A DNA stretch of 64,000 nucleotides. It comes from Acidobacteriota bacterium (GTDB taxonomy: Bacteria > Acidobacteriota > Terriglobia > Acidiferrales > UBA7541). Shown here piece by piece: positions 1-64,000 of this stretch (its first letter is position 1; every line of letters begins with the position of its first letter). The notes under the pieces are model-generated. The model ran no database searches. It was not told the DNA's origin and saw nothing but the letters and a program-made list of their open reading frames with translations. The stretch is taken from assembly GCA_003225295.1 (NCBI GenBank), contig QHYZ01000052.1, positions 62,001 to 126,000 on the forward strand, written 5' to 3'. The position numbers and the translations under genes are program-made.

Positions 1-1564
1 CCCCGGCGATTTTGCCATCCCATCGTACGCTGCCCGAGATCGGCTTGGCTGCCTCGGAAGAATGAGGCAGCGCGCCTCGCAGGGCATCAATGAAATCCTT
101 GTAGGTTTCAAGCGTTCCCGTTTCGAATCGCATATTCAGGGCAGAGTTGCGCGGAGCAAGAATTCCGTCGATGCTACCACGCGACGCCGGCGTTGCGAAT
201 TCACCCGCATCGATGGTCAGGATGTTGGGATCGTAACGATAGCGGAACTTCCAGGCCGCCGTCACCGGTTGATGGTGTTCCGCCAACTGTTCGGGAGCCT
301 CCCACACGCTCTTCGCGAAGATCTCGAAGTGCCGGAAAGGGCCGCTCCAGGTTTCCACCGTGTCTGCCGAGATCCGTCCGTCCCAGTGCAGTTCGTCGAT
401 CGGGAAGTTGCGATGCTCGATGGAGGGCAGGACCCCTGCGAGCCTAACATCTTGCACATGAGTGTCGGCCCTAAATTGTAGCCCATCGAAACGCATGGTC
501 ACGCGCCCGGTTACCCGGCCGCCAAAAGCGCCGGCAAAAAAATCGGGCACCTCGAGGCCACGGTTGTCAATTCGATAGCTGCCGCGGGTAGTGAGCCCGG
601 TCGCATGAAAGTCCGCATACGGCAGCGCGATGTTCTGTCCCCCATAGCTCCCGCTCCCGTGGTACTGTCCGCCGGCGAAATGGCCTTCTCCGGCCACATC
701 GACCCGCCCCGTCGGGACCGTAGGCTCACGCAGGGTTTCCCGGAAATCCAGGAGATCGACCCAGCCGCGGTACCGGAAACTCCACTGCGGATCCGAGAAG
801 CCATTCATTTCCGCTTGTACATCGAGATGCGAACGCCCGGCGCTAAGTACCCCTTGTTCGAGGGTAAACCCCTCGCGCCACAGCGTGAATTTCGCTGCCA
901 GACCAACCTGCAGGGGCGCATAGTGCATCGAGGTGAACTGCGTGGTCTGCCACTCCAGGTCGCCGAGGTACAAGGGATGGTCCAGCGTACCTCCGGCATC
1001 CAGCCCCAGCCGCAGATCTCCTCCATGTACGGTGATCGGCGTCTTGGTGTTGTTGTAGAGAACCCACCCGTCGACGAGCAGAAGGCGCCGGATGTGCAAT
1101 TGGAAAAGCGTGTCGCGCCATGGCTTATTTATAGAGGCAGGCCGCCGAGGCGCGGGCACGTTTGTCGTGCCGTTCTTTTCAACTCGGATGTGCAGGTGGG
1201 GCCTCTGCACGACGAGCTCATTCAGTGAAATTCGGCGGCCCCAGAAGGAATCGATGCGCAGCCCCGCCCGCACTTCCTCGGCGGCAAAAAGAGGTTCCGT
1301 CCCCGCGGACTCTCTCCCATGGATCACCACACCCTTTATGGTTGCTTGCATGGCGAGCCATTGAATGGATACGCTCCGCAACTCCACCTTACCGCCAGTC
1401 AGCTGTTCGAAACGGCTGATGAGCAGCCGGCTCAACAATGGGTTGCCCGCGCCGCTGCCGAAAAAAATCATCAGACCCGTGACGATCAGGAAGATCTTGG
1501 CGCCGAGAATCCAGGCGACGTGACGCAGCCAACGCCACTTCCGGCCGCGGGTCTCGCGGGTCAT
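1..1564 (-). CDS. TamB/AsmA-like translocation and assembly protein, partial
   Basis: Open frame reading leftward from an ATG at 1564 and running off the window edge (521 codons visible, no stop). The first residues are basic and Trp-rich (MTRETRGRKWRWLRHVAWIL), followed by one membrane segment at about residues 17-37 and then a long stretch predicted to be beta-rich, with AsmA-type wording such as a membrane anchor followed by LTGGKVELRSVSIQW. This is the usual start of TamB/AsmA/DUF490 proteins, which sit in the inner membrane and span the periplasm to help outer-membrane protein or lipid transport. The start codon overlaps the stop of the SurA-like gene by 4 bp (ATGA), so it is the third gene of an operon led by the BamA/TamA-like gene. 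That context supports a TamB role. Family assignment is inference because the diagnostic C-terminal domain lies outside the window. Confidence 0.72.
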   Translation of the reverse strand, partial: MTRETRGRKWRWLRHVAWILGAKIFLIVTGLMIFFGSGAGNPLLSRLLISRFEQLTGGKVELRSVSIQWLAMQATIKGVVIHGRESAGTEPLFAAEEVRAGLRIDSFWGRRISLNELVVQRPHLHIRVEKNGTTNVPAPRRPASINKPWRDTLFQLHIRRLLLVDGWVLYNNTKTPITVHGGDLRLGLDAGGTLDHPLYLGDLEWQTTQFTSMHYAPLQVGLAAKFTLWREGFTLEQGVLSAGRSHLDVQAEMNGFSDPQWSFRYRGWVDLLDFRETLREPTVPTGRVDVAGEGHFAGGQYHGSGSYGGQNIALPYADFHATGLTTRGSYRIDNRGLEVPDFFAGAFGGRVTGRVTMRFDGLQFRADTHVQDVRLAGVLPSIEHRNFPIDELHWDGRISADTVETWSGPFRHFEIFAKSVWEAPEQLAEHHQPVTAAWKFRYRYDPNILTIDAGEFATPASRGSIDGILAPRNSALNMRFETGTLETYKDFIDALRGALPHSSEAAKPISGSVRWDGKIAG

Positions 1565-2196
1565 TTAGATCCTCCCTCCAGGAGAATGTCGATGTGCAGG
1601 CGCGTGCGGCTTTCCCTAAGCCACTTCTCTGACTGTTCGTTGATTCCGCGCTGCACCAGCGCTTCCTGAATCAGGTCGTGCGCGGCATCTAGCGACGGTG
1701 GTTCCTGCCCGCCAGCCTTGGCCTGCGGCACGAAGGTGTTGCGATAAAAATCTTCAATCGCCGGGGGATCGACTTGCACGGCAGGGCGAAAGCGCGAGTC
1801 CAGATAGTTGCTCAAGTACAGTTGCGAAGCTAGCATTCCCCGCACTTGCGAATCGCTCAACCCGCTCTGCTTTCTGCTGGCCTCGTATTGCTCTGCGGAG
1901 CTGAACGACTTCCGCAGACGCTCCAGGGCGCCGTCAATCTCGGCGTCGGAGGGGTGCGGGAATCGCGACACATCGGCCTCGGTTCGCACCATCCACTGAT
2001 CGATCAGCCGGTCGAGAATGTGGGCATCGGCTTCCGATTTTCCGTCCAGGAATCGCTGGTAGCGGCTGAGCACACGAATGTCACTCAATAAGATGATGTC
2101 ATTTTCAACCCGCGCGGCAATGCGGTCCACGATCTCCTGCGATGCCAGCAATCCCGCCGCATTCACCATGAGCAGCGAGACCAGAAAAACGCGCAT
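1561..2196 (-). CDS. SurA N-terminal-like periplasmic chaperone, no PPIase domain
   Basis: 211 residues from the ATG at 2196. This start gives a clean signal peptide (MRVFLVSLLMVNAAGLLASQ); an upstream in-frame start would overlap the previous gene by about 80 bp and bury the signal. Mature sequence begins EIVDRIAARVENDIILLSDI, the typical opening of the SurA N-domain, followed by helical segments (ILDRLIDQWMVRTEAD, IEDFYRNTFVPQ). Full SurA is over 400 residues with one or two parvulin domains; here none is present, so the protein is likely a holdase chaperone for outer-membrane proteins rather than a prolyl isomerase. It lies 14 bp after the BamA/TamA-like gene and overlaps the TamB-like gene by 4 bp. 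Its job with those two is inferred from the operon. Confidence 0.75.
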   Translation of the reverse strand: MRVFLVSLLMVNAAGLLASQEIVDRIAARVENDIILLSDIRVLSRYQRFLDGKSEADAHILDRLIDQWMVRTEADVSRFPHPSDAEIDGALERLRKSFSSAEQYEASRKQSGLSDSQVRGMLASQLYLSNYLDSRFRPAVQVDPPAIEDFYRNTFVPQAKAGGQEPPSLDAAHDLIQEALVQRGINEQSEKWLRESRTRLHIDILLEGGSK

Positions 2197-2210
2197 CGCC
2201 AGGCCGCGCA

Positions 2211-5200
2211 CTAGAAGGTCGACCCCAGATTGAAAAAGATTTGGAAACCGGGGAGTCTTGTGCCTTGCTGCCCCAGCGAGCCAATCTGGCAAGTTGTGGC
2301 ATTGCTCGGACAGGGAATCGGAATCACAAACGAAGGACGATTGAGCTGATAGCCGAAATCGATGCGAATGGGACCCACCGGCGTCTTATATCTCACCCCC
2401 AAACCCAAAGTGTGCGCAAAATAATTGAGCTCATTCGTGCAATTCGTGGCGCACACGGGCATGTTCGTTGGCCCGGCAGGTGATGCGGGATTTTGCAGTG
2501 CGAAGGTGGGCTCCGGCAGCATGGTGCGCAAGGAGATGCGGCTTAGCCGGCTGTACACGTTGCCGCCGTCATAGAAGATTGCGCCGCCCAGAGACGTCCC
2601 GACGAACGGCAAGCGCATCGGAAAGCGGAATTCCTGATTGAGCACCAGCATAGCCTGACCACCAACCGGGAAGCCCGTGCAGGCATCGCGCGGTCCAGCT
2701 TGATTGAGCGCGAAGCCGCGCAGGGACGTTCCGCCGCCCGCAAAGAAACGCTCCGGTAGGGGGATGATCGTGGGGCTCGGTCCTGAAGGTGCCGTACCGG
2801 CGGTGCACTGCCCGGGCGCGGGGGCCGGGAAACTCAGGGAAACCGTGTCGCGATAAGGTAGCAGGAAGCCCAAGCGCGTGGAACGCGCAAAACTGAAGCG
2901 CCGCTTGATCGGGTAGTAGGTGGAGTTTTGAAAGAAGAAGCGCAGGAAACTGGCGCTGGAACCAAGACTGGTAGCAGCATTGCCGAAGTCGGCGCTGTTA
3001 AAACTGCCTTTCGCGGCGTCGGCGGGATTGTCGCGCGAATCGCGGAACCAGGTTAGCCCGAATTGGGAAACCAGTGTTGGCTGGTTGAAGAGCGGAATTT
3101 CCTCGCTCAAGATCTTGAGATTCGAAACACTAACGCGGCGGAAGGCGTAGTGATAAAGCACCGTCGTCAGTGGCGTGACTTGATCGGTCAATTGCACCGA
3201 ACCCTCGTAGCGTTCTTCCGTAAATGTATTGATGTCGCGCGTTTTCTCCGCAAATGTGGTGGCCTGAAAGCTAAAGTGTGGATTGGCAAAGGTGTTGGGT
3301 GCCGAATACCCCAGCAAAGCGCGCCCCTGCAATGTGCTGCCACGCAGTTTGAAGGAGAGCGAGTCCCCGCGCCCGGTAAGATTCAGTTTGCTGACCTCCA
3401 GAATCCCGCGGGGAGCGGCCTGGATCTGCGCCCCGGTCGGGCTGGTCGTGCTGGCGAGCCTCTGCACTTCGAATCCGCCGCCGTAGGCCACCGTGTAACG
3501 CTTGGCTTCCTCAACCAGAACGGCGATATCCTTCTCCGGATTCGTTCCGTTGGGATTCTGAGGCTCGATGGTGACACGATTGAAGACCCCGAGGTTATAC
3601 AGCCGCCTTTGCGATTCAACAACGTCGCCTTCGCGAAGCGGTTCTTTGACTTTGATGTGCACCTCTCGGCGGATCACTCCCGGTCGCGTGTGCTCATAGC
3701 CGCCGATTAGAATGCGCCGCACGCGCGTTTGCGGACCTTCCTGGATGTGATACACCAGGCGAACCGCCTCGGCTTGCTCAATGGCCGGTAGGGACTCTTT
3801 TTCCGTCCGTTCTTTTTTTTGCTTTTTCTCGGAGGAAACCGTGTTCCTGCCGGGATCCGCCTTTTGTGCCGCTGGATCTCGAGAGACGCGTTCAGCGGTG
3901 GCCGTGAAGCTCGCCTCGGGAAATCCTTCGTTAAAATAAAGCGCCAGAATGTTGTCCCGGTCGGTGGTCACACTGAAGTCGGAATAGGGCTGCCCGGGGG
4001 TCGAGCCGACCACGCCGAGCAGTTCGTCTTCCTTGAAGACATGATTCCCCTCCATCGAGAGAGAAGCGACGCGCGTCTGCTTTCCTTCCTGAATCACGAA
4101 GCGGATAAACAGATCGCCCTGTTTGCCTTTGTAGTTGTCTTCGGTCTGTTGCTCAACGGTGGCATCGAGAAAACCGTTGGCCTGATAAAGCGTGCGCATC
4201 GATTGCGTGTCGGAATCAACCAGCCGGCGGCTAAAACGCCCCGCCGAGCCGAAGGCGCCGCCGAAAACTTGCAAGCGGCTGCGCAGCAATTCGGTGTCGA
4301 AGTACCGGTTTCCGGTGATTTCTATTCCCATCAGTTTGTGGCGAACGCCCCGCTCGACGGTGTAGGTAATGACCTCTTCTGTGCCTCGCGCCGCCCCATG
4401 ATCGGACTTCATTTCATGCGTTTCCGTCGTGTAATTCACATCGGCGTCGAAATACCCCTGGCGTTCGAGCCGCTCGCGAACATTGCGTTTTCCTTCTTCG
4501 AGAAGATCCGCGTCAACCGCGCCCTCCTGATAGATGGGGATCAGTTTTTTCAGCTCGCTTTTGGAAAACTTCGCGCCCTTCAAGGACACCTGTACGCGCG
4601 GTCCTTCCGTTACATCCAGGTCCAGAGGAATGGTGTTCTTCGCCGCATCATAGTTGGCCCGGCGCAAGGCGGCTCGCCCGCTGAGATGCCCCTTCTTGAC
4701 CAGAAATTTCCGGATGCGGTCCGTGCCGCGCTGCAGCCTGGCCGAAGTGATCGCGCCTCCCGATTTCATTTTCAATCGCGAGAGGATTTCGGCGTCGCGA
4801 TATTCCGTGCCGTTCCTCAGCTGGATGATTCCCACGCGTGCGCGGGGCCCGGGCTTCACGTGCACAACAATGTCCATCTGATGGGCCTCCGGATGCGGCA
4901 CCGTTTCCGCGGAGACCTCGGCCTGATACAAACCCTCTTCGCGAAGCGTTTCTCGCAACCGTTCCAGCGCCTCGCTGACGGCCGCCTGCCGGCAGGTTTG
5001 GCCAAGTGTGAGCTGCATGGCCGCCGCCGCTGAGGCCTCGCTGGGTGGCGCGGTGAGCCCGGCGATGCGCACCTGGTTGAAAAACAGATTCTCGCGCACC
5101 ACGAAATCCAATCGCACGCCGTCCGCTACCGGAGTCACCACCGCGCGCAGATCGGCGTAATCGCCGGTGCGGTAAAGCGCGCGCAAACTATCCGCGATTT

Positions 5201-5426
5201 TTCCTGGGTCCAGCGTTTTGCCGGTCTCTACCGCGATTCCGGAGAGGGTGTTGGAAAGCTCTTGGCCATCTTCTTTGACCATGCGGATCGCCACTATCTT
5301 CGGTTCTTCCTCGACGGCAGCTGTCACCGACCCGCCCGGCGGCGCCTGCGCGCGCGTTGACGCGGCTCCCGTCAGGAGCGCAAGCGCGAAAATACCTCGC
5401 CATCCATTGGCCCAGCCCGATTTCAT
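2211..5426 (-). CDS. BamA/TamA-family outer-membrane assembly protein
   Basis: 1071 residues, larger than E. coli BamA (about 810). A signal peptide covers about residues 1-27 (ends TRAQA). Several POTRA-like repeats run from about 40 to 640 (for example EGPRVQVSLKGAKFSKSELKK and EGPQTRVRRILIGGYEH), interrupted near residues 515-545 by a Lys/Glu-rich linker. The C-terminal 430 residues form the Omp85 barrel: the conserved GGTSLRGFALNQ lid motif near residue 903, IFYDGGNVYSRL, and GLGVRYKTPVGPIRIDFGYQLN before a terminal aromatic (Phe). It would insert barrel proteins into the outer membrane. Followed by SurA-like and TamB-like genes, it could be a TamA rather than the main BamA; the sequence alone does not decide. 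The ATG at 5426 overlaps an ATG on the opposite strand at 5425. Confidence 0.9.
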   Translation of the reverse strand: MKSGWANGWRGIFALALLTGAASTRAQAPPGGSVTAAVEEEPKIVAIRMVKEDGQELSNTLSGIAVETGKTLDPGKIADSLRALYRTGDYADLRAVVTPVADGVRLDFVVRENLFFNQVRIAGLTAPPSEASAAAAMQLTLGQTCRQAAVSEALERLRETLREEGLYQAEVSAETVPHPEAHQMDIVVHVKPGPRARVGIIQLRNGTEYRDAEILSRLKMKSGGAITSARLQRGTDRIRKFLVKKGHLSGRAALRRANYDAAKNTIPLDLDVTEGPRVQVSLKGAKFSKSELKKLIPIYQEGAVDADLLEEGKRNVRERLERQGYFDADVNYTTETHEMKSDHGAARGTEEVITYTVERGVRHKLMGIEITGNRYFDTELLRSRLQVFGGAFGSAGRFSRRLVDSDTQSMRTLYQANGFLDATVEQQTEDNYKGKQGDLFIRFVIQEGKQTRVASLSMEGNHVFKEDELLGVVGSTPGQPYSDFSVTTDRDNILALYFNEGFPEASFTATAERVSRDPAAQKADPGRNTVSSEKKQKKERTEKESLPAIEQAEAVRLVYHIQEGPQTRVRRILIGGYEHTRPGVIRREVHIKVKEPLREGDVVESQRRLYNLGVFNRVTIEPQNPNGTNPEKDIAVLVEEAKRYTVAYGGGFEVQRLASTTSPTGAQIQAAPRGILEVSKLNLTGRGDSLSFKLRGSTLQGRALLGYSAPNTFANPHFSFQATTFAEKTRDINTFTEERYEGSVQLTDQVTPLTTVLYHYAFRRVSVSNLKILSEEIPLFNQPTLVSQFGLTWFRDSRDNPADAAKGSFNSADFGNAATSLGSSASFLRFFFQNSTYYPIKRRFSFARSTRLGFLLPYRDTVSLSFPAPAPGQCTAGTAPSGPSPTIIPLPERFFAGGGTSLRGFALNQAGPRDACTGFPVGGQAMLVLNQEFRFPMRLPFVGTSLGGAIFYDGGNVYSRLSRISLRTMLPEPTFALQNPASPAGPTNMPVCATNCTNELNYFAHTLGLGVRYKTPVGPIRIDFGYQLNRPSFVIPIPCPSNATTCQIGSLGQQGTRLPGFQIFFNLGSTF

Positions 5427-5541
5427 GTTTCCATTCGCTCAGACGAAGGGTAGCACAGCAGCGTTGCCTGCCCAGTCCGCTTTGGCGCTATCATGTAACT
5501 TAGCAGGCGCGGCCGCAGTGCCTGCCGGGACCGTACCTTTC

Positions 5542-6570
5542 GTGAACGCTGCGCTCCAGGAAAAATACTCGCGCCAGATGCTCTTCGCCGGGATCGGCCC
5601 GGCAGGGCAGCAACGGCTTCTCGCCTCCCGGGCGGCCGTGGTCGGCTGCGGCGCAATCGGCGCCGCGGCAGCGAATCTTCTCGTTCGCGCCGGCCTCGGC
5701 TACCTGAGAATCATCGATCGCGATTTCGTGGAGCCCTCCAACTTGCAGCGGCAGACTCTCTTCGATGAGGGCGATGCTCGCAACGTGCTTCCCAAGGCGG
5801 TCGCCGCGGAGCGCAAGCTGCGCTCCATCAATTCGTCCGTGGCCGTCGAAGGTATCGTCGCCGATCTCAGCCCGCGCAACGTGGAAGCACTTCTCGGTGA
5901 AGTCGATGTGCTCCTTGACGGCACCGACAATTTCGAAACTCGCTTCTTGATCAACGATGTTGCCGTGAAATCCGGCCGGCCTTGGATCTACGCGGCCGGC
6001 GTGGCCAGTTACGGGCTGACCATGACCATCCGTCCCGGTGCGACGCCCTGCCTTGCCTGCCTTCTCGAATCCGGCACTGCCGCCCAGGGCCTTGAGGAGA
6101 CCTGCGACACGATGGGCGTTCTCGGGCCGATCGTCAATCTGATCGCCTCGCTGGAAGTTGCCGAAGCCTTGAAACTCCTCTCCGGCCACCCCGAGGCTCT
6201 TCATGGGCGCTTGCTCTCTTGCGACGTGTGGACCGGCCGCATGCAATCCCTCGGTGCGGCGCGCAATCCGGAATGCCGCGCCTGCGCCCGGCGCGATTTC
6301 ACCTATCTCCAAGGAGAAGCCCAGCCCCGCATCACCATGTGCGGGCGTGATTCCGTGCAGATCCACGAACGGGCCCGCGCTCTCGACCTCGGCGTTCTCG
6401 GAGTCCGATTGAGACCCCTCGTCGACGACCTGCGGCAGAACGATTTTCTGCTGCGCTTCCGAGTTGCGCCTTATGAAATGACCGTCTTCGCTGACGGACG
6501 CGCCATCCTCAAGGGCACCCAGGATCCCGCCGTGGCGCGCTCACTCTACGCCAGGTACATCGGCGCCTGA
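5542..6570 (+). CDS. ThiF/MoeB/HesA-family adenylyltransferase (E1-like)
   Basis: Adenylates the C-terminal glycine of a ubiquitin-like sulfur carrier (ThiS or MoaD type) in thiamine or molybdopterin synthesis. Motifs: KYSRQMLFAGIG opening, nucleotide-binding VVGCGAIGAAAANLLVRAG, IDRDFVEPSNLQRQ, DNFETRFLIND, the ETCDTMGVLGP loop, and two CxxC zinc pairs (CLAC and CRAC). After the second pair comes an extra domain of about 85 residues (ITMCGRDSVQIHERA...) seen in some ThiF-type proteins. I chose the GTG at 5542 (342 residues) because it directly precedes the family opening. An ATG at 5425 would add 39 poorly conserved residues. No sulfur-carrier gene is adjacent, so the pathway (thiamine or Moco) is undecided. 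Divergent from the outer-membrane assembly operon. Confidence 0.85.
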   Translation: MNAALQEKYSRQMLFAGIGPAGQQRLLASRAAVVGCGAIGAAAANLLVRAGLGYLRIIDRDFVEPSNLQRQTLFDEGDARNVLPKAVAAERKLRSINSSVAVEGIVADLSPRNVEALLGEVDVLLDGTDNFETRFLINDVAVKSGRPWIYAAGVASYGLTMTIRPGATPCLACLLESGTAAQGLEETCDTMGVLGPIVNLIASLEVAEALKLLSGHPEALHGRLLSCDVWTGRMQSLGAARNPECRACARRDFTYLQGEAQPRITMCGRDSVQIHERARALDLGVLGVRLRPLVDDLRQNDFLLRFRVAPYEMTVFADGRAILKGTQDPAVARSLYARYIGA

Positions 6571-6799
6571 TCCTTCCTTTTTCACCAGCGGGTTAGAGCT
6601 GATTCAAAACCTGTCTGTGGTTGGGCGTTTTCAATGATATGTGCCGCCCAAGCTAGCTTTGAACCGGAGTGCTCGAGAAGCGGAGAAAAACAAACGGAGA
6701 AAACACCGGGCGACCAACAACAAGAAGTACAGCAACTTCAACTTTTCTGAAAAAGAGTTTAGAACTGGCAACTTTATAACCGCTTCTGGGCTGTTTTTC

Positions 6800-7147
6800 C
6801 TATCGCGTGTGCCCGGAGCGTCCGAACGAACTCCGCATGTTCGAGCGGTCGAGGTTTTCACGCAGATTCATCAGCGTAAGGAAGGTGCTCAATATTCGCG
6901 CTTTCAGGTCGTCCGTCAGGTGCAGGCCGCTGGTGGCCACGCGCGCGAGGCGTTCGCCGTGCTCGGTGATGAACTTCATGATTTCACGCTGGCGTTCCTG
7001 TGGCGCGTTGCCTAGCGCCGTCTCACGCCGCATCACCGAGCAGCTGCTCTCCAGTGTGAGCGTGAAGTGCAACACGCAGAGCCGCTGCTCGGCGAGTGCC
7101 GGTGGCGTATCGTTCTTGCATCCCGTAGTTTGGCAAGACGTTTCCAT
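6800..7147 (-). CDS. Small Cys/His-containing conserved-looking protein
   Basis: 115 residues from the ATG at 7147. I do not recognise a named family. The N-terminus carries SCQTTGCKND...RLCVLHFTL, so Cys5, Cys10, Cys24 and His27 could form a small metal site. The rest is predicted helical (ERQREIMKFITEHGERLARV, RILSTFLTLMNLRENLDRS). The balanced composition and heptad-like helices argue that it is a real protein. The same frame stays open upstream to 7414 but that part is Pro/Arg-rich junk, so the internal ATG is preferred. No strong ribosome binding site. It points away from argR. Function unknown. Confidence 0.45.
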   Translation of the reverse strand: METSCQTTGCKNDTPPALAEQRLCVLHFTLTLESSCSVMRRETALGNAPQERQREIMKFITEHGERLARVATSGLHLTDDLKARILSTFLTLMNLRENLDRSNMRSSFGRSGHTR

Positions 7148-7259
7148 GGGGCCGATGGCGCTGAACCATAGGTTACATCCCCGGCGTGGAAAATCCAGTG
7201 CGCATCGCGCGGGTAGTACGAATCTTACATGACTTGCTTCTCTCGCGTCTCGCGCTACC

Positions 7260-7286
7260 GGACGGGGCGGACGGGGCGGACGGGGC
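7260..7286. repeat. Three tandem 9-bp units (GGACGGGGC)
   Basis: Three perfect head-to-tail copies, followed by a fourth imperfect one (TGGACGGGGG). They lie in the 248-bp gap between the small Cys/His gene and argR, about 75 bp upstream of the argR promoter. No function is evident; simple replication slippage is sufficient to explain them. Confidence 0.8.
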
Positions 7287-7336
7287 TGGACGGGGGCCCG
7301 GCCCGCAAGAGTTGTGCGAAACTTTTGCGAAACCCA

Positions 7337-7372
7337 TTGACAGCGGTATGCAGTCGCATGTATAAAAATACA
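7337..7372 (+). promoter_or_regulatory. argR operon promoter with overlapping ARG box
   Basis: A -35 TTGACA (7337-7342) and a -10 TATAAA (7361-7366), spaced 18 bp, make a near-consensus sigma-70 promoter. The -10 lies within the palindrome TGTATAAAAATACA (7359-7372), whose arms are perfect inverted repeats around AAAA. It closely follows the ARG box pattern bound by ArgR/AhrC hexamers (TGAAT-AT rich centre-ATTCA). Bound ArgR would cover the -10 and repress the operon, including argR itself, when arginine is abundant. Seen: both elements. Inferred: binding and autoregulation. Confidence 0.8.
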
Positions 7373-7395
7373 GAGGCCAGTATCCTCGATAGGCC

Positions 7396-7845
7396 ATGAG
7401 CACGCACAAGACATTTCGTCACGGTCAAATCCTGCGCTTGGTGTCGGATCAGCGGATCGCCAATCAGGAAGAGCTGCGGCGCCGACTGGCTAGTCAACAA
7501 CTCCGCGTGACCCAGGCCACTCTTTCGCGCGACCTGCAAGAACTCCGGCTGATAAAGACGCACGCGGGCTACAAGCTGGCCACCGCACTGCCCGAAGAGC
7601 CCGCACCTTTGGCTCCGCTCGCTCGCGCCCTCGGCGAATTTCTTCTGGATATCCGGCCTGCGGAAAATCTTCTGGTTTTGAAAACGCCCCCGAGCGGCGC
7701 CCAGCCGCTGGCGGCCGCCGTCGATGGCGCTAAATTCACAGAGATCGCCGGAACCATCGCCGGTGACGATACGGTCCTGATCATCACCCCCAACAAGAAA
7801 TCACGCGAATCCCTCGAGAGAAAGATCGCCGCCCTGGTGAAATGA
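7396..7845 (+). CDS. argR: Arginine repressor ArgR
   Basis: 149 residues, the usual ArgR length. The N-terminal winged helix (THKTFRHGQILRLVSDQRIANQEELRRRL, then RVTQATLSRDLQELRLIK) holds the SxxTxSRDL recognition-helix motif. The C-terminal half holds the oligomerisation and arginine-binding domain, with TPPSGAQPLAAAVDGAKFTEIAGTIAGDDT, where the GTIAGDDT segment binds arginine. Senses arginine and represses biosynthesis. First gene of the operon and preceded by its own ARG box; its stop overlaps the argC start (ATGA), so repressor and enzymes are translated together. Confidence 0.95.
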   Translation: MSTHKTFRHGQILRLVSDQRIANQEELRRRLASQQLRVTQATLSRDLQELRLIKTHAGYKLATALPEEPAPLAPLARALGEFLLDIRPAENLLVLKTPPSGAQPLAAAVDGAKFTEIAGTIAGDDTVLIITPNKKSRESLERKIAALVK

Positions 7846-8873
7846 GAAATCGCCGCCAAGTCGCGGTTGTGGGTGTCACCGGCTACACCGGTCTTGAACT
7901 GGCGCGGATTCTGCTGCGGCATCCCGCGCTTCAGCCGCCGGTCTTCTACGTCCGCGAAACAAACGGCGCGAAATGCCTCGCCGAACTCTTCCCACAGTTC
8001 CGCGGCTGGGGCCAAGCAGCGCTCCGACCTCTTGCGGTTGAGGCCATCGCTTCCAGCGGCGCGGGCGCTGCCTTTCTTGCGACTCCCCACGAAGTTTCCG
8101 CGGAATTGGCGCCCGCCTTGATCAAGGCCGGTCTTTGCGTGGTAGATTTGAGCGCAGCATTCCGCTTTCGCGAAGCGGAAACCTTTACATCCTGGTACCA
8201 GCTGGCCGCGCCTCACGCCCAATGGCTTCGGGAAGCTGTCTACGGTATTCCGGAGCTCTATGCCGGCGAAATTGCCAAGGCTCGTTTGGTTGCGAATCCG
8301 GGCTGTTATGCGACCAGCGTGATCCTTGCCTTGCGGCCTCTCGTTCAAGCCGGCTGGCTTGCTCCCGGCGCCGGCGTCGTTTGCGACTGCAAGTCCGGCG
8401 CCAGCGGCGCCGGCAAAGATCCTCGCCGCGACCTGCACTTTGTCGAAGTGGATGAAAATTTCAAGGCTTACAGTCTCTTCAACCACCGTCACACGCCGGA
8501 AATTCTCGAACACACCGGTCTCTGCGAGTCGCAAGTTGTTTTCTCCACGCACCTGCTGCCGCTGGCACGCGGTATTCTTTCCAGCATTTACGTTTCCCTC
8601 GCCGAACCGCAGACTGCCGCGGACATCGAAACGCTCTACCGCAAGTTCTATGCCGGGCGCCCGATGGTTCGCCTGTGGCCCGCCGGCACGCTACCCGAAC
8701 TGCAACACGTCGCGCACACTAATTTTTGCGACATCGGATTCGCACTGGACAAATCTGCACGCCGCCTGGTTGTCGTCTCGTGCCTCGATAATCTCGGAAA
8801 AGGCGCTGCCGGCCAGGCCGTGCAGAATTTCAACCATATGTTGGGAATAGAGGAGCAGACCTCACTTCAATGA
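7842..8873 (+). CDS. argC: N-acetyl-gamma-glutamyl-phosphate reductase
   Basis: 343 residues. Third step of arginine synthesis: NADPH-dependent reduction of N-acetylglutamyl phosphate to the semialdehyde. Shows the nucleotide-binding opening VAVVGVTGYTGLELARILLRHP, the active-site NPGCYATS with the catalytic Cys near residue 155, and the late HTNFCDIGF and VVVSCLDNLGKGAAGQAVQN motifs of the ArgC type 1 family. Starts inside the argR stop and its own stop overlaps argB (ATGA), indicating translational coupling. Confidence 0.96.
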   Translation: MRNRRQVAVVGVTGYTGLELARILLRHPALQPPVFYVRETNGAKCLAELFPQFRGWGQAALRPLAVEAIASSGAGAAFLATPHEVSAELAPALIKAGLCVVDLSAAFRFREAETFTSWYQLAAPHAQWLREAVYGIPELYAGEIAKARLVANPGCYATSVILALRPLVQAGWLAPGAGVVCDCKSGASGAGKDPRRDLHFVEVDENFKAYSLFNHRHTPEILEHTGLCESQVVFSTHLLPLARGILSSIYVSLAEPQTAADIETLYRKFYAGRPMVRLWPAGTLPELQHVAHTNFCDIGFALDKSARRLVVVSCLDNLGKGAAGQAVQNFNHMLGIEEQTSLQ

Positions 8874-9721
8874 GAATCGTAATCAAATTTGCAGGAGCAT
8901 TGCTCGAAGACGACGCCACGGTGTGGTCTCTTGCCCGGCAGGTCGCCACGCTCGCCGAGGAGGGCCACAAAATTCTCATCGTGCACGGCGGCGGCCGACT
9001 CTTCACCGCCACGCTCAAGCGCATGGCCATCGAAAGCAAGTTCATCGCCGGGTTGCGCGTTACCGACCGCGAAACGCGCGATGTGGCCGTCATGGTGTTC
9101 GCCGGTTTGCTGAATAAGAAGCTGACCGCGGCAATCTCTAGGGAAGGGCAGCCCGCCGTGGGGGTCTCCGCCGCGGATGCTCGCTGTTTCGTCGCCGAGC
9201 CAATGGTGCACAACGAAGTCGAAGGCCGCCTGGGCTTCGTCGGTTACCTCACCGGATTGAACGTGCCATTCATCGAATCCCTCTGGCGCGAAAAGCTTCT
9301 ACCCGTTGCGCCGTGCCTCGGCCTGGGCCCCGACCATGAGTTGTACAACATCAACGCCGACCACATGGCCGCTGCCTGCGCGGAATATCTGGGTGCCGAC
9401 CAATTGATCTATCTCACGGATGTCGCCGGCGTTCTCGATGGGGAGAGAGTTCTCTCGGTGGTCACTTGCGAGGACATTGAGCGCTTGGTCCAATGCCGCG
9501 TCGTTTCTGGGGGCATGGTTCTCAAGCTCGAAGCCGCCAAGCGGGCCATCGAAGGCGGCGTCCGTGAAGTGCGCATCGTGGGCGGCACTTCACCCCAAGC
9601 CTTGTTGCTGGCCTCGCACGCGGCGGAGACATCCGCCCATGACCGGGTGACGTCCATCCCTGGAACGCGCGTCCTGCGGGTACCTTTGGCCGCTGCCCAA
9701 GCGGCTCTTTCGGTGGCTTGA
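8870..9721 (+). CDS. argB: Acetylglutamate kinase
   Basis: 283 residues. Phosphorylates N-acetylglutamate with ATP, normally the feedback-controlled step. Amino-acid-kinase fold with VIKFAGALLEDD (the Lys-containing phosphate loop), IVHGGGRLF, AVGVSAADARCF, YNINADHMAAACAEYLGADQLIYLTDVAGVLDG and SGGMVLKLEAAKRAIEGGV. The N-terminus starts directly at the kinase core, without the N-terminal helix seen in arginine-inhibited hexameric NAGKs, so strong arginine feedback is less likely (inference). Four-base overlaps with argC upstream; TGATG junction with argD downstream. Confidence 0.95.
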   Translation: MRIVIKFAGALLEDDATVWSLARQVATLAEEGHKILIVHGGGRLFTATLKRMAIESKFIAGLRVTDRETRDVAVMVFAGLLNKKLTAAISREGQPAVGVSAADARCFVAEPMVHNEVEGRLGFVGYLTGLNVPFIESLWREKLLPVAPCLGLGPDHELYNINADHMAAACAEYLGADQLIYLTDVAGVLDGERVLSVVTCEDIERLVQCRVVSGGMVLKLEAAKRAIEGGVREVRIVGGTSPQALLLASHAAETSAHDRVTSIPGTRVLRVPLAAAQAALSVA

Positions 9722-11070
9722 TGGGCGCTTTGTCCACCAAGAAGCCCCGGTCGCGTGCCATGCGCAAGCCCCAACATGGTCTGGCAAAAACCGCCCAATC
9801 AGACACGCGCCTGGTGGACGCCGAGAAGTTCCTTCTGCCGACCTACAAGCGCCAGCCGGTAGTCATGACCCACGGCCGCGGCGCGTACGTTTTCGACTCC
9901 ACGGGAAAAAAGTATCTCGATTTTCTTGGCGGTATCGCCGTAAACGCGCTCGGACATGCGCATGCCCGCATCGTGAAGGTAATCCGCCGTGAAGCTGCGC
10001 GCGCCATTCACCTCTCGAATCTTTTTCATAATGCCTACCAAGGCCCGCTCGCGCGCAAACTGGCAGCGTGGTCCGGGATGGATCGCGTCTTTTTCTCGAA
10101 CAGCGGGACGGAAGCCATTGATGGCGCGATGAAGCTCGCACGCCTGTTTGGACGCCACTCCAACGAGGCTGCGGGGACGACTGCGAAGAAGCACCGTTTC
10201 CTGGCCCTGGAGAATTCTTTCCATGGACGCACGTTCGGCGCCATCAGCGTCACCTCCACGGAAAAGTATCGGTTGCCCTTCGCGCCCGTCGTGCCCGGCG
10301 CGGAGTTCGTGCGTTTCAACGACCTGGCCGATCTCCAGGCGAAGTTCGACGAGACCGTGTGCGGCATCCTTTTGGAAACGATCCAGGGCGAAGGCGGGAT
10401 CTATCCCGTCAGCGAAGCTCTTTGGAATCGCGCTCGCGCTCTCGCCACAGAGCACAGCGCTCTCCTGATCGCCGATGAGATTCAATGCGGACTCGGCCGC
10501 ACCGGCCGCTACTTCGGCTATCAGAAGTTCCCATCGAGACCGGACATTGTCTTGATTGCCAAGCCTCTCGCGGCCGGCCTTCCGCTGGGCGCCATACTCA
10601 CCACCGAGGAGGTGGCCTCGCGCATCTCTCCGGGGATTCATGGGACCACGTTTGGCGGCGGCCCGCTGGCTTGTGCCGTGGCCCTCGAGTTCCTCAACAT
10701 CGTCGAGGACCAGGCGCTGCTCGAAAATATCCGCGCACGAGGCGCGGAGCTGCGCGAGGGCCTCACGAAACTAGCCGCCCAATTCGACTTCGTCCGCGAA
10801 GTCCGCGGCGAAGGCCTGATGATCGGTATCGAACTTTCCATCGAAGGCGCGCCTTTTGTCAGCAAGGCCATGCAGTGTGGTTTGCTGATCAATTGCACCC
10901 ACGAGTTTACCTTGCGCCTGCTGCCGCCGTTCATCATCACCCGCGCGCAGGTGCGCGAATTTCTCAGGCTCTTTGAGCTTGTTCTTCGAACAACCCCACC
11001 GCAGGCCGCCGCTTCGGATTCCGGCCAGGCCGCCAATCCTGAGCAGGTTGTGCTTGCGGCGGTAAGGTGA
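9721..11070 (+). CDS. argD: Acetylornithine aminotransferase
   Basis: 449 residues; a PLP enzyme that converts N-acetylglutamate semialdehyde to N-acetylornithine. Class-III aminotransferase motifs: YVFDSTGKKYLDFLGGIAVNALGHAH, FFSNSGTEAIDGAMKLAR, LALENSFHGRTFGA, ETIQGEGGIYP, LLIADEIQCGLGRTGRYFGYQ and the PLP Lys in LIAKPLAAGLPLGA. The ATG at 9721 overlaps the argB stop (TGATG); a TTG one codon earlier is also possible. The first 30 residues are basic and not conserved in the family. The C-terminus has a short Ala/Pro-rich extension of about 25 residues. Confidence 0.94.
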   Translation: MGALSTKKPRSRAMRKPQHGLAKTAQSDTRLVDAEKFLLPTYKRQPVVMTHGRGAYVFDSTGKKYLDFLGGIAVNALGHAHARIVKVIRREAARAIHLSNLFHNAYQGPLARKLAAWSGMDRVFFSNSGTEAIDGAMKLARLFGRHSNEAAGTTAKKHRFLALENSFHGRTFGAISVTSTEKYRLPFAPVVPGAEFVRFNDLADLQAKFDETVCGILLETIQGEGGIYPVSEALWNRARALATEHSALLIADEIQCGLGRTGRYFGYQKFPSRPDIVLIAKPLAAGLPLGAILTTEEVASRISPGIHGTTFGGGPLACAVALEFLNIVEDQALLENIRARGAELREGLTKLAAQFDFVREVRGEGLMIGIELSIEGAPFVSKAMQCGLLINCTHEFTLRLLPPFIITRAQVREFLRLFELVLRTTPPQAAASDSGQAANPEQVVLAAVR

Positions 11071-11074
11071 AAAA

Positions 11075-12025
11075 ATGACCACGACGACTCTGGTTGCGCC
11101 TGTTTCTTTGACGAAAGATCTCCTCACCGGAGCGGAGTGGAGACCGGCGGACGCGCGCGAATTGCTCCAGCTGGCGGCAGACATCAAAGCGCGCCCGGTC
11201 CGTTACGCTTCCACGCTCCACGGCAAATTCATCGCGCTGATTTTTGAGAAGCCCTCGCTGCGCACCCGTGTCACCTTCGATGTCGGCATCCAGAGTATGG
11301 GTGGTTCCGTCGTTTTCCTGGACCACACGCAAGCGTCCGCATCTCTCGGTGCGCGCGAGTCCATCGCCGATGTCGCTCGGAACCTGGAGCGCTGGGTGCA
11401 GGGCATCGTCGCGCGGGTTTATCATCAGCGGGTCCTCGAGGAAATGGCCGCGAATGCCGGCATCCCGGTGATCAACGCGCTTTCCGACAAGTTTCATCCC
11501 TGCCAGGCGCTGGCCGATTTCTTTACCCTGGAAGAGAAATTTGGCACCCTGCGCGGTTTCAAGCTTGCTTATGTTGGCGACGGCAACAACGTGTGCCACT
11601 CGCTTATTTATCTCGCCGCCCGCCTCGGCGTTCACCTGCGTGTTGCCACGCCCGCGGAATACGCGCCCCGGCCTGAAGTGCTGGCCGACGGTAAGCGCAT
11701 GGCTCGCGAGACGAAAGCCAAAATCGAAATGATGACCGACCCGCGCGAGGCTGTCCGCGGCGCCATGGGCGTGTACACCGATTCCTGGACCAGCATGGGT
11801 TTTGAAGCCGAGGGGCAGGTGCGAAACACCGTGTTCCAGCCTTATCAGGTGAACGCCGAGCTGATGTTGCTCGCCGCGCCGGACGCCGTGTTCATGCACT
11901 GCCTTCCGGCGCACCGCGGCCTGGAAGTCACGCCGGAAGTACTCGACGGCTCGCAGTCGGTGGTCCTCGATCAATCCGAAAACCGCATGTACGTGCAGAA
12001 GGCCATCCTGCATACGCTATTCTGA
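11075..12025 (+). CDS. argF: Ornithine carbamoyltransferase
   Basis: 316 residues, the normal length. Transfers a carbamoyl group from carbamoyl phosphate to ornithine, giving citrulline. The carbamoyl-phosphate loop reads EKPSLRTRVTFDVGIQSMGG (SxRTR retained). Further motifs: FHPCQALADFFTLEE, the SMGFEAE ornithine loop, and the catalytic HCLPAHRGLEV. The SMG loop and ornithine context argue for ArgF rather than an aspartate or N-acetylornithine carbamoyltransferase. Four bases separate it from argD. Confidence 0.95.
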   Translation: MTTTTLVAPVSLTKDLLTGAEWRPADARELLQLAADIKARPVRYASTLHGKFIALIFEKPSLRTRVTFDVGIQSMGGSVVFLDHTQASASLGARESIADVARNLERWVQGIVARVYHQRVLEEMAANAGIPVINALSDKFHPCQALADFFTLEEKFGTLRGFKLAYVGDGNNVCHSLIYLAARLGVHLRVATPAEYAPRPEVLADGKRMARETKAKIEMMTDPREAVRGAMGVYTDSWTSMGFEAEGQVRNTVFQPYQVNAELMLLAAPDAVFMHCLPAHRGLEVTPEVLDGSQSVVLDQSENRMYVQKAILHTLF

Positions 12026-12129
12026 TCCAGCGATGCTAGTTTTGCCTCCAATGGAATTTTCTTTGTAGGGCGCCCGCGGCGGCGGCCTGCGCCCCCCGCT
12101 TGGCGACGTCTATACCTAAGAGAGGAATC

Positions 12130-13350
12130 GTGAATAAGCAATTGAACAAGCCCAAGAAAGTGGTACTCGCCTACTCCGGAGGACTGGACACCTCCATCAT
12201 TATTCCCTGGCTGAAGGAAAACTACGGCTGCGAAGTCATCGCCGTAATCGGTGACCTCGGCCAGCAGGAAGACCTGGAAGCCGCGCGCAAGAAAGCGCTC
12301 GCCACTGGCGCTTCATCCGCGCATGTGGAAGATCTCCGAGAAGAATTTGTGCGGGACTACATCTGGCCGACGCTCCGCGCCGGAGCGATTTACGAACACA
12401 CCTATCTCCTCGGCACTTCCATGGCGCGGCCCGTCATCGCCAAGCGCCAGGCGGAAATTGCTCTGGCACTCGGTGCCGATGGTCTCTCGCACGGCTGCAC
12501 GGGTAAGGGCAATGATCAAGTCCGTTTTGAATTGGCTTACAAAGCAATTGCGCCCAGTATCCAGATCATTGCTCCCTGGCGCGAATGGGACATCGATTCC
12601 CGCGAAGACGCCATTGCCTACGCGCACAAGCACAACGTTCCGGTGGAGCAGAGCAAGAAAAACATCTACAGCCGCGACCGCAACATCTGGCATCTCAGTC
12701 ACGAAGGCGGCGAGCTCGAAGATCCCGCTAACGCGCCCAGCGAAGCGATGTGGCAGTGGGTTGTTGCGCCGGAAAAAGCCCCTGACAAAGCGGAAGAAGT
12801 GGAAATCGGATTCGAAGCCGGCACCCCCACTTCGGTCAACGGCACAAAACTCGGTCCCGTCGATCTGCTCAACACGCTCAACGAAATCGCCGCGAAACAC
12901 GGCATTGGCCGCACCGATCTTGTCGAAAATCGCCTCGTGGGGATGAAATCGCGGGGCGCCTACGAAACTCCCGGCGGCACCCTGCTTGTCAAAGCCCACC
13001 AGGAACTGGAGCGGCTCGCCGTCGACCGCGAGACCGCGCATTTCCAGCAGACGCTTTCACTGCGCTACGCCGAGCTGGTTTACTACGGCTTGTGGTTCGC
13101 ACCGCTGCGCGAAGCGCTCGACGGATTTTTCAGCGTCGCGCAGCAGCGCGTCACCGGCGCCGTCGGCCTCAAATTGTGGAAAGGCACGCTGAACGTCACG
13201 AAGCGCGTTTCGCCTTTCTCGCTCTACCGCGCCGATCTTGCCAGCTTTACCATGGGCCGCTACAACCCCCAGGACGCCGAAGGTTTCATCAATTTGTTTG
13301 CGCTGCCCGTCACCGTACGCCCCAAAGCCAAAGCTGAGACAAATTCGTGA
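12130..13350 (+). CDS. argG: Argininosuccinate synthase
   Basis: 406 residues. ATP-dependent condensation of citrulline and aspartate. The PP-loop [18 protein letters not shown] lies close to the N-terminus, and [35 protein letters not shown] and [19 protein letters not shown] mark the type 1 family. I start at the GTG at 12130 because AGAGAGGA sits just before it and the protein then begins [18 protein letters not shown] as expected; a TTG at 12100 would add ten unconserved residues. About 100 bp after argF, the largest gap in the operon, with no clear terminator or second ARG box. Confidence 0.95.
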
Positions 13351-13398
13351 GCACCACCTCGACTGGTGTGACGATCATCCCGAGGGGATCCCATCAGC

Positions 13399-14877
13399 AT
13401 GGCCGAAAGATCTCGGCTGAAGCATCAGCAACCTAGCGACCCTGGCCATATGACCGAACGCAAAGACGACCGGATGTGGGGAGGACGCTTCGAGCGCGCA
13501 CCGAACGAGGACTTCGCTCGGTTCCAGCGCTCGTTTGGGTTCGATCGCCGTCTCTTGCCATATGAGATTGCCGTTGATCGTGCCTGGGCCAAAGCGCTGG
13601 AGCCCATCGGCATTTTTACCGCCACCGAAGTGAAGCAAACCCTGGCGGCGCTCGAGAAGATTTCCGAGCGGGCCAAGACGGATTCCGCTTGGCTCGAAAC
13701 GTTCGGGGCTGACGCGGAAGACGTGCACCACTTCGTCGAAAAAGCGCTGGTCCAAGAACTTGGCGCGCTCGGGTGGAAGCTGCATACCGGCCGCAGCCGC
13801 AACGAACTTGTCGCCACCGATTTCCGTTTGTTCGTCATCGACGCGGCCTCCGAGATTCAGCACGTCTTGGAGGCTTTGCTCGACGCCTTTCTGCAGCAAG
13901 TGAAAGCCAACCTCCACGCTGCCATGCCGGGGATGACGCACATGCAGCATGCGCAGCCGATCTTGCTTTCACATTTTCTGCTTGCTCACGCCGAGGCGTT
14001 CACCCGCGACATTGCGCGTCTGCAGCACGCTGCGGCAAGCGCGGACACCTGTCCGATGGGCTCGGGGGCGCTGGCGGGGAATTCCTTCGCGATTGATCGC
14101 CCCGCGATTGCGCGCGAGCTTGGATTTTCCCGCATCACGGCGAACAGCCTCGATGCCGTCAGCGACCGCGATTTTGCGCTCGATTATCTTTTTGCTCTCA
14201 GCGGGATGGCCACACATCTTTCGCGCCTTGCCGAGGACTTCGTGATTTTCGCATCGCAGGAATTTTCCTACCTCGTCCTGCCCGACGAGTACTCGACGGG
14301 CAGCAGTCTTATGCCGCAAAAGAAAAATCCCGATTGCTGGGAATTGATTCGCGGCAAGACCGGCCGTATCACCGGTGCTCTGCTCGGTTTGCTCATGACC
14401 CTCAAAGGATTGCCGACGAGTTACCAGCGTGACCTCCAGGAAGACAAAGAAGCCCTGTTCGCCGCGCATGACCAGGTCCTGGACATGATTGCGGTTGCCA
14501 CCGGCGCTGTCGCTTCTACAAGATTCAACGCCGAACGCCTGCAGACTGCAGCTTCCAATCCTGCCCTGCTCGCCACGGAGGCCGCCGACTATCTAGTGCA
14601 CCAAGGAATTCCCTTCCGTCAAGCGCACGACATCATCGGCAAAGTGTTGCGCGAAGCCGAGAGGCGAAATGTTTCCTGGACGGCGCTGCCTCTCGAGGCT
14701 CTCAAGAAAATCTCGCCGGCTTTTGAAGCCGATTTCGCGAAGGGCCTCAGCGTGGAGGCGGCGCTCGCCGCGAAAAAAGTTCCCGGCGGTACCGCGCCCG
14801 AAAGTGTGCGCGCTGCCATTGCCGATTTGGAAGGACGTCTCAACAAAAGAGTCACCAAAACAGGAGCCAAGCCATGA
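13399..14877 (+). CDS. argH: Argininosuccinate lyase
   Basis: 492 residues. Splits argininosuccinate into arginine and fumarate. Family motifs: MWGGRFERAPNEDFARFQRSFGFD, LHTGRSRNELVATDFRLF, MPGMTHMQHAQPILLSHFLLAHAEA and the GSSLMPQKKNPDCWELIRGKTGR signature with the mobile catalytic loop. ATG 13399 is preceded by GAGGGGA at suitable spacing; an internal ATG at 13450 would start right at the conserved MTERKDDRMWGG and is the main alternative. Followed almost immediately by argJ. Confidence 0.95.
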   Translation: MAERSRLKHQQPSDPGHMTERKDDRMWGGRFERAPNEDFARFQRSFGFDRRLLPYEIAVDRAWAKALEPIGIFTATEVKQTLAALEKISERAKTDSAWLETFGADAEDVHHFVEKALVQELGALGWKLHTGRSRNELVATDFRLFVIDAASEIQHVLEALLDAFLQQVKANLHAAMPGMTHMQHAQPILLSHFLLAHAEAFTRDIARLQHAAASADTCPMGSGALAGNSFAIDRPAIARELGFSRITANSLDAVSDRDFALDYLFALSGMATHLSRLAEDFVIFASQEFSYLVLPDEYSTGSSLMPQKKNPDCWELIRGKTGRITGALLGLLMTLKGLPTSYQRDLQEDKEALFAAHDQVLDMIAVATGAVASTRFNAERLQTAASNPALLATEAADYLVHQGIPFRQAHDIIGKVLREAERRNVSWTALPLEALKKISPAFEADFAKGLSVEAALAAKKVPGGTAPESVRAAIADLEGRLNKRVTKTGAKP

Positions 14878-14878
14878 A

Positions 14879-16195
14879 ATGCCAGCCAAGCAACAAATCA
14901 TCAATCTCCCCTCGCGGCGGTTGCGGGGGATCGGAGGTCCCATCCGGGAGCGGCGCGCTAGTCATACGGATGTCCGGTTGATAAAACACGCACTTTCGGA
15001 AGCGTCCCTGCCGCGCGGGTTTCGCTTCGCCGCGACCGCCTGCGGCTTGAAGAAAACCGGCGCGCTCGATCTGGCGATTTTTTGCAGCGACGCGCCGGCC
15101 TCGGCGGCCGCCGTCTTCACGCAGAATCTGGTGGTGGCCGCACCCGTGCTCATCTCTAAGGAACACTTGCGCGCCTCCAAGGGCCGCATGCGCGCCGTGG
15201 TGGTAAACGCCGGCAACGCCAACTGCGCCACCGGCTCGGCAGGCCGCGTCGCTGCCGAACGCACGGTTGCCGAAGCCGCCAAGCGCCTCGGCTGTGCGCC
15301 ACAAGAATTGTTTGTCTGCTCGACGGGCGTCATCGGCGTGCCTTTACCGCTGGACAAGATTCTTCGCGCGCTGCCGGTCATCGCGCTTCATCGGCGTTCT
15401 TCCGCGCGCTCCTTCGCGGAGACTTCTCTCGCCATTTGCACAACCGATACGCGTCCGAAGACCGCCGCGGCTTCGTTTAAGATGGTCGGCAAGCGGATTA
15501 ACTTGGTGGGCTGCGCCAAAGGCGCAGGGATGATCCATCCGAATATGGCCACGATGCTGGCGTTTGTCGCTACGGATGCCGCCATTGCTCCTTCCCTTTT
15601 ACAAAAAACGCTTCTTGACGTCACCGGACACACGTTCAATGCCATCAGCGTGGATGGCGACACTTCGACGAACGACACTTTGCTGGTTCTCGCCAACGGC
15701 GAAGCGGGAGCGCCGGCGATCCACGCGGGTACGTCGGCGCATCGCGCCTTCACTGCTGCGCTTGAAGAAGTTTGCCGGTCGCTGGCACTGCAAATCGTCG
15801 CCGATGGCGAAGGCGCGCAGCGCGTCATCGAGATCGAAGTGCGCCACGCCAAGAACGAAGCCGCCGCGCGCCGCATCGCGGAAACGATTGCCACTTCGCC
15901 GCTGGTGAAAACGGCCTTCGCAGGCGGCGACCCCAACTGGGGTCGTATTTTCGCGGCGGCTGGGCGTTCGGGCGTTTCGTTTGACGTCTCGCGCGTGGAT
16001 ATCAAGATGGCGGGCATCCCCGTACTGCGGCGTGGACAGCCGGTCGATTTCAACGAACGCGCCGCAAGCAATCGTCTGCTCTCCGAACACGTTCAACTCG
16101 TCGTGGATCTGCACGCGGGCAAAGCCATGGCCCGTTACTGGACCTGCGATTTCACAGCTGAGTACGTGCGTATCAATGCGAGTTATCGCACCTAA
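14879..16195 (+). CDS. argJ: Bifunctional ornithine acetyltransferase / N-acetylglutamate synthase
   Basis: 438 residues. Moves the acetyl group from N-acetylornithine to glutamate (acetyl cycle) and may also use acetyl-CoA. The self-cleavage site is visible in GMIHPNMATMLAFVATDAAI, where the precursor is cut between Ala and the nucleophilic Thr of ATM. SVDGDTSTNDTLLVLANG and AFAGGDPNWGRIFAAAGRSGV are further ArgJ signatures. Start ATG 14879 follows the argH stop by one base with AGGAG about 12 bases upstream. Last gene of the operon; its presence explains why no argA or argE is needed here. A degraded insertion sequence lies just beyond. Confidence 0.95.
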   Translation: MPAKQQIINLPSRRLRGIGGPIRERRASHTDVRLIKHALSEASLPRGFRFAATACGLKKTGALDLAIFCSDAPASAAAVFTQNLVVAAPVLISKEHLRASKGRMRAVVVNAGNANCATGSAGRVAAERTVAEAAKRLGCAPQELFVCSTGVIGVPLPLDKILRALPVIALHRRSSARSFAETSLAICTTDTRPKTAAASFKMVGKRINLVGCAKGAGMIHPNMATMLAFVATDAAIAPSLLQKTLLDVTGHTFNAISVDGDTSTNDTLLVLANGEAGAPAIHAGTSAHRAFTAALEEVCRSLALQIVADGEGAQRVIEIEVRHAKNEAAARRIAETIATSPLVKTAFAGGDPNWGRIFAAAGRSGVSFDVSRVDIKMAGIPVLRRGQPVDFNERAASNRLLSEHVQLVVDLHAGKAMARYWTCDFTAEYVRINASYRT

Positions 16196-16307
16196 CGGGA
16201 AGCTCGCGGTCGGCGATGCTCCGTTAGATTAACGGGAGAGATGACTGGTGACGCGGTCTTTCTTTTCCCAAAAAACCGCCGACGGGAGCAACGGCTCTGT
16301 CCAGCTG

Positions 16308-17112
16308 CGAATCCCGCGCCGCTTCGTCCCCCACCAACAGGGACGTCTGGGCCTAGCTCTGGAGTTGCCGGCTCATGGCGGAGACGCAAGGGGTCAGCAA
16401 GAACACGGTGAACCGTTTATGGCAGCTGCACAATATCAAGCCGCACCTGAGCCGCACTTTTAAGCTGTCGCGGGAAGCGAAATTCCTGGAAGCTGACCGC
16501 TGTGGTGGGGTTGTAAATGAACTCGCCCGACTTCAAGCGTTAGATCGGACGCAGCCGGGGCTGCCGTTGAAGAAAGGCCGGTGCGGTACGATAACGCACG
16601 ACTACAAGCGCAACGGCACCACCACCCTGTTTGCGGCACTGAATATGTTGGATGGCAAGGTGATAGGTGAATGTCACGGCCGGCATCGGCATCAAGAGTG
16701 GCGGAAGTTTCTGCGCCGCTTAGACGCGGAGTTTCCCCCGGAGCTGAAGTTGCATGTGGTGATGGACAACTACGGCACGCACAAAGAGCCCCACGTACAA
16801 GCGAGGCTGAAGAAGCATCCTCGCTTTGTGTGCCACCTCGTGCCGACTAGTTCAACCTGGTTAAATTTGGCGGAGCACTGGTTTCGAGAATTGCCCGAGA
16901 AAGCGATTCGGCGCGGCAGTTTCCTGAGTGTGCGGGATTTGAAGCAGGCCATCGGGGCATTTATGCAAGCCTGGAACAAAAACCCCAAGCCGTTCATCTG
17001 GAGCGCCACCGTCGAGGACATCATCAAAAAGATCGATCGCGCGCGGGTCCACATGGAGCAGATTCGCCTTCTTTTTCCCCCTGGGCTGGATCTGGGTTTA
17101 AATAATCTGTGA
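16308..17112 (+). mobile_element. IS630-family insertion sequence relic, broken transposase
   Basis: The longest open frame is 16375-17112 (MAETQGVSKNTVNRLWQ... to LGLNNL). It matches IS630 transposases in the HTH tail, QALDRTQPGLPLKKGRCGT, HDYKRNGTTTLFAALNML, VMDNYGTHKEPHVQ, VPTSSTWLNLAEHWF and the C-terminal helix. It is not functional as read: around 16495-16540 the expected ...LTDVVGLYMNPP...LCVDEKSQI segment is scrambled. A two-base loss shifts the frame, a TAA falls in the correct frame, and roughly 40 bases are missing, so the first catalytic Asp (DEKSQ) is absent. Upstream, PANRDVW-like coding (from about 16308) is cut by a TAG at about 16352. The rest of the N-terminal HTH and clear terminal inverted repeats are not visible. 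Confidence 0.85.
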
Positions 17113-17143
17113 AGTTATATAAGGGATACACCATTAGCTTGGG

Positions 17144-17733
17144 TCATGCCGCGGAGCGCGCCGTTCCACGGCGCCGAAGACCATTCACCAAACCAAGACC
17201 AAGAAGACCAAGAATCCCGGTGCCCAAGGAAGCCAGGGCTGAAGGCTCGAGAGCGCTTATGGTCGACGACGACCCCTGCATGGAGACGAAACCCAAGTCA
17301 AATGTGGAGCCGAACCCCGTGGTACCGTTGAAAGTGATCGTTGCGGGAAATGTGAGACCGTTGATCTGCGTTCCGCCGAAGTAGTGGTCGCGCCATTAGC
17401 GCCCACTATCGAGCACCCGCTGAAGAGTGACTTTGCCCCACCATTGATTTGGCCCTGGGCGTTGTTGGCAATCCCCGTGTTGTTCTGTCCCGTGCTTTGG
17501 ACCGAGAAGGAGAAATTGTTACCGATGTCGTTGAAAACGACATACTTTTGCGTGCCTGCGCCTATGCTGTTAGGCGCGGTAAGAAGGACAAGAAACGAGC
17601 TTAGATTATAGACTTGGGAGCCGTTGCATAGGCCTCCTCCCAAACTACCGGGACAGGACGTAGCACCCTCAACTTCGATGATGTCGGCTTTGGCACCTGG
17701 TGCCAGAATGAAGAATGCTGCCAGCGCTACCAC
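17144..17733 (-). pseudogene. PEP-CTERM secreted protein, frameshifted
   Basis: Two frames on the minus strand together form one exported protein. The first (from about 17733) has a hydrophobic signal ending PGAKA and then DIIEVEGATSCPGSLGGGLCNGSQVYNL..., rich in Gly/Asn/Ser. Near 17381-17389 a one-base loss throws it out of frame. The second frame continues as YFGGTQINGLTFPATITF and ends with a sorting signal: LEPSALASLGTGILGLLGLG, then basic residues (NGLRRRG), stop at 17144. That tripartite tail (EP motif, hydrophobic helix, Arg cluster) is the PEP-CTERM signal recognised by exosortase. The start is also unclear: no ATG in frame, GTG at 17733 leaves a short signal. Either a pseudogene or a sequencing error. 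No exosortase gene in the window. Confidence 0.72.
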
Positions 17734-17852
17734 AACTACAGTGAAGACCTTGGCGCTGCGCGAGCTGCAGATTACCCACCGTAGGTAATACCAACCGGAC
17801 GACTTAAACTACACAAAAAGGAGTTCTTAGAAATCTGTTGACGGAACTGCCG

Positions 17853-19469
17853 CTAGGATTCCCACTTCCAATTTGCAAATTGTTCGCGGAGAGCGAGTTT
17901 TTTGAATTTGCCGACGGAGGTGCGGGGAATGGCGTCGATGAAGACGAAAGCGTCGGGGAGCTGCCACTTGGCGAAGGACTGGGCAAGGAAGGCGCGCAAC
18001 TCTTCCGGGGTGGCTTGAGCACCATCTTTTAATACCACTGCGGCGAGCGGGCGCTCCTGCCATTTCGGATGGGGGATGCCGACCACACAGGCTTCTTTGA
18101 CGGCGGGGTGACCCATTAATGTGTTCTCGAGGTCGACGGAGCTGATCCATTCGCCGCCGGATTTCACGAGATCTTTCGCGCGGTCCACGATTTTGACGTA
18201 GCCGGCTTCGTCCATGGTGGCGACATCTCCGGTGCGGAACCAGCCGTCGGCGGTCCAGCGATGCGCCTGGTCCGGCGAATCGTAGTAGCTGGCGGCGACC
18301 CACGGGCCACGGATTTCAATCTCCCCGGAGGTCGCGCCATCCCAGGGCGCTTCTCCCTCGGGACGCATCAAGCGAATTTCCACAAAGGGCGCGGGCCAAC
18401 CCTGTTTAGCGCGGATTTCGTATTTTTCGTCGTCGGGCCAGTCGTGCATGTGCGGCCGGAGTCCGCCGGAAGTGCCTATCGGAGTGGTCTCGGTCATGCC
18501 CCAGAGGTGCTTGATCTGTAGACCGTAACGGTCTAGGCGGCGGATCAGCTCGAGAGGCGGGGCGGTGCCGCCACAGACGATGCGGACAGGGGCGTCGAAT
18601 TTCCAGCGGCCCGGGTTTTTCTCCAGCGCTTCGAGGACGGCGATCCACACGGTGGGCACACCGCAGGCGATGCTCACGCGCTCGCTGACCATCAGGCCAA
18701 GAACACTCTCCGGATCGACACTCGGGCCGGGGAGAACCAGGCGTGCGCCGAGCATGGTGCATGCGAAAGGAAGACCCCAGGCGTTGGCATGGAACATGGG
18801 AGCGACAGGCAGCACCGTGTCGAAATGGCTCATGCCAAAAACTTCGCCGAGGCCGCACGCAAAGGAGTGCAGCACCAGCGCGCGGTGAGAATAGATGACA
18901 CCTTTGGAATGACCGGTCGTGCCCGAGGTGAAGCACATGGCTGCGCCGTCGTTTTCGTCGAGTTGCGGATAACGAAAGTCGTCGCCAGCATCGGCGAGAA
19001 GGAGTTCGTAATTTAGAAACCCATCCGGCATTGCGTCGGAACCATGCGGAACCACAATCACTTTTTCGAAGGGCGCGTCGCTGCGGAACTTTTCGTAAAC
19101 GGGGAGAAGGATGTCGTCGATCAGCAGGAAGCGGTCGCCGGCATGCTTTGCGATTCCGGCAATTTCATGGGCATGGAGCCGCAGATTCAACGTATGCAGA
19201 ACGCCACCGGCACACGGAACGCCGAAGAAGGCTTCAAGATGTGCGGAGTGGTTCCACATCATGGAGGCTACGCGGTCGCCCGCCTGCAATCCGAGTTTCG
19301 TCAACGCCGCCGCAAGCCGGCGCGCGCGCCGATAGAATTCGCCATAGCAGGTGCGCGCGATGGACTTGTCCGGCTTGCGGGAGACGATTTCGACCCTCGA
19401 GAAGATCTTCCCCGCGCGTTCCAGGATGGTGGGCAGCGTCAGCGGATAATCCATCATCGTGCCGCGCAT
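17853..19469 (-). CDS. Acyl-CoA synthetase (AMP-dependent ligase)
   Basis: 538 residues from the ATG at 19469, which has GAGAGG six bases upstream; a TTG eight codons earlier is weaker. Activates a carboxylic acid, probably a medium- or long-chain fatty acid, through an acyl-AMP. Motifs: MCFTSGTTGHSKGVIYSHRA (P-loop), VAPMFHANAWGLPFACTMLGA, HLWGMTETTPIGT, DGWFRTGDVATMDEAGYVKIVDRAKDLVKSGGEWIS and the C-terminal Lys in PRTSVGKFKK. This wording is typical of the FadD3/AlkK-like long-chain or short-chain acyl-CoA ligases. No beta-oxidation partner adjacent; stands alone between mobile-element relics. Confidence 0.9.
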   Translation of the reverse strand: MRGTMMDYPLTLPTILERAGKIFSRVEIVSRKPDKSIARTCYGEFYRRARRLAAALTKLGLQAGDRVASMMWNHSAHLEAFFGVPCAGGVLHTLNLRLHAHEIAGIAKHAGDRFLLIDDILLPVYEKFRSDAPFEKVIVVPHGSDAMPDGFLNYELLLADAGDDFRYPQLDENDGAAMCFTSGTTGHSKGVIYSHRALVLHSFACGLGEVFGMSHFDTVLPVAPMFHANAWGLPFACTMLGARLVLPGPSVDPESVLGLMVSERVSIACGVPTVWIAVLEALEKNPGRWKFDAPVRIVCGGTAPPLELIRRLDRYGLQIKHLWGMTETTPIGTSGGLRPHMHDWPDDEKYEIRAKQGWPAPFVEIRLMRPEGEAPWDGATSGEIEIRGPWVAASYYDSPDQAHRWTADGWFRTGDVATMDEAGYVKIVDRAKDLVKSGGEWISSVDLENTLMGHPAVKEACVVGIPHPKWQERPLAAVVLKDGAQATPEELRAFLAQSFAKWQLPDAFVFIDAIPRTSVGKFKKLALREQFANWKWES

Positions 19470-19572
19470 AAGAACCTCTCGGGCGGGGAGCAAATTGGGC
19501 GCATCGTATCACTAACGCCTCCCATCTGAACACTGCGCGCGCGCCCCAGAAGAAGCTTTGTCTCCATCCTCC

Positions 19573-19596
19573 CCCTCGTGAACGCGTGAACGAGGG
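19573..19596. repeat. Inverted repeat, 7-bp perfect arms
   Basis: CCCTCGT and ACGAGGG flank a 10-base centre that itself contains the palindrome ACGCGT. Lies about 100 bp upstream of the acyl-CoA ligase start and 150 bp before the TnpB relic. No T-tract follows. Could be an operator or an insertion-sequence end remnant; undetermined. Confidence 0.5.
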
Positions 19597-19747
19597 AGAT
19601 TCCCAGGTTGGGCACACCTTGCCGCCTCTTCAATGGGTTCCTGCTTCCTCGTGGAGTCCCATGACCGACATTACCGGCAGCTATTAACTGACGCACGATA
19701 TCCCGACGCCAGAAGGGCTACACCCTTATCGCTGGGAAACTCCTCGG

Positions 19748-19966
19748 TTGATTCTGGGCTGCTACCTCATGCGCACGCTCAAAGTTAAGCAGAAGTCCAG
19801 GCTGAACCGTCCGATCCTTCGGCAAGGCTGGGGAGAACTAGGTCGCCAGTTGGGGTACAAACAGAGCTGGGCTGGCGGTCTGGTGGAATACCAGTCGGAA
19901 GCCTACACTTGCGGCTTTGCCCAGCACGATCACGGCGTGGTTTTGACGTACCCGCTGGTGCGGTGA
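19748..19966 (+). pseudogene. TnpB (IS200/IS605-type) C-terminal fragment
   Basis: The frame reads KVKQKSRLNRPILRQGWGEL, then GRQLGYKQSWAGGLVEYQSE and AYTCGFAQHDH. This resembles the conserved TnpB stretch K(S)GLNRxILDQGWGEFxRQLxYKxxWxGG that precedes the zinc-finger TSQxCxxCG. The zinc finger is degraded (one Cys left) and both the RuvC core upstream and the end of the gene are missing. It is therefore a scar of an IS605-like element, not a working nuclease. The 693-bp gap 19470-20162 otherwise shows only the two inverted repeats listed here. Confidence 0.55.
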
Positions 19967-20023
19967 CGCGGGCAATTGGTGTGCCGCAGCGGGACAATTT
20001 CAGTTGCAAAAGGGGTTAATTTC

Positions 20024-20060
20024 CGAGACCATGCAACAGACCGCTGAAGCAACGGTCTCG
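20024..20060 (+). promoter_or_regulatory. Stem-loop in the leader of the RRM protein gene
   Basis: CGAGACC (20024-20030) and GGTCTCG (20054-20060) are perfectly complementary around a 23-base loop, about 100 bp before the RRM gene. Cold-inducible RNA-binding protein genes often have long structured leaders, so this may be part of one; there is no direct evidence for that here. Confidence 0.35.
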
Positions 20061-20162
20061 CGCCTGCGGTGGCCCGGCTTCCGGACTGCTGGTACAGAGT
20101 AGCCTGTCTCTTCAGCGCGCTCCGCGACTCGCATTTTAGGTTCCGGACAGAAGGAGTAAGAG

Positions 20163-20561
20163 GTGAAGAAGCTCTATATCGGTAACCTTCCGTTTTCCGC
20201 GACGGAAGACCAGCTCAACGAGTGGTTTTCGCAGATCGGTGTAACTCCCTCGGGCGTCAATCTAATTCGCGATCGCTTTACGGGACAGTCGCGCGGGTTC
20301 GCCTTCGTTGAAGTGACCAATGACGAAGACGCGGATCGCGCGGTGAACTCCCTGAACGGCCAGAATTTCGGCGGACGAAACCTGGTAGTGAATGAAGCAC
20401 GTCCCCAGGCAGAGCGCGGCGGCGGCGGTGGTGGTGGCGGGCGCGGCGGGTACGGCGGCGGACGCGGCGGCCATGGTGGAGGTGGCGGTGGGCGTGGTGG
20501 CGGCCATGGTGGAGGTGGCGGGCGCGGCGGTGATCGCGGCGATCGTGGTAATCGCTGGTAG
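20163..20561 (+). CDS. Glycine-rich RNA-binding protein (RRM)
   Basis: 132 residues, GTG start with AAGGAG eight bases upstream. One RRM fills residues 1-80: RNP2 is LYIGNL (4-9) and RNP1 is RGFAFVEV (about 42-49). The tail from about residue 83 is nearly all Gly, Arg and His in GGRGG-like repeats and ends GDRGNRW. It binds single-stranded RNA; bacterial and plant relatives are cold- or stress-induced RNA chaperones. The tail is low-complexity and GC-rich at DNA level, so length variation between strains is likely. Single gene with a long leader. Confidence 0.93.
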   Translation: MKKLYIGNLPFSATEDQLNEWFSQIGVTPSGVNLIRDRFTGQSRGFAFVEVTNDEDADRAVNSLNGQNFGGRNLVVNEARPQAERGGGGGGGGRGGYGGGRGGHGGGGGGRGGGHGGGGGRGGDRGDRGNRW

Positions 20562-21058
20562 GCAAGCACTCCCGAATCTGAAAGCACAGCGTCCCGGCTC
20601 CGGCCTGGGCGCCTCGGTCCCTCTCAGGGAATTCTGAGCGGTACCTGTGCGTCAATCATTCCTCGTTGCGGTTCTCACCTCCGCCGGTTCAATTCGTCTA
20701 ATCATTGGGGGGCGGCCAGTGCTGTCCGCGGACGAGGCTTCGCGAGCGGACATCGCGCTAGGGAATATCCGCTAGCAGTATTCCGCAGCAGGCAACCGAT
20801 TTGGTGAGGTCGATCCCGCTCCGTCTCCCTCGGCCTGTCTCGCCTAAACAATTCCTCTGGTAACGGGTTTGAAACAAGCGACAAGGAAATTGCCTTGCCA
20901 GCGGTCTTATGAAGTATATGAATAGGCCTGCGAACATAGGTGTCGTGCCTGGGTGAAGAGATGCGCGGCTACGGAGTGGTGAACCTTATCGGCAGGGCGT
21001 GCATCAAAAGGGTGAGGGAAATATACGAGCAGGTGACCGGTTCACGGTCAAACATAGA
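20562..21058. other. Intergenic region with no recognisable feature
   Basis: About 500 bp between the RRM gene and the eL13-like gene. I see short open frames only with low-quality composition, no tRNA-like cloverleaf, and no strong hairpin followed by T-run. A promoter for the eL13-like gene presumably lies at the right end, but no clear -35/-10 pair stands out. Confidence 0.5.
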
Positions 21059-21334
21059 ATGACGACCTGGCACAAACGAGATTGGGAAAGATTTTACGAG
21101 CTGGCGCGCCGCCCCTGGCGGCATCGACGCCCGCCGCGGCCGATCTACTCGACGGGCTTGAATCGTGTGCTGCCGGCGCAGGGTTTCAGCTTGTCGGAGC
21201 TGGACGACGCGGGTGTGGATCTCGATCTTGCCGAGCGGCTCGGTCTGCCTGTGGACGCCGGGCGCATCGGCGCTTACGGCCCCAACGTTACCGTTCTGCG
21301 CGATTTCATCCGATCTTCGCGGCAGCCGCTATAG
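21059..21334 (+). CDS. Small protein with eL13 (ribosomal L13e)-like segment
   Basis: 91 residues from the ATG at 21059; a GTG at 20999 would add 20 residues. The first part is Trp/Arg-rich (MTTWHKRDWERFYELARRPWRHRRPP). The second half, GFSLSELDDAGVDLDLAERLGLPVDAGRIGAYGPNVTVLRDFI, follows the pattern of archaeal/eukaryotic ribosomal protein eL13 (GFSLEELKAAGL...A..LGIPVDxRRRsaxxxNVxxLK), where it forms a helical RNA-binding module. Bacteria have no true eL13, so a ribosomal role is not assumed. Function unknown. No clear ribosome binding site, which keeps the start uncertain. Confidence 0.55.
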   Translation: MTTWHKRDWERFYELARRPWRHRRPPRPIYSTGLNRVLPAQGFSLSELDDAGVDLDLAERLGLPVDAGRIGAYGPNVTVLRDFIRSSRQPL

Positions 21335-21356
21335 TCCTGCTGCTTTTGCTTCTCAA

Positions 21357-23030
21357 TTATTCAGGGCTTTTCGTCCTGATGGCCACAATGTCCATCGTTT
21401 TCGCGTCCGCTTCTTGGACAGAAATCTTCTGCCCGCGATCTTCAAATGTAGTGACGAAATCTGGATCTTCCCAGGCACCATCTTGCACTTCCTCCCAAGC
21501 GAAGATTTTGTAGTCGCCGGGTGCAATCCCTCTCAGAAGATAGCGTCCGTATTGATCTGTGGCCGCTTTCTGATAGAGACGGGATTGATCTCGGTGGGCC
21601 TCATCCGGCACCAGCACAACCCACACCCCGGTGACGGGAAGATTGTCCTTGTCGGTGACCGCCCCTTGAACGCGAGCACCGCGCGAGCTGATCGTTACTT
21701 CCAGGGATGCGGGGATGCCACGGAGAACGGTAAAACTTCCTTGCAGCGCATCGCTCGATCCGTAGCGAAGGGACTTAACGTAGCAGTCTTTCGATTGGCC
21801 CAGCACTCCCAAACGATAGGTTCCGTCGAAAACGTCTTTCAGGACGAATGAGCTTCCCAGGACCCTGGCGGGCCCATAGAAAGAGATTCTTGAGTCCGTC
21901 GGAGCAATGCTGACGAGGAGTTCATCCCGATCCATGCTGGCCTTCCCGTCCCAAACGATTCGTCCGGGAACCGTTATCCCCGGGGTGATGGTGAGATTTG
22001 CGTTTTCCACATTGGCATTGCCTACTTCGATGGATTGTCGCGCCTGATATCGCCGCCCCTCATCAAACCACAAGGCGCTTAGCGTGTAAGAGCCAGGCAG
22101 CACCCCGGCAATCTCAAAAGAGCCGTCTGGGTTTTCGACAATTGACTGATGGTCGGGCGAACCCCAGGCCACGTTGCTGTTGCGTTGCTCCAGCTGAACG
22201 ATGACTCCGGTATTTGAACGCCTGCCCGCAACCAGGTTGTACACGCGGCCGCGGACCTCAAAGGTGGTCACTGGCCGCAACAGAATTTCGACAGCGGGAA
22301 CCTCTTCTCCTGCTTTGAGCGTAATCGTTGAAGCCCGCGCTGGATCCGGACTACTGGGGTAAAAAATGGGCATGAATTCCGGCCGGGAATTATCCCCTTC
22401 ATCTTCTCGCACTTCTCCCCGGCCTACGATGTGTAGACCCGGCCGATACTTGGCGCTAACAAAGTAGCGGCCCGGTTTCAGGCCAAAGAGGCGATATTCC
22501 CCAAGATCATTCGTGGGTACGACTACCTCTGGAGACAGCTTGCGTTTGCCGTTAAAATAGACCTCGCGCAAAGCGCTGACTTGTGCCCAAGGAAGAGGCT
22601 CACCCTCCTCATCCAGGACTCTCCCCGCGATGACGCCCCAGGGAATGAGACGGAAGAGAACGCCGTGTAGGTTTTGCCCTGGAAGTAGACGAATCTCGGC
22701 TCCGGGATCATTGGCCGTCTTCTGGCCATACTCCTGGGTCACAAAACCCGTGCGGCTTACCTTCAGCCGGTAACGCCCGGGATCGATTCCCTTCAACTCG
22801 AACCGGCCACCCACGTCGGTGAGCACCGAGATGGTATGCGCAAGATCCTGCAGGCTCTGAAGCTGTACCGTCGCGGTTTTCAACGGCTCGCTCCCTAGAA
22901 GTTTCACCACCATCCCCGAAATCCCGCATTCCTCGGTTTTGGGTCTTTCGCGGAGGTTGCGCGAAGTCGTCTGCGGGGACGCCATGGTTGCCAGGAAGAG
23001 GAGAAACAAGGCAGGGACAAAGAGCTTCAT
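21357..23030 (-). CDS. Secreted protein with repeated carboxypeptidase-regulatory-like domains
   Basis: 557 residues with a signal peptide (MKLFVPALFLLFLATMASPQ). The mature part is a string of transthyretin-like beta-sandwich repeats of the CarboxypepD_reg / CnaB type: SGMVVKLLGSEPLKTATVQLQ...GRFELKGIDPGRYRLKVSRTGF, VIAGRVLDEEGEPLPWAQVSALR...GEYRLFGLKPGRYFV, and VQGAVTDKDNLPVTGVWVVL...GRYLLRGIAPGDYKIFAWEEV near the C-terminus. In larger acidobacterial relatives such domains precede a TonB-dependent barrel; here no barrel follows, so it is probably a periplasmic or surface adhesive/binding protein. Substrate unknown. Convergent with the eL13-like gene, which ends 23 bp away. Confidence 0.82.
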   Translation of the reverse strand: MKLFVPALFLLFLATMASPQTTSRNLRERPKTEECGISGMVVKLLGSEPLKTATVQLQSLQDLAHTISVLTDVGGRFELKGIDPGRYRLKVSRTGFVTQEYGQKTANDPGAEIRLLPGQNLHGVLFRLIPWGVIAGRVLDEEGEPLPWAQVSALREVYFNGKRKLSPEVVVPTNDLGEYRLFGLKPGRYFVSAKYRPGLHIVGRGEVREDEGDNSRPEFMPIFYPSSPDPARASTITLKAGEEVPAVEILLRPVTTFEVRGRVYNLVAGRRSNTGVIVQLEQRNSNVAWGSPDHQSIVENPDGSFEIAGVLPGSYTLSALWFDEGRRYQARQSIEVGNANVENANLTITPGITVPGRIVWDGKASMDRDELLVSIAPTDSRISFYGPARVLGSSFVLKDVFDGTYRLGVLGQSKDCYVKSLRYGSSDALQGSFTVLRGIPASLEVTISSRGARVQGAVTDKDNLPVTGVWVVLVPDEAHRDQSRLYQKAATDQYGRYLLRGIAPGDYKIFAWEEVQDGAWEDPDFVTTFEDRGQKISVQEADAKTMDIVAIRTKSPE

Positions 23031-23250
23031 GGTCTTCTCGCTCCGCTTGAGTATACGACAGGAAATGAATGTTGCTCTCAGGGGAAAGACTACACGGGAT
23101 CGAGCGGTCGCTCACGGAACTGAAAGCCTTCCGCCGGCAACTCCCGGGGGAATTCTCCGCGACTGGGATGGACAGCTGGCTAAGACTCCGCTCGCCAGTT
23201 TGTACCATGTGCTCCGATAAGCGTAAAATAAAGGTTTGGCGCATAGTCCC

Positions 23251-24186
23251 ATGACCACACCGTTCAACATCATCTCGAATGCCCCGGCGGTGCCGTGGCC
23301 CTCGCCGGGCCCACCCCCGCGCCCGGATTGGCTGCGCGTCAAATTTTTCGGTGGCCAGCGCCACCAGGATCTGAAGCGCATCATGCGCACGCTCGATCTG
23401 CACACCGTCTGCGAAAGCGCGCGCTGCCCGAACATGGGCGAGTGCTGGGAGCACGGTACCGCGACCTTCATGATTCTGGGGGACATCTGCACACGCGCTT
23501 GCGGTTTCTGCGCCGTGCCTTCGGGCAAGCCTGTCGGGCCGCCGGATGAAGAAGAACCATTGCGTGTGGCCGAAGCGGTGGCCAAGATGGGATTGCGCTA
23601 CGCGGTTGTGACTTCCGTGAACCGCGACGACCAGCCCGACGGCGGCGCGCACATCTTTGCGCGTACCATCGAAGAGATTCGCCGCCGCGTCCCCGGCTGC
23701 AAAGTCGAAGTGCTCATTCCTGATTTTCGCGGTGATTGGAATGCGTTAGACGTCGTTCTTGCCGCGCGCCCGGATATTCTCAACCACAACACCGAAACCG
23801 TGCCGCGCCTCTATCGCCAGGTCCGCAAAGGCGCGGTGTATGAGCGCTCGCTCGAACTGTTGCGCCGTTCCAAGGCGGCACATCCTGAGGTTCCGACCAA
23901 GACTGGTCTGATGTTGGGGCTCGGGGAAGAAAAGCGCGAAGTCCTCGCTACCATGCAGGACCTCGCCGCGCAGGGTACCAACATTCTCACGCTCGGGCAA
24001 TATCTGCAACCCACTCGCGATCATTTACCCATCGTTCGCTACGTGCATCCCGGTGAATTCTCCGAATACAAAGTGCTGGGCGAAGCCATGGGCTTCAGGC
24101 ACGTCGAAGCCGGCCCGCTGGTGCGCTCCTCTTACCACGCCCAAGACCAGGCGGAATCGCCGGCCAAGTTACACCAGCAGTTTTAG
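23251..24186 (+). CDS. lipA: Lipoyl synthase
   Basis: 311 residues from the ATG at 23251. Radical-SAM enzyme that inserts two sulfurs into octanoyl groups on lipoyl domains, needed by 2-oxoacid dehydrogenases such as the one whose E1 is encoded at 31-34 kb. Both clusters are visible: the auxiliary-cluster [12 protein letters not shown] and the radical-SAM [68 protein letters not shown] and the C-terminal RSSYHAQD (third auxiliary-cluster ligand Ser) complete the family pattern. The Pro-rich N-terminus is normal for the group. No lipB adjacent. Confidence 0.97.
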
Positions 24187-24326
24187 GGCAATTTTAGGAG
24201 CGGCCTGTTCGTTCTCATGCCTCCTGTGAGTTCGACGGGAGACGCATGTCCGCGTATGGCTTGAGCCGTGCCACCGAGCAACCGCTGGGCCAGTGCACTA
24301 GCCATCGAGAGTGTCGATGACCAAAA

Positions 24327-24554
24327 CTACTGCTTCATGCGCGGCCCGAGAACAACAAGCCCAATGCCGGCTACCAAGAGAGTTATCGAGAGCGCTGCTG
24401 GGATTTGCGTGGTTTTTTCTTCGTCCACAGTTGCTTTGATGGGACCGAGTTTGGCCACTTCTTCCTGTTGGTGGTAGTTGAAACTGGGATGGACCAGTCC
24501 AATCACACCCAGAACCACAAGGATGACTCCGAGAGCAATGACCAAGCGCTTCAT
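24327..24554 (-). CDS. Small two-helix membrane protein
   Basis: 75 residues, ATG with GAAAGG upstream. Two hydrophobic segments (about 3-24, LVIALGVILVVLGVIGLV, and 51-69, AALSITLLVAGIGLVVLG) flank a soluble loop with DEEKTTQ. The layout resembles DUF3185-type small inner-membrane proteins. Function unknown. Convergent with lipA and probably monocistronic. Confidence 0.65.
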   Translation of the reverse strand: MKRLVIALGVILVVLGVIGLVHPSFNYHQQEEVAKLGPIKATVDEEKTTQIPAALSITLLVAGIGLVVLGPRMKQ

Positions 24555-24653
24555 AAGGCAGAACCTTTCCTATTCGGCGCGGCGGTGTGAGCAATGCCAG
24601 CAGACGCACCTCGGAGCTGGTTAGAGATGTCCCGTTTGACTGACAACGTCTTA

Positions 24654-24902
24654 CTAACGGCTGGCTGCTGCTGCGGCTTTCTTGGCGGCCTTGGCTGCTG
24701 TGGAAGCTTTACGGCGACGCTTGGTCTTCGGCGGAGTAGCGGGCGCTTCGCCGATCAGTTCGGCCGTCATAATGCTCGTTACGAACAGCTTGGGGCCATG
24801 ATCGTCAAAATCCACTGCGGTGCGTTCCTGGTCGGAAGCGGTCACGATACCCAGGCCGTACATTTCATGCTTGATGGTCTGACCTTCCTGCATCACTTGC
24901 AC
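24654..24902 (-). CDS. Tudor-like small protein with Lys/Ala-rich tail
   Basis: 82 residues if started at the GTG at 24902, which has AAGGAGGA five bases before it; GTG 24896 and ATG 24893 are alternatives. The core EGQTIKHEMYGLGIVTASDQ followed by ERTAVDFDDHGPKLFVTSI resembles the Tudor/SH3-like tail of PcrA/UvrD helicases (RVxHxxFGxGxVxxxxG...VxFxxxGxKxL), which contacts RNA polymerase. The C-terminus is a basic histone-H1-like tail (KTKRRRKASTAAKAAKKA then Ala/Ser/Arg), suggesting nucleic-acid binding. Possible role: small nucleoid or transcription-associated protein (inference). No known gene name. Confidence 0.6.
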   Translation of the reverse strand: MQVMQEGQTIKHEMYGLGIVTASDQERTAVDFDDHGPKLFVTSIMTAELIGEAPATPPKTKRRRKASTAAKAAKKAAAAASR

Positions 24903-24957
24903 AACGTCCTCCTTGACCGCACTCGCCAATAATCTCGAATCTCGTTGACGGTGACGT

Positions 24958-24976
24958 CCCCCGAACCCGTCGGGGG
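24958..24976 (-). terminator. GC-rich hairpin after the cspA relic
   Basis: CCCCCGA and TCGGGGG form a perfect 7-bp stem around ACCCG. It lies between the cspA fragment and the Tudor-like gene, both on the minus strand. No T-run follows in either direction, so it is at best a weak terminator-like element. Confidence 0.4.
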
Positions 24977-24991
24977 CCCTCCTGTCAGAGG

Positions 24992-25153
24992 CTAAAGGCT
25001 GGTAACGTTCTCAGCCTGAAGGCCCTTGGGGCCCTTCTTCACCTCAAACTCCGCTGCCTGACCTTCGTTGAGAGACTTATGCCCTTCCATCGCGATGGCG
25101 GAAAAGTGTAGGAAAACATCTTCTCCCGTCTGGCGCTGGAAGAACCCGAAGCG
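24992..25153 (-). pseudogene. Cold-shock protein (CspA family), 5'-truncated
   Basis: Read leftward from 25153, the frame gives RFGFFQRQTGEDVFLHFSAI, then AMEGHKSLNEGQAAEFEVKK and GPKGLQAENVTSL, stop TAG at 24992-24994. That is the C-terminal two thirds of a CspA OB-fold, with RNP2-like DVFLHFSAI intact. Directly upstream in frame is a TAA (25154-25156), and the expected start (GTVKWFNxxKGFGF) is degraded, with only scattered resemblance as far as about 25190. There is no usable start codon. The gene therefore cannot make a full Csp; it may be a decayed paralogue. Confidence 0.75.
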
Positions 25154-25318
25154 TTAATAAAAAGCAACAAACTCCACCCTAGAATACCACAAAAGGGACT
25201 ACCTGTCCACGGTGCCGACACGGAGAGGTCAGCCCCAGCTCCTCATCTAAGTAGTTGAAAATCAAAGTCTTAACTGAATTCCGCGGCGGAGACGACACAC
25301 CAGAGCGCGAGGTATCGA

Positions 25319-25768
25319 TTACTCGAGGGATTCCGGCTCAAGGGTCAAAACCCCCTCACCGGAGGCCTTCTTTTCCCAATACTTGCCCACCCAAGCCTCC
25401 CAGCTCTTTCCCGCGGCCGTGTCTCGGCCAGTGAAGGCAAGTGCCGCTATTTCGGCGTAGGAGATCTTCAACTTTTGGTTGGAATCTTTGGGCAGAACGC
25501 GCACAAAACTGGTTGTAAGAGACGACCCGGTCGTCCGATCGAACAGGTAACCTTCGATTCTTGAATTGTCTTTAAGAGTTAGCGTCACATCACCGCGATA
25601 GTCGAAGGCTTTCTCGAGAGCCACGCGCAACTCTTCTTCCGTGGCCAGCTTGGGCACCCACCCTTGGACGCTTTCATGAACGGTGCCGGGAGCCACTTCC
25701 AGCGTGTCGGGGTTTAGCGGAGAACCTTCCGTGTGGCTGGGCCGGTCTGCGTGGCGCGGACCCGTCAC
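25319..25768 (-). CDS. HpnH-linked protein with Sm-like core
   Basis: 149 residues from a GTG that overlaps the hpnH stop by 4 bp (GTGA), so the two are translationally coupled. After a 45-residue polar lead, residues about 45-120 read LRVALEKAFDYRGDVTLTLKDNSRIEGYLFDR...FVRVLPKDSNQKLKISYAEIAALAFTGRD. The spacing of RGDVTLTLKDNSRIEGYLF and ISYAEIAALAF resembles the Sm1/Sm2 motifs of an LSm/Hfq-like beta-barrel. The tail is SWEAWVGKYWEKKASGEGVL. No catalytic motif. Function unknown; coupling to hpnH suggests a supporting role in hopanoid synthesis or its control. Confidence 0.7.
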   Translation of the reverse strand: MTGPRHADRPSHTEGSPLNPDTLEVAPGTVHESVQGWVPKLATEEELRVALEKAFDYRGDVTLTLKDNSRIEGYLFDRTTGSSLTTSFVRVLPKDSNQKLKISYAEIAALAFTGRDTAAGKSWEAWVGKYWEKKASGEGVLTLEPESLE

Positions 25769-26892
25769 GCGCGGGTCTCCTCAAGCTGGCTCTTGTCCGC
25801 TTGGATTTGCACCAGAGGGTTATAGGAATGCACCGGCTTAGCCGGTTCATTCAGCATCGCGAGGGCGTCCGAATCTTTGTATTTTGTGGACAACTCAGCC
25901 TTTACGGTCGCCCACAATCCAGCCAAGCCGCTGAAGGTATGATCCACAGCGGAAGCTTCATATCCGCTATGCACCATGCAGTTCGCGCACTTGGGATTGC
26001 CAGACTCCGTGCCGTAGTTCTTCCACTCGGTGGCCTTGAGCAGTTCTTGGAACGTTTCCACGTAGCCGTCCTGCAGCAAGTAGCAGGGCTTTTGCCAGCC
26101 GAAGATATTGTAGGTCGGCATGCCCCACGGCGTGCAGGCATAGGTTCGCTTGCCCATCAGAAATTCGAGGAACAGCTTTGATTGGTTGAACTGCCAGGTC
26201 GCCTTCCTATTCGACAAAATGGCCCGGAACAAGCGCCGCGTGCGTGCCCGCCCGAGGAAGTGCTTTTGGTCGGGTGCCTTGTCGTAGGAATAGCCGGGAG
26301 AGAGCATCATGCCTTCGACGCCCAGCTCCATCATTTCGTCAAAAAACGCGCGGACGCTCTTGGGATCGGCGCCATCGAACAACGTGGTATTGGTTGTAAC
26401 GCGGAAGCCCTGTTTCACCGCTTCCCTGATTCCTTCGATGGCCAGATCGTAGCCACCCTCGCGGCAAACGGAAAAATCGTGATGCTCTTTCTGCCCATCC
26501 ACGTGCACCGAGAACGTCAGGTATTTGCTGGGCTTGAAAAGAGCAAGCTTTTCTTTGAGCAGCAGCGCGTTGGTGCAGAGATAGATGTACTTCTTGCGCG
26601 CCACCAGCCCCTCGACGATTTTCTCGATCTGCGGGTGCATCAGGGGCTCGCCGCCGGGAATCGAAACCATCGGCGTGCCGCACTCGTCCACGGCCTGGAA
26701 GCATTCTTCCGGGCTCAATTCCGTTTTCAAAATGTGCGCGGGATATTGGATTTTACCGCATCCCGCGCATGCCAGATTGCAGCGGAACAGCGGCTCCAGC
26801 ATCAGCACGAACGGGTAGCGCTTCTGTCCCCGCAGCTTTTGCTTCAGGACGTAGGTTGCCACCGTCCACATTTGTGAAATCGGTACCGGCAT
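25765..26892 (-). CDS. hpnH: Adenosyl-hopene transferase HpnH (radical SAM)
   Basis: 375 residues. Attaches the adenosyl moiety of SAM to diploptene, the first step of side-chain extension for bacteriohopanepolyols, on the inner membrane. Radical-SAM cluster CNLACAGC (Cys38, 42, 45), GGEPLMHPQIEKIVEGL, LCTNALLLKEKL, TFSVHVDGQKEHHD and a C-terminal Cys cluster GNPKCANCMVHSGYEASAVDH. The opening MPVPISQMWTVATYVLKQKLRGQKRYPFVLMLEPL is typical of HpnH. No squalene-hopene cyclase or other hpn gene is in the window. Divergent, across a 281-bp gap, from the ligase-ACP-acyltransferase fusion. Confidence 0.93.
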   Translation of the reverse strand: MPVPISQMWTVATYVLKQKLRGQKRYPFVLMLEPLFRCNLACAGCGKIQYPAHILKTELSPEECFQAVDECGTPMVSIPGGEPLMHPQIEKIVEGLVARKKYIYLCTNALLLKEKLALFKPSKYLTFSVHVDGQKEHHDFSVCREGGYDLAIEGIREAVKQGFRVTTNTTLFDGADPKSVRAFFDEMMELGVEGMMLSPGYSYDKAPDQKHFLGRARTRRLFRAILSNRKATWQFNQSKLFLEFLMGKRTYACTPWGMPTYNIFGWQKPCYLLQDGYVETFQELLKATEWKNYGTESGNPKCANCMVHSGYEASAVDHTFSGLAGLWATVKAELSTKYKDSDALAMLNEPAKPVHSYNPLVQIQADKSQLEETRA

Positions 26893-27173
26893 CTTTCCTG
26901 TTTATCTCCAAGATGGGACAGCGCTGTATCCGGGCCGCAGGGTCGCTGCGATCCACCTACACCGCCAGCCACTATTGTAACCGAGAACCGGCCATACCGG
27001 CTCGTCTGCCTTTACTCCCATGCAATGGCCTGTTCCTTCCTGGCATGGCACGTGCACTGCGATAGAGCATGCCTCCACCTGCCCTCACGAACCGTCTAGC
27101 CGGTCGCGAAGGTTGAACCACCCGTTCGGAGGTAGAATCGACCGGTATCAGAGACCAAGAAGCTGCTGCGCTT

Positions 27174-29741
27174 ATGCCCCGAAAAAATCTCCTGAGTCTT
27201 TTCTCGGACTTGGCCCGCTTTGGTGGCGACGTTGCTGTCATCCAAAGACGCGGCTACCGACGGGAAAAGCTGACGTATAAGGAGCTTTACGCCTCCGCCC
27301 TTTTCTGGAGTCATGCGCTCGCTGGACGGAGCGTGGTCCCCGGTGATCGCGTCCTTCTCTGGGGTCCCAATTCTGCCGAGTGGGTCGCTTGCTTTTGGGG
27401 CGTTCTATTGCGAGGCGCCGTGGTCGTGCCGATGGACTCCCGAGCATCTTCCGATTTCGTCCAACGTGCGATCAAGGATGCAGGCGTGAAGCTCATCTTG
27501 CGTGACCGCCAACAGGGGGAGCTGCCTGGCGCGCCACCGTCGATGATCATCAACGATTTCATGGAGATGGTGGACGGCCTTGCCCCTCCGGCAGATGCCG
27601 GCGTGGGTGCCGGTGCTGGTCCCGCAAGAACCACCATTGCCGAAATCCTGTACACCTCGGGCACAACCGCCGAGCCCCGCGGCGTCGTTCTCACCCACGG
27701 CAATTTTCTGGCAAATCTCGAGCCGCTGGAGCGTGGCCTCGATGAGTATCGCAAATACGAGCGCTGGTTTCACCCTGTGCGCTTCGTTACGCTCGTTCCC
27801 TTGAGCCATGTCTTCGGCCAATTCATGGCTTTGTTTGTTCCGCCGCTCCTCGGCGCCGCGGTAGTTTTCGAATCGTCCAGCAATCCCGCCGAAATCATTC
27901 GCACCATAAAGCAAGAGCGCGCCACCGCGCTCATCGCCGTTCCGCGCATGCTTGATCTTCTGCATGCGGGAATCGAGAGAGAATTCGACGGTCCGAGCAA
28001 ATCACAGTGGCTGAAGCGCACCTTGGAATACGCAAGAGGCAGGAAATTTCTCACCCGCGCTTGGGCGTTTCGCCGAATACACCGCCGCTTTGGCTGGAAG
28101 TTTTGGGCTTTTATCTCCGGTGGTGCAGCGCTTGTGAATGAAACCGAGGACTTTTTCAAGCGTCTGGGCTATGCCGTCGTGCAAGGCTATGGCATGACGG
28201 AGACGGCATCTTTGATCAGCCTGAATCACCCGTTTCGCGCGACGGAAGGATTTGTCGGCAAAATTCTTCCCGGCCGTGAATGCCAGCTCTCCGAAGACGG
28301 TGAAATCCTCGTCCGTGGGGAAAATGTTTCCGGCGGCTACTGGGAACAAGGGACCGTCCGGCCCCTGGGTGACCAAGGCTGGCTGCGTACCGGCGACCTT
28401 GGCGAACTCGACGCCCAAGGTAATCTGCGCTTCCGGGGACGCAAGAAGAACGTGATCGTCACGCCCGCCGGTCTCAACGTCTATCCCGAGGACCTCGAAG
28501 CTGCCCTTCGCCAACACCCCGCGGTCAGAGATTGCGCGGTCATTCCGTTCGGACCAGGCGGCGCCGAACCTTGCGCGGTCTTGCTGATGATGGAATCAGG
28601 AGATCATGCGGCGCGAACCGCCGTCGCGGGCGGGAACGCATCGCTCGCGGAGTATCAGCAGATCCACAAATGGCTGGTCTGGCCCGACCTTGATTTTCCC
28701 CGTACACCCACTGGCAAACCGCGGCTTTCCGTCATCGCCTCCCGCGCCGCCCAAATCCTCGATGGGCGACCGGGAAGTGTTCCTGAAAGTGTTGTGGCGG
28801 AGTTCCGTCCGTCCTCCGCGCTCGACCAACTGCTCGAACACTTCAGCACATCGAGAGGTGCAGGCTCGCGAGTAAACCGTGAGCACGATGAGGAACTGAA
28901 CCTCTCCTCCCTGGACCGCGTGGAACTCCTGAGCGCCCTGGAGGAAAGGTTTCACGTGGAACTCAACGAAACCGTTTTTGCCAATGCCAAAACCGTGGCC
29001 GATGTCGAGCTTGTCCTCGAACAGCCAGCGGCTCGCCGCACGGCCTACAGCTATCCTCGCTGGACGCAGCGCGAACCGATTTGCTGGCTGCGGCTGGCGG
29101 TCTACTACGCGCTCGTCTGGCCCGCGACACAGATCCTGGGACACCCGCGCATCGTGGGCCGCGAGAATCTGCGCAGCCTGCCTGGGCCCGTCCTTATCGT
29201 TTCCAACCACATCACGCGCCGCGCCGATATAGGGTTGATTCTTGTCGCCTTGCCGCCGCGATTCCGCCACCGCCTGGCCACGGCCATGGGCGGCGAATCA
29301 TTGCAAAACATGCGCTGCCCGCCGCGGGATTGGTTCTTCGCCAAGCGCTGGGCCCATCAACTCGGCTACTGGCTGACCACCTTGCTCTTCAACGTTTTTC
29401 CGCTGCCGCAGTTTTCCGGCTTTCGCGAAAGCTTCCGCTTCGCCGGCGAATCCGTCGACCGCCACTACAGCGTGCTGGTCTTTCCCGAAGGCGCAGTAAA
29501 CCACTCCAGCACCGGCGAGACGGCCCCGTTTCAATCCGGCATCGGCCTGCTCGCAGAGAATCTGCGCATCCCCGTGGTTCCCATGCGACTCGATGGCGTC
29601 TGGCAGATGAAGCGCGAACATCGCCGCCTCGCGCATTTCGGCGAAGTCACCGTGCGGATCGGTGCGCCCGTCACCTTTCCGCCCGGCATGTCCCCCGACG
29701 AAATCGCCGGGCGCCTGGAATCCGCCGTCGGTTCTCTGTAG
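27174..29741 (+). CDS. Acyl-AMP ligase / ACP / lysophospholipid acyltransferase fusion
   Basis: 855 residues with three domains. Residues about 1-535: adenylate-forming ligase (ILYTSGTTAEPRGVVLTHGN, QGYGMTETASLISLN, GWLRTGDLGELDAQGNLRFRGRKKN, and the Lys of PRTPTGKPRLS). About 555-625: an acyl-carrier-like domain with LNLSSLDRVELLSALEERF, Ser near 578 being a plausible phosphopantetheine site. About 655-850: PlsC-type acyltransferase with VSNHITRRADIGL near 677 and VFPEGAVNHSS near 771. It could activate a free fatty acid, hold it on its own carrier and pass it to a lysolipid, as E. coli Aas does in two domains. Odd: the catalytic motif is H-x5-D instead of the usual H-x4-D. Stands alone, divergent from hpnH. 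Confidence 0.88.
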   Translation: MPRKNLLSLFSDLARFGGDVAVIQRRGYRREKLTYKELYASALFWSHALAGRSVVPGDRVLLWGPNSAEWVACFWGVLLRGAVVVPMDSRASSDFVQRAIKDAGVKLILRDRQQGELPGAPPSMIINDFMEMVDGLAPPADAGVGAGAGPARTTIAEILYTSGTTAEPRGVVLTHGNFLANLEPLERGLDEYRKYERWFHPVRFVTLVPLSHVFGQFMALFVPPLLGAAVVFESSSNPAEIIRTIKQERATALIAVPRMLDLLHAGIEREFDGPSKSQWLKRTLEYARGRKFLTRAWAFRRIHRRFGWKFWAFISGGAALVNETEDFFKRLGYAVVQGYGMTETASLISLNHPFRATEGFVGKILPGRECQLSEDGEILVRGENVSGGYWEQGTVRPLGDQGWLRTGDLGELDAQGNLRFRGRKKNVIVTPAGLNVYPEDLEAALRQHPAVRDCAVIPFGPGGAEPCAVLLMMESGDHAARTAVAGGNASLAEYQQIHKWLVWPDLDFPRTPTGKPRLSVIASRAAQILDGRPGSVPESVVAEFRPSSALDQLLEHFSTSRGAGSRVNREHDEELNLSSLDRVELLSALEERFHVELNETVFANAKTVADVELVLEQPAARRTAYSYPRWTQREPICWLRLAVYYALVWPATQILGHPRIVGRENLRSLPGPVLIVSNHITRRADIGLILVALPPRFRHRLATAMGGESLQNMRCPPRDWFFAKRWAHQLGYWLTTLLFNVFPLPQFSGFRESFRFAGESVDRHYSVLVFPEGAVNHSSTGETAPFQSGIGLLAENLRIPVVPMRLDGVWQMKREHRRLAHFGEVTVRIGAPVTFPPGMSPDEIAGRLESAVGSL

Positions 29742-29935
29742 CCGCCCCCAGCGCAGCATTACGATGTGGAAGCGCTTCGCTCCGCCGCGCCGGACGCTTC
29801 TTGGCACTCGCGAATGGCGGGAGAAAAATATACTCTGGCTTTCACGGCTCGACGGAATACATCATCTCCGCGCACTTTGCCGTACCGCCGCTCGATTCCT
29901 TCGTCTATCATCTTCCACGAGGTAAGCCATCCATC

Positions 29936-31096
29936 ATGAGGCGAATGCTTTCCTACCTGCTGCCTTTCTGCTTGGCCAGCCAAATCCACGCTCAGGGGCC
30001 GCCACCCTCCACAGAAGATGCGGACCGCGTTGTGCAGCTCCTGAAAGAACTCACCGAAGTTCCCGGCCCTCCGGGATATGAAGAAGCGGTGCGCAAAATC
30101 ATGACCGATCGCATGCGCGCGTTCACCGACAAGATAAGTTACGACGGTCTGGGCTCCGTCATCGCGCAGCAAGGAGACGCGGGCCCGCGAATCATGCTTG
30201 ATGCCCACATGGACGAACTCGGGGGCATGGTTCGCCGCATCCGTCCCGACGGATTTATCTCCATGGAGATGCTCGGCTATTGGCTTGACCGAGCGTTGCC
30301 CGACCAGCGCTGGGTGATCATGGGCTCCAAGGGAGCGGTGCCCGCCGTCACCGACATCTGGGACGCGCACATCGCGCCGCATGACGCGCAGGGCCAGGCT
30401 CAGCGGCAGGAGCTTTTTCTCGATACCGGTGCGCGCAATGCCGCAGACGTTGCTGCTCTGGGCATTTCGCCCGGCGATCCCGTCGCGCCCGTCTCCGACT
30501 TCGCCATCCTGGCCAACCATCGCTACCTTGCCAAGGCTTGGGACGACCGTGTCGGCTGCGCGGTCATGCTTGAAGTAATGCGCCGGCTGGCCAAGGCTGC
30601 GCACCCCAACCAGGTTTTCTATGTTGGTACAGTCCAGGAAGAAGGCAGTATCGAAATGCGCGGCGCGGCAACGTCGGCCCGCATCATCAACCCCGATGTC
30701 GGCTTTAGTCTTGAGGTGGGGATTCCCAATGATGTTCCCGGCCCGGGCCCCGAGGCGGCCCAGGAAGTTCTCGGCGGCGGTCCCGGTATGATGCTTTACA
30801 CCTTCAGCGAAATTCCCAATCGCAAGCTGGTTGCCTACGTAAAGCGGGTCGCCGCCGATCAGCACATCCCGCTGCAGTTCGATTTCGTCCGGGGCTTCGG
30901 CGATGACGCCGGCGCCATCAAATTGAATGGCAGCGGCGTCCCGGTCACTACCGTGCTGGTGCCGGCGCGCTCCACCCACGCGCACAATGGCATCATCGAC
31001 CGCGGGGACTTCGACCGCACTGTCGATCTGCTGGTCGCGCTGATCCACAACCTCGACGCGGCTACTGTCGCGGCCATCAAATCCTTTAACCCTTAG
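29936..31096 (+). CDS. M42-family metallopeptidase with signal peptide
   Basis: 386 residues from the ATG at 29936. A putative signal peptide (MRRMLSYLLPFCLASQIHAQ) is followed by the M42 aminopeptidase core: VPGPPGYEEAVRKIM, metal ligands in LDAHMDELGGMV (H, D), the bridging Asp in AKAWDDRVGCAVMLE, the Glu pair in VGTVQEEGSIEMRGA, Glu in GFSLEVGIPND and the late His in STHAHNGIID. M42 enzymes (DNPEP/TET, endoglucanase-like family) are normally cytoplasmic dodecamers, so a secretion signal is unusual. The frame is open far upstream, but that part overlaps the fusion gene antiframe and is not coding. About 190 bp after the fusion gene. Confidence 0.88.
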   Translation: MRRMLSYLLPFCLASQIHAQGPPPSTEDADRVVQLLKELTEVPGPPGYEEAVRKIMTDRMRAFTDKISYDGLGSVIAQQGDAGPRIMLDAHMDELGGMVRRIRPDGFISMEMLGYWLDRALPDQRWVIMGSKGAVPAVTDIWDAHIAPHDAQGQAQRQELFLDTGARNAADVAALGISPGDPVAPVSDFAILANHRYLAKAWDDRVGCAVMLEVMRRLAKAAHPNQVFYVGTVQEEGSIEMRGAATSARIINPDVGFSLEVGIPNDVPGPGPEAAQEVLGGGPGMMLYTFSEIPNRKLVAYVKRVAADQHIPLQFDFVRGFGDDAGAIKLNGSGVPVTTVLVPARSTHAHNGIIDRGDFDRTVDLLVALIHNLDAATVAAIKSFNP

Positions 31097-31188
31097 TTCT
31101 GTTGGCAAAAAAATTTAGCAGCTGCCGTCTCAGGGAGAGCTTCTCCTCTCGTTCTGTGGCAAAATAGAAGATTCATAGAGCTGGATTT

Positions 31189-33762
31189 ATGGCCCACCGT
31201 ACAACCCTGGAAGAACAGCGCCCCACAAACAAGCCGAAGGCGGCCAAGAAACCGGCGGCGGGCGGTCTCGCGAAAGCAGCCAGCCACGAAGATCGCGAGT
31301 CCGTATTCGATGCTTTCCGCCGCTGGGGCTACCTGGAAGCGACTCTCGATCCCCTTGGCTTGTTTGAGCCGGTGAAGCACGCTGACCTGGATGCCCTGAC
31401 CGGCGAAGCCGCCGCGGAAGCCCGCGGCATTTACTGTAATACGGTCGGCGCCGATTTCATGCATTTGCCGGAGCCGGAACGCCGCCGCTGGATCGCCGAG
31501 CGACTCGAAGCCCGGTCGAGCCAAATTGATCAACATAAAATCCTCGAGCGTTTGGTTCGCGCCGATCTTTTCGAACAGGTTTTGCAGGCGCGCTATCTCG
31601 GCACCAAGCGCTTTTCTCTGGAAGGTGTCACGGCGCTGATTCCCTTGCTTGATTCCATCCTGGACACTGCCGGCGAACATGGTGCGGTCGAATCCGTCAT
31701 GGCCATGAGTCACCGCGGGCGCCTGAACGTAATGGTCCACGCGGCCTGCAAAACGCCACATGAAGTGGTTGCCGGCTTTGAAGACGTCGATCCTCGCAGC
31801 GTCCTCGGCGCGGGCGACGTGAAATACCATGTGGGCGCGACGGGCAGCTACGTCACCAGCGCCGGCAAAAAGATCGGCATCCATCTGGTTTCCAATCCCA
31901 GCCACTTGGAGGCTGTCGATCCGGTCGCCGTGGGCCGAGTGCGCGCCAAGCAAACGCGCTACGGTTTGCGCGGCCCCTACGTCGACCGTTCACCGGAAAC
32001 GTTGAATAAAGTCGTCCCCATCGTGATGCACGGCGACGCAGCTTTCGCGGGGCAAGGCATCTGGGCGGAAACGCTGAATCTCGCGGATCTGAAGGCTTAC
32101 ACCGTGGGCGGCACAATTCACATCATCGTGAACAACCTGATCGGCTTTACGACCAAGCCTACCGAGGAGCATTCTTCGCGCTTCGCTTCCGATATCGCCA
32201 AGCGCCAATCCGTGCCGATCTTCCACGTCAACGCCGAAGACCCAGACGCTGTCGTGCGCATTGGAAAACTTGCCGCGGAATATCGCGCCACCTTTGGCAA
32301 CGACGTGGTCGTGGACCTCATCGGTTACCGCCGCCACGGCCACAGCGAAGTCGACGATCCGACCATCACTCAGCCGCTCCTGTACGCGCGGATCAAGAAT
32401 CATGCTGCGCTCTGGAAAATATACGCCGAGCGCATCGGCCTGGACTCGTCCCTGATGGTTGAAGCCGTCCGCAAGGAATACGAGGAGGAGCAGACCAAGG
32501 CCCGCGCGCTAAGAAAAACACCGCACCTGCGCAAACTGCCGGACTATTGGGCACCGTATCAGCATGGTCGCTACAAACCCGAATATGAGGTCGATACCGG
32601 CCTCACGACTGAGAAACTTCGGGAGATCACCGACGGGCTGGTTCGCGTGCCTGAGAGTTTTCATATTCACCCTAAAATCGCGAAGCTTCTCGAACAGCGC
32701 GCGGAAATGGGCCACGGCAAGCGTGCCGTCGATTATGGCTTCGCCGAAACGTTGGCCTTTGGCTCCGTGCTCCTCGAGGGGCATCCCGTGCGCCTCACGG
32801 GACAGGACACCCAGCGCGGCACTTTCAACCAGCGCCACGCGGTTTTGATCGACACGCAAACCGAGCACAACTACCTCACTCTCGCGCATCTTTCCAAGCA
32901 ACAGGCTTTCTGCGAGATTCACAACTCTTCTCTTTCCGAGGCCGGTTGCCTGGGGTTCGAGTACGGATTCAGCCGCGACTATCCTGAGGCGCTCGTTTTG
33001 TGGGAAGCGCAGTTCGGTGATTTCGCCAACGGCGCACAGGTCATCATCGACCAGTTTATCAGCGCCGGTGAAGATAAATGGAATTTACCGGCCGGGCTGG
33101 TGATGCTTCTACCGCACGGCTACGAAGGCCAGGGCCCGGAACATTCCAGTGCGCGGCTGGAGCGCTTCATGCAGCTCGCTGCGGAAGACAATATGCAGAT
33201 TTGCCAGCCCTCGACGGCCGCACAATACTTCCACATGCTGCGCCGGCAGGCGTGCCGTCCGTGGCGCAAACCGCTTATCGTCTTCACCCCGAAGAGCATG
33301 CTGCGCCATCCCGACGCCAGCTCGAACATCCAGGAATTTACCAAACCGCGCTTCCTGCCGCTGGTTCCTGATCGCGAAGTGCTGGACGCCCGACGCATCT
33401 TGATGGCCAGCGGAAAAGTCGGGCATGAGTTGCGCGCCGAGCGTCGCCGCCGCAAAGACACGAATACCGCCATTTTCTTTCTGGATCAACTGTACCCGCT
33501 GCCGCGCACGGAAATTGCCGCGGCTATCGCCGAGCATCCCCAAGCGCGCGAGATGGTGTGGGTTCAGGAAGAACCCGGTAACATGGGCGCGGCAGGTTAC
33601 GTCGTGCCGCGGTGCGAACGGCTCGCGAAGGCCAGAGGGCTCACGTTTCGCTCGATCAAGCGTTCCGCCAGCGCCAGCCCGGCCACCGGCTCGGCCAAGG
33701 CCCATGAATTGGAGCAAAAGACGCTCCTCGCGCTGGCCTTTACAACTTCAAGCAGCGGTTAG
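31189..33762 (+). CDS. sucA: 2-oxoglutarate dehydrogenase E1 component
   Basis: 857 residues. Thiamine-diphosphate-dependent decarboxylation of 2-oxoglutarate in the TCA cycle. Motifs: AMSHRGRLNVMVHA, KYHVGATGSY, LVSNPSHLEAVDPVAVGRVRAKQ, MHGDAAFAGQGIWAETLNLADLKAYTVGGTIHIIVNN, GFTTKPTEEHSSRFASDIAK (ThDP-binding region), YRRHGHSEVDDPTITQPLLY, TGQDTQRGTFNQRHAVL, and the C-terminal MVWVQEEPGNMGAAGYV. The N-terminal 35 residues are Lys/Ala/Pro-rich and replace the E2-binding helix seen in longer (about 930-residue) relatives. No sucB or lpd follows; the other subunits must lie elsewhere. Confidence 0.95.
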   Translation: MAHRTTLEEQRPTNKPKAAKKPAAGGLAKAASHEDRESVFDAFRRWGYLEATLDPLGLFEPVKHADLDALTGEAAAEARGIYCNTVGADFMHLPEPERRRWIAERLEARSSQIDQHKILERLVRADLFEQVLQARYLGTKRFSLEGVTALIPLLDSILDTAGEHGAVESVMAMSHRGRLNVMVHAACKTPHEVVAGFEDVDPRSVLGAGDVKYHVGATGSYVTSAGKKIGIHLVSNPSHLEAVDPVAVGRVRAKQTRYGLRGPYVDRSPETLNKVVPIVMHGDAAFAGQGIWAETLNLADLKAYTVGGTIHIIVNNLIGFTTKPTEEHSSRFASDIAKRQSVPIFHVNAEDPDAVVRIGKLAAEYRATFGNDVVVDLIGYRRHGHSEVDDPTITQPLLYARIKNHAALWKIYAERIGLDSSLMVEAVRKEYEEEQTKARALRKTPHLRKLPDYWAPYQHGRYKPEYEVDTGLTTEKLREITDGLVRVPESFHIHPKIAKLLEQRAEMGHGKRAVDYGFAETLAFGSVLLEGHPVRLTGQDTQRGTFNQRHAVLIDTQTEHNYLTLAHLSKQQAFCEIHNSSLSEAGCLGFEYGFSRDYPEALVLWEAQFGDFANGAQVIIDQFISAGEDKWNLPAGLVMLLPHGYEGQGPEHSSARLERFMQLAAEDNMQICQPSTAAQYFHMLRRQACRPWRKPLIVFTPKSMLRHPDASSNIQEFTKPRFLPLVPDREVLDARRILMASGKVGHELRAERRRRKDTNTAIFFLDQLYPLPRTEIAAAIAEHPQAREMVWVQEEPGNMGAAGYVVPRCERLAKARGLTFRSIKRSASASPATGSAKAHELEQKTLLALAFTTSSSG

Positions 33763-33786
33763 GCTTTCGCTGGCTTTAACACTACA

Positions 33787-33815
33787 TTCACATGCATGTA
33801 AACGCGGCGTTACCT
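33787..33815 (+). promoter_or_regulatory. Putative Pho box upstream of phoB
   Basis: Three 7-bp elements at exact 11-bp period: TTCACAT (33787), GTAAACG (33798) and GTTACCT (33809), separated by 4-bp spacers. Seven-plus-four spacing is the arrangement PhoB dimers recognise. About 135 bp before the phoB start, so likely autoregulation. The same geometry recurs before the first phoU, the porin and pstS. Inferred from pattern only. Confidence 0.6.
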
Positions 33816-33950
33816 AATTGCGCCCCGGCCCTGCGACAATCAGGCGTGTTACCTCAAAGCCGGTGTGATCAGAATCTTCCCCATGCCTACCGCAATCGAC
33901 CGTCCTACGGTACACTGCCGCCAGGCCGGCTTGCGCTGCGCTCAAACTTC

Positions 33951-34646
33951 ATGAAACGCATCCTTATCATCGAAGACGACCGCGATATCGTCGAACTGGT
34001 CCGCTACAATCTCGCCAACGAAGGTTTTCAGGTCAGCTCTGCCCACGATGGCAGCACCGGCCTGAACACCTTGAAAAAAACGCCACCCGATCTCCTGCTT
34101 CTCGACCTCATGCTTCCGAAACTTTCCGGCCTGGAAATCTGCCGGGAGATTCGCCGGGATGACTCGCTCAATCGTTTGCCCATTCTCATGCTTACGGCCC
34201 GCGGCGAGGAAGCCGACCGGGTGGTTGGTCTGGAGATGGGCGCCGACGACTACGTGACCAAACCCTTCAGTCCGCGCGAATTGCTGGCGCGCGTCAAGGC
34301 CTTGCTCCGCCGTGCCGAACCGCCTGCCGATGCGCCGCGCACCATTGAGATCGGCAAGCTGGCGATTGATCCGGCGTCCTATCGCGTGAGCCATTCCGGG
34401 AAACCCGTGCCGCTCAGCACGCTCGAATTCCGGCTGCTCTATTACCTTGCTTCGCGCCCCAACCGCGTCTTTACCCGCGATCAATTGCTCGATGCGGTGT
34501 GGGGAACGGATCGATTCGTTACCCCGCGCAGCGTGGACGTTTACGTTCGCCGCTTGCGTGAAAAAATCGAATCAGATCCCGAAAACCCCATGCATTTGAA
34601 AACGGTTCGGGGCGCGGGGTATTTGTTTGAAACCCGTGCGGCTTAA
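33951..34646 (+). CDS. phoB: Phosphate regulon response regulator PhoB
   Basis: 231 residues from the ATG at 33951; the frame is open upstream but without homology. Receiver domain 1-120 with acidic pocket IIEDD, phospho-acceptor Asp52 (LLLLDLMLP), Thr in [10 protein letters not shown] and Lys near 102 ([13 protein letters not shown]). Winged-helix DNA-binding domain from about 135 ([31 protein letters not shown]...[15 protein letters not shown]). Overlaps phoR, its kinase. The pst and phoU genes downstream, and Pho-box-like repeats, support the PhoB identity over other OmpR-family regulators. Confidence 0.92.
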
Positions 34647-36441
34647 TCTCTTCTGGAAACTCGGTTTTGCGTTTTTCGCCCTGCTGATCGCGGTCCTGCT
34701 CCCCGTCGATTTCTATGCCGAGCGGGCCCTGCGGCGCGACTACGAACGCGCCGGCTTCGAACAGCTCGCCGCCATTGCGCGCATCGCGCTTGCCTATCCT
34801 CCGCAACCTGCAGCGCTCGCCCCGTCTCATCCGCAGGACTCCGCCGGCCTTCGCGGTTGGGTCGCGAAAATGGCCGCCAGCGGCGTCCGCGTCACGGTGA
34901 TCACCTCCGATGGCCAGGTGCTGGCGGATTCGCAATCCGATCCGCAAACCATGGAAAACCACGCCGACCGCCCGGAGATTCGCGATGCTTTGGCAACCGG
35001 CCACGGCCAGTCCATTCGCCACAGCGTAACGATCAACAGTGATCTCCTCTACCAGGCGGTGCGCTTGTCCTCTGCCGGGGCGTCGCCGGTGGTGCTCCGT
35101 TTTGCTCTCCCGCTGCAAACGGTGGACCAGGAGATCTGGGAATTCCGCCGGCGTCTCTGGCTGGCATCACTGGTCGTGCTCCTCGTTACCGGGGCCGCGT
35201 CTCTGCTCATCTCGTGGTCGTTCTCTGATCGCGTGGACCGGCTCACGGATTTTTTTCATCGCGTCGCGGAAGGCGATTTTCGTCCGCTGGAAGCGGATCG
35301 CGCCGGCGACTCCTTGGAAGCTTTGGCGATTTCGTTGAATGCGACGGCCGCACGGCTCGACCGCACCATTCAAACGCTGACCGAAGAACGCAATCTTTCT
35401 TCTGCGATTCTCGGAAGCATGGTGGAAGGCGTGGCCGTCGTGAATGCTTCCGAGCGCCTGCTCTTCGCCAATCGAGGTTTTGCGGAAATCCTGGGCCTGG
35501 ACGTGCCGCCGCAATCCGGAAGCGCGCTCCTCGAAGTGGTGCGGCAGACCGAGCTGATCGAGGCGGTTCGCGGGGTGTTGAAAGGCGAGCCCCGCGTCGA
35601 AGCCGAAATCGTTACCGGCACGTTGCGGCAACACTTTTTTGCGGTCACCGTCGCAGCGGTCAGCGCCGCGGAGACCTCCGGTGCAGTCATCGTGCTGCAT
35701 GACATCACCGAGTTGCGCAAACTCGAGCGCATCCGCCGGGATTTCGTCGCCAACGTTTCCCACGAATTCAAAACGCCGCTCACCGCCATTCAGGGTTTTG
35801 CAGAAACGCTGCTCGCTGGCGCCATCGACGACCCGCAAAATCGCATCCGCTTCCTGGGGATCATTCTCGAACACTCGCGGCGTCTCGCGCGGCTCACCGA
35901 CGATCTGCTCAAACTTTCGAAAATGGATGCGGACAAGCTGGAACTGGAGATCCGCCGCCTGAGCGTTTCCCAATTCGTCGAGAGCTGCATCGAAACCACG
36001 CAGCGCCCGGCCGCCGGAAAAGATCTGCGTATATCCGTCAAGCTGCCAGAGCGCTTGCCGGACATCGCCGCTGACCGCCGCCGTCTCGCCGAAGTTCTGC
36101 AGAATTTGCTCGACAACGCCATGCAGTACACTCCGGCCGGCGGCCAGATCATGGTCAGCGCCTCAGCGAACGGCGCCGAAATGACCTTCACGGTTTCCGA
36201 CACCGGCATCGGCATCCCGCAGGCGGACCAGCCCCGCATCTTCGAGCGCTTCTACCGCGTCGACGTGGCGCGTTCGCGCGAAGTCGGCGGCACCGGGTTG
36301 GGACTCTCCATCGCCAAACATCTTGTCGAAGCTCACGGCGGCCGCATCTGGGTCCACAGCGAAGTGGGCCAGGGTTCACAGTTCTATTTCACCGTTCCCC
36401 TCTTCGAGCCGGAGCGCACTACCCTGCGCCCCCCGCGCTAA
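34636..36441 (+). CDS. phoR: Phosphate regulon sensor histidine kinase PhoR
   Basis: 601 residues from the GTG at 34636, overlapping phoB by 11 bp; a TTG at 34627 is possible. Layout: membrane helix about 5-28, periplasmic sensor region to about 172, second helix about 174-196 ([20 protein letters not shown]), HAMP about 197-250, PAS about 255-365 ([25 protein letters not shown]), HisKA with phospho-His near 376 ([17 protein letters not shown]), then HATPase with [13 protein letters not shown] (N box), [22 protein letters not shown] (G1/F) and [19 protein letters not shown]. Phosphorylates PhoB when phosphate is scarce, normally restrained by PstSCAB and PhoU. The large periplasmic loop differs from E. 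coli PhoR, which has almost none. Confidence 0.92.
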
Positions 36442-36503
36442 CCCCCACGCCGCTCTGCCGGCCGAAGCCCAGCCCGCCCCTAACTCTCATCTTTTCCCGC
36501 ATT

Positions 36504-36532
36504 TTCACATTCTGGTGAACGAACTGTAACTA
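36504..36532 (+). promoter_or_regulatory. Putative Pho box upstream of first phoU
   Basis: TTCACAT (36504), GTGAACG (36515) and GTAACTA (36526), each 7 bp with 4-bp spacers (11-bp period). The flanking TAATTGC after the last repeat is shared with the phoB copy (CTAATTGC). Lies 63 bp before the phoU start in the 153-bp gap after phoR, so phoU probably has its own phosphate-responsive promoter. Confidence 0.6.
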
Positions 36533-36594
36533 ATTGCAGGCAAGCTCTTGCTTACGAGCGAGACTCCTGTCCTGCGCTCCGAAAAAGGGGACCA

Positions 36595-37398
36595 ATGGCA
36601 GCAACTCCTGGGCTTACCGAAGCCGTGCTCTACGACACGCTGGTGAACTATCTCGTCTCCATGGCGCGCACCGTCGAAGGCGCCATGAACCGCGCGCTCG
36701 ATGCCATCGTTAGCGTGGAAAATTTGCGCACCTCGGCTCTCCCCGGGGAAGTGTTTCTCCTTGAACCCCGCATCAACGAAATGGAGATGGTCATCGATGA
36801 ACACGCCATCCGCCTGCTCCGGCGAGGGTCGCTTACCGACGATGAGATGCGGCTGATCGTTGCCGCTCTGAAAATAACCAATGACCTCGAGCGCATCGGC
36901 GACCTGGCGGTGAATCTCGCCGAGCGCGTCATCTCCCTCGGCGAAATCGAGAATGCACAGGTTCCCGAAGAACTGGCCCCCATGGCCTCCGCCGTGCGCG
37001 CCATGGTCAGCAAGAGTCTCGGTGCACTCATTTTCCGCAACGCCGAGATGGCCGCGCAGGTGCTCGAAAGCGATGAGGTCGTCGATCAATACCGCGATCG
37101 CATTTTTGAACAGCTCCTCCTGCACATGACCGAAGAGCCCCCGCTGGTGAGCCCGGGCCTGCAATTCATTCTGGCCACCCGCCACCTCGAACGCATCGCC
37201 GACCACGCCACCAACATTGCCGAGGACATCATCTTCTGGGTCCGTGGTCTCGATGTCCGTCACGGGCGTGGTCTCATGGTCCGCCCCGACCAGAACGACC
37301 AGAACGATCCGTCTTCTCGCGGGGATCGAGGCCTCACAGAGAATTCACATGCCCTTCATTCGGAGGTGACCCTAGACTGCCAGACTGGGCGCGCTTGA
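36595..37398 (+). CDS. phoU: PhoU-family phosphate signalling protein (first copy)
   Basis: 267 residues. Two PhoU three-helix repeats: residues about 15-105 (INEMEMVIDEHAIRLL...LKITNDLERIGDLAVNLAERV) and about 115-220 (VDQYRDRIFEQLLLHM...ATRHLERIADHATNIAEDIIFWVRG). The LERIGD and LERIADH motifs carry the acidic metal-binding residues. PhoU passes the state of the Pst transporter to PhoR and limits phosphate uptake. Past residue 222 there is a 45-residue polar tail (MVRPDQNDQNDPSSRGDRG...) that is absent from usual PhoU and may come from loss of the original stop. A second phoU closes the pst operon at 49.6 kb. Confidence 0.9.
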   Translation: MAATPGLTEAVLYDTLVNYLVSMARTVEGAMNRALDAIVSVENLRTSALPGEVFLLEPRINEMEMVIDEHAIRLLRRGSLTDDEMRLIVAALKITNDLERIGDLAVNLAERVISLGEIENAQVPEELAPMASAVRAMVSKSLGALIFRNAEMAAQVLESDEVVDQYRDRIFEQLLLHMTEEPPLVSPGLQFILATRHLERIADHATNIAEDIIFWVRGLDVRHGRGLMVRPDQNDQNDPSSRGDRGLTENSHALHSEVTLDCQTGRA

Positions 37399-37420
37399 CC
37401 TTCACGTAAAGTCCTACCAC

Positions 37421-37470
37421 GGGGACCGGTGCACCCCTGGCTCCGGTCCCCATCTATTCCCCTCGGGGAA
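37421..37470 (+). terminator. Two adjacent hairpins after phoU
   Basis: GGGGACCGG (37421-37429) pairs perfectly with CCGGTCCCC (37443-37451), and six bases later TTCCCCTCGGGGAA (37457-37470) is a perfect 14-bp palindrome. No T-run follows. The position right after phoU suggests a transcript end or mRNA-stabilising structure. Confidence 0.5.
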
Positions 37471-37540
37471 TTCTCCGAAACCTCTCCAGGCATCCCTGGA
37501 CCACGCCGCTGAGTCCTATTATCGTCGTAAGAGAGTCGAG

Positions 37541-37903
37541 ATGGATCTGTCCAGGCAATCTCCCGAGCGCTCTGCCGTGCCGCGATGCTACCGCTGGCTT
37601 TGTGTAGGCCTGGCCCTTTTGCTGCTCTACAACCCTTACCAGGCTGCGCCGAGTTCGAGGAATGATTTTAATGTTCGTCATTCAGCAAGCCACCGGGCCA
37701 CGGTTGGCGCTTCGGAGCTGCAACACTTCTCCCCCGCGGATGGTCGGGAAAAGCATTCAGCTCCTCGGACTTCAGTTGTCGAGCCCCACCGAGCGTTTCC
37801 GGCACTCTGCTCGCATGCCAGTGAAGTCTCTCCGCAAGTAGTTTCTCCCCCGCAGCAATTTTTCGGCTCCAGCTTGTGGTTCCGGCCGCCGCCCGCCAGC
37901 TAG
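37541..37903 (+). CDS. Hypothetical protein with one N-terminal membrane segment
   Basis: 120 residues, ATG preceded by GAGTCGAG. A Trp/Leu-rich segment at about 17-35 (RWLCVGLALLLLYNPYQAA) is followed by a polar, Ser/His-rich body (VRHSASHRATVGASELQHFS) and the ending GSSLWFRPPPAS. I recall similar short proteins near efflux genes in acidobacteria, also ending in WFRPPP, but cannot name a function. Its stop codon directly abuts, in the same frame, the truncated membrane-fusion gene, so the two are either neighbours by design or joined by a deletion. Confidence 0.5.
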   Translation: MDLSRQSPERSAVPRCYRWLCVGLALLLLYNPYQAAPSSRNDFNVRHSASHRATVGASELQHFSPADGREKHSAPRTSVVEPHRAFPALCSHASEVSPQVVSPPQQFFGSSLWFRPPPAS

Positions 37904-38788
37904 CCGATTTTCGGACGCGCCCAGGGGGATTTCGAGCGTGCCAAATCCACCCACGCCGCGATGCATTCGGCCTACACGCGGCTCAGCGACGCTGCCAAGA
38001 CCCGCCAGGGCCTAGTAGCCCAGCAGGAATTGGACGACTCTCAAGCCAAGGACCTCGAATCGCAAGCTCAAGTGTCCAGCGCGAAAGCGGCGCTGGCCGC
38101 CGCCCAGCAGGAACTCGAGGTCGCTCGGGCCAATCAAAGGCAGGTCTCCGCGCTTTCCGACTACACGCGGATTAGCGCGCCTTATGCCGGCGTGGTCACC
38201 AATCGCTATGCGGACACCGGAGCGCTTATTGCCGCGGGAACTTCCACCAGCACGCAGGCTATTCCTGTAGTGCGCATCGCGCAGATTTCTGTCCTACGTC
38301 TGGTGCTGCCCATTCCCGAATCCGTCTCGGCACAAATTCACCTTGGCGATCCCGTCAAGGTACACGTCGAGGCGTTGAATCAGGACATCCAGGGCAAAGT
38401 GTCACGCTTCGCGGAATCCCTGGACTTGCAGACCCGCACGATGGCCACGGAAATCGATTTTGACAATCGCCACGGCCGCCTCATCCCGGGGATGTATGCG
38501 CAAACACAGCTTTCCCTAGGCGAGAAAAAGAACACCTTGACGATTCCCTTGGAAGCGGTTGCCCGGAATGCTGATGACGGCACCGTGCCGGCCCTCACCC
38601 CGCAAAACGTCATCGAAGAGCGCCACCTTCGCCTCGGTCTCGAAGATGAAAAACGCGTCGAAGTCGTTTCAGGTCTCCAGGAAGGAGACCGCGTCGTCAT
38701 TGGCAACCGCAGCCAATTCCGCGAGGGACAGAAAGTGCAACCGAAGGTAGTGAGCGGCTCCGCAGCGGAAGACGGGGGAGGGCGCTGA
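37904..38788 (+). pseudogene. RND efflux membrane-fusion protein, N-terminal part missing
   Basis: The open frame begins right after the TAG at 37901-37903 and the first ATG is at 37961 (275 residues from there). It contains the latter part of an HlyD/AcrA-type adaptor: coiled-coil (GDFERAKSTHAAMHSAYTRL...QQELDDSQAKDLESQAQVSSAKAALAAAQQEL), second lipoyl half (YTRISAPYAGVVTNRYADTG), beta-barrel (LVLPIPESVSAQIHLGDPVKV) and membrane-proximal domain. Missing is everything before the hairpin: signal or lipoprotein region, first lipoyl half and part of the helix, about 100-150 residues. Such a protein could not be exported or anchored. Overlaps the pump gene by one base (TGATG). Confidence 0.8.
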
Positions 38789-41700
38789 TGTCCGGTTTCT
38801 CCATCAAGTATCCCTTTTTCATTATCGTGGCCTGCCTGGTCATCGCCATCGTTGGCACCGTGACCCTGGTGCGCATGCCGGTTGACCTTTTCCCTCCCAT
38901 CAACATTCCCGTCGTGGTGGTCGCCACGTTTTATTCCGGGATGCCGCCTCAGCAAATCGAAACGAACATTACCAATCCCTTCGAACGCTTTTTCACACTG
39001 GCCAGCGGCGTGGATCACATCGAGTCACGCTCGCTCCCCGGCGTGAGCCTGATCAAAATCTACTTTCAGCCCGGCACCAACGCGGATGCCGATCTGAGCA
39101 CGGTTTCCAACCTGGCCATGGCGGATCTTCGCCGCCTGCCCCCCGGCACCTTGCCGCCGGTGGTGCTGAAGTTTGACGCCTCCAGCCTGCCCGTCTGCCT
39201 GATCACCCTCAAGGGCCAGGGCCTAAACGAAACCGACCTGCAGGACCTAGGCCGCTACACGGTTCGAAATCAGATCGCCAATGTCCCCGGTGCTTCGGTT
39301 CCGCAGCCCTTCGGCGGAAGGTATCGCCAGATTATGGTGTACGTCGATCCGCTGAAGCTCGAAGCAAACCAATTGAGCCCCATGGATGTGGTGCGAACGG
39401 TGAATGAGAGCAACCTCATCCTTCCCGCGGGCGACGTCAAGATCGGGCCGGTCGATTACAACTTGTACTCCAACAGCCAGGCCCCTACCGGCAAATTCAT
39501 CAACGGCATGCCGCTGAAAACCGTAGGTCAATCGTCCGTGCTTGTGGGCGATGTCGGCAAAGCCGTGGACGCCAGCGCCATTCAGACCAACATCGTGCGG
39601 GTGGACGGCCAGGCTTCGGTGTACCTGCCCATCCTCAAGCAGGGCGGGGACACCAATACCATGGCGGTAGTGGATGGCATCAAGGAAGCTCTTCGGCACC
39701 TCGTTGATATCCCCCAGCAGCTCATCACTCGCGTGGTCTTTGACCAGTCTCTTTTCGTCAAAACAGCCATCGCCAACCTGCTCCGCGAAGGGTCCATCGG
39801 ACTGCTCCTCACCGGCGTGATGATTCTCCTTTTCCTCGGCAGCATGCGCGCTACCGTGACCGTCTTCCTCTCCATTCCGCTCTCCGCGCTGGCCGCATTT
39901 CTGGCCATCAGCGCCGGCGGCGGCACCGTGAACGCCATGGTGCTGGGCGGACTCGCGCTGGCGTTCTCCCGCTTGATCGATAATTCCGTCATCGTGCTCG
40001 AAAACATCTTCCGCCATCTCGAGATGGGAGAAGCTGCTGAGGTTGCGGCGGAGAAAGGCGGGCAGGAAGTCGCTCTAGCCGTACTTGCCGCCACTATCAC
40101 CACCGCCATCGTTTTTTTTCCGGTGGTGTTTCTCTACGGCGTCAGCCGATTCCTTTTCATGGCGCTCGCCTCGGCCGTCATTCCTTCACTCTGGGCTTCC
40201 TACTTTGTGGCTATGACGGTCGTTCCTCTTTATTGCGCCAAGCTGGTCAAGAAACATGAGGCGGACGAGGAAGTGGGGGAACATTCCGCGTCGCCGCACG
40301 GCTGGATCGTCAAAAGTTTCAATTTCTACTTTGAGAGAATGGTGGGGAAGTACGACCGTACGTTGGCGGCCTCATTGCTGAAACCGGTCAACACGGTGGT
40401 TGGCCTCGCCGGCGTCTCGCTGCTTTCTTTTTCCCTCTATCCCTTCCTGGGGGTCTCCTTCTTTCCGAGAACCGATCCTGGTCAGATGGTCATCAACCTG
40501 AAGGCGCCCTCGGGAACGCGGGTCGAGCTCACCGAGAACTATGTGAAACGGGTGGAGCAGATCATCCACCAGGTGGTGCCCGCCAGTGAGCTCCAGATCA
40601 TCGTCTCCAACATCGGCATCACCACGGATTTTTCCGCGATTACACCCCCAACTCCGCGCCACACACCGCCTTCGTCGAAGTAAGCCTAAAGGAGGGGCAC
40701 CAGGTCGGGAGTTACGAGTACATGCGGCGCGTGCGCCGGCAGCTCAGCCAGCAGCTTCCCGAGCTCAGCACCTACTTTCAGTCTGGCGGTCTTGTGGACG
40801 CGGTCATCAATCTTGGCTTGCCCGCGCCCATCGATATCCAAGTGAGCGGCAACAATCTCAACAGTGTTTACGCTACGGCGGCAAAAATCGCCGCACCGGT
40901 TCGCGCACTCGGAAATGTCAGCGATGTGCTCATTCCTCAGGACATTGATTATCCTGCGCTGCAACTCGACGTGGATCGAGGCAAGGCCAGTCTGCTGGGT
41001 CTATCACAAAAAGAGATCGTCGACAACGTCATTACCGCCCTGACTTCCAACGGCATGATCGCACCCAACTACTGGATCGATCCAAAAAGCGGCAACCCCT
41101 ACCTGTTGACCGTACAGTACGCCGAAGATCAGCTCAAGACCATAACCGATCTGAAGCAGATTCCCTTACGCGGGGTGAAAAGCAGCGAGTCCACCGGGCT
41201 CGACAGCGTTGTCAAAGTCACCGCCATTGCTTCCCCCACGGAGGTGGACCACTATCAGTTGTTTCGGGTGATCGATGTGTACGTGTCGCCGAAAGGCGAG
41301 GACCTCGGTCGGCTGACCAGCCAGGTGGACAAAATTATCAATGAAACGAAATTACCAGCAGGAGTCCGTGTAAACCTGCGAGGCTCGGTCCAAGGCATGC
41401 GCGCCTCCTTCAAGAGCTTCGGAATCGGCCTGATCCTCTCCGTCGTGCTGGTCTATCTGGTTCTTGTGGCACAGTTCGCCTCCTGGAAAGACCCCTCGAT
41501 CATCCTTTTGGCGATACCTCCCGGCCTAGCCGGGGTGCTGTTGTTCCTGCTGGCGACGGGTACCACCTTGAACGTCATGTCTCTTATGGGGCTCGTAATG
41601 ATGGTGGGAATCGTGGTCTCCAACAGTATCTTGATCGTGGAGTTCGCCCGCCATCTCCATCATGACGGTAAACCGCTGGTAGAAGCTGTCTCGACCGCCT

Positions 41701-41927
41701 CCCGCTTGCGCCTTCGCCCCATTTTGATGACTTCGCTGGCAACGCTTCTTGGCTTGATCCCCATGGCTCTCGGCACTGAACCAGGCAGCGAACAATACGC
41801 TCCGCTGGCTCGCGCCATTATCGGTGGGTTGCTGGTTTCCGTTGTCGTGACCGTGTATCTCGTTCCCGCGGCGTATCTCATCATGCACCGCGGAAAAGAA
41901 ACGAATCCCCAGGAGGCGCAGGCGTGA
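38788..41927 (+). pseudogene. RND-family efflux pump, single-base frameshift
   Basis: Together about 1046 codons, normal for an AcrB/MexB-like inner-membrane pump of the HAE1/CzcA superfamily. The first frame (38788-40683) holds the N-terminal helix (KYPFFIIVACLVIAIVGTVTLVRMP), porter domains and the first transmembrane bundle (GLLLTGVMILLFLGSM, GGLALAFSRLIDNSVIVLENI). At about 40640-40645 reading leaves frame: ITTDFSAI should continue YTPNSAPHTAFVEVSLKEGHQVGSYEYM, which is found one base out of phase and runs to 41927 with the second bundle (GIGLILSVVLVYLVLVAQFAS, GLVMMVGIVVSNSILIVEFARH). One missing base (ATTACACC for ATTTACACC) explains it. The usual Asp of the first helix-4 motif is retained (LIDNSVIV). 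Confidence 0.85.
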
Positions 41928-43243
41928 TGCGCACCATTCTTGCTTCCGTTATTCTTTCCGCTCTGCTCGGCGCACCACTGGGGGCCCAGACGCTGTCCTC
42001 GCCTGCTCCGCCCGCCTCCGCTCGACGCGCATTGACGCTGGCCCAAGCAGAAGCCCTGGCTTTGAAAAACAATCCTCAAATCAGCATGGGGAAATTGCGG
42101 GCTCTGGCTGCGCACCAGTACGTTCGGGAAGCTCGCTCGGCACTGCTCCCCAACGCCTATCTCAGCGTCACCGCGGTTGATTCCAATCCTGGGAGCCGTC
42201 TGGCCGCCGGAGGCCTCAACAATCCGATTCTTTTTCCGCGCGCCGCGGCTGGCGCTACTGCCAGCCAATTAATTACCGACTTTGGCCGTTCCAAGAACCT
42301 GCTCTCCAGTTCAGCGTCCCAGGCCAGTGCCGAAGATCAGAACTCCGCCGCCACCACCGCCCAAATCATCCTGGCGGTCGACCAGTCTTTTTACAACGTC
42401 TTGGACACCCAGGCCCTCGTGCTCGTCGCGCAGCAAACCGTCGATTCCCGCCAGCTCCTGGTTGACAAAATCAAAGCCCTCACCGACGCCAAGCTAAAGT
42501 CCGAACTGGACCTGAGTTTCGCTAGCGTTGACCTCGAACGCGGTAAGCTCTTGCTGCTCGAAGCTAGAAACAATTACCAAACTTCGCTTGCCGCACTTTC
42601 CGCCATTCTTGGCTATGCGGATGAGCAAGATTTCCAGCTCGTTGAGGAACAAGCGGCCGTGACCCCTCCCGAACTGGATGTTCTCCCGCTCATTCAGCAA
42701 GCCCTCGAGCAGCGTCCGGAAGTCCTCGCACTTCAGTACCAAGTCCAAGCCGCGGAAAAGTTCAGCAGCGCCGAATATGACCTCTGGCGCCCCACCGTCA
42801 GCGCCCTGGGAGTTGTCGGGGAAGCTCCCGTGCGGGACAACCATATCCCCAATTGGTACGGCGCCGTCGGCGTGAACATCAACATCCCCGTCTTCTATGG
42901 TTCTCTGTTCAATGCGCGCGCCAAAGCCGCCGACCTTCAGACCGAGGTCAATCGTCAAAAACTGGCCGACCTTCGAAATAGTATCGCCCGTGATGTGCGT
43001 ACTTCCTGGCAAGACACCAGCCGCGCCTATGAGCGCCTTTCCGTCACCCGGCAATTGCGGGAGCAAGCCGCTCTGGCCCTGGACCTGGCGCAGTCCCGCT
43101 ACAATCTTGGTCTTGGCTCCATCGTCGAGTTCAGCCAGGCCGAACTGCAAAAAAGCGAAGCCGACATCGCCGACACTGATGCCAAATACCAATATCGCTT
43201 GACCCAAATCGTCCTCGCCTATACGATTTCGTCGCCGAAATAG
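41927..43243 (+). CDS. TolC-like outer-membrane efflux protein
   Basis: 438 residues from ATG 41927 (GTG one codon earlier also possible), with AGGAGG upstream. Signal peptide ends LGAQT. Two OEP repeats of alternating beta-hairpin and long helices: ALTLAQAEALALKNNPQISMGKLRALAAHQYVREARSALLPNAYLSV, and the second from about 235 (IQQALEQRPEVLALQYQVQAAEKFSSAEYDLWRPTVSALGVVG). Ends in the coiled-coil ARDVRTSWQDTSRAYERL...SRYNLGLGSIVEFSQAELQKSEADIADTDAKYQYRLTQIVLAYTI. Forms the exit duct for the RND pump encoded just upstream, whose other two genes are damaged; it may still serve another pump. Confidence 0.88.
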   Translation: MRTILASVILSALLGAPLGAQTLSSPAPPASARRALTLAQAEALALKNNPQISMGKLRALAAHQYVREARSALLPNAYLSVTAVDSNPGSRLAAGGLNNPILFPRAAAGATASQLITDFGRSKNLLSSSASQASAEDQNSAATTAQIILAVDQSFYNVLDTQALVLVAQQTVDSRQLLVDKIKALTDAKLKSELDLSFASVDLERGKLLLLEARNNYQTSLAALSAILGYADEQDFQLVEEQAAVTPPELDVLPLIQQALEQRPEVLALQYQVQAAEKFSSAEYDLWRPTVSALGVVGEAPVRDNHIPNWYGAVGVNINIPVFYGSLFNARAKAADLQTEVNRQKLADLRNSIARDVRTSWQDTSRAYERLSVTRQLREQAALALDLAQSRYNLGLGSIVEFSQAELQKSEADIADTDAKYQYRLTQIVLAYTISSPK

Positions 43244-43433
43244 GTCCTTTCTCGCGGTGCCCAGGGGAAGCCGCCTTCCGCCATCACTCGGTTTTCGCTC
43301 GAGCGAAGGAGACGCCACTTGGCCATCCTTTTTTTGGCTCGTCTCGACGTCTGTCTCTGTTGGCGGTTGTTAACACACCGAAAAATCCGCAACCTCTGAT
43401 GCATCAATGGGTTCCCGTGAATTCCCAGCGATT

Positions 43434-43473
43434 GTTACAGGATATTCACATTCAGTTGACATCCTTGTAAGAC
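43434..43473 (+). promoter_or_regulatory. Putative Pho box upstream of porin gene
   Basis: Elements at 11-bp steps: GTTACAG (43434), TTCACAT (43445), TTGACAT (43456) and a weaker GTAAGAC (43467), each separated by 4 bp. TTCACAT is identical to the first element before phoB and phoU. About 80 bp before the porin start. Implies phosphate control of this porin; inferred from pattern. Confidence 0.55.
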
Positions 43474-43551
43474 GGGGCCTTTACCTTCAGCCGCGGGGCG
43501 GTAGGCATTCTTTTCGGTACCAGGTCGAATTTTGCTCCAAAGAGAGAAGAA

Positions 43552-45564
43552 ATGAAAACACTAGCAGCACTCACACTATCGATGTTTCTCGTTTGCGGAA
43601 CTGCTTTGGCCGATTCACGGAAAGACTCCGATGCGCAACCTGCCAAGGCTCAGCCGGCGAAGCCCAAGAACTCCGATGCAGCCATCGCGGCACAGCTCGA
43701 AGAGCTCCGCCAGACATTGCAGTCGCAGCAGGAGCAGCTGCAGATGCTGAAGGAGGAGCTCGTCAAGCGCGACCGCCAGATCGACGAAGCACGCGAAGCG
43801 GCAGCGGCGGCCAATGCCCGTGCGAGCCAAGCGAGCGCCAAAGCGACCGAGGCCGTGAATACCAGCGCCGAAGTGAAGTCCACCGCAGTTTCGCTCCATT
43901 CCACGGTCAGCGATTTGAAGGCCGGCAGCGAAGTCCTCAAGACCACCGGGGCCAAGGAACAAGCCGACGCTCAGAAACCTATGGAGGAAGGTCCTTCCAC
44001 GATCCGCTACAAGGGTGTCAACCTCACTCCCGGCGGTTTCATCGCCGCGGAAACCGTTTATCGCCAGCGCGCGGAGAGTGCCGACATCAACACGCAGCTT
44101 GCCGGCATCCCCTACCCCGGCAACGCGCTGAGTAAAGTTTCGGAGAACGCTTTCACCGCTCGCCAGACCCGCGCCACTGTGCTGGCCGAGTCGAAGGTCG
44201 GCACCGCCAAGCTTACCGGGTATTTCGAGATGGACTTCCTCGGCGCCGGCACGACCTCCAACAATCGTCAGAGCAACAGCTACGTTTTCAGGCAGCGCCA
44301 ATTGTGGGCGCAAGCTGCCTTCGACGGTGGTTTCTCCATCACCGGCGGCCAGATGTGGAGTCTCGCCACTGAAAACAGAAAGGGAATTCAAAACCGCGGG
44401 GAAGCCTTGCCCATGATGATCGACCCGCAATACGTTGTTGGTTTTACCTGGCAGCGTGCCTATGGCCTCCGTGTGGCTGAGAGTCTCCTCAATAACAAGC
44501 TAACGTTCGGCGCTTCGATCGAGGGCCCACAAACAACCCTGGGCGGCCGCGGTTTCTCTACCTTCACTACCGCCGCTGGTGCTACTTCGCAGAATTTTTG
44601 GTTTGCTGCTCCTGGCAATGGCGGCGGGCTCTACAATGGATTTGATGCCACCGGATACGCACAGAACAGGGCTCCCGACGTCGTCTTCAAGGCGGCCCTG
44701 GATCCCGGCTGGGGTCACTACGAAGTCTTCGGAATCGTCAGCCAGTTGCGCGCCCGCATTTATCCCTGCGCGGTCGTGAGTGACGTCGCGCCGGGGACCG
44801 TAGTTGGCACGACTACCTATAGCGGCCCGCAAATCGGTTGCGCGGCGGCTCCCGGCGCGGTATCACCCACTGCGGCTGGCGCGTTCAATGATTCCCGCAC
44901 CGGCGGCGGTGGCGGAGCAAGCTTGCGCGTACCGCTTTTCTCCAAGAAGGTCGAAATCGGCGCCAAGGGTGTGTATGGCGACGGCATCGGCCGCTTCGGT
45001 TCCTCGCAGCTCGCCGATGCGACCGCGCGTCCCGACGGTACGCTCGCTCCCATTCGCACCGGGCACGGCCTGGGCATCGTGGAGTTCCACCCCAGCGCCA
45101 AGCTGGACATTTACGCTTACGGGGGCGCGGAGTATGCCGCTCGCGCCGCCTACACTGGGTATGCCAGTGTGAGAGCCACGACCACGACAGTCGCTCCTGC
45201 CGGTGGTGGTAATGTGACCACGACCACAGCCGTCTCGCGTTCCGTGACCGGTATCGGCGGCTACGGCAATCCAGCCGCGAACAATTCGCTTTGCAGCGCG
45301 GAGAATCCTCCGGCAACCCAACTCGCACCGAGCGGCGGCGGAACCTGCGCCGGTGACCCCCGCATCGTCATCGAAGGCACGCTCGGTTTCTGGCACAAGG
45401 TTTACCAGGGTTCCAAGGGCGGCTTCCGCTGGGGTTTGACGTACTCCTACTTGACCAAGACAGGCTGGTCCGGGAGTGGGGGTCTAGCAGCCGGTAGTGC
45501 GGGGATTTCACCCAAGGCCGTTAACAACATGGTGTTCACCTCTTTCCGCTATTACCTGCCGTAG
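43552..45564 (+). CDS. Outer-membrane porin with N-terminal coiled coil, likely phosphate-regulated
   Basis: 670 residues, signal peptide MKTLAALTLSMFLVCGTALA. Residues about 40-100 are a heptad-type coiled coil (QLEELRQTLQSQQEQLQMLKEELVKRDRQIDEAREAAAAANAR), which would reach through the periplasm or trimerise. From about 145 the sequence is a beta-barrel: GVNLTPGGFIAAETVYRQR, KLTGYFEMDFLGAGTTSNNRQSNSYVFRQRQLWAQ, NKLTFGASIEGPQTT, and C-terminal NNMVFTSFRYYLP. The ARQTRATVLAES...GYFEMDF wording resembles DcaP-type and OprP-like barrels. Placed between a Pho-box-like element and the pst operon, it probably admits phosphate or phosphorylated substrates (inference). Confidence 0.8.
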   Translation: MKTLAALTLSMFLVCGTALADSRKDSDAQPAKAQPAKPKNSDAAIAAQLEELRQTLQSQQEQLQMLKEELVKRDRQIDEAREAAAAANARASQASAKATEAVNTSAEVKSTAVSLHSTVSDLKAGSEVLKTTGAKEQADAQKPMEEGPSTIRYKGVNLTPGGFIAAETVYRQRAESADINTQLAGIPYPGNALSKVSENAFTARQTRATVLAESKVGTAKLTGYFEMDFLGAGTTSNNRQSNSYVFRQRQLWAQAAFDGGFSITGGQMWSLATENRKGIQNRGEALPMMIDPQYVVGFTWQRAYGLRVAESLLNNKLTFGASIEGPQTTLGGRGFSTFTTAAGATSQNFWFAAPGNGGGLYNGFDATGYAQNRAPDVVFKAALDPGWGHYEVFGIVSQLRARIYPCAVVSDVAPGTVVGTTTYSGPQIGCAAAPGAVSPTAAGAFNDSRTGGGGGASLRVPLFSKKVEIGAKGVYGDGIGRFGSSQLADATARPDGTLAPIRTGHGLGIVEFHPSAKLDIYAYGGAEYAARAAYTGYASVRATTTTVAPAGGGNVTTTTAVSRSVTGIGGYGNPAANNSLCSAENPPATQLAPSGGGTCAGDPRIVIEGTLGFWHKVYQGSKGGFRWGLTYSYLTKTGWSGSGGLAAGSAGISPKAVNNMVFTSFRYYLP

Positions 45565-45607
45565 TTCTCCGGCGGGCAATCGGCGGTCGTCCCTCCCCTG
45601 GGGACGG

Positions 45608-45642
45608 AAAAGGGCAGTTCTTCACGGAGCTGCCCTTTTTTT
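45608..45642 (+). terminator. Rho-independent terminator after porin
   Basis: AAAAGGGCAG (45608-45617) pairs with CTGCCCTTTT (45630-45639) around a 12-base loop and runs into a T-rich stretch (seven T's from 45636). Strong intrinsic terminator. Separates the porin from the pst operon. Confidence 0.9.
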
Positions 45643-45732
45643 CTTTCCCGTTCTTTGTAGCGCCGTAAATCCCACATGTGAAGTAGCTTAGACGCGCTTG
45701 TTCTCTATAAACAGCGGTCCATTCAAGCAACT

Positions 45733-45775
45733 ATGAACCGTTTGTAACAATGTCGTAACAATCGCCGGGCATACT
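45733..45775 (+). promoter_or_regulatory. Putative Pho box and -10 upstream of pstS
   Basis: ATGAACC (45733), GTAACAA (45744) and GTAACAA (45755) at exact 11-bp period with 4-bp spacers; the last two are identical. CATACT (45770-45775), 8 bp past the last repeat, fits a -10 box, the placement expected where PhoB replaces the -35 contact. pstS starts 46 bp further on. Best of the four sites. Confidence 0.65.
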
Positions 45776-45821
45776 TTCGATTTCCGAGGGAGAAGACAAA
45801 TAGTTCAGACGGAGATGAAGC

Positions 45822-46850
45822 ATGAAGCGAATCACCGGATTGCTCTTGGTAGTTCTCGCCGTCGCTGGTGTGCTATGCGCTGACAGCGCGCTGTCGATCA
45901 CCGGGGCCGGCGCGACATTTCCCTATCCCATGTATTCCAAGTGGTTTGACGAATACCACAAGAAGAACGTCCATCTGGAGATCAATTACCAATCGATCGG
46001 CTCTGGCGGCGGCATCAAGCAGGTCACCGAAGGCACCGTGGATTTCGGCGCTACCGATGGCCCCATGAACGACGATCAGCTCAAGGCTTTTCAGGATAAG
46101 CACGGATTCGGCATCCTGCACTTTCCCACCGTGCTGGGCGCTGACGTACCGTCCTACAACATTCCCGGCGTTTCTGCCGAACTCAATTTCACGCCAGAAG
46201 CAATCTCCGGTATTTTCTTGGGCAAGATTACAAAATGGAACGATCCTGCGATTGCCGGCGCCAACAAAGGCGTGAGCCTTCCCGCGAACGATATCGTCGT
46301 GGTGCACCGGTCGGAAGGCAGTGGCACAACCTACATCTGGACCGACTATCTTTCGAAGATCAGCGATGAATGGAAAACCAAAGTCGGCAAGGGCGCGTCC
46401 GTCAACTGGCCCGTGGGCCTAGGTCAAAAAGGCAATGAAGGCGTGGCCGGCATGATTAAGCAGACTCCCAATTCTTTCGGCTACATTGAGTTGGTCTACG
46501 CGATCCAAAACAACATGGCTTACGGTCGCGTGAAAAACTCGTCTGGCGCCTTCATCAAGGCAGACCTTGCCAGCTTGACTGCCGCGGCAGCTGCCGCAGC
46601 AAAAAACATGCCGGACGATTTCCGCGTTTCCATTACGGACGCTCCGGGCAAGACGGCCTACCCCATCTCCAGCTTTACATGGCTGCTTGTTCCAGCTAAG
46701 TTTTCCGACGCCACTAAGCGCGACGCCATCAAAGGATTCGTTAAGTGGATGCTCGCGGACGGTCAGAACTACACTGAGGCCCTGTCCTACGCGAAGCTTC
46801 CCAAGGAAGTCGTCGCCAAGGAAATGAAGGCGCTCAACAACGTCCAGTAA
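45822..46850 (+). CDS. pstS: Phosphate ABC transporter, substrate-binding protein
   Basis: 342 residues; signal peptide about 1-20, no lipobox Cys at the cleavage site (ends VLCADSALS), although a Cys at residue 19 leaves a lipoprotein form possible. Family motifs: ITGAGATFPYPMYSKWFDEY, INYQSIGSGGGIKQVTEGTVDFGATDGPM (phosphate-binding loops), TVLGADVPSYNIPG, IFLGKITKWNDPAI, VVHRSEGSGTTYIWTDYLSKI (RSxxSGTT phosphate loop) and NSFGYIELVYA. Binds inorganic phosphate in the periplasm for PstCAB. First gene of the pst operon. Confidence 0.97.
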   Translation: MKRITGLLLVVLAVAGVLCADSALSITGAGATFPYPMYSKWFDEYHKKNVHLEINYQSIGSGGGIKQVTEGTVDFGATDGPMNDDQLKAFQDKHGFGILHFPTVLGADVPSYNIPGVSAELNFTPEAISGIFLGKITKWNDPAIAGANKGVSLPANDIVVVHRSEGSGTTYIWTDYLSKISDEWKTKVGKGASVNWPVGLGQKGNEGVAGMIKQTPNSFGYIELVYAIQNNMAYGRVKNSSGAFIKADLASLTAAAAAAAKNMPDDFRVSITDAPGKTAYPISSFTWLLVPAKFSDATKRDAIKGFVKWMLADGQNYTEALSYAKLPKEVVAKEMKALNNVQ

Positions 46851-46851
46851 C

Positions 46852-47841
46852 GTGGCAACCACGACTACCACCGTTCCGAGTGCGGGCCCCGTCGCGGGCT
46901 TGCGCTCGTTTCTTTTCCGGCTCCGCGAAGGCGATGAAATCGCCCGGATGATCACCTTTTTGTTCGCCGCCTCCGTCGTTCTGGTCACCTTGTTGCTCGT
47001 TTTCGTATTGTGGCAAGGCTCCGTTCTCCCGCGCCACAAGTTCGGCTTCAATTTTTTCCACACCTCGGTATGGGACCCCATTTTCGATCAGTTTGGCGCG
47101 CTGCCCTTCATTTACGGCACGCTGGTCACCTCCGCGGTGTCGCTGTTCGTGGCCGTACCGCTAGGCATCGGCGCCGCCATTTTTCTTGCGGAATTGGCCC
47201 CCGCTAGGGTTTCTGACACTCTCGAATTCTTCATCGATCTTCTGGCCGCCGTTCCCAGCGTCATCTACGGTGTCCTCGGCGTCTTCATCGTCGTGCCCTT
47301 GATGCGCTCGTATATTCAGCCGGCACTCCAAAACACGCTGGGGTTTTTGCCGCTCTTTAAGGGCCCGGCGTATGGCATTGGGTTTCTGACCGCCGGCCTT
47401 GTCCTCGCCATCATGGTCATCCCCTATATTATTTCCGTCTCGCGTGAAGTGCTGCTAGCCGTGCCGCGCGATCAGCGCGAAGCAGCGCTTTCTCTCGGCT
47501 CCACGCGCTGGGAATCAACTTGGCAGGTGGTCGTTCCCTTCGCCCGCCCGGGGATCCTTGGCTCTATCTTCCTGGCCCTCGCGCGTGCCCTCGGCGAAAC
47601 CATGGCCGTCACCATGGTCATCGGCAATACGCCCATCATCAGCGCTTCTCTTTTTTCTCCCGGCTATTCCATCGCTGCCGTCATCGCCAACGAGCTCACC
47701 GAAGCTACCAGCAATCTGCATTATCAATCCCTCATTGAATTGGGACTCGCGCTTTTTCTTTTGACGTTCATTCTCAACGGGCTCGCTCGCCTGCTGATTG
47801 TGGCTACTTCGCAGCGTGGCCGTGCCATGGGGCACACATGA
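46852..47841 (+). CDS. pstC: Phosphate ABC transporter permease PstC
   Basis: 329 residues; GTG start one base after the pstS stop. Six membrane segments, the first at about 36-60 (MITFLFAASVVLVTLLLVFVLW). The EAA loop reads EVLLAVPRDQREAALSLGSTRWESTWQVVVPFARPGILGSI, which contacts PstB. IYGTLVTSAVSLFVAVPLGIGAAIFLAELAP and DLLAAVPSVIYGVLGVFIVVP are typical of PstC. Works as heterodimer with PstA, whose start overlaps its stop by 4 bp. Confidence 0.95.
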   Translation: MATTTTTVPSAGPVAGLRSFLFRLREGDEIARMITFLFAASVVLVTLLLVFVLWQGSVLPRHKFGFNFFHTSVWDPIFDQFGALPFIYGTLVTSAVSLFVAVPLGIGAAIFLAELAPARVSDTLEFFIDLLAAVPSVIYGVLGVFIVVPLMRSYIQPALQNTLGFLPLFKGPAYGIGFLTAGLVLAIMVIPYIISVSREVLLAVPRDQREAALSLGSTRWESTWQVVVPFARPGILGSIFLALARALGETMAVTMVIGNTPIISASLFSPGYSIAAVIANELTEATSNLHYQSLIELGLALFLLTFILNGLARLLIVATSQRGRAMGHT

Positions 47842-48689
47842 GCCCTGGTTTGCGCTGGCGTAAGTTTGTGAGCGGCTTCATGCTGACCATGACCGGGCTG
47901 TGTGCCTTGGTTTCTGTATCCGTGCTCTTCCTCATCCTTGGCTACCTCGTCTATCACGGCGGAACATCGATCAGCTGGAATTTCTTTACCAAGCTGCCCG
48001 CGCCCGTCGGCGAATCCGGCGGAGGCATGGCCAACGCCATCGTCGGCAGCGGGAAGCTGCTTCTGCTCGCTACCCTCTTCGGCGTTCCCGTCGGATTCTT
48101 AGGTGCCATTTATCTTGCCGAATTCAGCGGCGGCACCACCGCCTTCGTCGTGCGTTATGCCGCCGACTTGCTGAATGGCGTCCCTTCCATCGTCATCGGC
48201 ATGTTTGCCTACAGTCTTGCCGTCCTGCCGTTCAAGCATTTCTCCACGCTTGCCGGTGGTTTCGCCCTCGGACTGATGATGATTCCCATCACCCTGCGCA
48301 GTACCGAAGAGTTTCTTCGCTCTGTGCCCAACGCCTTGCGCGAAGCCTCCATGGCCCTGGGCGCCAGCAAGTGGAAAACCATTACCTCGGTCATCGTGCC
48401 CGCGGCTTATCGCGGCATTCTCACCGCCATTCTGCTGGCCTTCGCTCGTGTCGCCGGTGAAACGGCGCCGCTCCTCTTTACTGCTCTCGGCAATAGCTTC
48501 TGGAGCCCTGGCTGGCACCAGCCCACCGCTTCTTTGCCGGTCATGATCTTTACTTATGCCATCGCTCCGTACGATGATTGGCATCGTCAGGCCTGGGCCG
48601 CAGGGCTCGTCCTGCTCGGTTTGATTTTGGTCATTAACATCGTCGCCCGGGCGATTCTTTCCCGGGGCATGGCGGTTCCGAGGTCTTAA
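47838..48689 (+). CDS. pstA: Phosphate ABC transporter permease PstA
   Basis: 283 residues, ATGA overlap with pstC. Six membrane segments. PstA hallmarks: ISWNFFTKLPAPVGESGGGMANAIVGS, FGVPVGFLGAIYLAEFSGG, DLLNGVPSIVIGMFAYSLAV, and the EAA loop EEFLRSVPNALREASMALGASKWKTITSVIVPAAYRGIL. Then RVAGETAPLLFTALGNSFWS. Ends three bases before pstB. Confidence 0.95.
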   Translation: MSPGLRWRKFVSGFMLTMTGLCALVSVSVLFLILGYLVYHGGTSISWNFFTKLPAPVGESGGGMANAIVGSGKLLLLATLFGVPVGFLGAIYLAEFSGGTTAFVVRYAADLLNGVPSIVIGMFAYSLAVLPFKHFSTLAGGFALGLMMIPITLRSTEEFLRSVPNALREASMALGASKWKTITSVIVPAAYRGILTAILLAFARVAGETAPLLFTALGNSFWSPGWHQPTASLPVMIFTYAIAPYDDWHRQAWAAGLVLLGLILVINIVARAILSRGMAVPRS

Positions 48690-48692
48690 CCC

Positions 48693-49520
48693 ATGCACGC
48701 TTCTGTGAGGCCAGCTTTGTCCGTGAACCTACCCCCCATCGCGACCAGTCCGGCGGCGCGAGAGACGTCGGCGGTCCTCTCCATGCGCATGACCATTTCC
48801 AAGGTCAATTTCTTTTACGGCAGCAAGCAGACTCTCTTCGATGTCAGCATGGGCATCGCCACCAACAAGGTCACCTCTCTCATTGGTCCCTCCGGCTGTG
48901 GCAAGTCCACCCTGCTGCGCACCCTGAATCGCATGTACGAGATCGTGCGCGGCGCCCGCCTGGAAGGCGAAATTCTTCTCGATGGCCAGAACATCCTTAC
49001 GCAGGACGTTACTTCGTATCGCCGCCGCGTCGGCATGGTTTTTCAGCGCCCCAATCCTTTCCCCAAGTCCATTTTCGACAACGTTGCCTACGGTCTGCGG
49101 ATTAATGGCTCGAAAGCCCCGATCTCCGAAGCGGTCGAAAAAAGCCTGCGCCACGCCGCCCTCTGGGAGGAAGTGAAAGACCACCTCCACAAGTCCGCCT
49201 ACGAACTTTCCGGCGGCCAGCAGCAGCGCCTGTGTATCGCCCGCGCTCTCGCCGTCGAGCCCGAAGTGCTTCTTCTCGACGAACCCTGTTCGGCGCTGGA
49301 CCCCATCAGCACCGCCAAAATCGAAGAGCTGCTCGTCCAATTGAAGGATCTTTGCACCATCGTGACCGTGACCCACAACATGCAGCAGGCCGCGCGCATC
49401 AGCGACTTCACCGCCTTCCTGCTCACTGGTCAGCTCATCGAGTTCAGCCCCACGCCGCAGCTCTTCACCACGCCGGGCGACTCCCGCACGGAGGCTTACA
49501 TCACCGGCCGCTTCGGCTGA
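48693..49520 (+). CDS. pstB: Phosphate ABC transporter ATPase PstB
   Basis: 275 residues. Walker [13 protein letters not shown]-loop [21 protein letters not shown], signature [35 protein letters not shown] (Walker B with catalytic Glu), H-loop [14 protein letters not shown], and the PstB ending [18 protein letters not shown]. Powers phosphate uptake through PstCA. The first 30 residues before [14 protein letters not shown] are extra; an internal start at about 48783 (MRMTISK) is an alternative. Confidence 0.96.
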
Positions 49521-49534
49521 CACCTTATTTGCTC

Positions 49535-49564
49535 CGTCATTTCGAGCGCAGCGAGAAATCTCTC
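49535..49564. repeat. Dispersed CGTCATTTCGAGCGCAGCGA-type repeat
   Basis: CGTCATTTCGAGCGCAGCGA followed by GAAATCTCTC, in the gap between pstB and the second phoU. It is an imperfect palindrome (ATTTC...GAAAT). Near-identical short elements are scattered through intergenic regions of many bacterial genomes. Only one copy lies in this window. Confidence 0.6.
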
Positions 49565-49603
49565 TTCGTTTTGGTGTAAGTTAGTCGTGAGGGGAAGGGG
49601 TTC

Positions 49604-50269
49604 ATGGAACGCCATTTCGAAAAAGACCTGAACGAGATGAAAGAGCGCCTCCTGTGGATGGGCAGCCTCGCGGAGCGCGCTGTCCACCAGTCCGTTCACG
49701 CCGTTCTGGAATCCGATGAACGGCTCGCCAAGCGCGTCCTCGAGGAAGAAGACGCCATCAACGAGCTGCAGTTGGAAGTCGACGATCGCGTCGTTCAGCT
49801 TCTTGCCCTGCACCAGCTGATGGCCGTCGATCTCCGCTTCGTGTTGGCGGTCTCGCGCATCAATAACGATCTCGAGCGCATCGGCGACCAGGCCGTCAAC
49901 ATCGCCGAGGGAGCCCTGCGCATCCTCCGACACCCGCGGGTGAAGCCCTACGTCGATCTGCCGCGCATGAGCGAGCTCACCGAAGAGATGGTTCGCAATG
50001 CCCTCAATGCCGTGGTCCGCCGCGACGTGGAACTGGCCCAGAGCGTCCTGGCCACCGACGATCAGGTGGACCACTACCGCGACCAGATTTTCCGTGAATT
50101 GCTCACCTACATGATGGGTGATTCCAGCGTCATCTTTCCCGCTTTCGAATTGATCCTGGTCGCCAAGAACCTCGAGCGCATCGGCGACCACGCCACCAAC
50201 ATCGCCGAGGACGTCATCTATCTCGTCCAAGGCCAAGATGTCCGCCACCCCACGGTCGACCGCCGCTAG
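49604..50269 (+). CDS. phoU: PhoU-family phosphate signalling protein (second copy)
   Basis: 221 residues, normal PhoU length, with AGGGGAAGGGG just upstream. Two PhoU repeats: MERHFEKDLNEMKERLLWMGSLAERAVHQSVHAV...FVLAVSRINNDLERIGDQAVNIAEGA and the second ending LILVAKNLERIGDHATNIAEDVIYLVQGQDVRHP. Both copies of the acidic metal motif (LERIGDQ and LERIGDH) are intact. Last gene of pstSCAB-phoU, as in E. coli, so it is the likelier functional orthologue of PhoU; the copy at 36.6 kb is a paralogue. Confidence 0.95.
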   Translation: MERHFEKDLNEMKERLLWMGSLAERAVHQSVHAVLESDERLAKRVLEEEDAINELQLEVDDRVVQLLALHQLMAVDLRFVLAVSRINNDLERIGDQAVNIAEGALRILRHPRVKPYVDLPRMSELTEEMVRNALNAVVRRDVELAQSVLATDDQVDHYRDQIFRELLTYMMGDSSVIFPAFELILVAKNLERIGDHATNIAEDVIYLVQGQDVRHPTVDRR

Positions 50270-50518
50270 CGCTACTCGATTTTTTGCCGGGCGCATGGCC
50301 CGAAAGACGCCAGGTGTCTCGTTTCGCCAGCTGAAAATGGCACTCTGGTCTGGTGCGGCATGCATTGGACCGCAAGAGAAAACTTCCCCGCATCAGGCGC
50401 GAGTCGTGGTTGGACCAAGCTTCGGCCCCCCCTTTCGCGGTGTGGTCATTTCTTATTCAGGGATCGGACTAACGGAACTGTGGTTCACACTTGAGAACGA
50501 CTGATCCGCCCATTCTTA

Positions 50519-52246
50519 TCAAGGGCTCGCTGAAAGAAGACGCAGGCCTCCGGCGTTGAACAGCCCAAGAAGTGTCAGCACGGCCATCACGGAGATGGCC
50601 ATGCCCAAGGTACGATCCGGGGTACGCACCAACTTTGCCGTGATGCGCTCGGTTCCGGGAGACAGCCGCAGGATCATCTGGCCGCTGGTCTCCGCGTGCT
50701 CTGGTGTCACGGACTTGCCGTTCACCTCCACAAGCCACGACGGGTAATTCAGCAGTCGCAGCGCCACTCGCACCGGCTCACGCGATGTCACTTCGAATTC
50801 TCTTTCCTCTGCCGTCCATCGCACGATACGGACCTCTGCTTTTGGCGCCCTTGCTAGTGATTCTTCAGCTGGCAGAACCTGCAGGCGAGGCGCCTTTTCC
50901 GGCAAGTTGTAATGATCGTCGCCCACCGGATCGTATTCGTCCGTACCTTCAAAGCCCTGGTCGTTGGCCATCGCTTCCTTCAGAACCGGGATGTCCTCGG
51001 AATCCCACCACGCACTCGGAACCAGAAAAGACGCCGTTCCACCGATAACCACGATCACTGCCAGGCCCCCGATGCACCCCGCGCGCCGAGGTGGTATCCC
51101 AGCCGCAAGAAAATAAGCGTAGGGCACCGCCAGGATGGCCATCCATCTCCACGGAAACTGCACGAATCGCAGCTTCGGAAGGTACTCCCAAAAAACCGAA
51201 CTGGGGCGAATCATCAGCATGGTCGGCGCCGCGGAGAGCAGCAGCAGCACGCGCCACAGTTTCCTGGTCTCCTCTCTTGGTTGTTCGAGAGCCGTTCCTC
51301 GGTGCGCCGCAATCCCCGCGATCCCGGTCATCACGATGAGCAGAATGGCCACGCTCGAGGCGATCCAATTGAACACGTTGTGTTCCGGATCGTTGATCAT
51401 GGTAAAGAGAAAGTTGTCCGAGGGTTGCAAGCCCGACGAAAGCGCCTGCGCGATATTCACCCAGCGTTGCTCATAAGCCGCGGGCAAAATGTAAAAGCCC
51501 GTCAATCCAAAGCCCAGCGCCAATCCGCCCGCGCCGCGCCACAGCCGCCACCACGATCTTTCGGTTATCGCCGCCCAGGCAAAAACAAGCGCCATGCTGT
51601 AACTGGCCAACACCCCGGCAGGCGCGTTCGACAGCCACACCGCCGCGAACACCACCGCGAAGAAGGCCATGGCCCGCGGCCGAGAACCCCGGCGATCTTC
51701 CACCAACCCGCATAGTTCGAGCGATGCCAGCACCAAGAGCGGCATCAGCGCGCACGAGAGTTGCTCCGCGAAGTCACTGCGCATGTAAACGATCAGCAGC
51801 GCATACGGATTTGCGGCATAACACGCTGCTCCAACGAGTGCCGCGCTCACCGGCACAAATCGTCGCGCTAAGGCAAACGAACAAACTCCCGCCATTGTCT
51901 GGGCCATGACGATGAAGACTCCCGGCACGGCATTCCAGGGAAGCACAAAACTCAGCGCCGCCCCCAGCATCCACGACAGCGGCGGATAAAAGACAAACCG
52001 TGGCTCGCCGAACCCGTGGTTGGCCCACTCCGCCCATCGCGGGAAGAGGATCCCCTCTCTCCATTGTCCCGCGACGTCCAGCCATGAGGCCGCGTGAAAC
52101 CCAAAGTCGTGCCCCGAAGCACTCCCCAGCCAGAAAAATGGCGCAATCACCAGCAATGAGGTCGTTAGCGAAACGCCCAGCGCGAGCAGCCATCCGCGAC
52201 CTGCGACTGCCTTCCTCTTGATGGGCTCTTCCGCGGGGAATGTCAT
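50519..52246 (-). CDS. Multi-spanning membrane protein, PTPS-related/GT-C-like
   Basis: 575 residues with about 10-12 predicted membrane segments and a C-terminal beta-rich part. Resembles the 6-pyruvoyl-tetrahydropterin-synthase-related membrane family: GHDFGFHAASWLDVAGQWREGILFPRWAEWANHGFGEPRFVFYPPLSWMLGA is its first-loop signature, with acidic and aromatic residues as in GT-C glycosyltransferases and YfhO-like proteins. After the helices, PKAEVRIVRWTAEEREFEVTSREPVRVALRLLNYPSWLVEVNGKSV suggests a periplasmic beta-sandwich, then one last helix. Possibly transfers sugars from a lipid carrier; substrate unknown. Divergent from the ABC importer. Confidence 0.7.
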   Translation of the reverse strand: MTFPAEEPIKRKAVAGRGWLLALGVSLTTSLLVIAPFFWLGSASGHDFGFHAASWLDVAGQWREGILFPRWAEWANHGFGEPRFVFYPPLSWMLGAALSFVLPWNAVPGVFIVMAQTMAGVCSFALARRFVPVSAALVGAACYAANPYALLIVYMRSDFAEQLSCALMPLLVLASLELCGLVEDRRGSRPRAMAFFAVVFAAVWLSNAPAGVLASYSMALVFAWAAITERSWWRLWRGAGGLALGFGLTGFYILPAAYEQRWVNIAQALSSGLQPSDNFLFTMINDPEHNVFNWIASSVAILLIVMTGIAGIAAHRGTALEQPREETRKLWRVLLLLSAAPTMLMIRPSSVFWEYLPKLRFVQFPWRWMAILAVPYAYFLAAGIPPRRAGCIGGLAVIVVIGGTASFLVPSAWWDSEDIPVLKEAMANDQGFEGTDEYDPVGDDHYNLPEKAPRLQVLPAEESLARAPKAEVRIVRWTAEEREFEVTSREPVRVALRLLNYPSWLVEVNGKSVTPEHAETSGQMILRLSPGTERITAKLVRTPDRTLGMAISVMAVLTLLGLFNAGGLRLLSASP

Positions 52247-52344
52247 GCCGTGTTCATGCCTTGTAACCGCTCAGGAAAACCACCGCCGAGTCTCATCCGA
52301 GAGGTGTGCGCCCACGCGGCAGTTGAGCGATAATACACGCGCTC

Positions 52345-53664
52345 ATGGCCACCGCAAACATCGCTCCCGCCCCGATTATCGAAGCGCGCAAGCTGGAGAA
52401 ATCCTATCGGCAACCCGACGGCAGCCGCATCCAGGTTATCGCTCCAATCGATCTCGCTGTCCATCCCGGTGAGATCATCACGCTGCTGGGCGCCTCCGGG
52501 TGCGGCAAGTCCACCTTGCTGCGCATGTTGACCGGTCTCGCCCCGGCCAGCGCCGGGCAGGTTTACTGGCACGGCCACCCGGTCGGTGACGAATCGCCCA
52601 ACGTGGCCATCGTCTTTCAAAGTTTCGCGCTCTTCCCCTGGCTCACCGTGCTTGAAAACGTGGAGGCCCCGCTGGAGGCCCGCGGCATTCCTCCCATCGA
52701 ACGCCACAAGCGCTCCTTGCGCATTATTGACGCCGTCGGCCTTGACGGTTTCGAATCCGCCTACCCCAAGGAGCTCTCCGGCGGCATGAAACAGCGCGTG
52801 GGTGTCGCTCGCGCGCTCGTCGTCGAGCCCGAAGTGCTCTTCATGGACGAACCGTTCTCCGCGCTTGACGTGCTCACCGCGGAAACTCTTCGAGGCGAGC
52901 TCCTCGAGCTCTGGCTCGGTCACAAGATTCCCACGCGCGCGATTTTCATCGTCACTCACAATATCGAAGAAGCCGTCGTCCTCGCCGATCGCATCATCGT
53001 TCTGGGCCGCAATCCCGCGCACATCCATGCCGACTTCAGAGTGGATATGCCCCATCCTCGCGACAGAAAGTCCGCCCACTTCCTTGAGCTGGTCGACGCC
53101 ATCTATCGCACCCTTACGCGGCCCGATCACCGGGACGAAGCCGCTCCGCCGCGAACCTACGGCCCGGGAACAGAAGTGCGCCCGAAAATCGTCCTGCTCC
53201 CCCACACGCGTCCCGGCGGCTTGGCCGGTCTGCTGGAAATCGTGGCCGACCAGGGAGGCCGTGTCGATCTTCACCTTCTAGCGGATGAACTGAGTCTTGA
53301 AGTTGACGCGCTGCTTCCCTCCGTCGACACGGCCGCCTTGCTGGGCCTTCTGCGCGTCGAAGAAGGCGATGTGATGATTACACCGGAAGGCCAGGCGTTT
53401 GCGCAGGGGGACATCCAAGCGCGCAAAACGATCTTTCGTAAGGCGGCACTTTCCAACGTGCCCTTGCTGCGGCAAATGGAGCAGGCCCTGAAGGCCAAAG
53501 CCAACCGCACCCTGAACGAGGAGTTTTTCCACGACTTGCTCGACGAACATTTTGGTGAGCAAGAATCCCGCCGCCAGCTCGAAACGGCCATCCAGTGGGG
53601 TCGTTACGCGGAAATTTTCGATTACGATGCCGCCACCGGCAAGCTGACCCTCACTGAGGTCTGA
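52345..53664 (+). CDS. NitT/TauT-family ABC transporter ATPase with C-terminal regulatory domain
   Basis: 439 residues. ATPase core to about residue 260: Walker [13 protein letters not shown]-loop VFQSFALFPWLTVLENVEAPLEA, signature ELSGGMKQRVGVARAL, Walker B VLFMDEPFSALD, H-loop IVTHNIEEAVVLADRIIVLGRNPAHI; this wording is the nitrate/sulfonate/bicarbonate subfamily. Residues about 290-435 form an AAA-associated C-terminal domain (GGLAGLLEIVADQGGRVDLHLLADELSLEVDALLP...ALKAKANRTLNEEFFHDLLDEHFG), which may sense a ligand or couple to regulation. Seven bases before the permease gene. Substrate unknown. Confidence 0.9.
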   Translation: MATANIAPAPIIEARKLEKSYRQPDGSRIQVIAPIDLAVHPGEIITLLGASGCGKSTLLRMLTGLAPASAGQVYWHGHPVGDESPNVAIVFQSFALFPWLTVLENVEAPLEARGIPPIERHKRSLRIIDAVGLDGFESAYPKELSGGMKQRVGVARALVVEPEVLFMDEPFSALDVLTAETLRGELLELWLGHKIPTRAIFIVTHNIEEAVVLADRIIVLGRNPAHIHADFRVDMPHPRDRKSAHFLELVDAIYRTLTRPDHRDEAAPPRTYGPGTEVRPKIVLLPHTRPGGLAGLLEIVADQGGRVDLHLLADELSLEVDALLPSVDTAALLGLLRVEEGDVMITPEGQAFAQGDIQARKTIFRKAALSNVPLLRQMEQALKAKANRTLNEEFFHDLLDEHFGEQESRRQLETAIQWGRYAEIFDYDAATGKLTLTEV

Positions 53665-53671
53665 CCCTACC

Positions 53672-55447
53672 GTGGCGGATCTCGCTCTCTCAACTACGCA
53701 CTCCACGCCGATCCCTCCCACGGTGAAGCGGCCCGCCGGCTCCCGCTGGAGCTGGGCATTGCTCATCGACATGGCCGTTTTTCTATTTGTCTTCGCGGCG
53801 ATTTTTGGCGTCTATGCCATCGGCCGCTCCTGGCTCGGCCCCGTCCACCTGCACGTGGAGATTTCGCAGAATCCCCGCGTCCTCCCGCTTTACGCGCTGT
53901 ATTCTCTTGTGCGCATCAGCGTTGCCTATGCACTCAGCCTGATTTTTGCTCTCTCCTACGCCTACGTTGCCGCCAGCTCCCGGCGCGCCGAAATCATCAT
54001 GGTTCCCTTGCTAGACATCCTGCAGTCCATCCCCGTGCTCAGCTTCCTGCCCGGAGTCATGCTTGCCATGGTGGCCATCTTTCCGCATAGCCAGCTCGGC
54101 GTCGAGCTCGGTTCCATCTTGCTCATCTTTACCGGCCAAGTCTGGAATATCGCCTTCAGCTTTTATTCCTCGCTGAAAACCGTTCCTCGTGAACTCCACG
54201 AGGTGGCCATCATTTATCGTTTCAGCCGCTGGCAGCGTTTCGCCGAACTCGACCTGCCCTTCTCCACCATCGGCCTGGTCTGGAATTCCATGATGTCCGT
54301 CGCCGGCGGCTGGTTTTTTCTCATGGCCTGCGAGATGTTCGTCCTCGGCAAGCGTGACTTTCGCCTCCCCGGCCTTGGCTCCTTCCTCGAGACCGCCGCG
54401 AGCAGCGGCAACACGCGTGCGATTCTTTGGGGCGTCGCGGCCATGATCACCGTCATCGTTCTCCTCGATCAGCTCGTTTGGCGGCCCATCATCGTTTGGG
54501 CGGACAAGTTCAAGTTTGAGCAGGTGGAAAGCTCCGGCGCCGCGCAATCCACGCTGCTCCATCTCATCGGCCGCGCTTCCGTGGTCCTCCGCTTGTATCG
54601 CCTGATCCTTCAGCCGGTCTTCCATTGGCTGACTCTTAGCTTCACTCTCGGCGCCCGTCGCGCCGCGGAAACTCTTGCCGCTCCGAAGCAGCACCGGCTG
54701 CGCCGCTCGGTCAGCTATCTGCTCGCCGCGGGTGTAGTGGTCGGCTTGGGCTTCGCGGTTTACCACGCGGCCCGCGAATTGTCCCCTCTTCACCGCGACG
54801 ACTATGGCGAGCTCTTGGAAAGCGCCGCGCTAACTTTTCTCCGCGTCAACACCGTGCTCATCCTGGGCGCGCTCTGGACCGTTCCTGCCGGCGTGGCCAT
54901 CGCTTCCCATCCGCGCGTGGCCCGCATCGCGCAGCCGCTGGTGCAGATGGCCGCCTCCCTGCCTGCCACCGCCCTCTTTCCCATCATTCTTCTTTTTCTG
55001 CTTCGCCTCCGCGGCGGCCTGGAGATCGCCGCCATGCTGCTGATGCTCCTCGGCACGCAGTGGTACATTCTCTTCAACGTCATCGCCGGCGCCATGGCCA
55101 TTCCCACGGACCTCAAGGAAGCCGCGCAAGTCTGTCGCTTGGGCTCTTGGGATCGCTGGCGACTCCTGATCCTGCCGGGAATTTTTCCATATCTTGTCAC
55201 TGGCATGGTCACCGCTTCGGGTGGCGCCTGGAACGCCAGCATCGTCGCGGAATATTTTCACTTCCAGGGAAGAATCGTTTCGACCGCCGGCCTGGGCAGC
55301 ACCATCAGCAGCGCCAGCGACTCTGGCCGCTTCGACGTTCTGCTCGCTGCGACGCTCATCATGGCGACGGTCGTCGTGCTCATCAATCGCCTGCTCTGGC
55401 GCCGCCTCTATCGCCTGGCCTCCTCCCGTTTCAAGCTGGAGGCGTAG
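53672..55447 (+). CDS. ABC transporter permease, two fused permease domains
   Basis: 591 residues, GTG start. Two BPD-type permease halves in tandem, about 12 membrane helices. The first half has an EAA loop ELHEVAIIYRFSRWQRFAELDLP and GWFFLMACEMFVLG; the second has DLKEAAQVCRLGSWDRWRLLILPGIFPYL and GGAWNASIVAEYFH. A single fused chain replaces the usual permease dimer, matching the single ATPase gene upstream. No periplasmic binding protein is encoded nearby, so it may borrow one or work without. Substrate not predictable. Confidence 0.9.
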   Translation: MADLALSTTHSTPIPPTVKRPAGSRWSWALLIDMAVFLFVFAAIFGVYAIGRSWLGPVHLHVEISQNPRVLPLYALYSLVRISVAYALSLIFALSYAYVAASSRRAEIIMVPLLDILQSIPVLSFLPGVMLAMVAIFPHSQLGVELGSILLIFTGQVWNIAFSFYSSLKTVPRELHEVAIIYRFSRWQRFAELDLPFSTIGLVWNSMMSVAGGWFFLMACEMFVLGKRDFRLPGLGSFLETAASSGNTRAILWGVAAMITVIVLLDQLVWRPIIVWADKFKFEQVESSGAAQSTLLHLIGRASVVLRLYRLILQPVFHWLTLSFTLGARRAAETLAAPKQHRLRRSVSYLLAAGVVVGLGFAVYHAARELSPLHRDDYGELLESAALTFLRVNTVLILGALWTVPAGVAIASHPRVARIAQPLVQMAASLPATALFPIILLFLLRLRGGLEIAAMLLMLLGTQWYILFNVIAGAMAIPTDLKEAAQVCRLGSWDRWRLLILPGIFPYLVTGMVTASGGAWNASIVAEYFHFQGRIVSTAGLGSTISSASDSGRFDVLLAATLIMATVVVLINRLLWRRLYRLASSRFKLEA

Positions 55448-55490
55448 TACAATCAAATGAGCGCGAGTCTCTCAGGTTTTCGAAACTCAT

Positions 55491-55943
55491 ATGCCAGATT
55501 CCAAATTCTCCTGCGGCGCTTCCCGGTGGAGCGACCGGGATTTTCTTCGCGCTTTCGAGGACTTATCGTTTCCCGCCGATCTCTTTCACCACCGGGAACA
55601 CATCCACGTTGCCTGGCTCTACTTGAAATCTGCTGACCCATCACGCGCCGCAGAGCGCATGTCAGAAGGTATTCGCCGGTTCGCGAATCACCATGGCGCA
55701 ACGCAGAAATACCATCACACACTCACGCTGGCTTGGATGCGCTTGGTGGCCGCCGCCTTGGTGGAGACCCCGGAGGGATACGCGTTTGAGCAGTTCATCA
55801 CCGCCCATCCGCAGCTGCTGGACCTGAACCTTGTCGACAAATATTATTCGAAAGAGCTCCTTCGGACTGCCGCCGCCCGGGAAACCTGGGTGCCAGCCGA
55901 CCTCCAGCCGCTCCCGGAGCTAGGGATTCACCGCTGCAGCTGA
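55491..55943 (+). CDS. Hypothetical helical protein
   Basis: 150 residues. Not a family I can name. Conserved-looking features: DFLRAFEDLSFPADLFHHREHIHVAWLYL, then FANHHGATQKYHHTLTLAWMRLV, with several His residues that could bind metal, and LDLNLVDKYYSKELLRTAAARETWVPADLQPLP at the end. Mostly alpha-helical. Its last 24 bases overlap the end of the convergent S9 peptidase gene. Sits 43 bp after the permease but has its own ATG; may belong to that transcript. Confidence 0.65.
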   Translation: MPDSKFSCGASRWSDRDFLRAFEDLSFPADLFHHREHIHVAWLYLKSADPSRAAERMSEGIRRFANHHGATQKYHHTLTLAWMRLVAAALVETPEGYAFEQFITAHPQLLDLNLVDKYYSKELLRTAAARETWVPADLQPLPELGIHRCS

Positions 55944-58007
55944 TTTCTTTTCATCGGCCTGCGGCACTGGTGTCTTTGGTTCCTCTGGCTTTTCGCCCCA
56001 GATGTACTGCCTAAACCATTTTTCATTTTCTTCCATGACCGCTCGTTGCTGTTTCGGTTTGGTAATGCCGTGGCCGAATCCTTTGTATACCACCATCTTT
56101 ACGGGCACACCGCGGTCTTCCAGCGCCTGCCGCAGTTCGTAGGCATTCGGGATCGGCACTCGGCGGTCGTTCTCTCCGTGTTGGATCAGCGTCGGCGTGT
56201 TGGCCTTCGCGATGTAGCTGATCGGTGAAGTCTTCTTGTAGATTTCCGGATCGTCCCACGGTGTCGAATGCAAATATTGCGGCGTGAACGGCGTGATGTC
56301 CGTGTTCGCGTAGTACGTCATCCAGTCGGAAATCCCCGCACCGACCGAAACCGCCTTAAAGCGGTCGCTCGATGCGGTGATGAAAGCCGAAATGTATCCG
56401 CCCTGGCTCCAGCCCATCGAACCCACGCGGTCCTTGTCCACCCAGCCTTTTGCAATCAGCGCATCCACCCCGCTAATCACATCGGCATAGTCCCCGACGC
56501 CAAGATTGCGCACGTTCAGCGCGCGGAATTTCTCGCCGTAGCCTGCCGAGCCACGGTAGTTCGGACGCAGCACCAGCGCCCCCTTGGCCACCAACCGCTC
56601 GACGGGATAGTAACGGTCGGCGTTCACGATTGGCTGATCCACTCCCGTCGGCCCGCCATGAATCACCACCAGCAACGGATATTTTCTCTTTGCATCGAAG
56701 TCGGCCGGCTTGTAAACGATTCCCTCAATGGTCGTTCCGTCCGCCGATTTCCAGGAAGTCACTTCACGGTGCGCCAGAGCTAATCCCTTGAGCTGGTCGC
56801 CCATGGCCGTCAACTTCTTGCCCTCCCACGGCGCGACATCGGACGAATACACCTCTGCATATTGATTTTCGAGGGCCGCCCGGTAAGCGACCTTCTTGTA
56901 GTCCTGCGAAAAGGAAAAAGAAAAGGACGCCATGTGATCCGGCGCGCTGAGTTTCTCGACCGCCTTTGTCGCTGCATTCAGCCGGAACAGATGCGCGTAG
57001 GTCTTCTGCTCGGCAGCGAAATAAATCCCATCCGGTCCCCAGCCGATGAGCCCCGGATCTTCATCGAAGGTTTCCGTCAGAATCTGCGGCGTTCCGCCCT
57101 CCGCGGCCACCACGGCGATCTTCGTGTTCGTGTAGTAGTAATATTTCGCTCCCGCGGCTGTTTCGAAGGCGATCTTCTTTCCATCGGGCGACCACTTCGG
57201 ATTCGTGTCGGGCCCCGGTGTGCTCACGATCTTCTTCACTGCGCCGTCGCGCACGGTCACAACGTACAAATCAGCCGTCGCAGAGGAAATCAGGTCCGCG
57301 TCCTTCTGCGCACTGAAGGCGATGCGCGTCCCATCCGACGACCACGAAAATTCTCCCACGCTGAATTTGTCGCCGGCGGTCAAGCGCTTCGGTTCCGCCG
57401 CCGTGCCGCCGCCGGGAATCTCCATGGTCCAAAGATGAGTCATCTGGTAATCCGCATGAACCACCGCATACTCGCCGTATTTTTCTTTGCGGTCTTTCAG
57501 TGCCTGGGGCTCCGGGTCGGTCATGGAAAAGGCCATGCGCTTCGAATCCGGTGCCCAGTCGAATGCATTTACGTCATTTTCGGTTTTGGTGAGCTGCTGC
57601 CCCTCGCCTCCATCTGCCGAAATCACATACAATTGCTTCTTGCCCTCCGGTGTTCCGGTTATTTGCCCGGGCCGGTCGGAAAGAAACGCGATCCATTTCC
57701 CGTCTGGCGACCACGCCGCAGTGGTGCTCGATTTCTTTGCCGAAGTGAGCGGGTGCGCTTCCCCGGTCGCAACTTCCACAATCCACAAGTTTCTCTCGAA
57801 GGCGTTCTCTTCCCAATTGGCCTGCTGCACCTCGTAAACCACGCGCTTCCCATCCGGTGACATTTTCGGATTGAACGCAGCTTTCCATTCCAGCGATTGG
57901 TCGATGGTCGGCGTTGTCGAAGCGGTGGCCTTTCCGATCTGCTGCGCCCCGGCAGAAAACACCAGCAACCCGCACGTCGCCAACGCAAGTGGAATCAAAG
58001 ACACCAT
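55920..58007 (-). CDS. S9-family prolyl oligopeptidase-like peptidase
   Basis: 695 residues from the ATG at 58007, which gives a signal peptide ending FSAGAQQ; the open frame further upstream (to 58151) lacks it. N-terminal beta-propeller of WD/TolB-like repeats (MSPDGKRVVYEV, WSPDGKWIAFLSD, WAPDSKRMAFSM, WSSDGTRIAFSA, WSPDGKKIAFET). C-terminal alpha/beta hydrolase: LLVVIHGGPTG oxyanion strand, nucleophile Ser near 532 in GWSQGGYISAF, Asp near 614 in GENDRRVPI, His near 646 in GFGHGI. Cleaves small peptides in the periplasm (S9C, acylaminoacyl/dipeptidyl-peptidase type). Convergent with the hypothetical at 55.5 kb. Confidence 0.93.
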   Translation of the reverse strand: MVSLIPLALATCGLLVFSAGAQQIGKATASTTPTIDQSLEWKAAFNPKMSPDGKRVVYEVQQANWEENAFERNLWIVEVATGEAHPLTSAKKSSTTAAWSPDGKWIAFLSDRPGQITGTPEGKKQLYVISADGGEGQQLTKTENDVNAFDWAPDSKRMAFSMTDPEPQALKDRKEKYGEYAVVHADYQMTHLWTMEIPGGGTAAEPKRLTAGDKFSVGEFSWSSDGTRIAFSAQKDADLISSATADLYVVTVRDGAVKKIVSTPGPDTNPKWSPDGKKIAFETAAGAKYYYYTNTKIAVVAAEGGTPQILTETFDEDPGLIGWGPDGIYFAAEQKTYAHLFRLNAATKAVEKLSAPDHMASFSFSFSQDYKKVAYRAALENQYAEVYSSDVAPWEGKKLTAMGDQLKGLALAHREVTSWKSADGTTIEGIVYKPADFDAKRKYPLLVVIHGGPTGVDQPIVNADRYYPVERLVAKGALVLRPNYRGSAGYGEKFRALNVRNLGVGDYADVISGVDALIAKGWVDKDRVGSMGWSQGGYISAFITASSDRFKAVSVGAGISDWMTYYANTDITPFTPQYLHSTPWDDPEIYKKTSPISYIAKANTPTLIQHGENDRRVPIPNAYELRQALEDRGVPVKMVVYKGFGHGITKPKQQRAVMEENEKWFRQYIWGEKPEEPKTPVPQADEKKSAAAVNP

Positions 58008-58047
58008 GGCATTGCTCCATACCCCATCAATTCGAAGCGCGGTGAAC

Positions 58048-58254
58048 TCAGTACTTGCGGTTCCAAAGGATAAATCCGATGAGCAAACCAACTCCCACGA
58101 CCGCAAATCCCAAGTAGATGTGCCAGCCCTGCAGCTGCGTTGCCGACACAATCGCGCCTGCCGCGGACAGCGCCAGCAAAAGGGCCGCCCGGCCCTTCGT
58201 TAGTTTCCTCAGTTCGACCACTCGCAGTTCACTTCTCGCCTTGGCGATGCCCAC
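58048..58254 (-). CDS. Small membrane protein
   Basis: 68 residues, GTG start. A basic N-terminus (KARSELRVVELRKLTKGRA) then two hydrophobic helices (ALLLALSAAGAIVSATQ and IYLGFAVVGVGLLIGFILW) and NRKY. Forty bases upstream of the S9 peptidase start and in the same direction. Function unknown. Confidence 0.55.
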   Translation of the reverse strand: MGIAKARSELRVVELRKLTKGRAALLLALSAAGAIVSATQLQGWHIYLGFAVVGVGLLIGFILWNRKY

Positions 58255-58284
58255 TCTGCACCGCGCCGGCGCTGCTTCCTGAAC

Positions 58285-58752
58285 TTAAGTTCTCGCCAAC
58301 TCTCGGCTCAGGTAAACGATCTGCCCTACATGATGATACGCGTGACCTGCACAGCGCAGGAAAATTTGGAAGCGATCCGCAGCCTCCGGCTCCCGCTCGG
58401 CGGTGTAGGCCTTTCCCCAATCCGTGGGGCTCTGCTTTCGAATGGTCGCCACCACCATGGCCATGGCGCGGTCAAATGCCCGTAGCGCTTCGTCCTTCGG
58501 CGGTGGCTGCTTGTCCGTAAACTCGCGGTCTCGGTCGCGCCGGTATCCCGTTTCCGCGACGCGGGCCCCGATGTAGTAGTTCAAATTACCGGTCACGTGC
58601 AGTACCAAGTGTCCGGCGCTGTTTCCGTAAGCATACGGTTTGCGCCAGAACTGTTCGTTCGAAAGCGGGTCCACCCACTGATGTAACTGCACGGCCACAT
58701 ATTCGTAATATGCCGCCAGCCCGTTAGCCACCGTTTCGTTCACTACTGGCAT
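58285..58752 (-). CDS. DinB-like four-helix protein
   Basis: 155 residues from the ATG at 58752. DinB/DUF1572-type metal-binding bundle: YEYVAVQLHQWVDPLSNEQFWRKPYAYGNSAGHLVLHVTGNLNYYIGARVAETGYRRDRDREF, where the His of SAGHLVLH, and the HAYHHVGQIVYL motif near the C-terminus, are the usual metal ligands. These proteins often act as thiol-dependent transferases or are of unknown role. The frame is open further upstream to 58953 but without family resemblance. Followed by the small membrane protein. Confidence 0.8.
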   Translation of the reverse strand: MPVVNETVANGLAAYYEYVAVQLHQWVDPLSNEQFWRKPYAYGNSAGHLVLHVTGNLNYYIGARVAETGYRRDRDREFTDKQPPPKDEALRAFDRAMAMVVATIRKQSPTDWGKAYTAEREPEAADRFQIFLRCAGHAYHHVGQIVYLSRELART

Positions 58753-58918
58753 GCAGGAGAACCCCGCTGTCCTCAGAGTTACCTGAATGAACTTGAGCGC
58801 CGCCCGGTCTATTCCCTCAGCCGAATCCGCTAATGCGGCCCCCGGCCTTCGCATTTCTCCGCCGTTTCCAAGCGCATCCCGGAACGCCGACAATAGCCTC
58901 TCCGTCGAAAATGTCAAG

Positions 58919-59284
58919 CTATTCGCTCTTGCTGCGGTTGTTTTGATCGGCATGGTTTTCCCGCGAAGGGAAAATGAAGCATTGCATCTCTAGGTTCACA
59001 AATCGGATCTGCATGCCTTTTTCAAATTCCGCAAACCAAGCACCGTACTCCACCGGAAAATCTTTGGGATCTGCCAAAGAAAAAGCTGCGCCCCGGAGAA
59101 AGAAGCGCAAAGTCCCGTCCTCTGAAAACGTGAGTTGCAGCAGGTCGTCCAGGCAAAGAGTCACCTGGGCGCCCCGCAGAGAAATCACAAAGCCGGAGTT
59201 GGAGCCTAGTACTGCCAGTTTCTCATTCTGTCGTGCCCATCGGCCAGAGGTATCGAGCGCATCGGCGTAGGAAATTTCACTCAT
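58919..59284 (-). CDS. Hypothetical protein, beta-rich
   Basis: 121 residues from the ATG at 59284, which has AAGAGGTG at good spacing. Sequence SEISYADALDTSGRWARQNE, then LAVLGSNSGFVISLRGAQVTLCLDDLLQLTFSEDGTLRFFLRGAAFSLADPKDFPVE, suggests a small beta-barrel; the C-terminus is charged (SRENHADQNNRSKSE). No family recognised. The 166 bp between it and the DinB-like gene show nothing notable. Confidence 0.6.
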   Translation of the reverse strand: MSEISYADALDTSGRWARQNEKLAVLGSNSGFVISLRGAQVTLCLDDLLQLTFSEDGTLRFFLRGAAFSLADPKDFPVEYGAWFAEFEKGMQIRFVNLEMQCFIFPSRENHADQNNRSKSE

Positions 59285-59529
59285 GCACACACCTCTTGGT
59301 TTCGGAATCCCCAGCGCGCCGGCTATTCTAGCGGTGTAGGCGGCCTCTTGTCCCGCCGCATCTCCAGCGCTCTCGTCGTCCTCGGTGCGCTCTGCTGACG
59401 TCGGCGTTCTGTCTTGCCAGCGTCTGGTTTTTCCAGCATTGCGCTGATCCCCACTTTTCCACAACTTTGGGTAGGGGTCCTTCCGTACTATTGACCCTGT
59501 TACTACCGGCCACGGACACTGAGTACACG

Positions 59530-59904
59530 ATGGCTCGCTACTCAGCCTTTCTCGGGCGTCGCGTGGAGGTGCAATATCGCGCCGGCGATATCCTTTTGCC
59601 CGCCTCTGGCACGTTTGTCGCCGATTCCGGCCGTTCCATCTTCCTCGAACAGAATTTCGAGCAGCGCGGACAGCACAAGCATTTCCGCTGGGAAATCCCT
59701 TATCAATATCTGGTGCGCATCGAAGAAAAACCAGACTCCGGCGCCTCTGCCAACGGCATTTCCGCCGGCGCCACTCCCAAAGCCGCACCGGAAACCCCGG
59801 TTGCATCCAAGCCGGACGACCAGCCTCTCGGCGCCGTAGCCGCCGCTTCGGCCGGCGGTGCCCCCACCCTCCTCCCCCTTCCCCAACGCCCCAAGACCGC
59901 CTGA
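59530..59904 (+). CDS. Hypothetical protein with small beta-barrel core
   Basis: 124 residues from the ATG at 59530. Residues 1-62 are conserved-looking (MARYSAFLGRRVEVQYRAGD...LPASGTFVADSGRSIFLEQNFEQRGQHKHFRWEIPYQYLVRIEE), the pattern of a short SH3/Sm-like barrel; I recall similar acidobacterial proteins but no function. From about 65 on the chain is Ala/Pro/Gly-rich and low-complexity. A weak -35 TTGACC lies 36 bp upstream. Divergent from the gene at 58.9 kb. Confidence 0.65.
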   Translation: MARYSAFLGRRVEVQYRAGDILLPASGTFVADSGRSIFLEQNFEQRGQHKHFRWEIPYQYLVRIEEKPDSGASANGISAGATPKAAPETPVASKPDDQPLGAVAAASAGGAPTLLPLPQRPKTA

Positions 59905-60258
59905 TCCCCTAACCGAGTTCCCTCGGGGAGTCTATCGGGAGAGAAATCGAAGCATTCCCGGAGACTAGCGGATGTTTGTCGAAGCCCAGATGCAATCAGT
60001 CGCCGTTGATGCTCTGGTCGAGCCCTAGCCTTGCCTTCCGCCTGAAGTGCATACGGAGGGGACGTGCCTATTGGCAATTCCTCTTGGCCCACTCGAGGAA
60101 ATCCGGCTTTCACGATGTTGGGTTTACACCGAGCTGCGAGAAATTGGCTTGGCACTTAAATTTTCGCTCCACTGCTTCCATCCGGCAATTCGGCTACAAT
60201 CGTCCCCTCATGTGATGCAAAATCCAAACGCGTTCGGCTGATTTCGAGGAGGTCTCCG
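59905..60258. other. Intergenic region with no gene seen
   Basis: 354 bp. Short frames (for example 60047-60241) lack coding character. The right end carries GAGGAGG, the ribosome binding site for the TTG-started dehydrogenase. No tRNA or clear terminator seen. Confidence 0.5.
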
Positions 60259-61140
60259 TTGAAACCCACTGTCGGCTCCACAAAAATTGGATTGCTTGGT
60301 CTCGGCCTGATGGGTCGCCCCATGGGCATAAATCTCATCAAGGCCGGCTACTCTCTCACGGTCTGGAATCGCACCTCCTCGCGCGCCGGTGAGCTCGTCG
60401 CGGCAGGTGCGACCCTCGCAAAATCCCCGCAGGAGGTCGCCGCTTCCTCCGACTTTCTCCTCACCATAGTCAGTGATCCTCCCGCCCTCGAAGAAATCCT
60501 CTGGGGACCGAGCGGCGCTATGCAGGCGCTCCAGCGCGGCAGCACCTACATCGATTCCAGCACCATTTCCCCGGCGCTCGCCCGCAAAATTGCCGCCGCC
60601 TCGGCCGAACGCGGCGTGCGTTTTCTCGATGCGCCGGTCACCGGCGGTGACTGGGGCGCCAAGAAAGGCGAGCTGATTTTCATGGTCGGAGGTGACGCCG
60701 ACACTTTGAAAGACGTCGAACCCCTCCTCGGCGTACTGGGCAAGAAATGGTTTCACCTCGGTCCTCACGGTGCCGGTCAGACGGTCAAGCTGGCCATGAA
60801 CCTGATCCTCGCGCTCCAGGTTGAGGCCCTCGCCGAAGCTCTCGCCCTTGTCGCTCGCGCCGGTCTTCAGGGCGAAAAGCTCGTCGAAGTCCTGCAATCC
60901 AGCATGGCCCGCTCAGGCGTCCTGGACGTAAAGGCTCCCAATCTCCTCAAAGGTGAATACGTCCCCAGCTTTCCGCTGCGGCTCATGCACAAGGATCTCG
61001 GCCTCGCGCTGGACCTCGCCAACCAGCTTGGCGTTGCGTTGCCGGCCACCGCCGCTGCTCGTGAAACCTACAGTTACGTCAAAGGCATTGCCAAGGAAGA
61101 CCTCGACTACTCGGCGGTCATGAGATTCTGGAAACGCTGA
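60259..61140 (+). CDS. NAD(P)-dependent beta-hydroxyacid dehydrogenase
   Basis: 293 residues; TTG start, supported by GAGGAGG six bases upstream and by the Rossmann motif beginning at once after it. Family of 3-hydroxyisobutyrate, tartronate-semialdehyde and glyoxylate/succinic-semialdehyde reductases. Motifs: IGLLGLGLMGRPMGINLIKAGYSLTVWNRT (NADP-leaning Arg after the second strand), STISPALARKIA, FLDAPVTGGDWGAKKGELIFMVGG (substrate loop), GAGQTVKLAMNLILALQVEALAEAL with the catalytic Lys, and FPLRLMHKDLGLAL. Exact substrate undetermined. Forty-six bp before the methyltransferase. Confidence 0.9.
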   Translation: MKPTVGSTKIGLLGLGLMGRPMGINLIKAGYSLTVWNRTSSRAGELVAAGATLAKSPQEVAASSDFLLTIVSDPPALEEILWGPSGAMQALQRGSTYIDSSTISPALARKIAAASAERGVRFLDAPVTGGDWGAKKGELIFMVGGDADTLKDVEPLLGVLGKKWFHLGPHGAGQTVKLAMNLILALQVEALAEALALVARAGLQGEKLVEVLQSSMARSGVLDVKAPNLLKGEYVPSFPLRLMHKDLGLALDLANQLGVALPATAAARETYSYVKGIAKEDLDYSAVMRFWKR

Positions 61141-61186
61141 TGCACTCTCGATCACCCTATACACTCCGTGAACGTGGAGGTCACCC

Positions 61187-62062
61187 ATGAGCGCGCCTGA
61201 TCCGGCAAAAATCCAAAAGTTCCGCGAGCATCTTCACCAAGAGTGGACTGTCGACAGGACCATCGCCGCTTGGCGCAAATGGCATGCTCAGATTGCCGCG
61301 TTTACGCATGGCGCCACGGAAGCCATCCTGGAGGCCGCCCATCTTGGCCCCGGCATGCGCGTTCTCGATCTCGCCAGCGGCGTCGGCGATCCTGCGCTTT
61401 CCATCGCCGCAGAACTTGCTCCGTCAGGGCGGGTGACCGCGACCGACTTGGGTCCGGGAATGATTTCGCTTGCCGAAGAACTGGCGCGCAACAGAGGCAT
61501 CACCAACATCGAATTCCGCGAAGCCAGCGCCGAGTCGCTCCCGTTCCCCGGTGAAAGCTACGACGTTGTCACCTGCCGCTTTGGAATCATGTTTTTTCCC
61601 GATCTCCCCAGAGCGTTGCGCGAATGTTTCCGCGTGCTGAAGCCCGGCGGGCGAGCCGCGTTCGTCGCCTGGGGAAAGAAAGAGCAGCCCTTCTTCACCA
61701 CTACGGCAGGGATCATTCTGAAACACGTTCCGGCGCCGCCTCCTCCGCCCGATCCCGATGGCCCCAGTCTCTTCATGTTCGGCGAGGCCGACCGTCTGCG
61801 GCGCGCGCTGGAAGCGGCTGGCTTCAGCAATGTCCACGAGGAAGTCCGTATCATCGCCGGACGTTGGAGGGCAACAACGGAAGAATATTGGGAGCAGTTC
61901 AGCGAGGTCGCCGCGCCCTTCCGCCCGCTGCTCGAACAGCTCACGGCTGAGAAAATGGCTCAGGCCAAAGCGGAAATCTTCGCCGCCCTAAAAAAATTCT
62001 GGAACGGCAAAGAATTGGACATGCCGCTCGAAATCACCATCGGCACCGGCATGCGTCCTTGA
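61187..62062 (+). CDS. Class I SAM-dependent methyltransferase
   Basis: 291 residues, ATG with GGAGG upstream. Motif I MRVLDLASGVGDPALSIAAEL, post-I TATDLGPGMISLAEELA, motif II GESYDVVTCRFGIMFFPDLPRALRECFRVLKPGGRAAFVAWG: the UbiE/COQ5-like arrangement. The C-terminal half (AAPFRPLLEQLTAEKMAQAKAEIFAALKKF) is helical. Likely a small-molecule O- or C-methyltransferase; substrate unknown. Confidence 0.88.
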   Translation: MSAPDPAKIQKFREHLHQEWTVDRTIAAWRKWHAQIAAFTHGATEAILEAAHLGPGMRVLDLASGVGDPALSIAAELAPSGRVTATDLGPGMISLAEELARNRGITNIEFREASAESLPFPGESYDVVTCRFGIMFFPDLPRALRECFRVLKPGGRAAFVAWGKKEQPFFTTTAGIILKHVPAPPPPPDPDGPSLFMFGEADRLRRALEAAGFSNVHEEVRIIAGRWRATTEEYWEQFSEVAAPFRPLLEQLTAEKMAQAKAEIFAALKKFWNGKELDMPLEITIGTGMRP

Positions 62063-62764
62063 GCCAGGAAACGTGCTCCGGTTCTCTATTCCGATCTCCT
62101 TGCTGCACCTTCCCCCAGCGCTTATCGGGAATACGAAAATGGCGGAGCTGGGACTCCGCTCGCGCCAGGTGAAAACTACCAGGCCTTTATTAGTTTCGGG
62201 GATGTCTTTTGCAACTCCGCGATCCGCTGGCTCGCGGCTGCAGGCGAGAGCGGGGTCAACATGAGCATACCCATGATCACCACGGTCCGTCGCTTCTTAG
62301 CCTCCCCTGCTGTTTCCCTCTAAAATCACATTTCGATTGTTTTCCTAAATTGGGCGGTTCTCTGGCGCAGGAAAGGGAGCAAGGAATCGACCATTCAAGC
62401 GAGTAATTGCTAAGTGATGGCGGCTCAGACAACTAGAGACCAATTTCGGCCATTTTCGGAGGGTACTGGGACTCGTAATTCTTTCGGCAGTGCTTCCTTT
62501 TTCTTTCCCGCACGACCTGGCAGTGTCATGCCACACTGCCGCCTGGCGATGAGCATGAGATTTCTAAGCCGCTCGATACCGGCCATTGATTGATATGGCA
62601 AATGGAATTTTTTATCTTACTTCCTCCTTGGAAGTCTTTGTAGAATAAATAGTTAGGGAGTGTGGTTCGGGCTTTTACTTAAATGGGGACCAAGGCACGT
62701 CAGAACGCCACTTCCCTGCTGACCGAGGGCTAGCACCCGGCCCTTCGGAATCGGTGAGCCGAAC
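62063..62764. other. Long intergenic region; palindrome and possible promoter
   Basis: 702 bp, more AT-rich than its surroundings towards the right. Contents: a perfect 8-bp inverted repeat at 62519-62540 (GGCAGTGT and ACACTGCC around CATGCC), and a promoter-like pair TTGATA (62590-62595) and TATCTT (62613-62618) at 17-bp spacing, about 145 bp before the diguanylate cyclase. A 6-bp hairpin at 62142-62159 follows the methyltransferase. Short open frames here do not look coding. Confidence 0.45.
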
Positions 62765-64000
62765 ATGGTCCGTTCGCGGTTTCTAAGAGATTTATTGGCC
62801 CTAGCGGTCTTGGCCGCAGCCTACTTCGGCGCCGGCAAGCTGGGGCTAAAGCTTGCCTTTGTGAATGCCAGCGCCACCGCCGTTTGGCCTTGCACGGGCA
62901 TCGCGCTTGCCGCTTTTCTCATCCGCGGCTACCGCGCCTGGCCCGCTATCCTAGCCGGCGCATTCCTGGTAAACCTGACCACCGCCGGTTCCGCCGCGAC
63001 GTCGCTGGGCATCGCCGTTGGAAACACGCTTGAAGGCGTGGTCGGCTGCTACCTGGTAAGCCGCTTTGCTGGCAGCCACCGTGCCTTTGAACGTGCGCAG
63101 GACGTTCTCAAATTTGCCTTTCTTGCCGGCATGGTCAGCACCACCGTAAGCGCCACCGTTGGTGTCACCACCTTGGCCCTGGCCGGATTCGCGGACTGGA
63201 CCAGGTACAGCTCCATCTGGTCAACCTGGTGGGTTGGGGACGCCGTTGGTGCCCTGGTGGTCACACCCTTCGTGCTCCTGTGGTGGGAGAATCCCCGCCT
63301 GCATTGGACCCGCGCGCGGATGATGGAGCTCACTTTCTTGTTTGCAGGACTGTTCCTCACCGTGGGGATCGTCTTCGGCGGCCGCTTTCACGATGCCGTG
63401 AAAAATTATCCCTTCGAATACCTTTGCATTCCTTTTTTGATCTGGGCGGCGTTCCGGTTTGGTCGCCGTAAGGCGGCGGCCGCCATCTGTACCATGGCCG
63501 CGATTTCCACCTGGGGCACGGCGCACGGATTTGGCCCATTCGCAAGGGAGTCTCAAAACACGTCTCTGCTGCTGTTGCAGGCCTTCATTGGCGTTATGGC
63601 CGTAACGTCCATGGCGCTGGCCGCCGAATTTAGCGAACACAAGCGCGCCGATGAGTACGTGCGCCAATTGGCGGTCACCGATCCGCTCACCGGGCTGGCC
63701 AACTACCGCCGGCTTCTCGATGCCCTGGACTCGGAAATCAAGCGCTACGAACGCACCGGGCGCCCCTTCGCCGTCGTGCTGCTTGACCTGGACAAGCTGA
63801 AGATGATTAATGACACCCACGGTCATCTCGTGGGAACGGCAGCCATCTGCCGCTTGGCAAACATTCTGCGCATTCATTGCCGCGCCATGGACACCGCGGC
63901 GCGTTACGGAGGGGACGAATTCGTTCTCGTTCTCCCGGAAACGGAATCCCATGCCGCTCTGAGTGTGGCCGATCGAATTGCCGAGCGCCTAAGCACCGAT
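62765..64000 (+). CDS. MASE1-GGDEF diguanylate cyclase, partial
   Basis: 412 codons to the window edge, still open. Residues about 5-295 are a MASE1 membrane sensor with about eight helices (AYFGAGKLGLKLAFVNASATAVWPCTGIALAAFLIRGYRAWPAI is its signature, then STWWVGDAVGALVVTPFVLLW). A linker (EFSEHKRADEYVRQLAVTDPLTGLANYRRLLDALD) opens the GGDEF domain, with DLDKLKMINDTHGH and the active-site RYGGDEFVLVLPE. The inhibitory site RAMD lies five residues before GGDEF, so product feedback is expected. Makes cyclic di-GMP from two GTP. An EAL domain could follow beyond the edge. Confidence 0.93.
   Translation, partial: MVRSRFLRDLLALAVLAAAYFGAGKLGLKLAFVNASATAVWPCTGIALAAFLIRGYRAWPAILAGAFLVNLTTAGSAATSLGIAVGNTLEGVVGCYLVSRFAGSHRAFERAQDVLKFAFLAGMVSTTVSATVGVTTLALAGFADWTRYSSIWSTWWVGDAVGALVVTPFVLLWWENPRLHWTRARMMELTFLFAGLFLTVGIVFGGRFHDAVKNYPFEYLCIPFLIWAAFRFGRRKAAAAICTMAAISTWGTAHGFGPFARESQNTSLLLLQAFIGVMAVTSMALAAEFSEHKRADEYVRQLAVTDPLTGLANYRRLLDALDSEIKRYERTGRPFAVVLLDLDKLKMINDTHGHLVGTAAICRLANILRIHCRAMDTAARYGGDEFVLVLPETESHAALSVADRIAERLSTD

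Follow-up and report, generated by a model that had tools for sequence, protein, structure and literature searches.

We found that the widened His-Asp spacing in an acidobacterial fatty acid ligase–carrier–PlsC fusion protein is real and lineage-fixed: it is a variant of a known enzyme kind with a domain layout that is usual in Acidobacteriota. The protein is encoded in a stretch of 64,000 nucleotides (the window) and is best explained, with a probability of about 70%, as a self-loading lysolipid O-acyltransferase. The spacing, together with a companion loop, provides a modest, testable lead. The gene and its parts are located as follows.

27174..29741, + strand: ligase–ACP–PlsC gene of the H-x5-D clade, 855 aa (ORF list, Pfam)
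27210..28343, + strand: AMP-binding (adenylation) domain, residues 13–390 (Pfam E 2.5e-62)
28893..29006, + strand: acyl carrier (PP-binding) domain, residues 574–611 (Pfam 24.6 bits, cut-off 20.8)
28908..28910, + strand: codon of S579, the predicted phosphopantetheine site (invariant, 47 sequences)
29148..29588, + strand: PlsC acyltransferase domain, PF01553, residues 659–805 (Pfam 37 bits, cut-off 23)
29205..29228, + strand: motif I NHITRRAD, N678–D685, H679-x5-D685 (alignments)
29481..29498, + strand: motif III FPEGAV, with V775 at the position of TmPlsC R159 (alignment to 5KYM)

The domain order adenylation, carrier, PlsC that the original prediction had read from the sequence is borne out by three Pfam domains above their cut-offs, with the active-site residues conserved in all three. 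These were the only Pfam families found in the 855 residues, and no reductase domain was among them. The C-terminal lid of the adenylation domain extends to about residue 520 and includes the conserved K515. When 47 full-length sequences were aligned, T161–T165, G338–G340, T342–T344, T406–D408, R423 and K515, which we take to be adenylation motifs, were invariant, as were S579 (the carrier serine previously placed near residue 578) and N678, H679, D685, E772 and G773 of PlsC. Both the profile score and the predicted PlsC fold place the C-terminal part in the PlsC/PF01553 superfamily. Its motif I departs from the H-x4-D spacing of that superfamily, but H-x5-D is accepted in published PF01553 members and the spacing is therefore no bar to membership. 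The EGTR arginine characteristic of PlsC enzymes that are LPA acyltransferases (R159 of TmPlsC) is replaced by V775.

Could the wider spacing be chance or a sequencing slip? It is neither. H679 and D685 are separated by five residues, one more than normal as had been claimed, and the added residue is R682 or R683 (codons CGC CGC). The close homologs, rather than all carrying H-x4-D, share the extra residue, whereas the more distant ones have H-x4-D. The first alignment of 88 rows, including the window, held 28 H-x5-D and 60 H-x4-D rows (L125, whose Asp is unread, sits among the latter). With duplicates merged and later loci added, the 127 distinct sequences comprised 32 H-x5-D, 93 H-x4-D and 2 unreadable ones (L125, L147). 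The later batch of loci was H-x4-D in 20 of 20 cases. Seven of eight loci taken from genomes to read their spacing reach the motif, five with H-x5-D and two with H-x4-D, and 20 loci sampled outside the genus, in the family or phylum, yielded 19 H-x4-D and one H-x5-D, the last from the same record as L066 (NHVTRRSDIG), the single H-x5-D sequence outside the genus.

An H-x5-D copy is present in 31 of the 36 genomes of the window's genus. Four have an H-x4-D copy alone (G001, G002, G019, G022), three have both (G018, G020, G031), and G016 has neither at E 1e-120. Because several of these genomes are incomplete, absences of copies are lower-grade evidence. G016, which is 86% complete, is also the sole genus genome without hpnH over the cut-off. 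The H-x5-D and H-x4-D enzymes, some of them within one genome, are about 50% identical.

The gene is flanked by two genes of known families.

25765..26892, − strand: hpnH, adenosyl-hopene transferase, divergent neighbor (TIGR03470 545.7 bits, cut-off 225)
31189..33762, + strand: 2-oxoglutarate dehydrogenase E1, downstream neighbor (NF006914 1026.6 bits, cut-off 764)

Furthermore, a 149 aa protein at 25319–25768 of the window (− strand), with no Pfam or NCBIfam match, adjoins hpnH in most genus genomes inspected. The divergent arrangement with hpnH had been noted correctly, and from it a role in membrane lipid or hopanoid tailoring had been suggested. We considered a hopanoid-tailoring acyltransferase that would partner HpnH. 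Linkage agrees with such a partnership in that 22 of the 24 H-x5-D loci with at least 1.2 kb of upstream sequence (L066 not counted) have hpnH on the opposite strand no more than 1 kb away, and the genome has a hopene cyclase, encoded on another contig (C366). However, 35 of the 36 genus genomes have an hpnH above the cut-off, compared with 31 that have the H-x5-D gene. In three of the genomes with only an H-x4-D copy (G002, G019, G022), hpnH directly adjoins the E1 gene and the gene of the H-x5-D locus is absent; the G001 contig stops short of this junction. Conversely, G005 and G006 keep the H-x5-D gene away from hpnH, G010, G007 and G009 have the two on different contigs, and the examined flanks of H-x4-D relatives outside the genus contained no hpnH. 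The conserved co-occurrence and linkage that would mark a hopanoid biosynthesis gene was thus not found across the 36 genomes: hpnH stays without the gene, and the gene stays where hpnH is elsewhere. Since the gene comes and goes independently of hpnH, the adjacency is no pointer to hopanoid work, which we consider a very improbable function. The E1 gene lies downstream of 24 of 27 H-x5-D loci; the exceptions (L001, L021, L046) have no more than 1.5 kb of downstream sequence, in which a peptidase-like gene is located.

How did the extra residue arise? Read from a tree with distant H-x4-D relatives as the outgroup, H-x5-D is the derived state. The H-x5-D clade of the genus has an SH-aLRT support of 100 in two trees and 100/100 in a third, on a stem of 0.37–0.41. 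The trees point to one or two origins. A quick tree of 100 rows needed two changes; keeping all 26 of its H-x5-D rows together raised the likelihood by 32.6, with a p-AU of 0.789. When kin of L066 were added, the starred branches of a 45-row mixture-model tree called for two origins, but a single origin was not rejected (p-AU 0.518). The H-x4-D motif in another genus of the family reads NHITRSDIG (L095, L203) or NHVTRADIG (L202), in each case with Arg at the corresponding position, and L095 and L202 lie near an E1 gene on the same strand, as in the window. The codons of L202 (ACG CGC GCG GAC) compared with those of the window (ACG CGC CGC GCC GAT) make it plausible that one Arg codon was gained by duplication. 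The trees do not join the L095, L202 and L203 rows to the H-x5-D clade. Genes from records titled Bacillota and Betaproteobacteria (L095, L060) group within the acidobacterial family, and the titles of these records are probably wrong.

Motif III provides a second point of departure. In the alignment to 5KYM, the second residue after Glu-Gly corresponds to R159, for which binding of the LPA phosphate has been proposed (PMC8319176). At this position, the 32 H-x5-D sequences have V (28), I (2), L (1) or T (1, L149), and none has a basic residue. The 79 close H-x4-D sequences (4 unread) have H (29), R (19), T (12), L (12), V (2) or Y (1), and the 14 distant ones (1 unread) have R (12) or L (1). 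An earlier 100-row count, which held one G022 sequence twice, had given a basic residue in 0 of 26 H-x5-D rows and R or H in 42 of 57 close H-x4-D rows read (4 unread). An exclusive tie between H-x5-D and the lost arginine, considered at that stage, was weakened by the recount on the 127 distinct sequences: the residue is non-basic in 27 of the 75 readable close H-x4-D sequences, among them L095 and L202 as well as L206 and L211, the nearest H-x4-D kin of L066. These sequences include the rows most like the state before the insertion. Consequently, loss of the basic residue does not need the wider spacing, and the link between the two is only suggestive. The combination hints at a new acceptor but is not diagnostic of one. 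The motif III loop separates the groups more sharply: 26 of the 31 readable H-x5-D sequences carry two additional residues there, compared with 0 of 74 readable close H-x4-D sequences.

Structure prediction places these changes in an otherwise normal PlsC fold. The model of the PlsC part, built with 54 sequences, has a mean pLDDT of 89.3, and the structure that it matches most closely is that of T. maritima PlsC, 5kym_A (Z 17.9, rmsd 3.1, 191 residues), followed by squash GPAT and human GPAT; Foldseek gave E 7.3e-7 for 5kym_B. The His lies in the loop after strand 53–56 and the Asp in the first turn of helix 63–71 (domain numbering), so that the added residue would sit in a loop. For the full-length model the mean pLDDT drops to 79.9; the linkers on either side of the carrier are poor, segments 532–548 and 559–572 near it fall below 50, and the model is therefore silent on how the carrier reaches the PlsC site.

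The dN/dS of the PlsC part was 0.087–0.147 in six pairs and 0.301 for the window versus L046, the closest pair, whose dS is only 0.058; the ligase part gave 0.102–0.153 and, for the window versus L046, 0.346. Judged by these ratios, the PlsC part is under purifying selection and is the least or nearly least changed part of the protein. Such constraint argues against a degenerate PlsC, in which case the protein would merely activate and carry fatty acids for another enzyme. The altered spacing and the missing basic residue in motif III are what one might expect of decay, but H679, D685, E772 and G773 are invariant and the fold is confidently predicted, leaving degeneration with only a slim chance.

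The function that we favor, self-loading acylation of a lysolipid, would proceed in three steps. The adenylation domain would convert a free fatty acid and ATP to acyl-AMP; the acyl group would then be passed to the phosphopantetheine arm on S579 of the protein's own carrier domain; and the H679/D685 dyad of PlsC would move the chain to a lysolipid hydroxyl, forming an ester. In the genus, this last step would occur at an altered site: a residue is added between His and Asp, the motif III loop is usually longer, and the EGTR-arginine position lacks a basic residue. Loading in cis, a fatty-acyl substrate and a lysolipid acceptor are the most likely meaning of the observed domain content, order and conservation. 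On the other hand, the product of the adenylation domain could be acyl-CoA instead of an acyl group on the protein's own carrier. The genes flanking the H-x5-D and H-x4-D loci name no substrate, and a search of open-licence papers returned neither biochemistry for the ligase–ACP–PlsC family nor literature on a fused carrier/PlsC/AMP-binding enzyme.

What might the extra residue do in a self-loading acyltransferase? It is possible that the spacing changes the geometry or the acceptor. It could also be a neutral loop change in an enzyme of plain fatty-acid salvage and lysophospholipid reacylation that resembles E. coli Aas but uses its own carrier. This is a sub-question within the best explanation, and we put the neutral answer at somewhat under an even chance. 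A published homology model of roseobacter SalA puts the His and Asp of its H-x5-D motif as in PlsC (PMC8319176), in keeping with neutrality, and so are the loop position of the added residue in our model and the 27 close H-x4-D sequences that also lack the basic residue. Neutrality sits less well with a spacing fixed over a fully supported clade on a long stem, with the longer motif III loop that accompanies it, with the H-x4-D copies kept alongside H-x5-D copies in three genomes, and with the window's own genome (G000) already having an LplT-Aas-type MFS–PlsC–ligase fusion.

The more far-reaching answer is that the genus copy is neofunctionalized and, in parallel to SalA, acylates a phosphate-free lysolipid at a PlsC site rebuilt by the added His-Asp residue, the longer motif III loop and the Val at the acceptor-arginine position. 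We regard this as unlikely. On this reading, some genomes retain the standard H-x4-D paralog alongside it. If true, new acceptors would have been reached repeatedly by combining H-x5-D with a lost motif III arginine. Co-occurrence did not single out an aminolipid acceptor: PF13444, presumably an OlsB-type domain, is present in G000 but in only 14 of 36 genus genomes compared with 31 of 36 for H-x5-D, and the two do not track each other.

The window protein is not the only PlsC-type enzyme of its cell. G000 has six PF01553 matches, namely a 265 aa frame, which could serve core phosphatidate synthesis, an 1148 aa MFS–PlsC–ligase, a 997 aa carrier–ligase–PlsC, two short frames of 279 aa and 233 aa, and the window protein, which in view of the others is probably accessory. 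The 1148 aa frame (L155 1037–4480, contig C168) is of the LplT-Aas type and has H-x4-D (NHVSMAD), and the 997 aa frame (L154 3020–6010, contig C197) has a carrier, a FAAL-like ligase (named by eye) and a PlsC, also with H-x4-D (YASNHTSYFD). More distant fusions (L141–L145; 27–29% identity) with LCPNHQSYLD or LCPNHESYLD and FPEGER occur in the genus and, beyond it, in the family and order, and they align along nearly the whole window protein. Matches at E 1e-120 were present in 78 of the 95 genomes from the order, or 49 of 52 when only good genomes are counted, and in 55 of the 247 genomes drawn from across the phylum, or 51 of the 220 good ones; these counts come from one query within Acidobacteriota, include some partial matches, and were taken without checking the domain order in each. 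The ligase–ACP–PlsC family is common in Acidobacteriota.

Neighbor clustering over 71 H-x4-D loci, a coarse procedure in which longest-ORF calling admits shadow ORFs, was used to look for a conserved partner of the H-x4-D family and gave only lineage-bound neighbors, in at most 14 of the 71 loci. The H-x4-D paralog of the genus (L112, L113, L126–L131) often has in its vicinity genes for a protoporphyrinogen oxidase, a small membrane protein and an unassigned radical SAM protein. None of the NCBIfam matches of the last, which include Tes and HpnH, comes close to its cut-off.

Taken together, the two forms provide a natural experiment, in which enzymes about half identical differ by one motif I residue and a neighboring loop. 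The role of the His-Asp spacing is also a question for SalA and the fungal GPATs, and self-loading ligase–ACP–acyltransferases prove to be common in a phylum of soil bacteria that is important for climate proxies because of its membrane lipids.

Among known systems, the best precedent for the proposed self-loading mechanism, by analogy, is myxobacterial ElbD. The Myxococcus xanthus protein is described as a reductase–ligase–ACP–acyltransferase with an AGPAT-like acyltransferase, for which ligase and ACP activities, but no acyltransferase activity, were seen in vitro (PMC9131029). ElbD and the window protein, likened here by description and not by sequence, have the same ligase–ACP–acyltransferase order in one chain, and the FAR1-like reductase domain is present in ElbD only. 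As ElbD already has the self-loading design, the architecture of the window protein is not new.

Could the window protein then be an ElbD-like enzyme of ether-lipid synthesis? Besides the shared order, reductase-less ElbD-like homologs are reported from other phyla (PMC9131029), and elbD matches are reported in 15 of 97 Black Sea acidobacterial MAGs (PMC11868695). Nevertheless, the 855 residues hold no reductase domain, and no elb-like cluster was seen for the window family, inspection by eye rather than a profile search having shown no epimerase or HAD set beside eight H-x4-D loci (L119–L124, L134, L136). In the available text of the Black Sea study, elb clusters are described only from some subdivision 4 genomes (PMC11868695), and Solibacter usitatus, an ether-lipid maker, is reported to be without ElbD (PMC10087280). 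We consider ether-lipid synthesis improbable.

E. coli Aas and the LplT-Aas fusions share with the window protein a ligase and a PlsC on one chain. The domain order of Aas differs, in that the ligase is not first and the PlsC not last. The window protein, on the other hand, has its carrier in the chain, starts with the ligase, ends with PlsC and lacks the MFS part of LplT-Aas, and it scores far below the cut-offs of the Aas models (PRK06814, 114.9 bits of 1349; PRK08633, 114.4 of 1221). Aas is reported to re-acylate 2-acyl-GPE using acyl-ACP (PMC4666226).

The spacing itself has two published counterparts. SalA of roseobacters is described as having H-x5-D and a Val for R159 and as needed for a sulfur-containing aminolipid (PMC8319176). 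The window protein resembles it, by that description rather than by sequence, in both the spacing and the lost R159 equivalent; unlike the window protein, SalA is not described in the available text as fused to a ligase or carrier. The fungal GPATs of the Sct1/Gpt2 type likewise have H-x5-D, with a motif III (FPEGGSHD) lacking the EGTR arginine, whereas the metazoan ER GPATs are reported to lack the arginine and yet keep H-x4-D (PMC4207751). The fungal enzymes use glycerol-3-phosphate or DHAP and, according to a survey, acyl-CoA (PMC7613133); they share H-x5-D with the window protein, and the available accounts describe no fused ligase or carrier for them. Both published H-x5-D groups are described as acyltransferases, and one of them acts on ordinary glycerol-3-phosphate.
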